A stretch of DNA of 38,895 bases, taken from a virus. Within the stretch, counting starts at the first letter, position 1, and every line of letters starts with the position of its first letter. The notes below the pieces were generated by a model. That model searched no databases. It was given only the letters and a program-made list of their open reading frames with translations, and had not been told where the DNA came from. Shown here one piece after another: positions 1-38,895 of the stretch. The position numbers and the translations under genes are program-made. The DNA lies in IMG/VR virus record IMGVR_UViG_3300048686_000146, positions 1-38,895 of that record; one strand, given 5' to 3'.

Positions 1-99
1 ATTAATAGCAGTATAAGCGACTGCAACTTTACCCATATCGCTTTCACCCCTTGCTTCGCCAAACATAATTGCTGATAAACATAAGATTTCATTAATCAT
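1..99 (-). CDS. SleB-type cell wall hydrolase, N-terminal part (continues at 38887)
   Basis: This is the first 33 codons of a gene that runs off the left end. The start is ATG at 99, preceded by an AGGAAAG Shine-Dalgarno. The peptide holds the family's conserved GEARGES motif (residues 14-20), whose Glu15 is the expected catalytic acid of Hydrolase_2/SleB enzymes. Bases 1-8 equal bases 38888-38895. When that duplicate is collapsed, the reading frame continues into 38887-38633 and gives one 117-residue protein with the whole family pattern. It probably cleaves peptidoglycan, for lysis or entry. It follows the DUF1376 gene at 108-758. The identification is strong because both halves carry complementary parts of one domain. 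Confidence 0.85.
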   Translation of the reverse strand, partial: MINEILCLSAIMFGEARGESDMGKVAVAYTAIN

Positions 100-107
100 C
101 TTCTTTC

Positions 108-758
108 CTAAAATGTTACTGAAACAGGCGGTTCATCCAAGAATCTATGCTGATTTAAATAAGTGCTAGCATTAGGAATGAACTGCCCACCCTTCTCAAA
201 CCATTGCTTGCTTTGTTTTTGCCAAGCTAATGTTTTAAGAACATCTTGTAAATTAGGTCTTATCTTATTCCAAGATTTTCTTGCGGCTTCTTTACCAACC
301 TTTTTTGGATACTCTTGCCAAAAAGTATCAAAATCGGATGATATATCTATATGGTTATTAGTTATTGGTTGTTGGTTATTAGTTATTAGTTGGTTGAACA
401 TCCGTTGAACGCCCGTTGAACGCTCGTTGGACTTTGCCCGTTTTTCGGCACTTACGCGACCTGCTTTAGCGGCTAAATCTACCCGATCATGGTAGAACTT
501 AATCTCGTCATCAGCCCGTCTTTGAATAAAACCAATTTCAGTTTCCAAAAAGAAATCTTTAAGAACATTTTGAATAGCATTCTTTTCATCATCAGTCCTC
601 GCTGAAAGTAATCGATATATTTTGTCTATATCTTTAGGAAGTGGCTCTTCGTTAAGATAGTATTGATCTAATAGTTGATGGTAACAACCATGCTCTAACA
701 AAGTTAAATGGCCTGTATCAGCCCTGTAATCTGATATGTTATGTTGATAATAATGCAA
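108..758 (-). CDS. DUF1376 (YdaU-like) replication initiator/organizer
   Basis: The 216-residue protein has an N-terminal DUF1376 domain (about residues 1-105: YYQHNISDYRADTGHLTLLEHG, then LLDQYYLNEEPLP), a low-complexity polar linker (about 107-140) and a C-terminal segment typical of phage replication proteins (FWQEYPKKVGKEAARKSW, residues about 147-164). Proteins of this type act as phage replication initiators or helicase recruiters. The start is TTG at 758, supported by an AAAGGAAA Shine-Dalgarno 5-7 bases upstream; no ATG fits as well. The linker is encoded by tandem DNA repeats (353-436) that look like replication iterons. This resembles lambda O, which contains its own origin. The function is a family-based call. 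Confidence 0.75.
   Translation of the reverse strand: MHYYQHNISDYRADTGHLTLLEHGCYHQLLDQYYLNEEPLPKDIDKIYRLLSARTDDEKNAIQNVLKDFFLETEIGFIQRRADDEIKFYHDRVDLAAKAGRVSAEKRAKSNERSTGVQRMFNQLITNNQQPITNNHIDISSDFDTFWQEYPKKVGKEAARKSWNKIRPNLQDVLKTLAWQKQSKQWFEKGGQFIPNASTYLNQHRFLDEPPVSVTF
353..436. repeat. Iteron-like tandem repeats beside an AT-rich direct repeat; candidate origin
   Basis: Four tandem 11-base units start at 393, 404, 415 and 426. Each begins GTTGAAC (GTTGGAC in the last), and the second and third differ at a single base. Immediately to the left lie two copies of a 21-base AT-rich unit (353-373 and 374-392, GGTTATTAGTTATT...), which could serve as an unwinding element. The block lies inside the initiator gene, in the part coding for the linker. 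In lambdoid phages, O binds four iterons inside the O gene next to an AT-rich stretch, and this arrangement is very similar. Origin function is inferred. Confidence 0.55.
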
Positions 759-805
759 TTATTTTCCTTTCTCTTATCTTGTCTTTTTTTATTATTAAAC
801 AAATA

Positions 806-1162
806 TTATGTTTCGTGCAAGTAATTTTGTATTATTTTTTGAGCTTCCTCGAATCCATAGGCCACTTCCGCACCATAACCCATTGATTCTGCTAAATTTA
901 AGAACTCTTCCTGATTTTGTTGTAATTTTGCACCTTTTTCCTTTTTCATCTCTAAAAATAGGCCATGCTTGCCATTAGCCGGGATCATAAGGAATAGGTC
1001 GGCCACGCCTGCCGTAACCCCTTCTTGTTTTAATTTTATGGCCGTTCCTATGTGCCTAGCGCCCCCATTAGGTATGGCAAATAAGCATTTAGCCATTAAA
1101 GGATATTGAAGCCTAAACCATTTAATAAGCAAAGACTGTGCCAAGTGTTCTTGATTACGCAT
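806..1162 (-). CDS. VRR-NUC domain nuclease
   Basis: The 118-residue protein is a complete stand-alone VRR-NUC domain of the PD-(D/E)XK superfamily. It shows PNGG (31-34), GVTAGVADL (48-56, with Asp55), LFLEMK (68-73, Glu71 and Lys73 as the ExK pair) and a following Gln84. Stand-alone VRR-NUC proteins are common in phages and act as structure-selective DNA nucleases, probably in recombination or replication-fork processing. It is the first gene of the leftward transcript, facing the rightward operon across 1163-1258. A 47-base gap, T/A-rich and without obvious structure, separates it from the DUF1376 gene; the Shine-Dalgarno of that gene lies there. Confidence 0.85.
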   Translation of the reverse strand: MRNQEHLAQSLLIKWFRLQYPLMAKCLFAIPNGGARHIGTAIKLKQEGVTAGVADLFLMIPANGKHGLFLEMKKEKGAKLQQNQEEFLNLAESMGYGAEVAYGFEEAQKIIQNYLHET

Positions 1163-1258
1163 AAAAATATTTTAAAAAAAGTTTGACATGATTATTTAAA
1201 GGTATATAGTAACACCTAGCAACACAATTTTATTAACGAAACTTTTAAGGAAACTAAA
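1163..1258 (+). promoter_or_regulatory. Divergent control region with a sigma70-like rightward promoter
   Basis: This AT-rich region separates the leftward and rightward transcripts. It contains TTGACA (1183-1188), a 16-base spacer and TATAGT (1205-1210), a near-consensus sigma70 promoter pointing right. AAGGAAA (1247-1253) is the ribosome binding site of the gene at 1259. Around the -10 box, AGGT (1200-1203) and ACCT (1214-1217) form a short imperfect dyad that could be an operator, though the arms are only four bases. No comparable leftward promoter was picked out. The strong host-type promoter suggests early transcription by host RNA polymerase; no phage RNA polymerase gene is visible. Confidence 0.7.
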
Positions 1259-1561
1259 ATGGCAAAAGCAACTATCAAAATCGAAAACAACACTTTAACA
1301 GTTAGCTCAACTCAATTTGTTAAGGACATCGTTGTAACAAGTCCCTATAAAGAAGTTCTTTTTTACAGAATCCAAGAATTAGTTGGCGATGAGCCATTTA
1401 TGCAATGGGAAATTATTGGCGGTCTTACTCAAGCTGATGTAGATTATATTTGGGCTTCTTGGGATGATGACGAAGTTGCGTTAGCTCGCAAAGCCGGCAT
1501 TAAAAGTTATGATGAATTTTGGGCATCATTTGGTTACGATGATGAAGTGGTGGTTGCATAA
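1259..1561 (+). CDS. Acidic early protein of unknown function
   Basis: The 100-residue soluble acidic protein was not recognised. The N-terminal 35 residues read as beta strands (ATIKIENNTLTVSS, then FVKDIVVTSPY). The C-terminal half is rich in Asp, Glu, Trp and Phe (DYIWASWDDDE, FWASFGYDDEVVV). It is the first gene after the rightward promoter, with AAGGAAA at a good distance, so it is likely expressed first on infection. Small acidic early phage proteins often bind host enzymes or mimic DNA, but nothing in the sequence proves that here. Its stop overlaps the next start (TAATG), implying translational coupling. Confidence 0.7.
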   Translation: MAKATIKIENNTLTVSSTQFVKDIVVTSPYKEVLFYRIQELVGDEPFMQWEIIGGLTQADVDYIWASWDDDEVALARKAGIKSYDEFWASFGYDDEVVVA

Positions 1562-1818
1562 TGAAAAAACTATTAACCGCACTATTAATCTCACTCCCGA
1601 TCCTAGCGGTCGGGGGCGAGCCTGCTAAACTTCGTTATAATTGGATTGAGGGTAAATGGAATTATGCCCCTAAAGAAGCCAAGCTAAAACTTAATTGGGT
1701 TGAAAAGCAATATGAATTCGTATTGCCTAATTCAAAACTCAAACTTAATACTCAAAGCAATAACTACGAGTATGTTCAAACGCAAATCAATCCTTATCAA
1801 TCAGAAATCGAGGAATAA
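1561..1818 (+). CDS. Secreted small protein with three internal repeats
   Basis: The 85-residue protein starts with a clear signal peptide (MKKLLTALLISLPILAVGG, cleavage probably near residue 19). The mature part is three tandem units of about 18 residues, each built on K-L-x-x-N/T followed by an aromatic-rich end (KLRYNWIEGKWNYAP; KLKLNWVEKQYEFVLP; KLKLNTQSNNYEYV). Similar short exported repeat proteins are known from other phages with no assigned role. There is no lipobox Cys. It is translationally coupled to the gene before it by TAATG. An early exported protein could act at the cell envelope, for example against superinfection, but that is speculation. Confidence 0.7.
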   Translation: MKKLLTALLISLPILAVGGEPAKLRYNWIEGKWNYAPKEAKLKLNWVEKQYEFVLPNSKLKLNTQSNNYEYVQTQINPYQSEIEE

Positions 1819-1820
1819 TT

Positions 1821-1934
1821 ATGACATCACAAAACAAGAAAATAGTTATTTACGCAATTGCATTTTGGGCTTATTTTGCCTTATGGTTGTATGTTTTATA
1901 CCCTTTACTAGACAAATTCTTAAAAGGAGTATAA
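1821..1934 (+). CDS. 37-residue single-pass membrane microprotein
   Basis: The open frame ATG 1821 to TAA 1932-1934 encodes a lysine-containing N terminus (MTSQNKK) followed by one hydrophobic helix (about residues 8-31, IVIYAIAFWAYFALWLYVLY) and a short charged tail (DKFLKGV). It fills the gap between two genes with only 2 bases before it and 1 base after. The next gene's AGGAG lies in its last codons. The packing and membrane-helix character support a real gene. Function is unknown; being next to an exported protein, it may also act in the inner membrane. Confidence 0.6.
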   Translation: MTSQNKKIVIYAIAFWAYFALWLYVLYPLLDKFLKGV

Positions 1935-1935
1935 T

Positions 1936-2322
1936 ATGGCGACAAATCAACAACTTACGGGAGCTGATATGGCTAACGAAATTGCAGTTGAAAATAAGAT
2001 ACATATTCAAGCGCTTCATCATCCTGATCCTGATTTTTATGGTGAAGATGATCAAATTCGCAATATGCAAGAATTAATTGAATATTATCTAACTTTCCAA
2101 TGTAAAAATTGGGGTGATTTATTTGCTAGCGCTGAAGATACAGGCCCATTTATTAGTCGCATTCATAACATCTTGTTTGATCCTAAAGATGATGAATTAG
2201 GTCGTATCCGGGATGAGTTTAATAAAGCGATTAAAGATATGGCTAAATATGTTTATGATAACCATGAAACTAATCGTTGGGCTAAAGGCATCTATGATGC
2301 TACAATAGAAAATATCGTTTAG
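1936..2322 (+). CDS. Unknown early protein, mostly helical
   Basis: The 128-residue soluble acidic protein has no family that I recognise. It starts at ATG 1936 with AAAGGAGT seven bases upstream. The N-terminal third contains HHPDPDFYGEDDQIRNMQELIEYY (described: His38-His39 then an acidic patch). The rest appears helical (GRIRDEFNKAIKDMAKYVYD). It lies directly upstream of the ERF recombinase gene with 24 bases between, so it probably belongs to the early DNA-metabolism set. There is no signal peptide or membrane segment. Confidence 0.65.
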   Translation: MATNQQLTGADMANEIAVENKIHIQALHHPDPDFYGEDDQIRNMQELIEYYLTFQCKNWGDLFASAEDTGPFISRIHNILFDPKDDELGRIRDEFNKAIKDMAKYVYDNHETNRWAKGIYDATIENIV

Positions 2323-2346
2323 AAACTTTTAAAAGGACAAGATAAG

Positions 2347-2892
2347 ATGAAAACCTCTGATAGCATCAAACAAATTGCTGAAGCTTTAGTGTCGGCGCAA
2401 AAAGAAATTAAATTTGCCGTCAAAGATTCAACCAATCCTCACTACAAATCTAAATACGCTAATATTAATTCAGTTATTGATGCGGTTAAAAAACCGCTTA
2501 ATGATAATAATATTGCAATTCTACAATCTTTAAGCCCTTCCGATGACGGCAAACTTCATCTTACTACTCGTTTAATCCATAGTTCAGGTGAATGGATTGA
2601 AGATACTGCCGTCTGCCCTATTCAAAAGCAAGACCCTCAAGGATTGGGAAGTGCCGTTAGTTACATTCGCCGCTATAGTTTATCAGCGCTTTTGTCTGTA
2701 TATGCAGATGATGACGATGGCCAATCAGCCGCACTTAACGCATCAGATTATCTTCAAAAAATTAGCCATAGCCAAACTTTAGAAGAGCTACAAGCTAATT
2801 ATAATTTTGTTATGGGTGAAGTTAAGAATGATCGCACTTTATCTAAAATGGTTATTGAAGCTAAAGATAAAAGAAAGGCGGAATTATCATGA
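2347..2892 (+). CDS. erf: ERF-family single-strand DNA annealing protein
   Basis: The 181-residue protein has the ERF signature: NPHYKSKYANINSVIDAVKKPL begins at residue 30, and GLGSAVSYIRRYSLSALLSVYADDDDG at 99. The C-terminal 50 residues are charged and helical. ERF proteins form rings that anneal complementary single strands and support phage recombination and genome circularisation. It probably works with the YqaJ-type exonuclease at 3245-3919, the same division of labour as lambda Red beta with exo. AAAAGGACA before the start provides the ribosome site. Its stop overlaps the next start (ATGA). Confidence 0.9.
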   Translation: MKTSDSIKQIAEALVSAQKEIKFAVKDSTNPHYKSKYANINSVIDAVKKPLNDNNIAILQSLSPSDDGKLHLTTRLIHSSGEWIEDTAVCPIQKQDPQGLGSAVSYIRRYSLSALLSVYADDDDGQSAALNASDYLQKISHSQTLEELQANYNFVMGEVKNDRTLSKMVIEAKDKRKAELS

Positions 2893-3065
2893 AAATAAGC
2901 GACTTTCCAATTTTAAAAACAGATATGACTTTAAGAGATCATTTTGCTTCATTAGCTTTACAAGGAATGTTAGCAAATTCTCAACAACAAGAATATTTTG
3001 ATGATAATCTTGCTCATTTAGCATATTCATTAGCTGATGCAATGATGAAAGCGAGGAATAAATAA
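2889..3065 (+). CDS. Small phage protein of the DMTLRDHFA type
   Basis: The 58-residue product begins at ATG 2889, overlapping the erf stop by ATGA, and ends at TAA 3063-3065. It contains DMTLRDHFASLALQGMLA (residues 12-29), a pattern repeated in many small uncharacterised phage proteins near recombination genes, then a helical tail (AYSLADAMMKARNK). The following gene starts on its last base. Function is unknown. Coupling on both sides makes a real gene likely. Confidence 0.65.
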   Translation: MKISDFPILKTDMTLRDHFASLALQGMLANSQQQEYFDDNLAHLAYSLADAMMKARNK

Positions 3066-3235
3066 TGGATGATCCTATAATTCGCAATGTTTATGGCTAT
3101 CCACTTCCAACAACTGCTAAAGAACTTATGCAAGCTGAAGCAAGGCGCACTAAAGTTGAAGCTTTAAAAAGATTTTTAGGTGAAAAGTATTTATTAGCAC
3201 CTTTAACTAAAAAATTAGATAAACCACTTAAATAA
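3065..3235 (+). CDS. Small unknown protein between erf and exonuclease
   Basis: The 56-residue frame from ATG 3065 (TAATG overlap with the previous stop) to TAA 3233-3235 encodes a basic, helical peptide (AKELMQAEARRTKVEALKRFLG, residues 18-39 in outline). The DNA runs without gaps from erf to the exonuclease, and this frame fills the interval exactly, ending 9 bases before the exonuclease start. No family was recognised. Confidence 0.55.
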   Translation: MDDPIIRNVYGYPLPTTAKELMQAEARRTKVEALKRFLGEKYLLAPLTKKLDKPLK

Positions 3236-3244
3236 GGAACTAAC

Positions 3245-3919
3245 ATGGAAAGAATTATTAAGGGCATCGTTCAAGGTAGCCCGGAATGGATGTCGCTTCG
3301 AGTTGGTAAGATTGGCGGATCAAGAATAGCTGATCTGCTTACTGAAGGTCGCGGTGGTGCTGAATCTTTAATTAAACGCAAATATAAAAATGAGCTTATT
3401 AGGGAAAGATTAACAGGCCGTAAATTAGAAACCTATAAAACACCTGCAATGCAACGAGGAATCGATTTAGAGCCAATGGCTAGGGCTTGGTATGAAGTCC
3501 ATAATAATGTCTTTGTGGATCAAGTAGCAATCGTTTTACATCCTACTATTGAAGGCGGCCAATGCTCACCTGACGGATTGTGTGATGCCACAAATTCCTT
3601 GATCGAGGTCAAAATACCCAATCCCGAGAACCATTTGGATAATATTCTTACAGGTGGCAAACAATTAGAACAATATTATGATCAAGTCATGTGGCAATTG
3701 GCTTGTGTTCCCGGCTCGAATGGCAATGAAAAAAGAGAATATTGCGACCTTGTATCTTTTGATCCTGAAATGCCGGATCATTTACAAGGATTCGTAAAGC
3801 GTATTTATCGAGATGATGAATATATTAAAACAATGGAAACTGCGGTGATCGCGTTTTTATCTGAAATTGAAACTATCGTAAATAACTTAAAGGAAAATAA
3901 AAATGGCAATAACCCATGA
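3245..3919 (+). CDS. YqaJ-type (lambda exonuclease family) recombinase nuclease
   Basis: The 224-residue protein carries the YqaJ viral recombinase domain. It opens with QGSPEWMSLRVGKIGGSRI (residues 10-28), then RGIDLEPMAR (71-80), CSPDGL (107-112, Asp110), IEVKIP (120-125, Glu121 and Lys123) and QLEQYYDQVMWQL (140-152). Asp110, Glu121 and Lys123 form the PD-(D/E)XK site for metal-dependent 5'-3' resection of double-stranded ends. With the ERF protein it forms a two-component recombination system. Its last 17 bases overlap the start of the SSB-like gene. Confidence 0.9.
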   Translation: MERIIKGIVQGSPEWMSLRVGKIGGSRIADLLTEGRGGAESLIKRKYKNELIRERLTGRKLETYKTPAMQRGIDLEPMARAWYEVHNNVFVDQVAIVLHPTIEGGQCSPDGLCDATNSLIEVKIPNPENHLDNILTGGKQLEQYYDQVMWQLACVPGSNGNEKREYCDLVSFDPEMPDHLQGFVKRIYRDDEYIKTMETAVIAFLSEIETIVNNLKENKNGNNP

Positions 3920-4127
3920 TTTAATCGCTAAAACAGGCGAATATACAAACGCTAATGGCGAAACAAAAGCTCGTTGGACTAAAGTAGGCGTGGCTATGAG
4001 CAATAAACAAGGTGGCACTTCACTTCTTATTGAATCAATCCCTGTCAATTTTGATGGTTGGGTAACAATGAGAGAGCCGCAACCTAAACAAGGTGGCGCG
4101 GAAGATAAAACTGACTTGCCATTTTAA
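3903..4127 (+). CDS. SSB-like protein with a DLPF tail
   Basis: The 74-residue protein starts at ATG 3903 inside the exonuclease 3' end, where AAGGAAAAT gives the ribosome site. It has a short beta-rich body (EYTNANGETKARWTKVGVAM, then a strand pair), a flexible Lys/Gly/Gln stretch (QPKQGGAEDK) and ends in TDLPF. An acidic DxLPF tip is the partner-binding tail of bacterial single-strand DNA-binding proteins, and the gene sits beside the annealing protein and exonuclease. It is shorter than a canonical OB-fold SSB, so the call is a functional analogy. Confidence 0.5.
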   Translation: MAITHDLIAKTGEYTNANGETKARWTKVGVAMSNKQGGTSLLIESIPVNFDGWVTMREPQPKQGGAEDKTDLPF

Positions 4128-4221
4128 TGATTTTCTTGATGGTTTTGTTTAGCAAAAAAGTCATAATTTGCAATACAAACTGCAATTGTTAGGTTTGTAT
4201 AACATTTATAAAGGACTAATT
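4128..4221 (+). promoter_or_regulatory. Leader region of pqqA with an inverted repeat and strong ribosome site
   Basis: This 94-base gap is the largest in the rightward operon. ATACAAAC (4173-4180) and GTTTGTAT (4193-4200) are perfect 8-base inverted arms around a 12-base spacer. The right arm runs into TATAAC (4198-4203), a possible -10 box, but I find no convincing -35 at the right distance. The dyad could be an operator over a weak promoter or an RNA hairpin. AAAGGA (4210-4215), six bases before ATG 4222, is an excellent Shine-Dalgarno. The separate leader suggests pqqA expression is set apart from the recombination genes. Confidence 0.45.
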
Positions 4222-4293
4222 ATGTGGACTAAACCATCAGCAACAGAAATGAGATTTGGCTTTGAAGTAACGATGTATGTTATGAATAAGTAA
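4222..4293 (+). CDS. pqqA: PqqA, coenzyme PQQ precursor peptide
   Basis: The 23-codon gene encodes a peptide beginning MWTKP and ending FGFEVTMYVMNK. PqqA is a 22-29-residue ribosomal peptide. The radical SAM enzyme PqqE, with chaperone PqqD, cross-links its conserved Glu and Tyr; later enzymes (PqqF/G, PqqB, PqqC) turn that pair into pyrroloquinoline quinone. All hallmarks are present: MW-x-KP at the start, Arg11, Gly13, then Glu15-Val-Thr-Met-Tyr19 with the required E-x3-Y spacing. Length equals the 23-24 residues usual in gamma- and betaproteobacteria. No pqqB-E is in the window, so host enzymes must process it. It has its own leader, a strong ribosome site and a terminator directly after the stop. 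Confidence 0.9.
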   Translation: MWTKPSATEMRFGFEVTMYVMNK

Positions 4294-4294
4294 A

Positions 4295-4322
4295 AAAAGA
4301 GGGGCTTAATTGCCCCTTTTTT
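4295..4322 (+). terminator. Intrinsic terminator after pqqA, possibly bidirectional
   Basis: GGGGC (4301-4305), loop TTAATT and GCCCC (4312-4316) form a GC stem followed by six T (4317-4322). The A-run before the stem (4292-4298) pairs with the T-run and would serve as the T tract for transcripts arriving from the opposite strand. It sits between the ends of two converging transcripts, pqqA from the left and the gene at 4328-4507 from the right. Confidence 0.85.
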
Positions 4323-4327
4323 ATATA

Positions 4328-4507
4328 TCACTTTTTTTCAATTAATTCGTGCCTTCTATTCCAACTAGCTTCATACCACCACCAATCACGCCTAAACTTA
4401 TCAATTAAATCATGTTTTCTTTTGTTTCTATCAGATACTCTTTTTTTTCTCATTCGTCTGTTAGAGCTTGATATAACCCATTTAGATGGGCATTCATAAA
4501 CAATCAT
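4328..4507 (-). CDS. Small basic protein, last gene of the leftward transcript
   Basis: The 59-residue frame starts at ATG 4507, overlapping the previous stop by ATGA, and stops at 4328. The product is strongly basic (NRRMRKKRVSDRNKRKHDL, about residues 16-34) with a Trp-rich patch (RDWWWYEASW, about 40-49). It could bind nucleic acid, but no family was recognised. It ends 5 bases from the convergent terminator. Confidence 0.6.
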   Translation of the reverse strand: MIVYECPSKWVISSSNRRMRKKRVSDRNKRKHDLIDKFRRDWWWYEASWNRRHELIEKK

Positions 4508-4701
4508 TTAATATAATGTTCGCCTGTAGCGCCATTTTGGCCAATAATATCTATACGATCCTCATCCCAAGATGTTGTTTCGTCTGAATCAAAATACTCT
4601 TCCTTTTTACCAAAAATAGAATCGTAATTATCATCCCATTTTTTCTTTTGTTTAAGTTTAGTTGCTGATCCTTTTCCTGCTTCGCTATATTTACTCGCCA
4701 T
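4504..4701 (-). CDS. Small hydrophilic phage protein (KGSATKL type)
   Basis: The 65-residue charged protein has an N-terminal SEAGKGSATKLKQKKKWDDN (residues 6-25), which contains FGKK shortly after (residues 30-33). The pattern 'GKGS-x-R/K ... D-N-x-D-x-I-F' recurs in small proteins of podovirus- and siphovirus-type phages with no assigned role. The C-terminal half is acidic. The start overlaps the upstream HNH gene by 11 bases and the stop overlaps the next gene by ATGA, so translation is coupled. Confidence 0.65.
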   Translation of the reverse strand: MASKYSEAGKGSATKLKQKKKWDDNYDSIFGKKEEYFDSDETTSWDEDRIDIIGQNGATGEHYIK

Positions 4702-5053
4702 AATTTTCCCTCACCCATTTAGAAAAGTTAATTAATTCTGATTTATCTGCCGTAAGCTTCATAGCATTGGCTTTGAATGATATTACCTGAATATTGCCTT
4801 TAATGTAACCTTTTGCATTGTCTATTCTATCAAGGCTAGGGCTTAAATCGCGGTTACCATCGATGGCTTTTTTAATAGGAAGTCCCAAAATGGGACATAT
4901 TTCAGGAATGACTATATCGGATATTTCTATGTTGAATTCAATACCTTTTTTTAAGGCACGATGTCGAGCTAATTGAAAAAGATTTTTTTCTCGGTTCTTG
5001 TCTTTCCAAGCCCTTAAATACTCTTTCGTTTTACTCTTATCTTTAAGGGGCAT
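4691..5053 (-). CDS. HNH endonuclease (homing-type)
   Basis: The 120-residue protein is taken from ATG 5053. The open frame extends upstream to a TTG, but that extension only overlaps the membrane protein gene at 5055-5228. It carries a basic N terminus, CPILG (53-57), SLDRIDNAKGYIKGN (73-87) and QVISFKANAMK (89-99), the pattern of phage HNH nucleases. Such genes are often mobile homing nucleases; others help DNA packaging. Its place among small genes at the end of the late transcript, away from terminase, favours a free-standing mobile nuclease. Confidence 0.8.
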   Translation of the reverse strand: MPLKDKSKTKEYLRAWKDKNREKNLFQLARHRALKKGIEFNIEISDIVIPEICPILGLPIKKAIDGNRDLSPSLDRIDNAKGYIKGNIQVISFKANAMKLTADKSELINFSKWVRENYGE

Positions 5054-5054
5054 T

Positions 5055-5228
5055 TTATTTTTTAAATTTACTGCGCGCCCATTCGTAAATTCTAATGCAA
5101 TACCAAAATATTGATAATAATGCCGCAATAGCCGGTAAAAATTTCATAATAGTTCCAAGAACTGTAATTCCCGAAACTGTATCAACGATATGCTTTGTAT
5201 GTTCGTTGATGTCATCAATATGCTTCAT
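5055..5228 (-). CDS. 57-residue membrane protein, holin-like in shape
   Basis: The open frame ATG 5228 to TAA 5055 was identified by reading the interval before the HNH gene. The N-terminal 20 residues are polar (MKHIDDINEHTKHIVDTVSG), followed by a long hydrophobic span (about 21-48, ITVLGTIMKFLPAIAALLSIFWYCI) and a basic tail (RIYEWARSKFKK). This resembles small late phage membrane proteins with the motif PAIAALxxIxWxxIRIYEW, some regarded as class II-like holins. A 1-base gap separates it from the HNH start. Whether it is a second holin is open. Confidence 0.65.
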   Translation of the reverse strand: MKHIDDINEHTKHIVDTVSGITVLGTIMKFLPAIAALLSIFWYCIRIYEWARSKFKK

Positions 5229-5243
5229 TATTTATTCTTTCTA

Positions 5244-5429
5244 CTAATTAATAACATGATCTTCAAGGGCAATATAAAGACTGTCAGGACTAGATATATA
5301 AGCAATAGAGCCATTAGATAGTAAAATAACCAAATAATGCTTGCCATCGAAATAGTCAGCGTCAATATTTTGGATTGTTTTATTTTGTAGAGAATCGAAG
5401 ATTTCATTTATGGTTCTAGGTTTTTGCAT
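5244..5429 (-). CDS. Small unknown protein downstream of glycosyltransferase
   Basis: The 61-residue protein has a beta-rich centre (IQNIDADYFDGKHYLVILL, then NGSIAYISS) and no membrane segment or recognisable motif. Its start overlaps the glycosyltransferase C-domain gene by 14 bases, so it is probably translated by coupling. It may be specific to this fibre and glycosylation cassette. Confidence 0.55.
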   Translation of the reverse strand: MQKPRTINEIFDSLQNKTIQNIDADYFDGKHYLVILLSNGSIAYISSPDSLYIALEDHVIN

Positions 5430-5856
5430 TCAGATATTTTAACACTACTTCAGGTTTAACAAATTTTGTAGCGTCATATTCTGTATGTTCCCACCATAAA
5501 AATTGGTTTTGCACCAAATATTTCCTATCCTTTAATAAATTAATATTTTCAGGGTGGCCAAAAATATTAGGATCGGAAACCGACCATAGAACTATACCAT
5601 ACTTTTGCTTATCCCAAGCAAAATGTTGAAAAAAAGAATCGCAACTTATCCATGTTCTGCATTGATCAACAAGATTTCCAAGCTCTGTTAATGATAAATT
5701 TTTTCTAAAGTCATCAACTAATTGTTCCTCACCATCAATCCCAACTTGAACTATTGGCTCATCAATCAGTCTAATAAGTTCCTTCCAATAAGAATAATTC
5801 TTGGGATTAGTCTTTCCGTTTCTTAAAGCTTTAGAATAAGGACTAATAATAATCAT
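5416..5856 (-). CDS. Glycosyltransferase family 9-like C-terminal domain
   Basis: The 146-residue protein corresponds to the nucleotide-sugar half of a GT9 (heptosyltransferase-like) GT-B enzyme: IIISPYSKALRNGKTNPKNY near the start, VQVGIDGEEQL (about 37-47), LVDQCRTWISCDSFFQHFAW (about 62-81) and GIVLWSVSDPNIFGHPEN (about 87-104). It has no N-terminal GT-B domain of its own. That half (NCGMGDH) is at the C terminus of the preceding GT2 protein. The start ATG overlaps the preceding stop by ATGA. The two proteins may pair, or the enzyme was split by a frame change. Confidence 0.75.
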   Translation of the reverse strand: MIIISPYSKALRNGKTNPKNYSYWKELIRLIDEPIVQVGIDGEEQLVDDFRKNLSLTELGNLVDQCRTWISCDSFFQHFAWDKQKYGIVLWSVSDPNIFGHPENINLLKDRKYLVQNQFLWWEHTEYDATKFVKPEVVLKYLNAKT

Positions 5857-6821
5857 AAATATAATTTCCTAAATGCATTTTCCAAGCTATCAGTCCATTT
5901 CCATTCAGCCATTTTTTTATAAATGCTCCATTGATCTATATCGCCAAATAAAGACATAGCTTCAGATATTGGTCTGCCGGGAATAATTTCAGGGTAACAA
6001 GTAAATATTTCCGCGTTTTTAATATCAGGCAATACACGCTTAAATACAATGTGATCACCCATACCGCAATTAAGCACCACAATCTTTTTGTCTTTATAAG
6101 CTAAAACATTTCTAAATATTAATTCATCATGTTGATATAGTTGTTGATTTGTTTCTGATCTAATACCGCCATTAGGATTTTTAAGATGCCAAGTGTTTGC
6201 GTGTGGTGCGGCTAAAATTATATAGCCTTTTAAATGCAGTCCATAAGTAAATAAAGTTTCCTCTCGGTGTGCAACTCTTGATAAACCTAAATTGTAATCA
6301 TGGACACCTGCGCGATAAAGAAAAGAGCAATGAAGATGCTCAACTTCTTTTAATTTTTTTATTTCCGCCCATTGAATATTTGGCTCTTTATCAATATCTT
6401 CTATTTTGCCTGTATTTTTAGAAGTATCAGGATTAAAAGGTAAAGTTAATATAGCGCCACCTATAGCGCCAACATCTTTATCAATCCAAGAGTATAACTC
6501 TTGTAAAACATTTGGTTCGGGTATTGCATCATCATCAACTCGCCATACCCAATCATATCCCATTGTATTTGCCATTTGATGAATATGGTGTTGGCCTTTT
6601 TTACCCGAGTAAATCCATTCCCATTTAATGCCTTTATAATCCATAATGCTAAATAAATGCTGATAAATATTATTGTTACGCATATCTTCAGGCGCATCGT
6701 TATCATCAAAAATAACAACTTTATCAGGCAATTTTGTCTGATTAATTATAGAGTTAAGCGCTAAAGGTAAAGTAGTTTGGTAACGACCTCTTGTGGCTAT
6801 AGAACATAAAACACTAGCCAC
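5853..6821 (-). CDS. GT2 glycosyltransferase with C-terminal GT9-like N-domain
   Basis: The 322-residue protein begins as a GT-A family 2 enzyme: SIATRGRYQTTLPLALNSI (7-25), VVIFDDN (35-41) and the metal-binding RVDDDAIPE (94-102, Asp96-98). From about residue 245 it changes to the start of a GT9/GT-B fold, with IVVLNCGMGDHIVFKRVLP (247-265) and later PISEAMSLFGD. The partner C-terminal half follows as a separate gene. Such paired enzymes occur beside fibre genes in phages and may glycosylate virion proteins or modify host surface sugars. The start overlaps the methyltransferase gene by 8 bases. Confidence 0.8.
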   Translation of the reverse strand: MASVLCSIATRGRYQTTLPLALNSIINQTKLPDKVVIFDDNDAPEDMRNNNIYQHLFSIMDYKGIKWEWIYSGKKGQHHIHQMANTMGYDWVWRVDDDAIPEPNVLQELYSWIDKDVGAIGGAILTLPFNPDTSKNTGKIEDIDKEPNIQWAEIKKLKEVEHLHCSFLYRAGVHDYNLGLSRVAHREETLFTYGLHLKGYIILAAPHANTWHLKNPNGGIRSETNQQLYQHDELIFRNVLAYKDKKIVVLNCGMGDHIVFKRVLPDIKNAEIFTCYPEIIPGRPISEAMSLFGDIDQWSIYKKMAEWKWTDSLENAFRKLYL

Positions 6822-7443
6822 GATCCCACCTCATAATCATAAGATTAAATCTGTTTTTGTCATTAACTTCGGGTAAAGTTTCCGAAATGTAGCCATGTTC
6901 GTTGATATAGTTGTATTTAAAGTCGGGAAAGTTTGATTCGTTTAAGCCATGAAGCTTATGGTGTTCACCCCAAAATCCTTTAGGCTCATTATGTGGAGTT
7001 GTTAATAAAAGGCGTTTGCAATGTTGTTTAAGTTTTTGTGCTATTTCAAGGCCATTATCAAGATGCTCAATAAGCTCAAAAGCAATTATGGTGTCATATT
7101 GTGCTAAAGGATAGGTGTTTATATTAGCGTTAGTAAAAGATGTGTTTAAGCCCCATTCCTGTTCGCGTGCGACCTCTATAATAGTATGGTCGTAATCTAA
7201 TCCAATATAGTTTATGTCATTAGGAAGGAATTGTGAGCCATAACCTGTAGAACAACCTATTTCAAGAATATTCTTGCCTAATAAATTGCGATTAGCCCAA
7301 AGATAACGAGTGGCTTCTCTAGGATAGACGGGATCGCCTTTTAGAAAAACCGCTCGCTCGTAATTATTTGTAAGTAAAAATCTATAATGATTTGGATCAT
7401 ACTTCTTAAAGTATTCCAAAGCATCTTGTATTGTCTTATCCAT
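6814..7443 (-). CDS. Class I SAM-dependent methyltransferase
   Basis: The 209-residue protein has motif I ILEIGCSTGYG (59-69), an acidic post-I residue in YIGLDYDH (about 79-86), FELIEHL (about 120-126) and LLLTTPHNE (about 144-152), typical of the Methyltransf_11/23 group that methylates small molecules or sugars rather than DNA. No DNA methylase NPPY/DPPY motif is present. It is encoded between the collagen-like fibre and the glycosyltransferases, so sugar or fibre modification is the most likely role. The substrate cannot be read from the sequence. Confidence 0.8.
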   Translation of the reverse strand: MDKTIQDALEYFKKYDPNHYRFLLTNNYERAVFLKGDPVYPREATRYLWANRNLLGKNILEIGCSTGYGSQFLPNDINYIGLDYDHTIIEVAREQEWGLNTSFTNANINTYPLAQYDTIIAFELIEHLDNGLEIAQKLKQHCKRLLLTTPHNEPKGFWGEHHKLHGLNESNFPDFKYNYINEHGYISETLPEVNDKNRFNLMIMRWDRG

Positions 7444-7453
7444 GTTTTATCCT

Positions 7454-9823
7454 TTAAGTTAATGTTCCGTAAGCCGTTACATTGGCAATTGCTACAAAGT
7501 TGCCTGATGAATCCAAACTAAATTTATTGACACCGCTATAGGCAAAATACATTTTAGTTCCTGAATTGCCAATAGTCCAATCGCCTAATATTACACCTGT
7601 TGCCGCACCGCTATAGCCTGAATATCCGCTGAAACCTGACAAGCCTGTAGCACCGCTGAAGCCTGATATGCCTGATGCTCCATCTTGGCCACTAAAGCCT
7701 GACAAACCTTGTTCGCCGGAATAGCCACTATAACCTGAATAACCTGATAATCCCGGCGCCCCCGCTTCACCACTATAGCCACTATAGCCACTAATACCTT
7801 GTGGGCCTGTTTCACCTGAATAACCGCTGAACCCACTAGTGCCATTAGCACCGCTGAAACCGCTGATGCCTGACGCACCATTGATTCCACTAAAGCCACT
7901 TAAACCTTGTTCACCACTAAAGCCACTAAAGCCTGAATAGCCGCTAATGCCTTGTGGGCCTTGCTCGCCTGAAAAACCGCTATAACCACTTATGCCTGAA
8001 TCACCGCTGAAACCGCTATAGCCGCTAAATCCACTATAACCGCTGAAGCCTGACACACCATTAACAATAGCAAATATTAAATTGTGATTATTAGCAAAAC
8101 CTGTAGTGCCTGTTCCTGAACTTGAAACTAAAGTTACAGGATAAGCCCAATATGCACTTCCACCACCATTATAATGTGTTGGTGTTCCACTAATTTCCCA
8201 TGTTTGAGAATTAGCACTTGCACTTGCATCTTGAATAACAAATTGTTCTGATTGTGTTAATAAAGATAAATAAACATCAATATCAACATTTGTTTCAGTT
8301 AAATGTGAAACATTAATTGTTGTTGCAGTTATTTGAACTATGTTATTCCAACTTATTGCACCATCGCCCGGATAACCTGATGTTGTAGTTGTATGAGCAT
8401 GATATTCAAAAAAGCTAGATGATGAGCCGGGAGCGCCACTAAAACCACTATAGCCACTATAACCGCTGATACCGCTAGCGCCTGAATATCCTGACGCACC
8501 TACTTCACCGCTGAATCCACTTATACCACTAAATCCTGATGCGCCTACTTCACCGCTGAAGCCACTATAACCTGAATAACCTGACTGACCATCTAAACCT
8601 GAATATCCGCTCAAGCCATTAATGCCTGAAAAGCCACTAAATCCTGATTCACCTGACCAACCGCTAAATCCCGATATACCTTGTGGCCCTACTTCACCTG
8701 ACCAACCACTATAGCCTGATATACCACTAGCACCCACTTCGCCACTATAGCCGCTGAAACCACTATACCCTGACGCGCCATTTAAACCTGAATAGCCGCT
8801 TAATCCATTAATACCTGAATAGCCACTTGCGCCTGATTCGCCACTCCATCCGCTAAAACCTGAATAGCCTTGAGCGCCGACTTCACCACTATATCCGCTG
8901 ATACCACTATAGCCACTTAATCCTTGAGGGCCTGATGGGCCTGTAGCGCCTGATTGAGCAAGTAAATCCCAATCTGTATTAGAATCAGGTGGGTTTCCTG
9001 AAATAGCAATACTTACAAGAGCAATATAAGAACTGCCATTATAAGCAACAACATCATTAGGAATATATGTAGTATCAATATCCCATCCGTCTTTCCAATA
9101 AAAACCTATACCTGAATAACCGCTTATTCCCGATCCTGAATAACCTGAAAAGCCACTTATACCTGACGCTCCATCTTGGCCACTAAAACCACTATAACCT
9201 GATTGACCATCTTGGCCACTATAACCACTAAATCCTGAAATACCTTGTGGCCCTGTAGCACCGCTATAACCACTTATTCCCGAACCTGAATATCCACTAA
9301 AGCCTGATATACCGCTAGCGCCATCTTGACCTGACATACCACTAAAGCCCGATGCACCTTGAGCGCCACTATAGCCGCTAAATCCGCTAATTCCTTGAGG
9401 GCCTGTAGCACCACTATAACCACTTATGCCCGATCCTGAATAGCCGCTAAAACCTGATTGGCCACTAAAACCGCTTAAACCATCTTGGCCTGAATATCCG
9501 CTAAATCCTGAAATGCCTTGAGGGCCTGCTTCGCCACTAAAGCCGGAATAGCCACTTATGCCTGAACCTGAATAACCTGAATAACCTGATATGCCTGAAC
9601 CGCTATAACCACTATAGCCTGAAAAACCACTATAGCCACTAGCGCCTGATCCGCCTGAATAACCTATACCGCTATAGCCTGAAAATCCTGAATAGCCGGA
9701 ATAACCTGATGTGCCTGACGCGCCTACAACGCCACGATCAATAGTAATTTCAGTAGTAGAAGTAGGCGTTACTTCTACAGTTATATTGTTGCTATCAATA
9801 ACATCAATAGAGTAATTAGCCAT
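7454..9823 (-). CDS. Collagen-like tail fibre protein
   Basis: The 789-residue protein is dominated by Gly-X-Y triplets, mainly G-Y-S, G-F-S and G-I-S, with GPQGIS and GQDGAS inserts. Roughly 175 triplets lie in three blocks (about 34-240, 293-466 and 589-740). Between them lie a Trp/Tyr-rich module resembling a carbohydrate-binding fold (241-292: FYWKDGWD, YIPNDVVAYNGSSYIA, DWDLL) and a beta domain (467-588). The tail (741-789) ends in NVTAYGTLT. Collagen-like triple helices are known in phage fibres. It probably forms a long trimeric fibre for host binding. X positions hold mostly Tyr/Phe rather than Pro, which is unusual for collagen. Confidence 0.85.
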   Translation of the reverse strand: MANYSIDVIDSNNITVEVTPTSTTEITIDRGVVGASGTSGYSGYSGFSGYSGIGYSGGSGASGYSGFSGYSGYSGSGISGYSGYSGSGISGYSGFSGEAGPQGISGFSGYSGQDGLSGFSGQSGFSGYSGSGISGYSGATGPQGISGFSGYSGAQGASGFSGMSGQDGASGISGFSGYSGSGISGYSGATGPQGISGFSGYSGQDGQSGYSGFSGQDGASGISGFSGYSGSGISGYSGIGFYWKDGWDIDTTYIPNDVVAYNGSSYIALVSIAISGNPPDSNTDWDLLAQSGATGPSGPQGLSGYSGISGYSGEVGAQGYSGFSGWSGESGASGYSGINGLSGYSGLNGASGYSGFSGYSGEVGASGISGYSGWSGEVGPQGISGFSGWSGESGFSGFSGINGLSGYSGLDGQSGYSGYSGFSGEVGASGFSGISGFSGEVGASGYSGASGISGYSGYSGFSGAPGSSSSFFEYHAHTTTTSGYPGDGAISWNNIVQITATTINVSHLTETNVDIDVYLSLLTQSEQFVIQDASASANSQTWEISGTPTHYNGGGSAYWAYPVTLVSSSGTGTTGFANNHNLIFAIVNGVSGFSGYSGFSGYSGFSGDSGISGYSGFSGEQGPQGISGYSGFSGFSGEQGLSGFSGINGASGISGFSGANGTSGFSGYSGETGPQGISGYSGYSGEAGAPGLSGYSGYSGYSGEQGLSGFSGQDGASGISGFSGATGLSGFSGYSGYSGAATGVILGDWTIGNSGTKMYFAYSGVNKFSLDSSGNFVAIANVTAYGTLT

Positions 9824-9824
9824 A

Positions 9825-10304
9825 TTAGTTCACCACGCCATCTGAACGCACTAGGAATAGTAAAAAGATAATTATATCTTGAGCAGGTGTTGATCCTGAA
9901 GATGGGAAACTAATTTTAATACGACCTGAAAAGCCTACGCAATTTTCAGCATTAATATCTAATTGAGTATCAGTAGAAATAACTGACCATGTGGATTCGT
10001 CTATTTCTAAAGTAAATGTGCCTGAAGCATCAACTCTATTTGAAATAGTTAATGAAACAGGGCTTGGTGGTGGTGTGTAATCTGCAATATCAAAAGTAAG
10101 TCCATAACGACTATCATGGATATTAGATAATTGTCTGCGAATGATTTGAGCATCAATAGTAGCGCCTGTTAAATCAACAGGTGATCCATTGCTATTAAAT
10201 GCTAGATTCCAATAGGTTTTTTGATTATAAACAAGTTCGCCTGCAATGATTTCATTATCAAAGCCCGACACTTGTTGAAGTGTATTTTTATTAAAGATAG
10301 CCAT
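9825..10304 (-). CDS. BppU-like N-terminal baseplate/fibre protein
   Basis: The 159-residue beta-rich protein has the layout of the BppU N-terminal domain: FDNEIIAGELVYNQKTYWNL, then the motif LTGATIDAQIIRRQ (about 50-63), and a final strand with the hydrophobic stretch IIIFLLFLV. BppU-type domains attach receptor-binding proteins to the tail. It lies directly upstream of the collagen-like fibre with 1 base between stop and start, so it is a natural candidate for the fibre's attachment protein. Homology is by pattern only. Confidence 0.55.
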   Translation of the reverse strand: MAIFNKNTLQQVSGFDNEIIAGELVYNQKTYWNLAFNSNGSPVDLTGATIDAQIIRRQLSNIHDSRYGLTFDIADYTPPPSPVSLTISNRVDASGTFTLEIDESTWSVISTDTQLDINAENCVGFSGRIKISFPSSGSTPAQDIIIFLLFLVRSDGVVN

Positions 10305-10389
10305 AATTTTTCCTTACAAGGTTAATGACGCAAGCATCTTACTGACGCAATGCGAGTAATTATGTCTTATGATATTTAATGATTATAAC
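10305..10389 (-). promoter_or_regulatory. Leader before the fibre genes with an 8-base direct repeat
   Basis: This 85-base gap is the longest in the tail and fibre part of the leftward transcript. TGACGCAA occurs twice in direct orientation (10326-10333 and 10343-10350), 17 bases apart, which places both on the same helical side roughly. On the minus strand TTGAGT followed after 16 bases by CATAAG is a weak promoter-like pair. AAGGAAAA precedes the 10304 start. I cannot tell whether this is a promoter, processing site or binding site. Confidence 0.3.
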
Positions 10390-10941
10390 TCAAAAACCCC
10401 AAGAAACGAAAGAATATCTTGTGCCTTTTGTAACTGTAGTAACGGCATGAGGGTATAAAAAATTAGAAGGAAATAAGATAATATCGCCTGCTTCTAATTG
10501 CACTTTTTTATTATCAAACATTAAAAAGTCGCCACCTTCAAAATCATCATTAAGAAGTGCCAATATAGTTAATATTGGAACGCCTTTTTTTTCGCCATCA
10601 AATAATGTATGAATATGATCGTGATGAAATTTCATATTAGTGCCTATTTGATAACGATTAAATCTTATAGTAGAAACTTCTTGTAATTGAAAAGGATTGG
10701 GAACAATATTAATTAAGTAATCATTAACACAATCTTTTATTTTATTATTTAAATAATCCATATATTTATCTTGATAAGTAATTTCAAGATCATCTTCATA
10801 GGTTGTTGATTCTTGTGTTATTGGATTGCTATAAGCGTGTTTAGACCATTGAGCTTCATTAAATGTATCTATAATTTGTTTGCATATTGATGGTTCAATA
10901 GCTTTGTATATAGCAATATAATCTTGTAAATTTGTTTTCAT
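10390..10941 (-). CDS. 2OG-Fe(II) oxygenase (prolyl 4-hydroxylase type)
   Basis: The 183-residue protein fits the double-stranded beta-helix oxygenases: IRFNRYQIGTNMKFHHDHIH ends with the HxD iron ligands (His106, Asp108), then GGDFLMF, AGDIILFPSNFLYPHAV (distal His165) and RYSFVSW (Arg175 for 2-oxoglutarate). All three iron ligands and the Arg are present, so it should be active. P4H-type phage enzymes may hydroxylate proteins or act on nucleotides. Its place directly upstream of the collagen-like fibre makes fibre hydroxylation an attractive but unproven role. Confidence 0.85.
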   Translation of the reverse strand: MKTNLQDYIAIYKAIEPSICKQIIDTFNEAQWSKHAYSNPITQESTTYEDDLEITYQDKYMDYLNNKIKDCVNDYLINIVPNPFQLQEVSTIRFNRYQIGTNMKFHHDHIHTLFDGEKKGVPILTILALLNDDFEGGDFLMFDNKKVQLEAGDIILFPSNFLYPHAVTTVTKGTRYSFVSWGF

Positions 10942-10942
10942 A

Positions 10943-11551
10943 TTATCTTAAATATAAAGCGGTTGAAGACATTTCATCGCCTATATTTCCCCTTATAAAT
11001 GTATTAAAAGCAATGCTAATTCTAGTTTCTTTACTTGTGGTTGGCGGAACATTGTGTTGAAAATTAGATGGAAATAACACTAAATCTCCTGTTTCTACAA
11101 GAATAGCAATATCGCTACTATTGTAATTATTAGGCTGATTATGATTAATTTGATAAATAAATGGCAAATCTTTATAAAATTTAATCATATCTTCGTTTTT
11201 TATGGCATTTACATAAAATACACCTGATATAAAACTATTAGGGTGAGAATGTTTATGATGATATTGATTTGGTTCTGTGTAATTAGCCCATGATTGTGTT
11301 ATATAAACATCTAAATTTGAATTAGGATAAATAATATTTACATATTCTTTTATATGTTCATTAATTATTTTTTTTAATTCTGCAAACAAAGGATATTCAA
11401 ATATATATCCACTTTCACTTCTTAAATTTCCCATATTTAAAACTTTAGGCAAATTTAATAAATAGTTTTTTTGTTGATTAATTAATGGCTCATCAATATA
11501 ATTGATGTATAAAGGGGTTGGAAATAAATCCATGATTCTTGTATTGTTCAT
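10943..11551 (-). CDS. Second 2OG-Fe(II) oxygenase (TIGR02466-like)
   Basis: The 202-residue protein follows the 'putative 2OG-Fe(II) oxygenase' pattern common in marine phages: LFPTPLY at the start (9-15), W-AN-Y (88-91), HHKHSHPNSFISGVFYVN (98-115), LVLFPSNFQHNVPP (157-170, distal His166) and RISIAFN (177-183). His101 and His103 occupy the metal-binding pair position. It differs from its neighbour in sequence, so it is not a recent duplication. The two genes are separated by one base and are probably co-translated. Substrate is unknown. Confidence 0.8.
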   Translation of the reverse strand: MNNTRIMDLFPTPLYINYIDEPLINQQKNYLLNLPKVLNMGNLRSESGYIFEYPLFAELKKIINEHIKEYVNIIYPNSNLDVYITQSWANYTEPNQYHHKHSHPNSFISGVFYVNAIKNEDMIKFYKDLPFIYQINHNQPNNYNSSDIAILVETGDLVLFPSNFQHNVPPTTSKETRISIAFNTFIRGNIGDEMSSTALYLR

Positions 11552-11560
11552 ATTTTGTCT

Positions 11561-12232
11561 TTATAAAAACTTTACATCTTTACGCTCAATTTGTTTATTA
11601 ATTTTTTTATGTTCAATAGCTTCTATTGGATCGTCTTTAAGATTTAATTGAATGGTTGTAGGATCAATGCTACTTCCAATTAATGGAGTTTCTTGAGGTA
11701 TTAATCCAATATTTTTTAATGCAGTCCAAGTTAAAGGATTGCTCATAGCATTTTTAATTTTAGCGGCAGATGGCCTGCCATTGGCTATAACTTCGGCTTG
11801 CATTTCTCTTGCTAATAAAACAGTAAATTCATTAGCGGCATTAACTTCAAACATTTCTTCATCAGAATAAGGTGTTCCGTCTTTATGCTTTAATCTTGTT
11901 GGTTCTGCTAATTCATAACATTCTTTTAATAATTTTTCTATTATTTTAATTTCATCTTTATTTTGTTCAAAGTTTCTTTTACCTTCCTCAAAAAAAGATT
12001 CCATTTCAATAATTTCAGCTTCTAATTCTAAAATAATATGAGGAAGTGCATCAATAGATTTAAGATGTTTTAATTCCGCATATTTAGCTTTAGATTTTAA
12101 ATCGGCTACTGTTTCTAATATTGCGGCTCTTTTACGACCATCTAAAAATCCTTGAAGTGTTTCAATTTTTTTCCAAACAGTTTCACCTATTACTTGATAT
12201 TTATAATTAAATTCACTATTTAATTTTGCCAT
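11561..12232 (-). CDS. Coiled-coil protein of unknown function in the fibre region
   Basis: The 223-residue, largely helical protein has heptad-like stretches (LPHIILELEAEIIEMESFFEEGKRN, about 63-87) and a C-terminal part with RPSAAKIKNAMSNPLTW (about 153-169). I do not recognise its family. Its place between the propeller-like tail protein and the oxygenases suggests a structural or assembly role, for example as a fibre chaperone, but the evidence is only context. It is preceded by AAAGGATAAAA as ribosome site. Confidence 0.6.
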   Translation of the reverse strand: MAKLNSEFNYKYQVIGETVWKKIETLQGFLDGRKRAAILETVADLKSKAKYAELKHLKSIDALPHIILELEAEIIEMESFFEEGKRNFEQNKDEIKIIEKLLKECYELAEPTRLKHKDGTPYSDEEMFEVNAANEFTVLLAREMQAEVIANGRPSAAKIKNAMSNPLTWTALKNIGLIPQETPLIGSSIDPTTIQLNLKDDPIEAIEHKKINKQIERKDVKFL

Positions 12233-12253
12233 TATTTTATCCTTTATTATTAA

Positions 12254-13333
12254 TTATGGGGTTGTTGAATAGCCTGCGGCGGCTAATCCATGTCTAGCAG
12301 TTCCAACACCGGGAGTATCCGATGCAACAACACCTGTGTTGGATACAAGATTAGTTACATTTCCTGCAATAATAGCGGCAGGGGTAGGTGTTCCGTTTGT
12401 TAATCCATAACTAAATATAGCTTTGTCGCCACCATATATTGAAGCACCTAATCCCGTTCTAACTAATCCAATTCCCGGAGTATCCGATGCAACAACACCT
12501 GTGTTGGATACAAGATTAGTCATTGATACGCGAGTAGGTGTTTGCCCAAAACCAAATATAGCTTTATCTCCACCATAACCTGTAGCGGCTAAAAGATTTC
12601 TAGCAGTTCCAACGCCGGGAGTATCCGATGCAACAACACCTGTATTAGAAACTAAATTTGTTATATTTAGAGGGCCGGGCGATCCAAAGCCAAATATAGC
12701 TTTATCATTACCATAACCTGCGGCGGCTAATCCATTTCTAGCAGTTCCAACTCCCGGTGTATCTGTTGCAACAACACCTGTGTTGGAAACTAAATTTGTT
12801 AATGACGATGAATTTCCATTTTGAATTGTTCCGTAACCAAATATAGCTTTATCATTACCATAACCTGCGGCGGCTAATTGCCATCTAGCAGTTCCAACGC
12901 CGGGTGTATTTGCAGAAACAACGCCTGTGTTAGAAACAAGATTGGTAATTGATTGCACTATAGGAGCGGCATTACCATAGCCAAATATAGCTTTATCTCC
13001 ACCATAACTTGCGGCGGCTAATCTTTGTCTAGCCGTTCCAACTCCCGGTGTATCTGTTGCTATAACACCTGTGCTAGATACAAGATTTGTTATTGATACT
13101 TGAGCAGGAGCAATTCCATAACCAAATATAGCTTTTTGAGTTCCTGTAACATTGGATTTGCCCCAAAAATCAGTAGGCATAACAATAACGCCACTTGGCA
13201 CTTGAGCTAATGTTCTTACATTAGTATCATTTAAAGATATAGTAGCAGTTGCGGATTGACCTAATTCAATTGCGATAGATTGCCCTGTGCTTGGGCCTGC
13301 TAAACTTATTGCACCTGAAGGATTAAGTGCCAT
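12254..13333 (-). CDS. Tail protein with six KAIFGYG repeats (propeller-like)
   Basis: The 359-residue protein has an N-terminal attachment-like segment (1-66: GAISLAGPSTGQSIAIELG, VRTLAQVPSG, TDFWGKS) seen in many phage fibres, followed by six repeats of about 46-56 residues. Each starts KAIFGYG/KAIFGFG and contains ITNLVSNTGVVA-DTPGVGTAR followed by AAA-YGGD. Six such units suggest a beta-propeller, as in Kelch-like folds, though this is inferred from repeat length and aromatic/Gly pattern. It is likely exposed and may bind a receptor. It overlaps the previous stop by TAATG. Confidence 0.7.
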   Translation of the reverse strand: MALNPSGAISLAGPSTGQSIAIELGQSATATISLNDTNVRTLAQVPSGVIVMPTDFWGKSNVTGTQKAIFGYGIAPAQVSITNLVSSTGVIATDTPGVGTARQRLAAASYGGDKAIFGYGNAAPIVQSITNLVSNTGVVSANTPGVGTARWQLAAAGYGNDKAIFGYGTIQNGNSSSLTNLVSNTGVVATDTPGVGTARNGLAAAGYGNDKAIFGFGSPGPLNITNLVSNTGVVASDTPGVGTARNLLAATGYGGDKAIFGFGQTPTRVSMTNLVSNTGVVASDTPGIGLVRTGLGASIYGGDKAIFSYGLTNGTPTPAAIIAGNVTNLVSNTGVVASDTPGVGTARHGLAAAGYSTTP

Positions 13334-13575
13334 TATGGTGTCCCGTATGCAGTAACATTATCGGCTGAAGTAATTGCGCCTGTTGATGAAATTGAAGCAA
13401 CCACAGTTGCTCCATATAAAATCTGTAAAACTCCACCTGCTTCTTGAATAGTAAAATTGGTTGTTTGCAAAGTTTCAGCACTAGGAACGGCATTATAAAG
13501 AGCCGTTGAAGCATCAAGCTGACCTGATGAATTTACATTGTTTGCTAATTGGGATAAGTTATAAGCCTGTGTCAT
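13333..13575 (-). CDS. Small tail protein ending NVTAYGTP
   Basis: The 80-residue beta-rich protein lies between the tail-tip protein and the repeat protein and overlaps both by TAATG, so all three are coupled. It ends SSTGAITSADNVTAYGTP. The collagen-like fibre ends in the related SSGNFVAIANVTAYGTLT, so both share a C-terminal module. It is probably part of the fibre or tail-tip complex; its exact role is unknown. Confidence 0.65.
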   Translation of the reverse strand: MTQAYNLSQLANNVNSSGQLDASTALYNAVPSAETLQTTNFTIQEAGGVLQILYGATVVASISSTGAITSADNVTAYGTP

Positions 13576-16500
13576 TATGCCGCCCCTGCTCTTGCGAATG
13601 ATTGTTGAAGTATTTCATTTAATGTTGTAGTAGGTGTATTTGTCAAAGTATAACTCCCTGATGCAGTAGTATAATCTGTTCCTAATAATAATAAAAGCCC
13701 ATTCATAAATAAATTTAATGCGCCTGTAGTATAACTAAATGTATAAGTAGATTGCCCAACAGTTGTATTAATACTTATGTTTACAGGCGTTCCGTTAGGC
13801 ACTCCCAAATTATTAGCCGACCATTGAATAACAGTCATTTTACCTGTAATTGGGCTTGGAAAGTTAGTTATATTACCTGCCACTATATCATAATCTGTAT
13901 CTGACATAACTGCGCCATTTGTAAATAATAACTCATATCCTGAATTTAAAGTAAAGCCGGGAACAACAGTTGAGCTTGGCGTTGTTATATCTATAATATT
14001 TCGGCTAAATGAAGCATAAGAAGTGCCTGTAGTAGTTGTAACGCTTCTAAATGAAATAATAGTAATAATATCGCTTGTAGCCGCACCTGTGTTTAAAGTA
14101 ACAGTAGTGGCATTTTCCGTATAATCTAATGTTGGATTAAACAATACACCATTTCTAAATACTAAATCTTGGCCTGTAATATAACCTGCTGATCCTGTAA
14201 CTCGAGTAGTTGGAGTAAATACAGTTTGTCCACTTGTAGCCGTAAATGAATCTATAGTCATATAGAAATTATCAGGCGCGCTAAAACCTACTACTCGACC
14301 ATAAATATCAATAGTTAATGTTGATGCTGATCCTGTGTATGTATAAACGCCCGCTCCAAAATTAAGGAATTGCTGAAGTTGAGCAACCATTTTTCCATCA
14401 GGGCTATTAGTAATACCTATTTCGCCTGTGCCAACGGATGTTGTTCCTGTATTAATTAATTGACCTGTTCTAACATCAAGATCAATAACATTAGTTCCGT
14501 TAGGCAAAGCTGACCATATTGTAGGATCAAATAAAGCAGTTACAGTAGGCACGAATGCGGCTGAACCTGCGGCATAATCAGCAAGGCCTGTATCAAAGCT
14601 CATTTTGCGACCTGTTCTATTTGAATAGGTTAAATAATATGTAGTGTTAAAAGTAGGATCAGCTAAATACCATGTATATTCTGAAGGGCTTGTGCTTATT
14701 GTTGTATTGTTTTGATTATGCAATCCATAATATGTTTTTCCTGTAGGGCTTAAACTAAATCCTGTGCCAACAATATCATCCGCATAAGCTACTGCTATAT
14801 ATTTATCTGTATATTGAAATGTTGATGGTCGCCATTTATAAACAGTTGATGCAGGTGAAAAATCACTTGTAGCAAGTTGATTGACCATGCGACTAAAGAA
14901 ATACCAATCGCCTTGAGGTATATCAAATAATTGAACATCAGGCAATACTTCATTTAATCCATAAGGATTGCCATTAGATTGAATAGCAGTAGTGCCTGCA
15001 AATATTCTTTGAGATGCAGTTGGGCTTGCATAAGCTGAATACCAAACTTCAGCATATTGAGTAATACCCGCACTTGATGATGTAACTCTTACACTAAATG
15101 CAGGATTAACGGCAGTCGGCAAAGCATTAACAATAATAGGTGCGGGAACAGTTCCAAAAGTAATAGGTGATCCAATACCTGTATTTGGAGCAGGTGTAAA
15201 TTGAGTTATATTTTTATCGTCATAAACAGTAGGATTGTATTCCATTAAATTAAGCGTAGCAGTTACTTTTCCATCATCGCCAAATTTTTGAATTACTTTA
15301 TTAATACGAAATAATTTTGCTACCCAACCATAATTAGCATTAGTAACAGTTACAACATCACCTGCTTCTAATTCAAGGCCAATAAAATTAATTTCTACTT
15401 GAAGTTGCAAATCTTCTCTTGCCGCTTCTAACATACGATTAGCAAGATATTGAGCAGTTACATTATTGTTAGTTAAATAAAGATTTACTGATTGTTTATT
15501 AACAGGTTCGTTTTCAAATAAAAGTGTTGGAGCTATTGTTGCTAAATCAAAAGTAGCTGAATTAAAACTATCTTTAGCAGAGCCATCAGGAAATTTACAT
15601 TCAATAATATTAAATGAATTATTAAGATCAATAGGGCTAACTGTAATACCACCAATCATATTGCTATTATTAATATCCATAACAACAGAATAACTTGGTG
15701 TTTGCGTAACAACGCCCCATTGGCCTGTAATTTCATTATATTTAACCAAGCAATCGCAACAATCAGCCATAGCCTGAATATTTTGCATAATCTTTAAATT
15801 AGTATCTAAAGAACCATTAAATTCAAATCTAGGTTGAGTTGATGTGCCACCTGAATAAGTAGTATATGTAAATGATGCGTTAGAATAAGTATTAAGAGCA
15901 GTAAGACTTGCAGTATTTATATTTGCTAAAGGAATAGCCGCGCCATATCTTTCGCTTGATAAATAATCTAAAAAACAATCGCCCGGAGCTTTTCTTGCGT
16001 TTGTAATTTGAAATCTAGTTTGATTTAAACCTGTAAGCGCTTTATCTGAATTGTATTTAAGATGAACAATAGCAAAAGCAGTATTGCTCATTAATTTTGT
16101 GCTATTCCATTTATAAATAAGATTAGATGCGCTCATAACATCGATAGCATTTATTGAGCTATTTGTTGGACTTCCTGATCCATTTTTATATAAATAAATA
16201 TCCATGTAACCGGCTATGTTTTGAGTTTCGCCGCTTGATTCATCCGTTAGGGAATCAACAGAATATCCATTAACATTAAAATTAACTCTTTTACCGCCCC
16301 AATATATATTTCCAAAAGTAATCGTATCAGGTGTTCCGCCCGTTTCTGTATTAGTAACTTCACTTAATGCAAACACCCAATAAATATCTTGATTATCTGT
16401 AGAAATAGACATATCAGTAATAATGCCGCCTACATAAGCAGTTCCATAAACAACAGGCAATTTATTATCGCCTGCGGGTGGAAGTTGTTGTCGATTGCCG

Positions 16501-16724
16501 GGATTAGGTTGTTGAGCATTTAGATTTGATTGATCGGGAGCGCTAGGCGCAAAAACTTTAGAAAGAATAGATGATGCAACCATATTAATTGCAAAAGCAA
16601 TAATTTGACCTGCAAAACTTGCGGCAAAAACTTCGCCTGCTAATGCAGTAACAATAAATCCGCCTGCATAAGCATAATTGCAAGTAAAAAAGAATATAAG
16701 GAAAGTAATAATGAAACGAATCAT
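13575..16724 (-). CDS. Tail tip attachment protein J-like (host specificity)
   Basis: The 1049-residue protein is the largest in the window. It has a hydrophobic N terminus (1-60: signal-like stretch, then SFAGQIIAFAINMVASSILSKVFAP in outline), PVVYGTAYVGGIITD (about 89-103), a central 'phage tail protein' region with CFLDYLSSERYG and LEAGDVVTVTNANYGW, and a long C-terminal beta-rich part with FNPTLDYTENATTVTLNTGAA-type modules. This order matches lambda J-like central fibre proteins, which form the tail tip and bind the receptor. It starts on the ATGA overlap with the acetyltransferase-like gene. Confidence 0.8.
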   Translation of the reverse strand: MIRFIITFLIFFFTCNYAYAGGFIVTALAGEVFAASFAGQIIAFAINMVASSILSKVFAPSAPDQSNLNAQQPNPGNRQQLPPAGDNKLPVVYGTAYVGGIITDMSISTDNQDIYWVFALSEVTNTETGGTPDTITFGNIYWGGKRVNFNVNGYSVDSLTDESSGETQNIAGYMDIYLYKNGSGSPTNSSINAIDVMSASNLIYKWNSTKLMSNTAFAIVHLKYNSDKALTGLNQTRFQITNARKAPGDCFLDYLSSERYGAAIPLANINTASLTALNTYSNASFTYTTYSGGTSTQPRFEFNGSLDTNLKIMQNIQAMADCCDCLVKYNEITGQWGVVTQTPSYSVVMDINNSNMIGGITVSPIDLNNSFNIIECKFPDGSAKDSFNSATFDLATIAPTLLFENEPVNKQSVNLYLTNNNVTAQYLANRMLEAAREDLQLQVEINFIGLELEAGDVVTVTNANYGWVAKLFRINKVIQKFGDDGKVTATLNLMEYNPTVYDDKNITQFTPAPNTGIGSPITFGTVPAPIIVNALPTAVNPAFSVRVTSSSAGITQYAEVWYSAYASPTASQRIFAGTTAIQSNGNPYGLNEVLPDVQLFDIPQGDWYFFSRMVNQLATSDFSPASTVYKWRPSTFQYTDKYIAVAYADDIVGTGFSLSPTGKTYYGLHNQNNTTISTSPSEYTWYLADPTFNTTYYLTYSNRTGRKMSFDTGLADYAAGSAAFVPTVTALFDPTIWSALPNGTNVIDLDVRTGQLINTGTTSVGTGEIGITNSPDGKMVAQLQQFLNFGAGVYTYTGSASTLTIDIYGRVVGFSAPDNFYMTIDSFTATSGQTVFTPTTRVTGSAGYITGQDLVFRNGVLFNPTLDYTENATTVTLNTGAATSDIITIISFRSVTTTTGTSYASFSRNIIDITTPSSTVVPGFTLNSGYELLFTNGAVMSDTDYDIVAGNITNFPSPITGKMTVIQWSANNLGVPNGTPVNISINTTVGQSTYTFSYTTGALNLFMNGLLLLLGTDYTTASGSYTLTNTPTTTLNEILQQSFARAGAA

Positions 16725-17146
16725 TTAATTTCCCAATGTTGTTCTAACTTAACCATTCCATATCTTTCAAATTTTAAATCATCATAAGATGACATAACTG
16801 CTTGATTTATTTCTTTTTTTAATAACATTTTTTTTGCTATTTTTATATATTCTCTAATTAATTTATATATAACAAATTTGTTATTTCCCGTAAGCATAAC
16901 CTCTTGTAATTGGTATATATCTTTTAACCAAAAACATTCAGTTTTAGCCGCTACTAATATTCCTGTTTGTTCATCATCTATTAATACAAAGCCACGCCCT
17001 GCATATAAAGTTGCTAATATTTGCTCAATATAAGTTCTTGACCATGCCAAAGGATTATTTGTTAATGGATTATTTGATTTAATCGCAAAATCTTTTAGCA
17101 GTTCTATTATCTTATCGTTATCGTATTTATTGGCAAATCTAATCAA
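16721..17146 (-). CDS. GNAT-like acetyltransferase in the tail operon
   Basis: The 141-residue protein has the outline of a GNAT fold: MIRFANKYDNDKIIELLKDF (helix 1), GRGFVLIDDEQTGILVAAKT (beta hairpin, about 50-69), FVIYKLIREYIKIAKKM (helix, about 91-107) and a C-terminal FERYGMVKLEQHWEIK. Similar small proteins regularly sit between tail-tip genes of siphoviruses, and their target is unknown. The canonical Q/RxxGxG/A acetyl-CoA loop is degraded, so catalysis is uncertain. It overlaps both neighbours by ATGA. Confidence 0.6.
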   Translation of the reverse strand: MIRFANKYDNDKIIELLKDFAIKSNNPLTNNPLAWSRTYIEQILATLYAGRGFVLIDDEQTGILVAAKTECFWLKDIYQLQEVMLTGNNKFVIYKLIREYIKIAKKMLLKKEINQAVMSSYDDLKFERYGMVKLEQHWEIK

Positions 17147-17898
17147 ACATCTTTTCCGAAAGAGTAATTAATAGTTTCAATGAAATTAACTCTATTCATT
17201 GATGTGTCTGTAGGATTAAAAAATTTCCAAGCATTGTCGTTAGTATATCTGCCGGCAGTTCTATTTTGCAAAATAATTTGAATGCTAGAAGCTGAAGCAG
17301 TTATGATGCCAACATAACCTCTTGCTTCTTCCATATATTGTTCTGATATTTGGAATGCACTTATATAGCCTGTAAAAAACTTATAAAGGCCACCTGTGCC
17401 ACCTGTTGTTATAAGTTCGTTATTAGTATTAAAAAATCCATGCCACATTTCAATTAATGATCCTTTAATATCATGGCCTAATACCCAACCTAAAAGAGCA
17501 GTATCAAGGCCAACTAAAGTAATAGTTGTTTCATTAGCAGTTGATTTAATATCGCGTTGAACATCGCCAACTTTAACCAATGCGCCAAGAGCATCAAAAG
17601 GCTCTGAATCAACGGCAGGGATTGTTAAGACATTTGGAGTTGTAGCAAAGCGATAATATACTGATTCATAAACTGTGCCTGTGCCTGTTGCGGGCGTTCC
17701 TGAAGCAACAAATACTTCGCCTACAGTATTAGATGTTGCTCCATATAAAGTGAAATCTGTAGTGCCAATAGTTCTAATAGTATATTGAGTGCCATCAACC
17801 ATATCAACGGCATCAACAGAGGTTCGCGATGTTACGCGAACAAAATCTGCCATTCTTATATTATTAGTATTTTCTATTGGAGTTATAACATCAGCCAT
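17143..17898 (-). CDS. Minor tail protein with an inserted beta module
   Basis: The 251-residue protein lies directly before the J-like gene, the place of lambda L/K-type or DUF2163-like tail-tip hub proteins. Residues about 37-75 (YTIRTIGTTDFTLYGA, then GTPATGTGTVYES) form a recurrent module found in many unrelated phage structural proteins, here apparently inserted into the hub protein. The remainder (GDVQRDIKSTANETTITLVGL, GFFNTNNELI, YKFFTGYIS, DAWKFFNPTD-like ending) fits tail-tip proteins. The role is inferred from position and pattern. Confidence 0.65.
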   Translation of the reverse strand: MADVITPIENTNNIRMADFVRVTSRTSVDAVDMVDGTQYTIRTIGTTDFTLYGATSNTVGEVFVASGTPATGTGTVYESVYYRFATTPNVLTIPAVDSEPFDALGALVKVGDVQRDIKSTANETTITLVGLDTALLGWVLGHDIKGSLIEMWHGFFNTNNELITTGGTGGLYKFFTGYISAFQISEQYMEEARGYVGIITASASSIQIILQNRTAGRYTNDNAWKFFNPTDTSMNRVNFIETINYSFGKDV

Positions 17899-18584
17899 TA
17901 TAAGACCGCTTCTATTGCTTTAAATGTGCCATTCCATGCTATAAATGAATCATTAGTCATTGGAACAAAAGTATATGTTGGATATTCTTGAAGGATTACA
18001 GGAAATGTTGTTCCTAAATAAGTGCTTCCGCCTAAAGCTATCGTTGTTCCATATTGGCCAATGACTGCGCCTACATCAGAAACTAATGTTGTAATTAAAG
18101 TTCTGTGAACAGGAATATTAACAGTTGATGCAATACCTCTTACTACATCAGCAGTTGCTATATAAGCATAGCGGCCTACTTGACAAAAATCACCTGTTCT
18201 TACAATATAATCAGCCGCATCAACGCTTCCGGGAATATCACCTAGCACTAAAGTTTTATTTGCGCTTGCAGTTTTCCAATTACATAAACTTATTTCAGAG
18301 CTTGTCATATCACCTTGATATGCAATATAACTATTCCAACCTGTAGCGCCAAAATTAAGATATTGCTCATATTGACGATCAGCCGTTCTTAATACGGATA
18401 ATAATTCTCTGCTTTGACTATAAAGCAAATAATTCATTGGTTTCATATCAAAACCAAAAGGCTGAACAGTAAGAATTTCGGATGTTGAAATGCGTTGATT
18501 TCGGCTCATAGTTTGGCCGATAAATCTATGATCATTAATCGCGATTGATTCTGAATTGGCAAGTATTGTATTTAAAGAAGCCAT
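17898..18584 (-). CDS. Distal tail/minor tail protein
   Basis: The 228-residue beta-rich protein lies between the tape measure protein and the tail-tip hub, where siphoviruses encode the distal tail or lambda M/L-like protein. Visible parts include SRNQRISTSEILTVQPFGFDMKP (about 27-49), RTADRQYEQYLNFG and a C-terminal FIAWNGTFKAIEAVL, typical of a strand-closing end. It has a TAATG overlap with the next gene and a 3-base gap after the tape measure stop. It is assigned by position. Confidence 0.65.
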   Translation of the reverse strand: MASLNTILANSESIAINDHRFIGQTMSRNQRISTSEILTVQPFGFDMKPMNYLLYSQSRELLSVLRTADRQYEQYLNFGATGWNSYIAYQGDMTSSEISLCNWKTASANKTLVLGDIPGSVDAADYIVRTGDFCQVGRYAYIATADVVRGIASTVNIPVHRTLITTLVSDVGAVIGQYGTTIALGGSTYLGTTFPVILQEYPTYTFVPMTNDSFIAWNGTFKAIEAVL

Positions 18585-18587
18585 TTA

Positions 18588-20330
18588 TTATCTCGATTGA
18601 GGAAGTGATCTTTGTGCTGATTGATTAGCACTCCAAACCGCTTGTTTATTTTTAGCCAAAAATTGCGTTGCTGATTGTGTATCAATTGCATTCATATTAG
18701 CAATATAAGGGCCATTATACACTACTTGAGGAGCATTTCCGCCTATAGCATTTAATTGATTGTTAGGAATAATAGTGCCTGCGGTATTAGGAATAAATAA
18801 TTCAGGGCCACGCTCACCAACAATAGAAGGGCCTGAAACAGGGCCACCTTCAGCAAGTCCCGGCAATTTTATTCCGCCACTAAATGCAGTTTTACTTCCG
18901 CCACCAAATATACTACCAAAGAAATCGCCAATACCTAAACTACTAAATATAGATGTAGCTTGAGCTTTTAATTGAATCTTAATAAGGTCTGAAATAATGC
19001 TTCGAGCCAAATCACCAAAACTTAATTTTCCTGTTTCTACAAATCTATCTAATGCGCTTTCAAGATTTTGAGTAACTGATACGAATGCTTGTTCACCCAT
19101 TCTTGCATAGTTAGTAGCATTTTCAGCATAAGAAGCAAAGGCTTTTTGCCAACCATATTCAAAAGTTCTTTGATCTTCCAAAACTTTATCCATTGCCATA
19201 ATGCGTTTTTTTTCAACTTCAGCATATTTAGCAATATCCTGATCTGTCATTTTCTTTTCTGTTCTTAACAAAATAATCTTTTGTTGCAAATCGTAATATT
19301 CAAGCGCTATTTTTCTTTCATTTTCTTGCGCAAAAGCTAATTGGTTTTCAATCTGTAGCCTTCCCATTTTAGCTTGTGAAATTGCTACTTCTTTAGCATA
19401 AAATTCTTTTTGTTTTTGTAAAATCTCATTATCTTTAACTTCTCTAATATCTTTTTTGCCTGCCGCAATACCACCAATACCTGACATAATGCCGGGAATA
19501 TTAGCGCCTTGAACAGAGCCATAAGACCTTTCACTAGGCGAAACATATTTTTGAATGCCTTCTTTATCTTTCCAAGCCGCCCACCAACCGGCTTCTTTTC
19601 TAATTTCTGCAAATCGATCAACAATGCCTTTTGATCTAGCTTGCCAATCTTCCATTGCAATTGTTAATTTTTCAAAAGCCGGTGCTATTGTATTAGCAAT
19701 AGTTACTTTTAGATTCATAAAGAATCTATCTAATCTATCAACAGAATTTCCTATGCTTTTAAATGTTTCGTCTGAATCTTTAAATTTATTTTTATTCTTT
19801 TCAAGCTCATCCGCCATGCCTTTAATATCAACACCACGAATAGCTCGGCCAAACATATCCATAGCAAGCGCATTGCGTTTGGTTGTATCTTCAACGGAAG
19901 CTAATTGTTTGACAGTTTTTTCGAATAATTCTTGAGGGGCTAAAGTTCTTAAATCTTTGAGAGATACACCAATTGATAAAAAGGCTTTTTGAGCTTTAGA
20001 TGATCCTTCGGCGGCTTCATCTATTTTATTTGAGAATGATGCCATAAGCTTACCGGCATCTTCAGTATTTCCACCATTAACTGATAAAGCTTGCGACATA
20101 CGCAATACGGATTGAACCGACATATCATTGGCTTTTGCGACATCATTTATTTTGTCTGCAAAGTTAATTGCTTCGCGAGCAGTAGCGGCAAAGGCCGTTC
20201 CAACGGCAAGCAAGGATACTTTAGCACCTGTGCTAAATCCTTCTACTTTGTCTTTAGCTTTACCTAAATTGGCATTAAATTCGCCTGCATCTAGGCCAAG
20301 TAAAACTGCTAATCTTGAAATAATTGCCAT
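18588..20330 (-). CDS. Tail tape measure protein
   Basis: The 580-residue protein begins like lambda-type tape measures (LAVLLGLDAGEFNANLGKAKDKVEGFS, residues 6-32), followed by a hydrophobic helix (about 34-52), a phage tape-measure core (LRMSQALSVNGGNTEDAGKLM), long amphipathic helices (about 300-420) and a C-terminal GxGxFFGSIFGGG segment ending GERGPELFIPNTAGTIIPN. It sets tail length and probably helps DNA passage. At the usual 0.15 nm per residue it predicts a tail of about 85-90 nm, a short siphovirus tail. Confidence 0.9.
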   Translation of the reverse strand: MAIISRLAVLLGLDAGEFNANLGKAKDKVEGFSTGAKVSLLAVGTAFAATAREAINFADKINDVAKANDMSVQSVLRMSQALSVNGGNTEDAGKLMASFSNKIDEAAEGSSKAQKAFLSIGVSLKDLRTLAPQELFEKTVKQLASVEDTTKRNALAMDMFGRAIRGVDIKGMADELEKNKNKFKDSDETFKSIGNSVDRLDRFFMNLKVTIANTIAPAFEKLTIAMEDWQARSKGIVDRFAEIRKEAGWWAAWKDKEGIQKYVSPSERSYGSVQGANIPGIMSGIGGIAAGKKDIREVKDNEILQKQKEFYAKEVAISQAKMGRLQIENQLAFAQENERKIALEYYDLQQKIILLRTEKKMTDQDIAKYAEVEKKRIMAMDKVLEDQRTFEYGWQKAFASYAENATNYARMGEQAFVSVTQNLESALDRFVETGKLSFGDLARSIISDLIKIQLKAQATSIFSSLGIGDFFGSIFGGGSKTAFSGGIKLPGLAEGGPVSGPSIVGERGPELFIPNTAGTIIPNNQLNAIGGNAPQVVYNGPYIANMNAIDTQSATQFLAKNKQAVWSANQSAQRSLPQSR

Positions 20331-20332
20331 GA

Positions 20333-20641
20333 TTACTTACCTTTAAATCTATCCATTTTAAAGTTAGGTGCTTGGCTCATAAATAAAAGCAAAGATTCAT
20401 TAGGATCAGTTTTCTCTATGCCATAAATATAATCATAAGCACTACCTAAAACGCCTTTTAGAGTATAGGGTTGGCTATTATTTGCTCTTAAATAATTAAA
20501 AACTCCCGATACAAGCGAGCCTTGCATAGTTAATAAGCTTCTATTTCCAATTAACCCATCAGCAAACATGACTGTAATTTCATTCATGGTTGCTTCATCT
20601 AGTGCGTCTATATCTTGTATTGTATGCCCGTTAAAGACCAT
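20333..20641 (-). CDS. Tail assembly chaperone, downstream part (gpT-like)
   Basis: The 102-residue protein (ATG 20641) lies between the gpG-like gene and the tape measure, the place of lambda T. The ATG has no Shine-Dalgarno before it, unlike nearly all other genes here. Its frame is open upstream to 20698 and overlaps the end of the gpG frame, in the -1 phase. The overlap contains three AAAG strings, the last directly before the gpG stop (AAG TAG). This suggests the product is normally made as a gpG-T fusion by -1 frameshifting, as in lambda G/GT. The sequence around NGHTIQDIDALDEATMNEI has no other known domain. Confidence 0.65.
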   Translation of the reverse strand: MVFNGHTIQDIDALDEATMNEITVMFADGLIGNRSLLTMQGSLVSGVFNYLRANNSQPYTLKGVLGSAYDYIYGIEKTDPNESLLLFMSQAPNFKMDRFKGK

Positions 20642-20673
20642 AGCCGCACGAACTTGAGTTCTTAACGAGCTTG

Positions 20674-21144
20674 CTACTTTGACTTTATGTCTTTGTATTC
20701 AGGGCTAATAACCTCGTTAATTTTTTCCACTAAAGTCATTTGAACTGATAATGGAAATTCAGCTTCTACATCTTCATAAGTTATATCTTCTAATGATCCT
20801 GTTTCAGGTATTAGAAATTTAATATATTCAACAATTCTATATTGCAAAATATGTTTATTTTTGGCAGTTTCTCTCATTGATCTGCCTTCAATTACAACAT
20901 CATTTTCTTTTACTTCTAGGCCTTCTCTTTCCTCAAGGCCACCAAATTCTTTGAGCATTTTTTGATATTCTTGCTCAACTTTATCTTCATTAGGGTTTTT
21001 AAAGTAATTATAAATAGCTTCAATTTCTTGAACGCTTGGCACTCTTACTTTAAATGTATGATCGCCTAATTCAAATTTTCTTGTTAATACAGATAGCCTA
21101 TTTTCCTCGTATTTTTTACCGAGTGCAGTTCCTAATTTGCTCAT
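20674..21144 (-). CDS. Tail assembly chaperone (gpG-like)
   Basis: The 156-residue protein has the layout of siphovirus tail chaperones: a beta-rich front (LSVLTRKFELGDHTFKVRVPS, about 18-38), an acidic helical middle with many Glu/Lys residues, and a C-terminal conserved helix (FPLSVQMTLVEKINEVISPEYK, about 130-151). It lies between the major tail region and the tape measure. A small share of ribosomes probably shifts -1 near its stop into the frame of 20333-20641. It would coat the tape measure during tail assembly. Confidence 0.7.
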   Translation of the reverse strand: MSKLGTALGKKYEENRLSVLTRKFELGDHTFKVRVPSVQEIEAIYNYFKNPNEDKVEQEYQKMLKEFGGLEEREGLEVKENDVVIEGRSMRETAKNKHILQYRIVEYIKFLIPETGSLEDITYEDVEAEFPLSVQMTLVEKINEVISPEYKDIKSK

Positions 21145-21147
21145 GTC

Positions 21148-21711
21148 TTATTTTCCTTGTGTTGTTAAATTTTTAGCTTTATATGAATCCATTTTTTGTT
21201 TTAAAATTACGCCTAATTTTGATGCCACCATTTGCGCTTGTGATTCTAAAGATATTCGCATAAATGGTTTAGCTGACATATTGGCAGTTCCAAACTCATT
21301 AGAAATTGCTCTTGCGTCATGCATAATGCCTTGTTCGCTATAAAATTTTCTTTTAGCTCTTTTGTATTCTTTTCCTTGCAAACTTCCATATTCTGCATGA
21401 AATTTTTGCTTTAATTTTTTAGGAATTGGTCGAGATGAAACAAGCGATATAACAGAATCTTTTGGTGTTACATATCTTGATTTCATATCTTTTCTAGTAG
21501 GTCGCCTTGCAGTAATATACAAAGACCTATCTAAAGCGCCTGTGTCTTTAGGTGATAATGCTTTTGCCATAGCCAAAACAGGCTTCATGGCTTCTCTAAC
21601 TGCCGGTATTAATACTTTGCTTTTTGCGTCTTTATCGCCAAATTGTTCTTGAAATTCTTTGAATGCATCAAGAGTTTCTTTTAAACCATTGACCGCAAAT
21701 TTAACACTCAT
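21148..21711 (-). CDS. HK97 gp10-like head-tail joining protein
   Basis: The 187-residue basic protein matches the HK97-gp10-like family: VNGLKETLDAFKEFQEQFG near the start, ALSPKDTGALDRSLYITARR (about 53-72) and NEFGTANMSAKPFMRISLE (about 139-157). The last block is the family's hallmark. In most HK97-like phages this gene precedes the major tail gene; here it follows it, with a 75-residue gene between. It may act as a tail completion or connector protein. Its start overlaps the previous stop by TAATG. Confidence 0.8.
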   Translation of the reverse strand: MSVKFAVNGLKETLDAFKEFQEQFGDKDAKSKVLIPAVREAMKPVLAMAKALSPKDTGALDRSLYITARRPTRKDMKSRYVTPKDSVISLVSSRPIPKKLKQKFHAEYGSLQGKEYKRAKRKFYSEQGIMHDARAISNEFGTANMSAKPFMRISLESQAQMVASKLGVILKQKMDSYKAKNLTTQGK

Positions 21712-21938
21712 TAATCTGCCTTAATTATTTTTTGATAAATCGTATTATTTAGTTTAATAGCATAATCAACTGCTTGTTCAGGTGTAAGTTTATCCGCATG
21801 ATTTTTAGCAATATCATGGGCTAATGCAATACCTGTTAAGCGTTGTTGAGCGAAACCAAACCAATTCTTTTGACCTGAATTGGCTTGGCTCACTAAATAA
21901 CTTAATAAATCATCATTATTCTTAATTTGTGTTGTCAT
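21711..21938 (-). CDS. Small helical protein after the major tail gene
   Basis: The 75-residue, mainly helical protein (DLLSYLVSQANSGQKNWFGF, then LTPEQAVDYAIKLNNTIYQKI) shows no recognised domain. It sits between the major tail protein and the gp10-like protein and is coupled to the latter by TAATG. A tail chaperone or connector role is possible from position alone. The Shine-Dalgarno is AAGGAAAAG before the start. Confidence 0.6.
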   Translation of the reverse strand: MTTQIKNNDDLLSYLVSQANSGQKNWFGFAQQRLTGIALAHDIAKNHADKLTPEQAVDYAIKLNNTIYQKIIKAD

Positions 21939-21956
21939 TTCTTTTCCTTGTCCTAA

Positions 21957-22448
21957 TTAAGAGTTAGACCATCCATATTGGTTACCGCGTGGATGAATTG
22001 TAAATGTGCATTTAGCTTCAGCAGTTGGGTTAGGATCAACATTAAATTGACCTACGCGACCATTGAATGCGTAATTAACATAGTTTGTGCCATCAGTAGC
22101 CTGAATAACATAAGTTCTGTCAATTGTGCCATTTTCATAATCAGCTCTCATTAATAGCAATTGTGTATCAGCAGGATTCCATGCCGCAGTAATTGTCATT
22201 GATGTAGGTGCAGATTGAACAGGAATCTTGTCTGATTGACGAGAGCCGGCTACATTATAGTTTGCAACTGCGTCATCGCCACCGAATGCAGGGATAGCTT
22301 CAACAGGCAATAAGTTTGCTGAAATACAAATTGCTGATGTATCAGCCCATGTTTCTAATTCAGTATTATCTAAAACTGTTGGAGTTGCACCTGATTGGCA
22401 ATATAATGATGCGCTAAAACCCGGTAAAACTTTATTTGGAAGTGCCAT
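21957..22448 (-). CDS. Major tail (tube) protein
   Basis: The 163-residue beta-rich protein has the size, position and composition of a siphovirus tail tube protein: VLPGFSASLYCQ at the start, KIPVQSAPTSMTITAAWNPADTQ (about 73-95), and the central pattern RTYVIQATDGTNYVNYAFNGRVGQF followed by a final strand (AKCTFTIHPRG). It follows the tail terminator-like gene and precedes the chaperones and tape measure. Only an IgG-like C-terminal extension is lacking. It is expected in many copies per virion. Confidence 0.8.
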   Translation of the reverse strand: MALPNKVLPGFSASLYCQSGATPTVLDNTELETWADTSAICISANLLPVEAIPAFGGDDAVANYNVAGSRQSDKIPVQSAPTSMTITAAWNPADTQLLLMRADYENGTIDRTYVIQATDGTNYVNYAFNGRVGQFNVDPNPTAEAKCTFTIHPRGNQYGWSNS

Positions 22449-22482
22449 AATTTATTTCCTCACATTAAAAAATTAAAAATTC

Positions 22483-22905
22483 TTATGTTGGTATGTATAA
22501 GGTGCAATCCATAAAAATATTAAATAGATTGATCTCATTGTCGTATCCATTATATAACCACACTACATCAGCTTTAGATATTGGAAAATTTACGGCACTA
22601 GGATTGCCAAAAGTTCCACTATAACCATGTAATGCTTGCAAAATATCGTTTGCAGTATTAAAGCTATTTGCCATCGTAGTAGAGAAAACACTTATTTGGA
22701 AAATAGGTGTATCAATACCTTTAACACTTTGTGTTTGGCCTGTATAAACAGGTTGATGGACATTTCTTAATTGCCATGTAACAAAGTCATTCTGTGTAGC
22801 AAAATTTCTATTGAAATTAGCATAAACAGGTATAGGCGATATTATATCACTTAACTGCCATTGTATGGCTTTTGCGTAATCATTTACATTCATTTGAGTA
22901 GCCAT
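22483..22905 (-). CDS. Tail terminator/completion protein (gpU-like)
   Basis: The 140-residue protein lies between the head-closure-like protein and the tail tube protein, the expected slot for the tail terminator. The sequence alternates strands and helices: YAKAIQWQLSDIISPIPVYAN near the start, IFQISVFSTTMANSFNTANDIL (about 87-108) and FNIFMDCTLYIPT at the end, the terminal strand pattern of DUF3168/gpU-like proteins. It starts one base after the previous stop. The call rests mainly on position. Confidence 0.6.
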   Translation of the reverse strand: MATQMNVNDYAKAIQWQLSDIISPIPVYANFNRNFATQNDFVTWQLRNVHQPVYTGQTQSVKGIDTPIFQISVFSTTMANSFNTANDILQALHGYSGTFGNPSAVNFPISKADVVWLYNGYDNEINLFNIFMDCTLYIPT

Positions 22906-22906
22906 A

Positions 22907-23251
22907 TTAAACCTTTGTCGTTGGATCGGATCGGTAACACATTAAGGTTACGGACATCCTGTCGTTAGATTCCAAGCAATCAGTAATACGCCAATCTTTA
23001 GCTCGCCATGTAATTGAATATAAATCTTGATTATCCACAATATCTTTTAGCCATGGCGTATATTGGAAAGTGAATTGAATCAAATCTTGATATACACGAT
23101 AGCGTTCAGTAATAGCAAGTGAATTTTTTACATCGGACACTAAAGGTCTAGTTGTAAATTTAGGCGTGATTGTTGTTGTATATTCACCATATAGATCAGT
23201 TCCAAAGGTGAGATCATTAACAACCACATTTTCATAGCGCTTAATGGCCAT
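22907..23251 (-). CDS. Head closure/head-tail joining protein
   Basis: The 114-residue beta-rich protein has the pattern of head-tail adaptors that close the portal: FGTDLYGEYTTTITPKFTTRP near the start, then YRVYQDLIQFTFQYTPW and the typical 'W/R-x-KDWRITDC' block (YSITWRAKDWRITDCLESNDR, described about 77-97). It lies between the gp6-like connector and the tail terminator. Function is inferred from size and gene order as in SPP1 gp16 or HK97 relatives. Confidence 0.65.
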   Translation of the reverse strand: MAIKRYENVVVNDLTFGTDLYGEYTTTITPKFTTRPLVSDVKNSLAITERYRVYQDLIQFTFQYTPWLKDIVDNQDLYSITWRAKDWRITDCLESNDRMSVTLMCYRSDPTTKV

Positions 23252-23259
23252 TTATATTC

Positions 23260-23925
23260 TCACATTACAAGTGGTTTATATGGTCTTAATAAAGCATCCA
23301 CTCCATAAGGAATGTTTTGTAATTTAGTTAAAGTTGTTTCAGCACGATTATTATATAAATGAGTTAGTAATAATAAGCCTGCTTGCTTAATTACAGGATA
23401 TGCTTGCAAGAAGTTAGGATTTTGCGTGTATTCTACAACAAGCGGACTTGTTCTATTCATGCTGATATTGCTAGGCGTGCCATTAGGCAAAATAACTTTA
23501 TTGCCTGTAACATCATAGTAATAATCGTTAGTTGTAAGTGTAACTAAAACGCTTGGGCTATTTCCGTTATAGTAAGCAACTTTATTAATTGCAACGCCAC
23601 CTGAATTAAAGCTATCTTTATAAGATGCTTCAGGCAAATCTAGGCAAACAGGGCTAGCATAGATTGACGAAACATTATAATAAACGCGATATGAAGTAGG
23701 AAAGATAGACATACCGAGATAATCCTCAATATGCATTCTTACCGCTACTTCTAACCCTTCTAAATAAGCATCTTGTGATTCATCACCAAACAAGTTTAAT
23801 TGATTAGTAATCTCATCAAGCGTTAGCCAATTAGTTGTTAAATCGCGTGCAATTTGCTCAACCTTTGTATAATTAAAAGGATTGCGAGTTGCCGCATAAG
23901 GAACTTGCCCTAGCGTATCAGCCAT
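23260..23925 (-). CDS. Head-tail connector (gp6-like)
   Basis: The 221-residue protein carries the gp6-like connector layout: LTLDEITNQLNLFGDESQDAYLEGL (about 34-58), VAVRMHIEDYLG (about 61-72) and PLVVEYTQNPNFLQAYPVIKQAGLLLLTHLYNNRAET (about 158-194), with the final conserved helix and Tyr/Asn-rich end. Such proteins attach below the portal and bridge to head closure proteins. It lies right after the second capsid gene, in the order expected for HK97-like heads. Confidence 0.75.
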   Translation of the reverse strand: MADTLGQVPYAATRNPFNYTKVEQIARDLTTNWLTLDEITNQLNLFGDESQDAYLEGLEVAVRMHIEDYLGMSIFPTSYRVYYNVSSIYASPVCLDLPEASYKDSFNSGGVAINKVAYYNGNSPSVLVTLTTNDYYYDVTGNKVILPNGTPSNISMNRTSPLVVEYTQNPNFLQAYPVIKQAGLLLLTHLYNNRAETTLTKLQNIPYGVDALLRPYKPLVM

Positions 23926-23928
23926 TTA

Positions 23929-24987
23929 TTAAACCCCTACTAAAAATACGCCTGCAAAAGGATTGCGAACAGTAGATGCTAATCGTTTTTCAGCATATAG
24001 TGTTACAAAGCCGGGTGCAGTTTGATCAAAGCGCTTAATATTCATTTCCTCTGCATCAGCAATAGTTAGGAATTGATCCCAATTTGCTAATACACCTGAA
24101 ATCTTGCCTGCCGCAGGTGCGTCTAGGTAAGGATTAGGAATTACAGGGAAACCAAATAGATAAGCTAAAGCACCGCCATCATCATCGCCTGTTTCAACAA
24201 ACATTGGCGCACCACCTGTTGATCCTTTTAATTTTCTTAATTGAGAAATTAAAGAAGGATGGAAGTGCCATGCAGTTGTAGGCAAACTCCAATATTGACC
24301 GGGCAATAATGAAGCCGCATTTACAATATCATCATAAGTAATTGCTGAAGCTGAAAACTCTTCTTTTAAAATGGTATGGATACCATTAGTTATAGCAGTT
24401 CCGCTAGTGCCGTAAGCGGCCGCTGAAGTGCTTGTATTATAAACAACCAAACCGCGCAAACCATCAGTTCCGCCTGTTGATGTTGTTGTTGATCCTGATT
24501 GATCATCATTAGTAGCCATAGATTGCGCTTCTAACGCTGAAAATTCGAGCATCAAATCATTCACAATTGCTGATTCAAGTCCATTAATATCTGACATTGC
24601 CGCAGTTCTAATTGGCAATTGCGCAGTTATAACTCTTGTTGGAAGTTGCCAAAAAGAAGTAGCAATATTTGGGCTACCACTATCAGGAACAACCGCATAA
24701 GTCCAAGGATTAGTTGAGTTAGCCGCGTTACCTGTTTTAGCAACAAATTGAGCCGCAGAAGTATTTGTGGATTTGATTTGACGAGAACCTTGTCTGAAAG
24801 GATTAGCATAACGGAGTGCCGCGAATGCATCGTCAAAGTATATTCTACCACCAATATTTAAACCGCTACCTGTAAGCGCTGACGCTTCCTTAACATCTTG
24901 GGCTTGTTCCTCAAACAAATTAACTTTAGCTTCGCCTTCAGTTAATGCTTGCTTAATGCCTTTAAAAATTCTTTCAGATGTATTCAT
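23929..24987 (-). CDS. Second HK97-fold capsid protein without a delta domain
   Basis: The 352-residue protein is a clear paralogue of the capsid protein at 25055-26401. Both share KEASALTGSG (33-42 here), FAALRYANPFRQGSR, PIRTAAMSDINGLES, MLEFSALEAQSM, GLRGL and the final LFGFPVIPNPYLDAP ... GFVTLYAEKRL. It lacks the roughly 100-residue N-terminal scaffold-like delta domain of its partner; only about 35 residues precede KEASALTGSG. It could be a minor capsid protein, perhaps at the vertices like T4 gp24, or an alternative subunit. A hairpin lies between the genes, so this copy may be made in smaller amounts. Confidence 0.8.
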   Translation of the reverse strand: MNTSERIFKGIKQALTEGEAKVNLFEEQAQDVKEASALTGSGLNIGGRIYFDDAFAALRYANPFRQGSRQIKSTNTSAAQFVAKTGNAANSTNPWTYAVVPDSGSPNIATSFWQLPTRVITAQLPIRTAAMSDINGLESAIVNDLMLEFSALEAQSMATNDDQSGSTTTSTGGTDGLRGLVVYNTSTSAAAYGTSGTAITNGIHTILKEEFSASAITYDDIVNAASLLPGQYWSLPTTAWHFHPSLISQLRKLKGSTGGAPMFVETGDDDGGALAYLFGFPVIPNPYLDAPAAGKISGVLANWDQFLTIADAEEMNIKRFDQTAPGFVTLYAEKRLASTVRNPFAGVFLVGV

Positions 24988-25054
24988 TTTTCTTTCCTAA
25001 ATTAATTAAAGAAGGGGCGGATTGCTCCGCCCTTCCCGTTACCATAGTTTTAAA
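24988..25054 (-). terminator. Stem-loop between the two capsid genes
   Basis: GGGCGGA (25015-25021), TTGC and TCCGCCC (25026-25032) make a perfect 7-base GC stem that extends by AAGG/CCTT with one extra G bulged. On the minus strand it is followed by TTCTTTAATTAATTT, an imperfect T-rich tail. It lies just after the major capsid stop and before the second capsid start (AGGAAAGAAAAATG). It may be a partial terminator or an mRNA-stabilising hairpin that raises the yield of the first capsid gene over the second. Confidence 0.7.
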
Positions 25055-26401
25055 TTATGGTTTTGTTACAGTTGCAGTTGATCTATATCTTACTAAAGCG
25101 AAAGGATCGACCACGCTTGTGCATAGACGCTTTTCACCATAGAAAGTGATAGAGCCGGGCAATGTTTGATCGTAACGGCGTAGAACCATATTTAAACGAT
25201 CAACGATTGCGTGGCAACGATTCCAATCACCAAAATACATTGGATAGAGAGAATCTGTGCCTGCCGCAGTATCAAGGAATGGAACATCTAGGTATTTATT
25301 AACAACAACATCAAAACCTAATAATGTGCCAACGATACCATCATCGCGTGATAGACCATCAACATAAATTGGGCGACCTTGTGAATCTGTTAAACCACGA
25401 ATAGCCGCTAACATGAGTGGGCTAATAATGAATTTAGCAGTTGGTGTCCAATATTGTTGTGGTAAAGCATAGATAAAGTTCACTACATCTTTATAAGTTA
25501 CATTATTCACGCCACCATCGCCGTTTGTTGTCAATTGGTCGTATGTAGCGATGTCATGTAAGCCTGATGATGAACCTGTGCCTGATGAACCATAAGCCGC
25601 AGTAGAAGTTGTTCCACCTGTGTATGATGCATTAGCGCCGGGATATTGATTTAAACCGCGTAAGCCGTTTGAACCACCATAAGGCAATGTTGTAGCACCT
25701 TGATCATTGTTTTGGATCATTGAAAGAGCTTCTTGTTGAGAGAACTCAAGCAACATATCTGAAACAACATTAGATTCTAGGCCATCAATATCATCAAGAG
25801 CCGCAGTTCTGATTGGGAACTGTGTATTTAAATCTTGAAGAGTTAATTGCCAAATTGTTGTAGCTTCAGTTGTTGGGTTAGCACCTGATGAAGTGTTGTT
25901 ATTGATTGGATAACCCCACATAGCACCTGCGTTACCTGTTTTAGCTCTGAATTGATAAGTTGCGCCATCAGTAGCAACTGCGCGTGAAACACCACGCATT
26001 GGGTTTGCTAAACGGAGTGCAACAAATACAGGATCATAAGCAGTTCTACCACCAACGCCTGCGCCTGAACCTGTCAATGCTGAAGCTTCTTTTAAGTAAG
26101 CATCATATTGACCTGCATCTTCAAACATTTTGATTTCTTTTTCGTTACGGCCACCGGCTTTAACGAATTCAGCTAATTGACCTTTAACCATACGATTAAC
26201 TTCTTGGCTGATTGATTTGTAAGTTTTGATTGTTGAAGGAGCTTGAACTGAAGCAACTTTAGCTTCAAGAGCCGCAACTTTTTCATCGAATGAAGCTACT
26301 GTTTCAGCAAGTTTAGCATCAACGGATGTTGTAATTTCATCCACTTTCGCTAAATTTGCGGCTTCAATAGCGTCAAGTTTTTCCATTATTTTTTCTGACA
26401 T
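25055..26401 (-). CDS. HK97-fold major capsid protein with delta domain
   Basis: The 448-residue protein has an N-terminal helical delta domain (about 1-105, heptad-rich with DEKVAALEAKVASV) that serves as internal scaffold in HK97-like heads. The HK97 fold follows, marked by KEASALTGSG (104-113), VALRLANPMRGVSR, NTQFPIRTAALDDIDGLES, MLLEFSQQEALSM, GLRGLNQYPG and the ending PGSITFYGEKRLCTSVVDPFALV. The delta domain is probably cut off by the protease encoded upstream. It lies after the protease gene, in standard order portal-protease-capsid. Confidence 0.9.
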   Translation of the reverse strand: MSEKIMEKLDAIEAANLAKVDEITTSVDAKLAETVASFDEKVAALEAKVASVQAPSTIKTYKSISQEVNRMVKGQLAEFVKAGGRNEKEIKMFEDAGQYDAYLKEASALTGSGAGVGGRTAYDPVFVALRLANPMRGVSRAVATDGATYQFRAKTGNAGAMWGYPINNNTSSGANPTTEATTIWQLTLQDLNTQFPIRTAALDDIDGLESNVVSDMLLEFSQQEALSMIQNNDQGATTLPYGGSNGLRGLNQYPGANASYTGGTTSTAAYGSSGTGSSSGLHDIATYDQLTTNGDGGVNNVTYKDVVNFIYALPQQYWTPTAKFIISPLMLAAIRGLTDSQGRPIYVDGLSRDDGIVGTLLGFDVVVNKYLDVPFLDTAAGTDSLYPMYFGDWNRCHAIVDRLNMVLRRYDQTLPGSITFYGEKRLCTSVVDPFALVRYRSTATVTKP

Positions 26402-26407
26402 GACTAT

Positions 26408-27220
26408 TTATCCTTTTAAACGATTGTTAAGTTTTTTGAGTAAGTCGCGCTCTTCTAAAGCTTTTAGAATTGCTTCTTGCTCATTTACCACCGCATCAGC
26501 TTCACTCTGAATAGGTGCTTTTTCAACACTAACTTCAGGCTCATCACGAGTTGCTAAAATTTGTTTGAAAATTGAAGACGCGGTGGTCGCATCTTTTCTT
26601 GAAAGTTTTGCATCACGCAATGCCTTCTCGATTAGTTTTAAATCAAGCGTTCCATCTTCGCGGAAGCATGATTCTAATTTTGAAATATTGCATTCAAGAT
26701 TGTTAGGTTGCATAACGATTGAAACTTCTCTTAAACCGCCTTTAGTAATTTGGAAATAGCCATCTTCGTCTGCGTCTGCATCCATCATATTGCCTTCAGC
26801 ATCAACCATTGCATATTCGTCTGCATAAGCGCCAACAGAAACACCGCCAACCATGTTTGGTGATTCTTTCATAATTGTATAAAGGTCTTTACCGGCAGTT
26901 GTATTTGTAAATAGACGGCCTTTAGCATTCATGCCTGTATCTGTAAATTCAAACTCTTGCCATTCACCAACAGGCATTGACATATCATTATGTTGAAAAT
27001 ACATTGGAAGTGGTTTGCCTGATTTTGCAAACTCATCAGCCCATTGTGCAAAGCCTTCAGGTTTATAATTAAATTTACGACCATCAGCGCCTTCTCTAGC
27101 GCCCCAAGTCGTTACAGTAGCTTCAATAACGCCACTATCTTCAATAGCTTCATCGGCTTTAACGCCTAATGCAACTTTAGATTCGAAAAAGAACTTCTCG
27201 AAATTTGATTTGTTAATCAT
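26408..27220 (-). CDS. HK97-type prohead protease (S78 family)
   Basis: The 270-residue protein has the catalytic parts of HK97 gp4-type serine proteases: MYFQHND (73-79, His77), PVGEW (83-87) and NMVGGVSVGAY (122-132, Ser128). REVSIVMQPNN (about 167-177) completes the core. The C-terminal 80 residues are charged and helical, probably a targeting tail. It removes the capsid delta domain and itself during head maturation. The start overlaps a 36-residue gene by 8 bases. Confidence 0.85.
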   Translation of the reverse strand: MINKSNFEKFFFESKVALGVKADEAIEDSGVIEATVTTWGAREGADGRKFNYKPEGFAQWADEFAKSGKPLPMYFQHNDMSMPVGEWQEFEFTDTGMNAKGRLFTNTTAGKDLYTIMKESPNMVGGVSVGAYADEYAMVDAEGNMMDADADEDGYFQITKGGLREVSIVMQPNNLECNISKLESCFREDGTLDLKLIEKALRDAKLSRKDATTASSIFKQILATRDEPEVSVEKAPIQSEADAVVNEQEAILKALEERDLLKKLNNRLKG

Positions 27221-27323
27221 TGATTGGCACTCCCTTTTTTTTCATTCCGTTAGTTTCAACAGGTTGAGGTTTTCTCTTTTTAGCCTGTTGGGTTAATTTA
27301 TCGAGCAACTCTTTTAATGTCAT
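27213..27323 (-). CDS. 36-residue basic protein between portal and protease
   Basis: The frame ATG 27323 to TAA 27213 overlaps the portal stop (TAATG) and ends 8 bases inside the protease gene. It encodes MTLKELLDKLTQQAKKRKPQ then a Lys-rich end. AGGAAAAGC before the start supports translation. The N-terminal amphipathic helix and basic tail could interact with portal, protease or DNA, but no family was recognised. Tight coupling on both sides makes a real gene likely. Confidence 0.6.
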   Translation of the reverse strand: MTLKELLDKLTQQAKKRKPQPVETNGMKKKGVPIND

Positions 27324-28732
27324 TAGGCTTTTCCTGCCTGACCTGTTTTGCCAACGCTAGAAGTATTGCCACCGCCACCTGTATCTTGAGGTGAAGTGCC
27401 GCTAATAGGTTTAGCTTGTTTTGATGTATCTTTTAATTCGTCTGCGCCATCCATATTTTCTTTGCCTAAATATTCGCGCGCTTCATTAGGTGTCATTATA
27501 CCATTATTTACACCTGCTACTGCGTAATTCATTTGGTCTAATGGCGCACCTTTTAAAAAATCTTGAGTTTGGAATTCAATACAGAGATTTGGATAGCCTG
27601 CAAGTAATGAAGTTTTAAATTTCTGACTTATATTAGTAATAATTGGCAACATTGTTGATTTATAGAATTCATCTAACATTGTTTGAGTGTTATTGTATTT
27701 ACCTTCCTCAATTCCAATCATTGCCGGTGGAACGCCAAACAATCCGCATATACGCTTCATAGTTTGTTGCTTTAATGCGCGTGCATCAGCGTCTTGAAGT
27801 GTAAGCATATCAAGTGGCATATATTTCATGCCGTTATCTAATAACATACCTTGTCCGGGTTTGGATAAATCAGTTGATTGCGATCCTGTTAATGATGACC
27901 ATGCTTCTTTTAATCTTGCCGCAATTTCTTTAAATTTAGAATCAGGAATAACTTGGTCTGTAACAAACATTCCACTAGGTTTAGCGCCATTAAGCATAAT
28001 AAAGTTTGAATATAGATCAATATCTTGATCAAGTGATACAAGTTCAGTTGCTAAAATGCCTTTATTGAAACCTGCTGAACCTTGCCAAGCCATTTCACTT
28101 GCATGAATAACTTGGAAATATTCTAATGGCTCATCTTTATTAAATCCGTAAGTGCTAGTCGATAATCTATAAGTAGGGTATCGAGTAGGTGTTATTTGAG
28201 CGGTTATTAAAGTTGAATCCAATAGATACATTTCCATTGGGGTTAGCGTTGAGTTTGATTGCTCTTTACGCCATAAAGCGGTAAATGTTTCGCCTGATAA
28301 GTCATACCACATAGACCATTGATACCAAAATTCGTATGCGGATTGATAGTTATTTGGATTATTAAGCAAGTTATAAACTGCTTTTGCTTTAGCTTTATCT
28401 CTTGCTGAAACTTTAGAATCGGTTACTGCATCAACTAATTTACCATTGGCATCATAAGCCATGATCTTAATTGGCAATTGAGCTAATGCTCTTGCTTTTG
28501 CATTTACGCAAGCCATAACTGTTGAATTACGGCTTAATACTGACATATCAACTACTCGGCCTGCGGTATTAACAGAGCTTGTAGTTACATATAATAATTG
28601 ATTATTCGCTTGTTGTTTTTGGCCTGAAACATTGCGTAAGATGTTGTTTCCTAACGCAGTTTGGCCAAATAGGGTATTACTTTCTTGAGCGGTTTTGTTT
28701 GACTTTCTTTTGAAAATATCCGTTATAGCCAT
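27323..28732 (-). CDS. Phage portal protein (HK97 family)
   Basis: The 469-residue protein matches HK97-type portals: RNSTVMACVNAKARALAQLPIKIMAY (about 64-89), YEFWYQWSMWYDLSGETFTALWR (about 133-155), the stem region with ILATELVSLDQDIDLYSNFIMLNG (about 225-248), and LKQQTMKRICGLFGVPPAMIGIEEGKYNNTQTM (about 315-346), the family's best block. The dodecameric portal is the DNA entry channel and binds terminase. It comes after the large terminase in the standard order with 9 bases between. Confidence 0.9.
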   Translation of the reverse strand: MAITDIFKRKSNKTAQESNTLFGQTALGNNILRNVSGQKQQANNQLLYVTTSSVNTAGRVVDMSVLSRNSTVMACVNAKARALAQLPIKIMAYDANGKLVDAVTDSKVSARDKAKAKAVYNLLNNPNNYQSAYEFWYQWSMWYDLSGETFTALWRKEQSNSTLTPMEMYLLDSTLITAQITPTRYPTYRLSTSTYGFNKDEPLEYFQVIHASEMAWQGSAGFNKGILATELVSLDQDIDLYSNFIMLNGAKPSGMFVTDQVIPDSKFKEIAARLKEAWSSLTGSQSTDLSKPGQGMLLDNGMKYMPLDMLTLQDADARALKQQTMKRICGLFGVPPAMIGIEEGKYNNTQTMLDEFYKSTMLPIITNISQKFKTSLLAGYPNLCIEFQTQDFLKGAPLDQMNYAVAGVNNGIMTPNEAREYLGKENMDGADELKDTSKQAKPISGTSPQDTGGGGNTSSVGKTGQAGKA

Positions 28733-28741
28733 ATTTTTCCT

Positions 28742-30400
28742 TTAAATGCTTCTAAACCCAAACGAGCTTGAAACGAATGGATTATCTAATGAGCAATGCA
28801 TAGCAATGATAAGCGCTATTATACCATCAACCTTTGCTGATTTATCAGCTTCGTTCTTGCGTATCTTAATATTTCCATTTACATCTTCATAAACTTCGCA
28901 ATTGCCTAATTGCCATCCGAGAAATGGATTTCCACTATGTTTTATTTGATGTTGCATAATTAATTTTTCAGTATGCTTGGATGGATTATTTAAAACGGCC
29001 ATTCCTTGTCCAACTTTTTTGACGGGAATACTGTAATCATACAATCTTGCTACTAAAGAAGCGGCATTATAAGCATCATACCCTACTTCCTTCACATTAT
29101 AAAGTGTTGCTTGTTGTTTTATGTATTCAGAAATCTCTCGATCATCCATAACATTGCCTTCGGTGATCTTTAATATCCCGGATCGGACTGCTTGATCAAA
29201 TATAGGTCGATAATGAGTTGGAATTAATTCTAATCCCTCTTCAGGTAAAAAGAATTGAAAATGCGCGTAATAATCTTCCTCTGAATATCTTTTTAATACA
29301 CAAACTGCATTTAAGTCGCGAGTGGCCGCCAAGTCAAAACCAATAAAAGTTGCTTCAGGTTCAGGCCTATCTTCGCCAATAGAATCATCCCAATATTGAC
29401 GATCAATCCATGCCGTATTAGCGCTAACATAAATGTTAAGTGTCTTACATAAAAATTCATTAAGTGCCGCAGGTTTTAATTTAGCTTGATCGCATCGATC
29501 TTTAATAGCATCTTGATATACAGAAATCCCATGCATTGGGTTTGCTTTAGCCCAAGTCTTTTCATCTCGCCAATCGTCTGCCGGATCAAGTCCATAAAGA
29601 AGGCCAAACCATTTAGGATTATCAGGCGCTTCGCCATGAAGCATTGCTTCAAAAGCAATCATGTCTTCATAAAATTTAGTTTCTTTAGTAAAGGATGCGG
29701 TAGTGATATAAATCCTCAAAGGATTCTTACGAGCCACCATGCCTGAATGAATAACTTCAATAGAATTACGATCAACAATCTGCGCGGCTTCATCTATGAT
29801 CGCGCAAGATGCATTCTTACCATCGCCTGACTTTTTATTATCGCGTGATAAAGCTTTAAATACAGTTTGAGCGTCATTCGTTTTTCCAATCTCATATTTG
29901 GAAACACGATAGCAAGCTTTAAGCTCTTCAGGCATAGAATCAACCATAGAACGAGCGGCATCAAAAACAATAGATGCTTGTTCTCGATTAGTGGCCAAAG
30001 TAAATACTTCAGCACCGGCTTCATTAAATAATAGTTCGTATAAACCGATGACTGCGGTTAATGTGGACTTACCTGCTTTTCTAGGAATATAAACAATAAC
30101 ATCAGTCGTCATTCTTTTGTTATGGTCTTTTTTGTGGCGGAATCCATAGATGCCACATATAAGCATAATTTGGAAAGGTTGTAATTCTATTTGTTGGCCT
30201 GCATCAGGGCCTTTAGTATGTCGTAGAACAGAAACGAAATTTAAAACATGATCAACATATTCAGGAATGAATTCAAACTCCCATTGCTTATCTTCCATAA
30301 AATTTAGGAAGCGCTGACAAGCGAGTTGAATATTTTTACAAACTTCTATATTGCCTTTGACTACATCATTGGCATATTTGATGCCTATCTTATAATCCAT
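28742..30400 (-). CDS. terL: Terminase large subunit (TerL)
   Basis: The 552-residue protein has the ATPase and nuclease domains of Terminase_1-type TerL. Walker A is PRKAGKST (106-113), Walker B IIDEA (201-205, Asp203-Glu204) and the coupling motif YITTAS (231-236). The RNase H-like nuclease starts at FIGFDLAATRDLNAV (352-366, Asp356 as first metal ligand), and further acidic residues follow around EVGYDAYNAASLVARL. It cuts and pumps DNA into the prohead. Its start overlaps the small subunit stop by TAATG. Confidence 0.95.
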   Translation of the reverse strand: MDYKIGIKYANDVVKGNIEVCKNIQLACQRFLNFMEDKQWEFEFIPEYVDHVLNFVSVLRHTKGPDAGQQIELQPFQIMLICGIYGFRHKKDHNKRMTTDVIVYIPRKAGKSTLTAVIGLYELLFNEAGAEVFTLATNREQASIVFDAARSMVDSMPEELKACYRVSKYEIGKTNDAQTVFKALSRDNKKSGDGKNASCAIIDEAAQIVDRNSIEVIHSGMVARKNPLRIYITTASFTKETKFYEDMIAFEAMLHGEAPDNPKWFGLLYGLDPADDWRDEKTWAKANPMHGISVYQDAIKDRCDQAKLKPAALNEFLCKTLNIYVSANTAWIDRQYWDDSIGEDRPEPEATFIGFDLAATRDLNAVCVLKRYSEEDYYAHFQFFLPEEGLELIPTHYRPIFDQAVRSGILKITEGNVMDDREISEYIKQQATLYNVKEVGYDAYNAASLVARLYDYSIPVKKVGQGMAVLNNPSKHTEKLIMQHQIKHSGNPFLGWQLGNCEVYEDVNGNIKIRKNEADKSAKVDGIIALIIAMHCSLDNPFVSSSFGFRSI

Positions 30401-30879
30401 TATCTTTTAACTTGTGGCCCTTGTAATAATTTTCCGATCATTGAGTTGGTAGTAAGATTAGCACTTGATTTATTTAGTCGGCCTTTAGGTGTTAATCCTA
30501 ATTCATTCATTAAAGCGATAATAAGTTTAAGAGCTTCTTTGCGAATAGAAACATAAGGTGATGGCCCAATAGTTTTTCCATCATTAAAGCTAGTTACTAA
30601 ACCCTCAACTGCAATATGTCGGTTGCAATCAATGTAAGTATCAATTTGATCCGCAAGCATGGCCAACGAATGTTTGTCCTGATCAGAGCCTAGTCCATAA
30701 AGATCATAAAGATAATCGGAAGTTTCAGAAACAAATTTAGGTTTGCTCCACGCATCAGGATTATCCATCCACTCGGCTTGGGGAATTCTTGTGCGTAAGT
30801 TTTCAGGCAAGGGAATTCCCATGTTTTCCCCTTTTGTGCCTTTGATTATGTGAAGTTCGGGTGGAAGCTTGGCAGTCAT
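30400..30879 (-). CDS. terS: Terminase small subunit (P27 family)
   Basis: The protein contains LHIIKGTKG near the start, the P27-family signature, and helical parts (DQDKHSLAMLADQIDTYIDC; ALKLIIALMNELGLTPKGR) ending NKSSANLTTNSM, which fits small terminases that recognise the packaging site. I place the start at ATG 30879, overlapping the small upstream ORF stop (TAATG) with GGGGGG as ribosome site. A GTG at 30888 would add three residues. Length from ATG 30879 is 159 residues. Confidence 0.8.
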   Translation of the reverse strand: MTAKLPPELHIIKGTKGENMGIPLPENLRTRIPQAEWMDNPDAWSKPKFVSETSDYLYDLYGLGSDQDKHSLAMLADQIDTYIDCNRHIAVEGLVTSFNDGKTIGPSPYVSIRKEALKLIIALMNELGLTPKGRLNKSSANLTTNSMIGKLLQGPQVKR

Positions 30880-30995
30880 TATAGACACCCCCCTTTTAAA
30901 ACCCCTTTTACAAAAGATTGGGGGCGCGCTTGCTCATTTAACACCCCCAAATTATTTAAGTTATTCAATAATTTAGCTTCTTTACTTAATTTCAT
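30879..30995 (-). CDS. 38-residue small ORF upstream of terS
   Basis: The frame ATG 30995 to TAA 30879 lies between the DUF6378 gene and terS. It overlaps the former by 14 bases and the latter by TAATG. The peptide starts MKLSKEAKLLNNLNNLGVLN and ends in a Gly/Leu-rich tail with one Cys. The coding evidence is only overlap and spacing; the GC-rich inverted repeat at 30918-30950 lies inside it, so this stretch may instead be conserved for DNA packaging. Confidence 0.4.
   Translation of the reverse strand: MKLSKEAKLLNNLNNLGVLNEQARPQSFVKGVLKGGCL
30918..30950. repeat. GC-rich inverted repeat upstream of terS, possible packaging site
   Basis: TTGGGGG (30918-30924) and CCCCCAA (30944-30950) form a perfect 7-base inverted repeat around a 19-base spacer that begins CGCGC. 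It stands out as a GC-rich island in AT-rich DNA, with further C-runs to its left (30888-30906). The position next to the small terminase gene is where cos or pac sites often lie. No cleavage evidence is available from sequence. Confidence 0.4.
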
Positions 30996-31263
30996 TTATA
31001 GCCCCTTGCCCTAACTCGCCTGCTAATGCGGCGTATCCACACATATCAATTGCGTTATCAACATAGCTTGGGTTGCCCTTGTATCGAGCAACCTTGAGTA
31101 ATGTCATTAGTATTGCAACATCTTGAGGAGTGATTGGATGATTGAGATAAGCTGACCATAGTCTAGCAATATTAGCAAAGTTATTCTCTGCTTGACCATG
31201 CGTGGACTGTCTGTCTTTAGTTATATATTCATTAGCCGTTCTTAATATCTCTGTCTTATCCAT
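30982..31263 (-). CDS. DUF6378 domain protein
   Basis: The 93-residue helical protein has the conserved DUF6378 pattern: RQSTHGQAENNFANIARLWSAYL (18-40) and DVAILMTLLKVARYKGNPSYVDNAIDMCGYAALA (about 48-81). These proteins are common in phages near terminase or nucleotide genes. The HG and D-N residues resemble a helical metal-binding site like that of MazG-type enzymes, but function is not established. The gene is preceded by AAAGGATAGGAC as ribosome site. Confidence 0.75.
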   Translation of the reverse strand: MDKTEILRTANEYITKDRQSTHGQAENNFANIARLWSAYLNHPITPQDVAILMTLLKVARYKGNPSYVDNAIDMCGYAALAGELGQGAINEIK

Positions 31264-31290
31264 GTCCTATCCTTTCGTGTGTATTATATA

Positions 31291-31740
31291 TTATAAACCA
31301 AGAAATAGTTTGCGCTCATCTTTCCTTCTATTTTCTAATCCTTTTAATATCTTACCACCTGCTTTGCAATACTTCATTAACGATTCCATAGCCGTTTCTT
31401 TATCGCCACGCAAAAGCGCTTGACGAATGGTTGATCGTTGAAATGTCCCAAGGCCAAGATTAAAACTAAAGCTGACAAGAGCGTCAAACTCATGTTGTCG
31501 TAAAGGCAAGTTAGGTAACATCTTATGTATTCCCAACTCGAAACGATTGAGGTCGCGTTTAAGAAGTCCATCTATTTCCTCTTTCGTAAAAGTTTTATTC
31601 CAAGATTCAGGCAATGATTTACCATCGCCGATAAGATGACCGACACCAACAGTCCAAAGGTTAGCAGGACAACGATAAGGCCTATTCCTAACGCCTTCAT
31701 GGTGTTTAATTAATGCAATCCCTTTTTCTGATGTCTTCAC
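31291..31740 (-). CDS. Endolysin, GH24 lysozyme
   Basis: The 149-residue protein is a complete T4/P22-type lysozyme domain. Catalytic Glu15 lies in KHHEGVRNRPYRCPANLWTVGVGH (12-35), with Cys24 in the E-8-D/C-5-T spacing and Thr30, a known variant of the catalytic triad. NLGLGTFQRSTIRQALLRGD (about 93-112) and the final RRKDERKLFL (about 137-146) complete the family pattern. There is no signal peptide, so it needs the holin for release. It is coupled to the holin-like gene by ATGA. Confidence 0.9.
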   Translation of the reverse strand: MKTSEKGIALIKHHEGVRNRPYRCPANLWTVGVGHLIGDGKSLPESWNKTFTKEEIDGLLKRDLNRFELGIHKMLPNLPLRQHEFDALVSFSFNLGLGTFQRSTIRQALLRGDKETAMESLMKYCKAGGKILKGLENRRKDERKLFLGL

Positions 31741-32231
31741 TTATTGCGTAGCTTCTCGAATGTTTTAGCGCCAAAATAAAAACCAACAATTGTAAATGTA
31801 ATCGCCATTTCGTGTTCTGTAAATGTTTCTTGAACTGCAACTTTCCAATCCACATTTGTTTTAATTGCCCAAAATAATTGAATAAAATTAAGAAGTATCA
31901 ATTCGCCTACAAAAGCAAACGCAATAACAGGTCTAACTAAAGCATTTAGATTAATCACCCATTGAGAAGCTTTTTCAACAATTTTAGAATCATGCTCATA
32001 TAAAGCAACGCGCTCTTGAGCAGTTGTTTCTAAATCAATCTGATCTGTTTTTATTTCCTCTATTCTTGCTTGTGCAACGAATCCTGCTTTAGCTAATTCA
32101 AGTTCTCTTTCAGTTTGAAGTTTAGCCATTTCTCTTTCATGCGCTTGATCACCTCTTTGCTGAAAGAATTTAAGAATGTCAGGCAAGCCCGCGCTAAAAA
32201 ATCCTAATAAACCTGATAATATTGAAAACAT
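31737..32231 (-). CDS. Holin-like 3-TM protein
   Basis: The 164-residue protein resembles the phage 'holin of 3 TMs' group: a hydrophobic amphipathic N terminus (MFSILSGLLGFFSAGLPDIL), a long charged coiled-coil (about 25-90, REMAKLQTERELELAKAGF), then two membrane spans (about 98-122 with RPVIAFAFVGELILLNFIQL and about 142-155). It sits directly upstream of the endolysin with ATGA overlap, the usual holin position. Pore formation itself is inferred. Confidence 0.75.
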   Translation of the reverse strand: MFSILSGLLGFFSAGLPDILKFFQQRGDQAHEREMAKLQTERELELAKAGFVAQARIEEIKTDQIDLETTAQERVALYEHDSKIVEKASQWVINLNALVRPVIAFAFVGELILLNFIQLFWAIKTNVDWKVAVQETFTEHEMAITFTIVGFYFGAKTFEKLRNK

Positions 32232-32233
32232 AA

Positions 32234-32626
32234 TTAATTTCCTATTGGGTTAGTCATAGCTTTATTTAAAGCTTTCATTTGTTGGTTAAGCGATTCAGTT
32301 TGCGCTTTAACCTCTGATCTTATACTGTTTAATGATGCATCAACTTCTCTTTGTGATCCTCGAGCTAATGCACTTGTTTCTTTAGCTGATCCATTAGCTT
32401 CATAAGCCAACTCAATTGCTTTTAATGTTCTGCTTTCCTGTGCATTAATTCTAAACTCTAATTCTTTAACTTTACTTTCATCGTAAGATTCAATTACCGA
32501 AACCATTTTGTTGTAGGTTGTAATTCCTGTAAAAACTATTGGCCCTACGACCGATAGCAAAGTTCCACCTATCCAAAACAGTTGTTTCAGCGATAAGCCC
32601 CATATAAATTCCTTGTTGAAGTCCAT
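32234..32626 (-). CDS. Membrane-anchored coiled-coil protein in the lysis block
   Basis: The 130-residue protein has one N-terminal membrane span (about 14-36, QLFWIGGTLLSVVGPIVFTGI) and a long hydrophilic helix (about 45-120, KVKELEFRINAQESRTLKAIEL, then ALNKAM) typical of a periplasmic coiled coil. This topology is that of an inner-membrane spanin (Rz-like), and the gene lies beside holin and endolysin. Its start lies 137 bases inside the end of the secreted Cys-rich protein gene. No matching o-spanin lipobox was found, so spanin identity is uncertain. Confidence 0.6.
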   Translation of the reverse strand: MDFNKEFIWGLSLKQLFWIGGTLLSVVGPIVFTGITTYNKMVSVIESYDESKVKELEFRINAQESRTLKAIELAYEANGSAKETSALARGSQREVDASLNSIRSEVKAQTESLNQQMKALNKAMTNPIGN

Positions 32627-33461
32627 AGTTATTTTCCTGCTCTAAATTATAAGAATCAACCATTGATGGTTGGGTTAAATCATTCGGGCTTTGTAATAAA
32701 GCCAAACTTAAAACTATTCCCAATCCGGGAACAATTTCAATATCTTTTTTATTTTCTGATTTAATATCTTCTTTTTTAGGTTCAGCTTTGACTTCAGTTG
32801 TAGTGCTAGTCAATGCATTATTAAATGTCTGAACAGGTTCTGCTTGTGCAATTACAGATTCTGTTATCGTGGGCGTAACACTTGTGTTGAGTATCCCGTT
32901 TGGATTGACAGGGCTTACTACACTCACAGGACTTGTTACATTGTTCTGATTGTCCAATGTCATCTTGCAAGTATTGGATATTTCCGACCAAGTTGTCCAA
33001 GTTTGCGAACCATACGGATCGGAACATTGGGAAGTTCTTAATTCCGTTATCAATCCTTCGTAACCACTTGCGCATGATAAAGTTCTCGTTTCAGTTGTTG
33101 GTATGCAAGTAGGTGGATCGGCAATACAGTTATTTGAAGTATCTTGCCAAGCTGACCAATTGCTAGTGCTACAAGTATAATACCTAACCTGATTTAATGC
33201 ACCTGAATAATGTATAGGGCATGATAAAGTTCTAGTTTCTGTAGCGTCTGTGCAAGCAGGTTGAATATAAGCCGCGCATATTGGATCATTAGGATGATAA
33301 GGACACCAATATCCTGATAGCGCAGTTCCATCGTCTATGTCATGGCATTGTAATTGTGTTATGTATCCATATTGATCAGGAACATAAGTGCAATACCACG
33401 CATAAACATTATTGCTTATCAGCAGTAGGAACAGGATCAGGTAGTTTAAAATTTGAGCCAT
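32490..33461 (-). CDS. Secreted Cys-rich protein with two thrombospondin-like repeats
   Basis: I place the start at ATG 33461 (323 residues) because it gives a proper signal peptide (MAQILNYLILFLLLISNNVYA) before WYCTYVP. The longer frame from 33518 would put a charged segment in front. Two repeats follow, each about 40-45 residues with ETRTLSC ... W-x-x-W-x-x-x-S/T-N-x-C, a layout like thrombospondin type 1 domains. A Thr/Pro/Lys-rich stalk and a C-terminal hydrophobic segment (PGLGIVLSLALL) complete it. It is probably exported to the periplasm. Function is unknown; it may act in lysis or at the cell surface. Confidence 0.65.
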   Translation of the reverse strand: MAQILNYLILFLLLISNNVYAWYCTYVPDQYGYITQLQCHDIDDGTALSGYWCPYHPNDPICAAYIQPACTDATETRTLSCPIHYSGALNQVRYYTCSTSNWSAWQDTSNNCIADPPTCIPTTETRTLSCASGYEGLITELRTSQCSDPYGSQTWTTWSEISNTCKMTLDNQNNVTSPVSVVSPVNPNGILNTSVTPTITESVIAQAEPVQTFNNALTSTTTEVKAEPKKEDIKSENKKDIEIVPGLGIVLSLALLQSPNDLTQPSMVDSYNLEQENNYGLQQGIYMGLIAETTVLDRWNFAIGRRANSFYRNYNLQQNGFGN

Positions 33462-33900
33462 ATAAATTATAAAATCTTTCAGGATATTTTTTAAACCAAG
33501 CCCGGCGAGCAGTATCACCTAATGCTCCACCAAAAGGACATGGGCTTCCTGCCATTTCCATAGCTTCCCATGTAGCCAAATCCTGACACAATAAACTAAC
33601 TCCGCTTACTTTTAATCCTAAATTTGATAAAGCTTCAACTTTAACTACTCTTACACAATTCTCATCTTCAACTGTAAATCCACCGCTAATAGATACAACG
33701 CCTGTATTAGCTCCGCCACTCACGCCTGTTTTACATATTTTAGGATTCATTGTAGAAATAGAAGGTGCAATAGCTGATGGAACGGGCATTCCTTTATTAT
33801 ATGAAGTAATAGTAGTATCGGCGGCAAATACTTCGGCAGAAATAACTGCTAAAAGTCCACCGATTACTAAAGCCAAAATAAACAATATAAATCTATTCAT
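33409..33900 (-). CDS. Secreted protein with conserved CPF motif
   Basis: The 163-residue protein has a signal peptide (MNRFILFILALVIGGLLAVISAEVFA) and a mature domain with ENCVRVVKVEALSNLGLKVSGVSLLCQDLATWEAMEMAGSPCPFGG (about 79-124), holding paired Cys residues. Similar secreted proteins of unknown role occur in other phages near lysis or tail genes. It starts directly after the SprT-like gene stop and overlaps the next gene by 53 bases. Confidence 0.65.
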   Translation of the reverse strand: MNRFILFILALVIGGLLAVISAEVFAADTTITSYNKGMPVPSAIAPSISTMNPKICKTGVSGGANTGVVSISGGFTVEDENCVRVVKVEALSNLGLKVSGVSLLCQDLATWEAMEMAGSPCPFGGALGDTARRAWFKKYPERFYNLYGSNFKLPDPVPTADKQ

Positions 33901-34251
33901 TTAAAAATCATCCTCATTCAAATTATGAATATTACATACTATCTTGGCGTATTTTTTAAATTTAGCTTCGTGAGCATCAAAGTCTTTATGGCCTGAATAC
34001 CATAAAAAACAATGAATCATTTCATGCATCATGGTATGAGTGATTTTATTCCAATCATCGCATGATCTATCTATTTGTATTCTTGGCGGATCGTTAATAA
34101 ACCATCCAAAAGCATCGGAGTTTGATATAACTTCAAAACTAACTTTATGAGCTTGAGGTAAATGCCATTCATTAAATGGTGGCAATAACGCTAACATTTT
34201 ATATATCTTACGCAGATTCTGTTTTGTTAAGAGCTTGGCCATAATCTGCAT
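33901..34251 (-). CDS. SprT-like zinc metalloprotease
   Basis: The 116-residue protein has the zinc-binding HEMIH (76-80) in THTMMHEMIHCFLWYSGHKDFDAHEAKFKK (71-100), with a later His (94) as probable third ligand, the SprT-like layout. SprT-domain proteins cleave DNA-protein cross-links or act on other proteins. Phages often encode small versions of unknown target. Both ATG 34251 and 34242 are possible starts. They lie inside the HNH gene's 3' end and have no obvious Shine-Dalgarno, so expression is probably coupled. Confidence 0.8.
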   Translation of the reverse strand: MQIMAKLLTKQNLRKIYKMLALLPPFNEWHLPQAHKVSFEVISNSDAFGWFINDPPRIQIDRSCDDWNKITHTMMHEMIHCFLWYSGHKDFDAHEAKFKKYAKIVCNIHNLNEDDF

Positions 34252-34636
34252 CAGTATAGGTTATAAGTCCATTAGGTGAATAATATAAATATTTGCCATC
34301 GTTCTCTTCTTGTGTCTTTAATGTATGATGCGGAACGCATAAGCTTTGAAACAAATTGTTCTTAAACTTATTAGCATCTTGTCTGTGTGGAAATATATGG
34401 TCAATAGCAACCGCCTGAACAACCTTACCTTCTAAAAGACAGGCTTGGCATAAAGGCGCTTTGCTTAATTGAATTACTCTTTGTTTTTTCCAATAAGCCG
34501 TTGAATATAGCTTGCTATTATCTTTGTCTTTTTGCGTCTTTTCACCACCATGAATATTGCAAAAAGTGGATCGACTTGTTTTAAGATTGTTACAACCTAA
34601 TTCCCGGCATTTATCATAAACGGGAGTATAAGGCAT
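34208..34636 (-). CDS. HNH endonuclease with zinc ribbon
   Basis: The 142-residue protein has Cys pairs (Cys10, Cys15, Cys26 in the N-terminal part; Cys63 and Cys66 in LCQAC) followed by AVAIDHIFPHR (75-85, Asp79-His80), NLFQSLCVPHHTLKT (94-108), the HNH catalytic and zinc-binding layout. HNH proteins encoded near terminase genes often cooperate in cos cleavage and packaging, as with HK97 gp74. It is coupled to the preceding gene by TAATG. Confidence 0.85.
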   Translation of the reverse strand: MPYTPVYDKCRELGCNNLKTSRSTFCNIHGGEKTQKDKDNSKLYSTAYWKKQRVIQLSKAPLCQACLLEGKVVQAVAIDHIFPHRQDANKFKNNLFQSLCVPHHTLKTQEENDGKYLYYSPNGLITYTDADYGQALNKTESA

Positions 34637-35040
34637 TAGTCTAAAAAAGTTAGCTTATACATTGTAGTTTCTACAATGCTCAATAATGCATCCACTTCAT
34701 TTTGTAAGCTTGTATAATCACCAACAACTGCTCTGTTAGCCACAATAAAATCCCGGATAGATGTTACTTCTTGAAGCGCATCAGCTTTTGGTGGTTCATA
34801 CATATTTGGATATTCAACGATAACTTGATATGCGCCTTGATATTGCTCAATGATTGTATCAACTGCATCAGGTAGCTTTTCGTAATAACCTTGTAGCGCT
34901 TTATGCTCTGAATAGGATTTAGTTTGTAAATGTAATAAATGGCCATTAGTAGCCGCATGAAGTAATTTTAAAAAGAATTCGCCAATAGTAACGCTTGGCA
35001 ATACTACTTCAGCTTCGTGGATTGAGTATATTTTTTTCAT
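34636..35040 (-). CDS. DUF5856-like helical protein
   Basis: The 134-residue, helical protein shows LHLQTKSYSEHKALQGYYEKLPDAVDTIIEQYQGAY (about 36-71), the pattern of DUF5856/Dps-like small phage proteins (H ... S-x-x-x-H-x-A ... Y ... D ... E-x-Y-Q-G). These conserved His, Asp and Glu positions suggest a ferritin-like four-helix fold, but function is unproven. It begins with AAATT ATG after the microprotein gene at 35045-35107 and overlaps the HNH gene by TAATG. Confidence 0.6.
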   Translation of the reverse strand: MKKIYSIHEAEVVLPSVTIGEFFLKLLHAATNGHLLHLQTKSYSEHKALQGYYEKLPDAVDTIIEQYQGAYQVIVEYPNMYEPPKADALQEVTSIRDFIVANRAVVGDYTSLQNEVDALLSIVETTMYKLTFLD

Positions 35041-35044
35041 AATT

Positions 35045-35107
35045 TTACCTATTCATAAGATATATGACGATTGCCATAATAATAACGCCGAGAAGTAATT
35101 CTAACAT
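35045..35107 (-). CDS. 20-residue single-pass membrane microprotein
   Basis: The short frame ATG 35107 to TAA 35045 encodes MLELLLGVIIMAIVIYLMNR, one hydrophobic helix with a basic end. GGGGGTGA four to five bases before the start is a strong Shine-Dalgarno, unusual for a random short frame. It fills the gap between two genes exactly. Function is unknown. Confidence 0.55.
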   Translation of the reverse strand: MLELLLGVIIMAIVIYLMNR

Positions 35108-35110
35108 AAT

Positions 35111-35368
35111 TCACCCCCAATGATTATCAATAATTTCTATTTCAAACATTTCATATTCTTTATCATATCCTATAGCAATTTGACCCCAATAAAAATCAGG
35201 TTGCAATGGTTTTTTTATTTTTTTAGTGTAATCATCCAAATAATGAATAAAGCTATGAATATCTTCAATTTCAATAGTCCATTTTTTAATTGATTTATCA
35301 TAAATAGCATATTCACATGGCTTTTCATCATCAAGCCAAATTGAAGTTTTTGTAATTATATATTTCAT
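35111..35368 (-). CDS. Small unknown protein
   Basis: The 85-residue mixed alpha/beta protein is rich in charged and aromatic residues (TKTSIWLDDEKPCEYAIYD, then WTIEIEDIHSFIHYLDDY). There is no membrane segment or recognised domain. Its start overlaps the Ref-like gene by ATGA, so it is translated by coupling. It may be a small accessory factor of the DNA-processing genes around it. Confidence 0.55.
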   Translation of the reverse strand: MKYIITKTSIWLDDEKPCEYAIYDKSIKKWTIEIEDIHSFIHYLDDYTKKIKKPLQPDFYWGQIAIGYDKEYEMFEIEIIDNHWG

Positions 35369-35655
35369 ATCTTGTCCTCTAATAATTTTAGCGTTTGGTG
35401 TAAAAGTTCCGATTCTGTTCCATACTTCTTTTCAAATGTTTTTTGACCTGCATGGAGCGCCACACCAAAACCGCCATTTTGATGGTGCATTGGACATAAA
35501 GGGATAGCCATACTCCAATGGCTACGCATAGCCAATCCAACCCCATGCCTAATGTGGTGAATATGAGGAGCTGAATAACCAAACCCAAGATTGCGGCAAA
35601 CAATACAACCAATTTGAGATAACTTTTCATAATGTGCTTTTTCATCTTTATTCAT
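35365..35655 (-). CDS. Ref-like HNH nuclease (RecA-dependent family)
   Basis: The protein is taken from ATG 35655 (96 residues), which overlaps the preceding stop; an upstream TTG at 35676 is less likely. It shows LSQIGCIVC (12-20, Cys17 and Cys20), APHIHHIRHGVG (29-40, His33-His34), IPLCPMHHQNGGFGVALHAG (51-70, Cys54, His57-His58) and FEKKYGTE (74-81). These match P1 Ref, a RecA-dependent HNH nuclease, and the related DUF968 proteins. It lies next to NinB and a PD-(D/E)XK protein, suggesting a recombination set. Confidence 0.8.
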   Translation of the reverse strand: MNKDEKAHYEKLSQIGCIVCRNLGFGYSAPHIHHIRHGVGLAMRSHWSMAIPLCPMHHQNGGFGVALHAGQKTFEKKYGTESELLHQTLKLLEDKI

Positions 35656-36076
35656 ATATAGGTATAAATGCGCCAATTGGGATAAATACCATAGGCTCTA
35701 CATCTTGAGCATCGCCACGATCATATCGGCCACCAAAGCCATAACGAACTTCAATATTATCCTGTTTTAAATAATAAGTGCCTTCAGCAAAATGCACGAT
35801 TAGGATAAATGGCATTTTGGTTTCATTGGTATATTCTTTGCCACGCATCCATTTATTTAATGAAAGCATATATTCAGGATATTTATTGATAGGCAAATTT
35901 TCACGCCATTTAATTTCAATAAAAGCTAATGGGATATTGCCACGCATGGCCATCCAATCAACATGATAAGCAAACGGAAGCTTCTTTAATTCACATCGCC
36001 ATTTAGGCTCAATAATAGCTTTAATCTTATTTTCATTCGTAAGATCACGATTAGTTTGATATATAGGCCTTGTCAT
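35648..36076 (-). CDS. Putative PD-(D/E)XK-type nuclease
   Basis: I place the start at ATG 36076, overlapping the NinB stop by ATGA (142 residues); the open frame itself extends to GTG 36088. EPKWRCELKKLPFAYHVDWMAMRG contains Glu23 and Asp40, followed by AFIEIKWREN (51-60) with Glu54 and Lys56. This E ... D ... ExK order is the core of PD-(D/E)XK nucleases. The protein then continues with beta strands to FIPIGAFIPIYE. No named family is certain. Confidence 0.55.
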   Translation of the reverse strand: MTRPIYQTNRDLTNENKIKAIIEPKWRCELKKLPFAYHVDWMAMRGNIPLAFIEIKWRENLPINKYPEYMLSLNKWMRGKEYTNETKMPFILIVHFAEGTYYLKQDNIEVRYGFGGRYDRGDAQDVEPMVFIPIGAFIPIYE

Positions 36077-36438
36077 TCCATTGACCACCCTAAATTTGAA
36101 AAATAGACCTCAATGTTCTGAATATAACTTGTAAATTCCTCAACTGTAAGATCAGTCGTTGATCGAACATAAGGCACTTGAACGCCATTAATAGTCTTTT
36201 GTTCAGATAAAAAAAGATGTCCACAAAGTAAATGCACTTCCATAGGCAAATACCCCGTAAAGTTTGAAATGCTTTTATAAAGCCTGCCCCACAAAAATTT
36301 ATTGGCTTCAATAGAGCGACCTCTAGCCTTTTCTTTGATCGTAACTTGCGGTGTTTTGCCTTCTTTGATTAGCCCTTCCAAATAAATCTGAAGTTCCGGA
36401 AGGTTCTGTAGCGTTACTATCCAATCTTTCTGCTTCAT
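36073..36438 (-). CDS. ninB: NinB-family recombination protein
   Basis: The 121-residue protein has the NinB/Orf layout: KEKARGRSIEANKFLWGRLYKSI (about 36-58), then LPMEVHLLCGHLFL (about 64-77) and PYVRSTTDLTVEEFTSYIQNIEVYFSNLGW (about 89-118). Lambda NinB binds single-strand DNA and supports Red recombination by replacing RecFOR functions. The first 116 bases overlap the end of the upstream gene, an unusually long overlap. Confidence 0.85.
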   Translation of the reverse strand: MKQKDWIVTLQNLPELQIYLEGLIKEGKTPQVTIKEKARGRSIEANKFLWGRLYKSISNFTGYLPMEVHLLCGHLFLSEQKTINGVQVPYVRSTTDLTVEEFTSYIQNIEVYFSNLGWSME

Positions 36439-36592
36439 GTTTTAGCACCTTTGCGTCATCGTGTATTTTAATCATCTTATTTCCATCCCAAAGTATGTAT
36501 CGATTTGCGCCATCTGCAAGAACATATCTTGAAATCAAATAATTATTGCGTTCAATGCAATATTGACTTACTTTTTTCCATTTATTTTGCAT
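36323..36592 (-). CDS. Small phage protein overlapping ninB
   Basis: The 89-residue protein begins WKKVSQYCIERNNYLISRY (about 5-23), a pattern common in small phage proteins near replication genes, with RYILWDGNKM following. The C-terminal third is hydrophilic and Arg/Gln-rich, and it is encoded in the stretch shared with ninB. The conserved N-terminal pattern supports it as real. It starts 11 bases inside the helicase-loader-like gene. Function is unknown. Confidence 0.6.
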   Translation of the reverse strand: MQNKWKKVSQYCIERNNYLISRYVLADGANRYILWDGNKMIKIHDDAKVLKHEAERLDSNATEPSGTSDLFGRANQRRQNTASYDQRKG

Positions 36593-37013
36593 TTATAGCT
36601 TCCCTTGCAGTCTTTAAAGAAATAGCAGGATAGTTTTTAGGATTAGCAATAATGCGATGCGCCCAAGCTCTCATGTCTTTAAGCTTCTTATCTTCTACAG
36701 GCATCTTCTCTTGTATTAATGCTAATAGTTTATCGGCCTGCGCCTTGTTTTGCTGATTGTTTAGTTTAGGTGCTTGGAGCTGAACAAACTCGACAGGCTT
36801 TTCCCGGCAGAGTTGTAGAATATCAAATACAGTAGGCATGAATTTATTATTATCAACCCACTTATCAAAAGCTTTTGTAACTACATTAAATTCAAACTTA
36901 TCTAATTTAGCAAACCAAACTCTTAATGTATCAATATCTAAATTGGGTTTTTGATAGAGCGATGTTACTGTATCCATCATGGATTTAAAACTTATCTTGT
37001 CGTCTTGTGTCAT
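36582..37013 (-). CDS. Helicase loader-like replication protein (G39P-type)
   Basis: The 143-residue protein has an N-terminal helical domain (about 8-75: MMDTVTSLYQKPNLDIDTLRVWFAKLDKFEFNVVTKAFDKWVDNNKFMPTVFDILQLC, given by key residues W28, L31, F66 and P60-T61) that looks like the SPP1 G39P/loader N-domain. The C terminus ends with RAWAHRIIANPKNYP, similar to helicase-binding tails. Such proteins bring the host replicative helicase to the initiator. With the DUF1376 protein this gives an O/P-like pair. Confidence 0.6.
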   Translation of the reverse strand: MTQDDKISFKSMMDTVTSLYQKPNLDIDTLRVWFAKLDKFEFNVVTKAFDKWVDNNKFMPTVFDILQLCREKPVEFVQLQAPKLNNQQNKAQADKLLALIQEKMPVEDKKLKDMRAWAHRIIANPKNYPAISLKTAREAINAK

Positions 37014-37021
37014 ATTAGTTC

Positions 37022-37213
37022 CTAAAATAATGGTTCGTCTGTTATTAAATCAAATACATTTTCTTTTGGTTGAGGCGGCAATTTTACAATTTTATGATTA
37101 GGCCTATTTAAAATATACATTTCAGCTTCATGTTTTGTTCTGAAGCGTTTATGTGGATCGCCAAAATCATCAAATACTAAATAACGAAATAAAACTTCCA
37201 TAGCGTAACTCAT
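37022..37213 (-). CDS. Small phage protein, YLVFDDFGDP type
   Basis: The 63-residue protein contains RYLVFDDFGDPHKRFRTKHEAEMYILNRP (10-38 in outline), a short alpha/beta pattern shared by small phage proteins near replication genes. There is no catalytic motif. It starts on the ATGA overlap with the membrane microprotein gene at 37210-37314. Function is unknown. Confidence 0.65.
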   Translation of the reverse strand: MSYAMEVLFRYLVFDDFGDPHKRFRTKHEAEMYILNRPNHKIVKLPPQPKENVFDLITDEPLF

Positions 37214-37314
37214 CGAATAAATACCAATTCTAACACTAAAGATAATCCGAGCAGTAGGCCAAATAGTCCGCCAATCATTAATATTTTTATTGCAAAATCT
37301 AAAATTCTAACCAT
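37210..37314 (-). CDS. 34-residue membrane microprotein
   Basis: The frame ATG 37314 to TGA 37210 encodes MVRILDFAIKILMIGGLFGL then LLGLSLVLELVFIR, a single long hydrophobic helix with basic ends. It overlaps the preceding microprotein by 8 bases and the next gene by ATGA, so translation is linked. The two tandem membrane microproteins fill the interval without wasted bases. Confidence 0.6.
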   Translation of the reverse strand: MVRILDFAIKILMIGGLFGLLLGLSLVLELVFIR

Positions 37315-37423
37315 TAAACTCTTCCCATAAGAAATATAAGACGAGTGAAACAACCAAGAATATAGCCACCCACAAAAGAAAACCAACAATCTTAAAGACC
37401 AACCACAAATTTGGATGAATCAT
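37307..37423 (-). CDS. 38-residue membrane microprotein
   Basis: The frame ATG 37423 to TAG 37307 encodes MIHPNLWLVFKIVGFLLWVA followed by IFLVVSLVLYFLWEEFNG: one long Trp/Phe-rich hydrophobic helix with an acidic C terminus. Its first 32 bases overlap the end of the 37392-37610 gene. It is followed by a second membrane microprotein. Possible roles include membrane targeting of phage proteins or effects on host envelope proteins. No family was recognised. Confidence 0.6.
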   Translation of the reverse strand: MIHPNLWLVFKIVGFLLWVAIFLVVSLVLYFLWEEFNG

Positions 37424-37610
37424 ATTTTTTCTCAACTCCGTTAATAGTTTTAGAATTTTTAACACCAAGTTCTGATATAACCAAATTATGCTTTTTGCCT
37501 TTTAGGTCTTTCATCCATTCTAGGCTATCCGGCTCAAAGAATGAAATCATTTTCCAAACAAGCTCATTATTATTATTGAACTCTTCTATTAACCAAGCTT
37601 TAGTTTCCAT
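37392..37610 (-). CDS. Small unknown protein
   Basis: The 72-residue charged alpha/beta protein starts METKAWLIEEFNNNNELVWK, then FFEPDSLEWMKDLKGKKHNLV. There is no recognised domain. Its start overlaps the previous gene by 11 bases, and its stop overlaps the first membrane microprotein. It is presumably a member of the small accessory gene set of the leftward transcript. Confidence 0.6.
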   Translation of the reverse strand: METKAWLIEEFNNNNELVWKMISFFEPDSLEWMKDLKGKKHNLVISELGVKNSKTINGVEKKYDSSKFVVGL

Positions 37611-38019
37611 CTTCCACCTCTAGTTTAATTTTGCCTATGTGTTTATATTCTATTGGTGTTTCTTTAATCTTGTCGCCATCATGCAATAAAACTTCACCCC
37701 TATGGTTTCTCCATACATACAAATATTGTGGCTCTTTAGGTTGATTATTTTTTGGTGTTAAATATACTGCACCATGTTCACTTATTTTTACATAATTTCT
37801 TTTGCAACATTCTTTAATCTTATCAACCAATGTTTTGTCATCCCAAAAGTCATTTGTATTAGGTTGTGGTTTAATGCGGTATTCTTTTTCTTTATCTTCC
37901 CAATCAGGATTGCTTTTTTCTTCTGCCCATTCATCTTCATCTTCTTCAGGATATTTCCATTCAATCTTTGCACCATCAGCCCATGCTTTTATTTCTTTAT
38001 GCCATTTGTGAGGTTTCAT
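37600..38019 (-). CDS. Phage protein with KAWADGAKIEWK motif
   Basis: The 139-residue charged protein has KPHKWHKEIKAWADGAKIEWK (2-22 in outline), a strongly acidic stretch (YPEEDEDEWAEEKSNPDWED) and KEYRIKPQ (45-52). The 'KAWADGA-x-I-x ... Y-R-I-K-P' pattern is frequent in uncharacterised phage accessory proteins. It shares its N-terminal KxHKWHK with the DUF551 protein encoded just before it, perhaps through local sequence exchange. It is coupled by TAATG. Confidence 0.65.
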   Translation of the reverse strand: MKPHKWHKEIKAWADGAKIEWKYPEEDEDEWAEEKSNPDWEDKEKEYRIKPQPNTNDFWDDKTLVDKIKECCKRNYVKISEHGAVYLTPKNNQPKEPQYLYVWRNHRGEVLLHDGDKIKETPIEYKHIGKIKLEVEDGN

Positions 38020-38342
38020 TACTCTTCTCCCCTATACAAAGGTATTTCTTTTATCTGTGTTTCTTCTTTGTTAAATGGTTGTCTATCAAAAGATAATTTA
38101 GCTGACCCGTTTGGTCTTTCATACATATATGCAATAGGTTCTTTTGGTAGGTCAGGTAATTCCATCCAATAATCAGCCCGCCATTCCATAAAATCACCAC
38201 ATTCATCTAATTCTTGCCAATCATTATTTCCACTATAATAGGCTTGCGTAATTACATCAGGATATACTTTACTCCAAGACAAAACTATTTGTCCAATTTC
38301 AGGAAGTATGTCTTCCACTTTATGCCATTTATGTTGTTTCAT
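38019..38342 (-). CDS. DUF551 protein
   Basis: The 107-residue protein follows the DUF551 pattern: WHKVEDILPEIGQIVLSWSK (5-24), AYYSGNNDWQEL and the core WRADYWMELPDLPKE (53-67). DUF551 proteins are short phage and prophage proteins without a known role. The C-terminal 40 residues appear to be an added segment (IAYMYERPNGSAKL) found in other phage accessory proteins. It is separated from the upstream gene by only 3 bases. Confidence 0.75.
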   Translation of the reverse strand: MKQHKWHKVEDILPEIGQIVLSWSKVYPDVITQAYYSGNNDWQELDECGDFMEWRADYWMELPDLPKEPIAYMYERPNGSAKLSFDRQPFNKEETQIKEIPLYRGEE

Positions 38343-38345
38343 ATC

Positions 38346-38615
38346 TTATTCCTCATCCTGATTAATCATTCTAACTTCTTTAAGTTTGCGAGTATTGCCA
38401 TCAAATACAAATTCAACATTGCATCTACTAGCACGCCTTTTATTTGTGGCCGCGCATAATCCTACCTTATCATACATTCTTAAAAATACTGCATAAGGTG
38501 CAATAACATCAGGTTTAGGTGGTGGAACTGTTTTAGCCACCTCTTGAACATTGAGTGTCCCTTGTAATTGTTTCACCCAAGTTTCAAGAGCCGGCATTGT
38601 ATTTTCTACTGTCAT
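38346..38615 (-). CDS. Small unknown protein
   Basis: The 89-residue protein has a Pro-rich linker (KTVPPPKPDVIAP, about 28-40) and a basic C-terminal beta part (ATNKRRASRCNVEFVFDG). No family was recognised. AAGGAAAAG provides the ribosome site. It follows the SleB-like hydrolase gene with 17 bases between. Confidence 0.6.
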   Translation of the reverse strand: MTVENTMPALETWVKQLQGTLNVQEVAKTVPPPKPDVIAPYAVFLRMYDKVGLCAATNKRRASRCNVEFVFDGNTRKLKEVRMINQDEE

Positions 38616-38632
38616 ATCTTTTCCTTTATTAT

Positions 38633-38895
38633 TTAATAAAAAATGTGATTGCCTAAAGCAATCTTAATATCTTTTTGTTTAGCCCAAATAGGTTTGGTTG
38701 TTTTGGTATGAAACCATTTAGCACCCCTAGTTGGATCATCAACTTTACCTTCCAATATTGCTTTAGCCAATGGCATTAAATATGCAACTTGTGTTTGAGT
38801 TGGCATACCATAATCTAAAAACTGATATTGAGCCGGTTGTTTCATTATTTGGCAAATATTTTTCGGATAACTTGGATCGGCTTTCCGATTAATAG
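38633..38895 (-). CDS. SleB-type cell wall hydrolase, C-terminal part
   Basis: This is the remainder of the gene that starts at 99. Bases 38888-38895 repeat bases 1-8, so the unique coding part is 38633-38887. The joined protein continues INRKADPSYPKNICQIMKQP, then a block with AYLMPLAKAILEGKVDDPTRGA, and ends WFHTKTTKPIWAKQKDI then GNHIFY. These are the family's typical NR, P..IC.V/IM.QP.Q and W-F/W ... G-H-x-F-Y positions. Read alone it would seem to start at ATG 38845, but that ATG lies inside the domain. It is a second peptidoglycan hydrolase next to the GH24 endolysin. Confidence 0.85.
   Translation of the reverse strand, partial: INRKADPSYPKNICQIMKQPAQYQFLDYGMPTQTQVAYLMPLAKAILEGKVDDPTRGAKWFHTKTTKPIWAKQKDIKIALGNHIFY

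Follow-up and report, generated by a model that had tools for sequence, protein, structure and literature searches.

Dedicated penton proteins with an HK97 fold are known in T4-like phages and, in the form of Ccm, in a hijacked phage head. T4 builds its hexons from gp23 and its pentons from gp24, two paralogues of one fold in which the vertex copy carries the shorter N-terminal peptide, gp24 shedding 10 residues and gp23 65 (in the account of PMC9958956). T4 uses a separate scaffold and has a prolate head that is much larger than that of a 39-kb phage (as described in PMC10275583 and PMC13185644). Ccm is a capsid homologue that fills the pentamers of SaPIbov5 procapsids, as seen by cryo-EM, and co-assembles with the phi12 capsid protein; its gene belongs to a hijacking satellite, its own delta domain comprises 87 residues, and its identity to the phage protein is 24% (in the description given in PMC8569155). 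Family 2B encapsulins, which are bacterial compartments with cNMP-binding domains and lack portal, scaffold and protease genes of the phage kind, have two HK97-fold shell proteins per operon (as described in PMC8346489).

In HK97 and in the gene transfer agent RcGTA, a single protein of this fold, gp5 or g5, makes both hexons and pentons. The scaffold of HK97 is fused to the capsid protein and comprises a tower, a spoke and a cleavage site. Residues 2-66 form trimeric towers, and the towers of the portal-adjacent hexons hold the portal. The spoke (76-103) lines the interior of the capsomer, in Prohead I as a helix (76-88) that leads through a turn into a strand (92-97) of the P-domain sheet, and cleavage falls at K103/S104 (all as described in PMC10275583).

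Two tandem capsid genes in a 39-kb phage

We analysed a stretch of 38,895 bases, an IMG/VR virus record from a small freshwater phage (the window). An earlier note on this DNA had proposed two tandem HK97-fold capsid genes at 25055-26401 and 23929-24987, and both open reading frames proved exact, on the minus strand. The head genes considered here, in order of transcription, are:

27323..28732, minus strand: portal protein (Pfam Phage_portal, 1.7e-60)
26408..27220, minus strand: S78-type prohead serine protease, with P1 and perhaps P2 as its expected substrates (Pfam Peptidase_S78, 2.4e-9)
25055..26401, minus strand: P1, an HK97-fold major capsid protein of 448 residues with a full N-terminal scaffold (delta) domain (Pfam, PHROG and RcGTA profile matches)
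23929..24987, minus strand: P2, an HK97-fold capsid paralogue of 352 residues and proposed penton (vertex) protein (identity to P1, Pfam, structure model)
23260..23925, minus strand: head-tail adaptor (Ad1 type), the next gene after P2 (Pfam Phage_connect_1, 4.4e-6; PHROG 40, 6.9e-12)

The small and large terminase subunits precede the portal gene on this strand, and connector and tail genes follow the adaptor. No gene lies between the S78 protease and P1 in the list of open reading frames of the window.

P1 and P2 are paralogous HK97-fold capsid proteins. Compared by BLASTP they share 154 of 380 positions (41%; 224 bits, E = 5e-74), far above chance, and the common blocks named at the outset are present, namely KEASALTGSG in both proteins, PIRTAALDDIDGLES and PIRTAAMSDINGLES, GLRGL, and EKRL. 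Both match PF05065 (Phage_capsid) well above the cut-off of 24.2, P1 at 8.2e-30 (104.6 bits) and P2 at 4.1e-19 (69.5 bits). No other Pfam domain was found in either protein at E values up to 0.001, the cNMP-binding domain of the Family 2B encapsulins included. P1 also matches PHROG 10, major head protein (8.6e-30), and the P1 profile finds the RcGTA capsid protein (1.1e-10). A loop of P1 at about residues 376-382 is seven residues longer than in P2 and in the four outgroups compared. Positions at which the aligned paralogues differ include W240, E313 and R341 of P2, which correspond to F324, L403 and V431 of P1.

Structure prediction, suggested in the earlier note as a check together with superposition, gave a usable model for one of the two proteins. 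The P2 model (pLDDT 73, pTM 0.73; P19250A proteins were omitted from the prediction alignments) has the HK97 fold. Its best Foldseek match is the RcGTA capsid 6tb9 (E 2.8e-15), and a VIA comparison with RcGTA 6tsu_B5 aligned 258 residues with Z 21.7 and rmsd 5.2. RcGTA supplies the best matches in both sequence and structure; the two-component shell of Streptomyces lydicus (9bje, 9bix) is also among the fold matches of P2. The P1 model (pLDDT 55) was too poor to count or to be superposed on that of P2, so the assignment of its fold is based on sequence. A search of PDB sequences with the P2 profile at E values up to 1 gave three matches, to RcGTA and cf-PICI capsid proteins only, and none to gp24.

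P2 has a short N-terminal stub in place of the full scaffold

The two proteins differ in the region that precedes the conserved EAS-TGSG block, in which E and S are invariant in 53 of 53 P1 and 49 of 49 P2 sequences. The parts of this region in the window are:

26213..26401, minus strand: tower half of the P1 scaffold, residues 1-63, predicted as a long coiled-coil helix and absent from P2 (P1 model, joint alignment)
26063..26092, minus strand: KEASALTGSG block of P1, residues 104-113, the expected scaffold cut-off region (conservation, alignment)
24889..24987, minus strand: stub of P2, residues 1-33, helix-turn-strand, counterpart of the HK97 spoke (P2 model, HK97 alignment)
24862..24891, minus strand: KEASALTGSG block of P2, residues 33-42, a probable protease-site region as in P1 (conservation; cleavage is presumed)

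Ahead of the E of the block there are 96-111 residues in the 53 P1 proteins, compared with 22-41 in the 49 P2 proteins and 33 in the P2 of the window. The scaffold domain of roughly 100 residues is thus confined to P1, as had been proposed. The accompanying statement that P2 lacks the delta domain holds for a coiled-coil part of about 70 residues, but the stub of 22-41 residues is kept. With about 100 residues before the N-arm and an adjacent S78 protease, P1 has the organisation of an HK97-type capsid protein with a fused scaffold, while the 22-41 residues of the 49 P2 sequences are too few for one. P2 does resemble gp24 in two ways: it is paralogous to the capsid protein of its own phage, and its N-terminal part is much shorter. 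The helix modelled at residues 2-51 of P1, at low confidence, has no P2 counterpart in the joint alignment.

Comparison with uncleaved proheads indicates which part of the scaffold P2 may have retained. The P1 KEASALTGSG block aligns with the start of the N-arm in capsid proteins of other phages, and by comparison with K103/S104 of HK97 the scaffold would be cut in this region. The stub of P2 is modelled as a helix (3-17) and a strand (19-23). Residues 5..352 of the P2 model aligned with residues 76..382 of the HK97 Prohead I chain 8fqk_A (Z 17.0, rmsd 3.6, 245 aligned) and residues 1..352 with 81..394 of the D3 prohead chain 9osb_A (Z 17.1, rmsd 3.7, 246 aligned), these ranges giving only the first and last aligned residues and model residues 28-56 having pLDDT below 50. 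Both alignments begin inside the prohead scaffold domain. The alignment to HK97 starts at chain position 76, where the spoke starts, and the missing part corresponds to the tower. By this comparison P2 would keep the spoke and the cleavage region without the tower.

The pair is fixed in the sampled members of a mostly uncultured phage family

P1 and P2 each matched a single one of 50,697 phage records at E values up to 1e-5, that of Methylophilaceae phage P19250A (KX815270). This phage is the nearest isolate and belongs to the same family: P19250A_0005 and P19250A_0006 have the same order and lengths, are each 77% identical to their counterparts, and have a hairpin in the gap between them. The first is annotated 'gene transfer agent capsid protein' and the second 'hypothetical protein'. 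Phage Venkman was considered as a second isolate and dropped, since its record shows one capsid gene with a separate scaffold gene and neither protein matched it at E values up to 1e-5.

Relatives of P2 were found in 136 IMG/VR stretches and relatives of P1 in at least 596, and the best 80 of each were kept. Further queries brought the set to 319 loci, some of which overlap, in addition to the window, and P1 and P2 profiles were run on all of these. Counting identical genes once, and in a sample that leans towards relatives of the window, P2 follows all 182 P1 genes that are distinct in DNA sequence and have 1500 nt or more beyond them, and P1 precedes 186 of the 187 distinct P2 frames for which over 1800 nt of upstream sequence is available. 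The one exception (L164) was set aside; by eye, GC-rich, bacterial-looking sequence enters in the middle of P2 at the edge of the contig, which looks like a chimeric assembly. An assembly artefact as the source of the pair itself was rejected, the same arrangement being present in the isolate P19250A and in many contigs. No family member with a single capsid gene was found using four P1 queries and one P2 query in viral contigs and the P2 profile in genome contigs, a search biased by its use of family members as queries and of at most the best 80 loci each. Beyond the family, among nine phage records that matched next best, seven have a single capsid gene annotated behind the protease; the other two, with the capsid region on the opposite strand and annotated 'hypothetical protein', were not used. 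Within this sample, therefore, no member of what is a large and mostly uncultured phage family has lost either gene of the P1-P2 pair, and the occurrence of both genes in related genomes, proposed as a check on the pair, is borne out.

A probable old duplication, with purifying selection on both copies

A tree was built from 41 pairs out of 122 representatives (30 taken at random and no more than 11 by choice) and seven capsid proteins of other phages. All P1 sequences fall behind one branch (SH-aLRT 90) and all P2 sequences behind another (97), and the outgroups are separated from both (100). The stem of P2 (1.10) is longer than that of P1 (0.25), and the program warned that long branches meet, so that the root is uncertain. 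At FGD and VDR in the C-terminal part, P1 agrees with the outgroups and P2 differs. The simplest reading is a single duplication before the family diversified, with P2 as the more changed copy.

Both genes are under purifying selection, P2 being the less constrained. Median dN/dS was 0.16 for P1 and 0.22 for P2 (205 pairs with dS below 1.5 from 1501 pairs examined), with a maximum for P2 of 0.50. P2 evolves faster, its median core identity being 0.57 compared with 0.73 for P1. Decay of the second gene in relatives, which the earlier note had named as a finding that would speak against its reading, is not what we see: P2 is intact and selected.

A conserved hairpin lies between P1 and P2

The gap between the two genes in the window contains a hairpin and a ribosome-binding site:

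25015..25032, minus strand: GC-rich, terminator-like hairpin GGGCGGA-GCAA-TCCGCCC, followed by a T-rich stretch at 25005-25014
24992..24998, minus strand: AGGAAAG, probable ribosome-binding site of P2, as read from the sequence

P2 starts 27 nt past the stem. A stem of at least six pairs, at least four of them G-C, was present in 149 of 152 distinct 65-nt stretches after the P1 stop, compared with a mean of 13.6 and a maximum of 23 in 20 rounds of dinucleotide shuffles (loci whose gap lay less than 75 nt from the end were omitted). Requiring in addition at least four T in the next ten bases left 139 of 152, where the shuffles gave a mean of 4.1 and a maximum of 9. Control stretches, with redundant loci included, had such a stem in 11 of 294 cases inside P1, 8 of 294 inside P2, 16 of 271 after P2 and 4 of 294 at the end of P1. 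Inspection by eye of the three gaps that fell short revealed a similar stem with a longer loop (L142), frame boundaries that cut the hairpin (L064) and an inserted open reading frame (L074).

The best stem-loops comprise 108 distinct sequences. Among 33 selected hairpins, the window hairpin and 32 of the 43 listed that have a four-base loop and 7-9 pairs, a stem-based choice that favours the result, changes on both sides occur at all seven pairs and 99.6% of cells pair. The covariation score of this set was 0.74, compared with 0.21 when shuffled and at most 0.15 for slid pairings. Folding of the whole gap in three cases was only moderately better than in shuffles (z of -2.3, -1.7 and -1.2).

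We found no sigma-70-like promoter in the P1-P2 gap of the window. Because P2 lies behind the stem and the gap lacks such a promoter, P2 and the later genes probably depend on read-through. On this reading of the sequence the hairpin would act as a leaky terminator that keeps P2 scarcer than P1, and dependence on read-through would give the excess of P1 over P2 that a division into hexon and penton proteins needs. The T-tail of the window hairpin is interrupted, which counts against a terminator. It fits instead with a stabiliser of the mRNA 3' end, or a processing site for the P1 message, as does the stem being kept more strictly than the T-tail (149 and 139 of 152); this possibility deserves attention but seems to us rather unlikely, since the T-rich tail is present in 139 of 152 gaps compared with 4.1 in shuffles. 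A stabiliser and a terminator would each yield more P1 than P2, and the argument from relative amounts stands in both cases.

A proposed division of the shell between P1 and P2

We propose that an HK97-type major capsid gene was duplicated once, long ago, to give P1 and P2, and that the two would form the head shell jointly. P1, with tower and spoke, would build the hexons, including the five around the portal, and would take in the portal. P2, which has the shell fold, a spoke that would dock under the capsomer and the protease-site region, and which lacks the tower, would most likely form the eleven pentons. The S78 protease would trim both proteins. The hairpin after P1 would let only part of transcription pass to P2 and the connector genes, leaving P1 in excess; for a T=7 head the required copies would be 360 of P1 and 55 of P2. 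We give this reading as a whole, with P1 in hexons, P2 in pentons, trimming of both and a ratio set by the hairpin, a probability of about 0.55. We consider it quite likely that P2 belongs to the shell, wherever it sits there. More tentative, and in our judgement somewhat short of an even chance, is a stricter form in which the division follows scaffold function, the tower-bearing paralogue serving hexons and portal and the paralogue with the spoke alone serving pentons, with a covarying leaky terminator tuned to about 360:55.

The earlier note had suggested a vertex protein resembling T4 gp24 or a minor subunit. Such a role is the best-supported reading, given the obligate pair, the derived and faster-evolving P2 under purifying selection, the HK97 fold with its spoke and without the tower, and the hairpin; the presence of P2 in the virion, its placement in pentons, the cleavage, the T number and the action of the hairpin as a leaky terminator are what we infer. 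A trimeric tower fits six subunits, as two trimers, and not five, and pentons have no contact with the portal, so a penton subunit without a tower is conceivable. Besides the interrupted T-tail of the window hairpin and the moderate result of whole-gap folding, three observations count against the proposal. The pentons of HK97 are made of the same tower-bearing protein, so towers are not incompatible with pentons (as described in PMC10275583). Ccm, a proven pentamer protein, has a delta domain, so loss of the tower is not needed for the role (in the description of PMC8569155). Finally, P1 and P2 disagree in branching order and the correlation of pair identities is only 0.41, which points to exchange of single genes of the pair.

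Other roles for P2 can be weighed against the same evidence. P2 might be a minor shell subunit beyond the pentons, mixed into hexons or placed at a special site such as the portal-adjacent capsomers. Its fold and paralogy permit co-assembly, and shells of two components have parallels in the Family 2B encapsulins, whose operons each encode two such proteins (as described in PMC8346489), and in the Streptomyces lydicus shell found among the fold matches. We nonetheless regard such a role as unlikely, though the foremost of the other placements: P2 in a hexon would be expected to break two trimeric towers, and next to the portal, which towers hold in HK97 (as described in PMC10275583), a protein without a tower is poorly suited. 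An assembly factor, inhibitor or chaperone with a capsid fold, needed in head assembly and absent from particles, would agree with the position of P2 on the low-expression side of the hairpin together with the connector genes. The complete HK97 fold, the spoke and the retained protease-site block are all expected of a shell subunit, however, and make this improbable.

A switch of head size or shape, in which the share of P2 alters the triangulation number or permits two head sizes, has a precedent in Ccm, which occupies pentamers and thereby makes phi12 heads isometric instead of prolate (as described in PMC8569155). We consider it more improbable still, as P2 is present in every member with room for it and no second state is apparent. 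The earlier suggestion that P2 alters head size found no evidence in its favour: P2 accompanies P1 in 182 of 182 cases, and no second genome size class or satellite link was met in an unsystematic search. A redundant or decaying duplicate would explain the faster evolution of P2 (0.57 compared with 0.73). We rejected this reading, to which we give next to no chance, because P2 is intact and adjacent to P1 in 182 of 182 cases, is under purifying selection (median dN/dS 0.22, maximum 0.50), and derives from a duplication older than the family.

Comparison with gp24, Ccm and single-protein capsids

The proposed division of the shell between P1 and P2 resembles that of T4, where the two proteins are likewise paralogues of one fold with a shorter N-terminal part in the vertex copy. 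Of these two systems, penton placement is proven for T4 only, the P1/P2 pair being known from its genes, and here the scaffold is fused to P1 in a genome of 39 kb. As proposed for P1 and P2, Ccm is a capsid homologue that co-assembles with a phage capsid protein; unlike Ccm, P2 is the phage's own gene and lies in the head module after P1. We therefore do not class P2 with gp24, to which it has no sequence match, or with Ccm, which is a satellite protein. HK97 and RcGTA have the same fold and differ from the P1/P2 pair in making hexons and pentons from one protein. In the literature searched we found no report of two HK97-fold capsid proteins in the P19250A family, although they may have been recognised earlier in the original description of P19250A by Moon et al. 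2017 (Environ Microbiol). We propose that this locus represents a new arrangement, a head of two HK97-fold proteins with a fused scaffold in a 39-kb phage family, distinct from the gp24 and Ccm families.

Every sampled member of this family with room for both genes carries the pair, with the scaffold fused in P1 and trimmed in P2. If the proposal is true, the trimeric scaffold tower would be dispensable at fivefold vertices, and a dedicated penton protein would need no large genome. Since P19250A has been isolated, the question is testable. If P2 is the penton protein, the family would amount to a natural experiment that separates the scaffold parts used for the portal and hexons from those used in all capsomers, and it would likewise be informative about the means by which a phage controls the relative amounts of two shell proteins.

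Composition and variation of the paired capsid genes

Both HK97-fold capsid genes are richer in G+C (40% in each) than the whole record (36%). They are

window 25055-26401, minus strand: P1, the major capsid protein with the full scaffold domain
window 23929-24987, minus strand: P2, the adjacent paralogue lacking the scaffold tower

A lysine (P1 K154, P2 K84) shows conservation of 90% or more in each paralogue and is missing from the four outgroup sequences listed.

Among the loci sampled from relatives, five carry a P2 with an additional N-terminal domain of ~100 residues (RGLDWRKEF...GGTEVGVARARDI...):

L091:2816-4138, extended P2
L096:5688-7007, extended P2
L125:5933-7255, extended P2
L102, within 1733-3229, extended P2 frame
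L126, within 5922-7253, extended P2 frame

In L125, this domain matched PHROG 2859, a family of unknown function, at 9.9e-30 (residues 5-105), and no Pfam family was matched. Ordinary P2 may still be made from an internal ATG in the extended genes. In L074 and L077, the gap between the capsid genes measures ~320 nt and contains an additional short ORF whose translation, judged by eye, looks like an HNH-type endonuclease.

The synteny of phage Venkman (L157, MT375522) is described in PMC8163748 as similar to that of the Methylophilaceae phage P19250A, the nearest isolate, which carries the P1-P2 pair. In the Venkman record, however, one gene is annotated as capsid and a distinct one as scaffold, the tail tube genes are podovirus-like, and no match to P1 or P2 was found at E values up to 1e-5. 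A contig from a Hydrocarboniphaga MAG (L164:3660-3926, JALRLM010000136.1) appears chimeric, since GC-rich, bacterial-looking sequence directly abuts the interior of its P2 gene.

Separate histories of P1 and P2

In L091 and other loci compared with the window, P1 and P2 have different histories. Relative to the window, L091 is 80% identical in P1 and only 54% identical in P2, and the P1 and P2 subtrees branch differently. Together, these unequal identities and discordant subtrees suggest that recombination has occurred between the two genes, perhaps at the conserved GC-rich, terminator-like hairpin in the P1-P2 gap.
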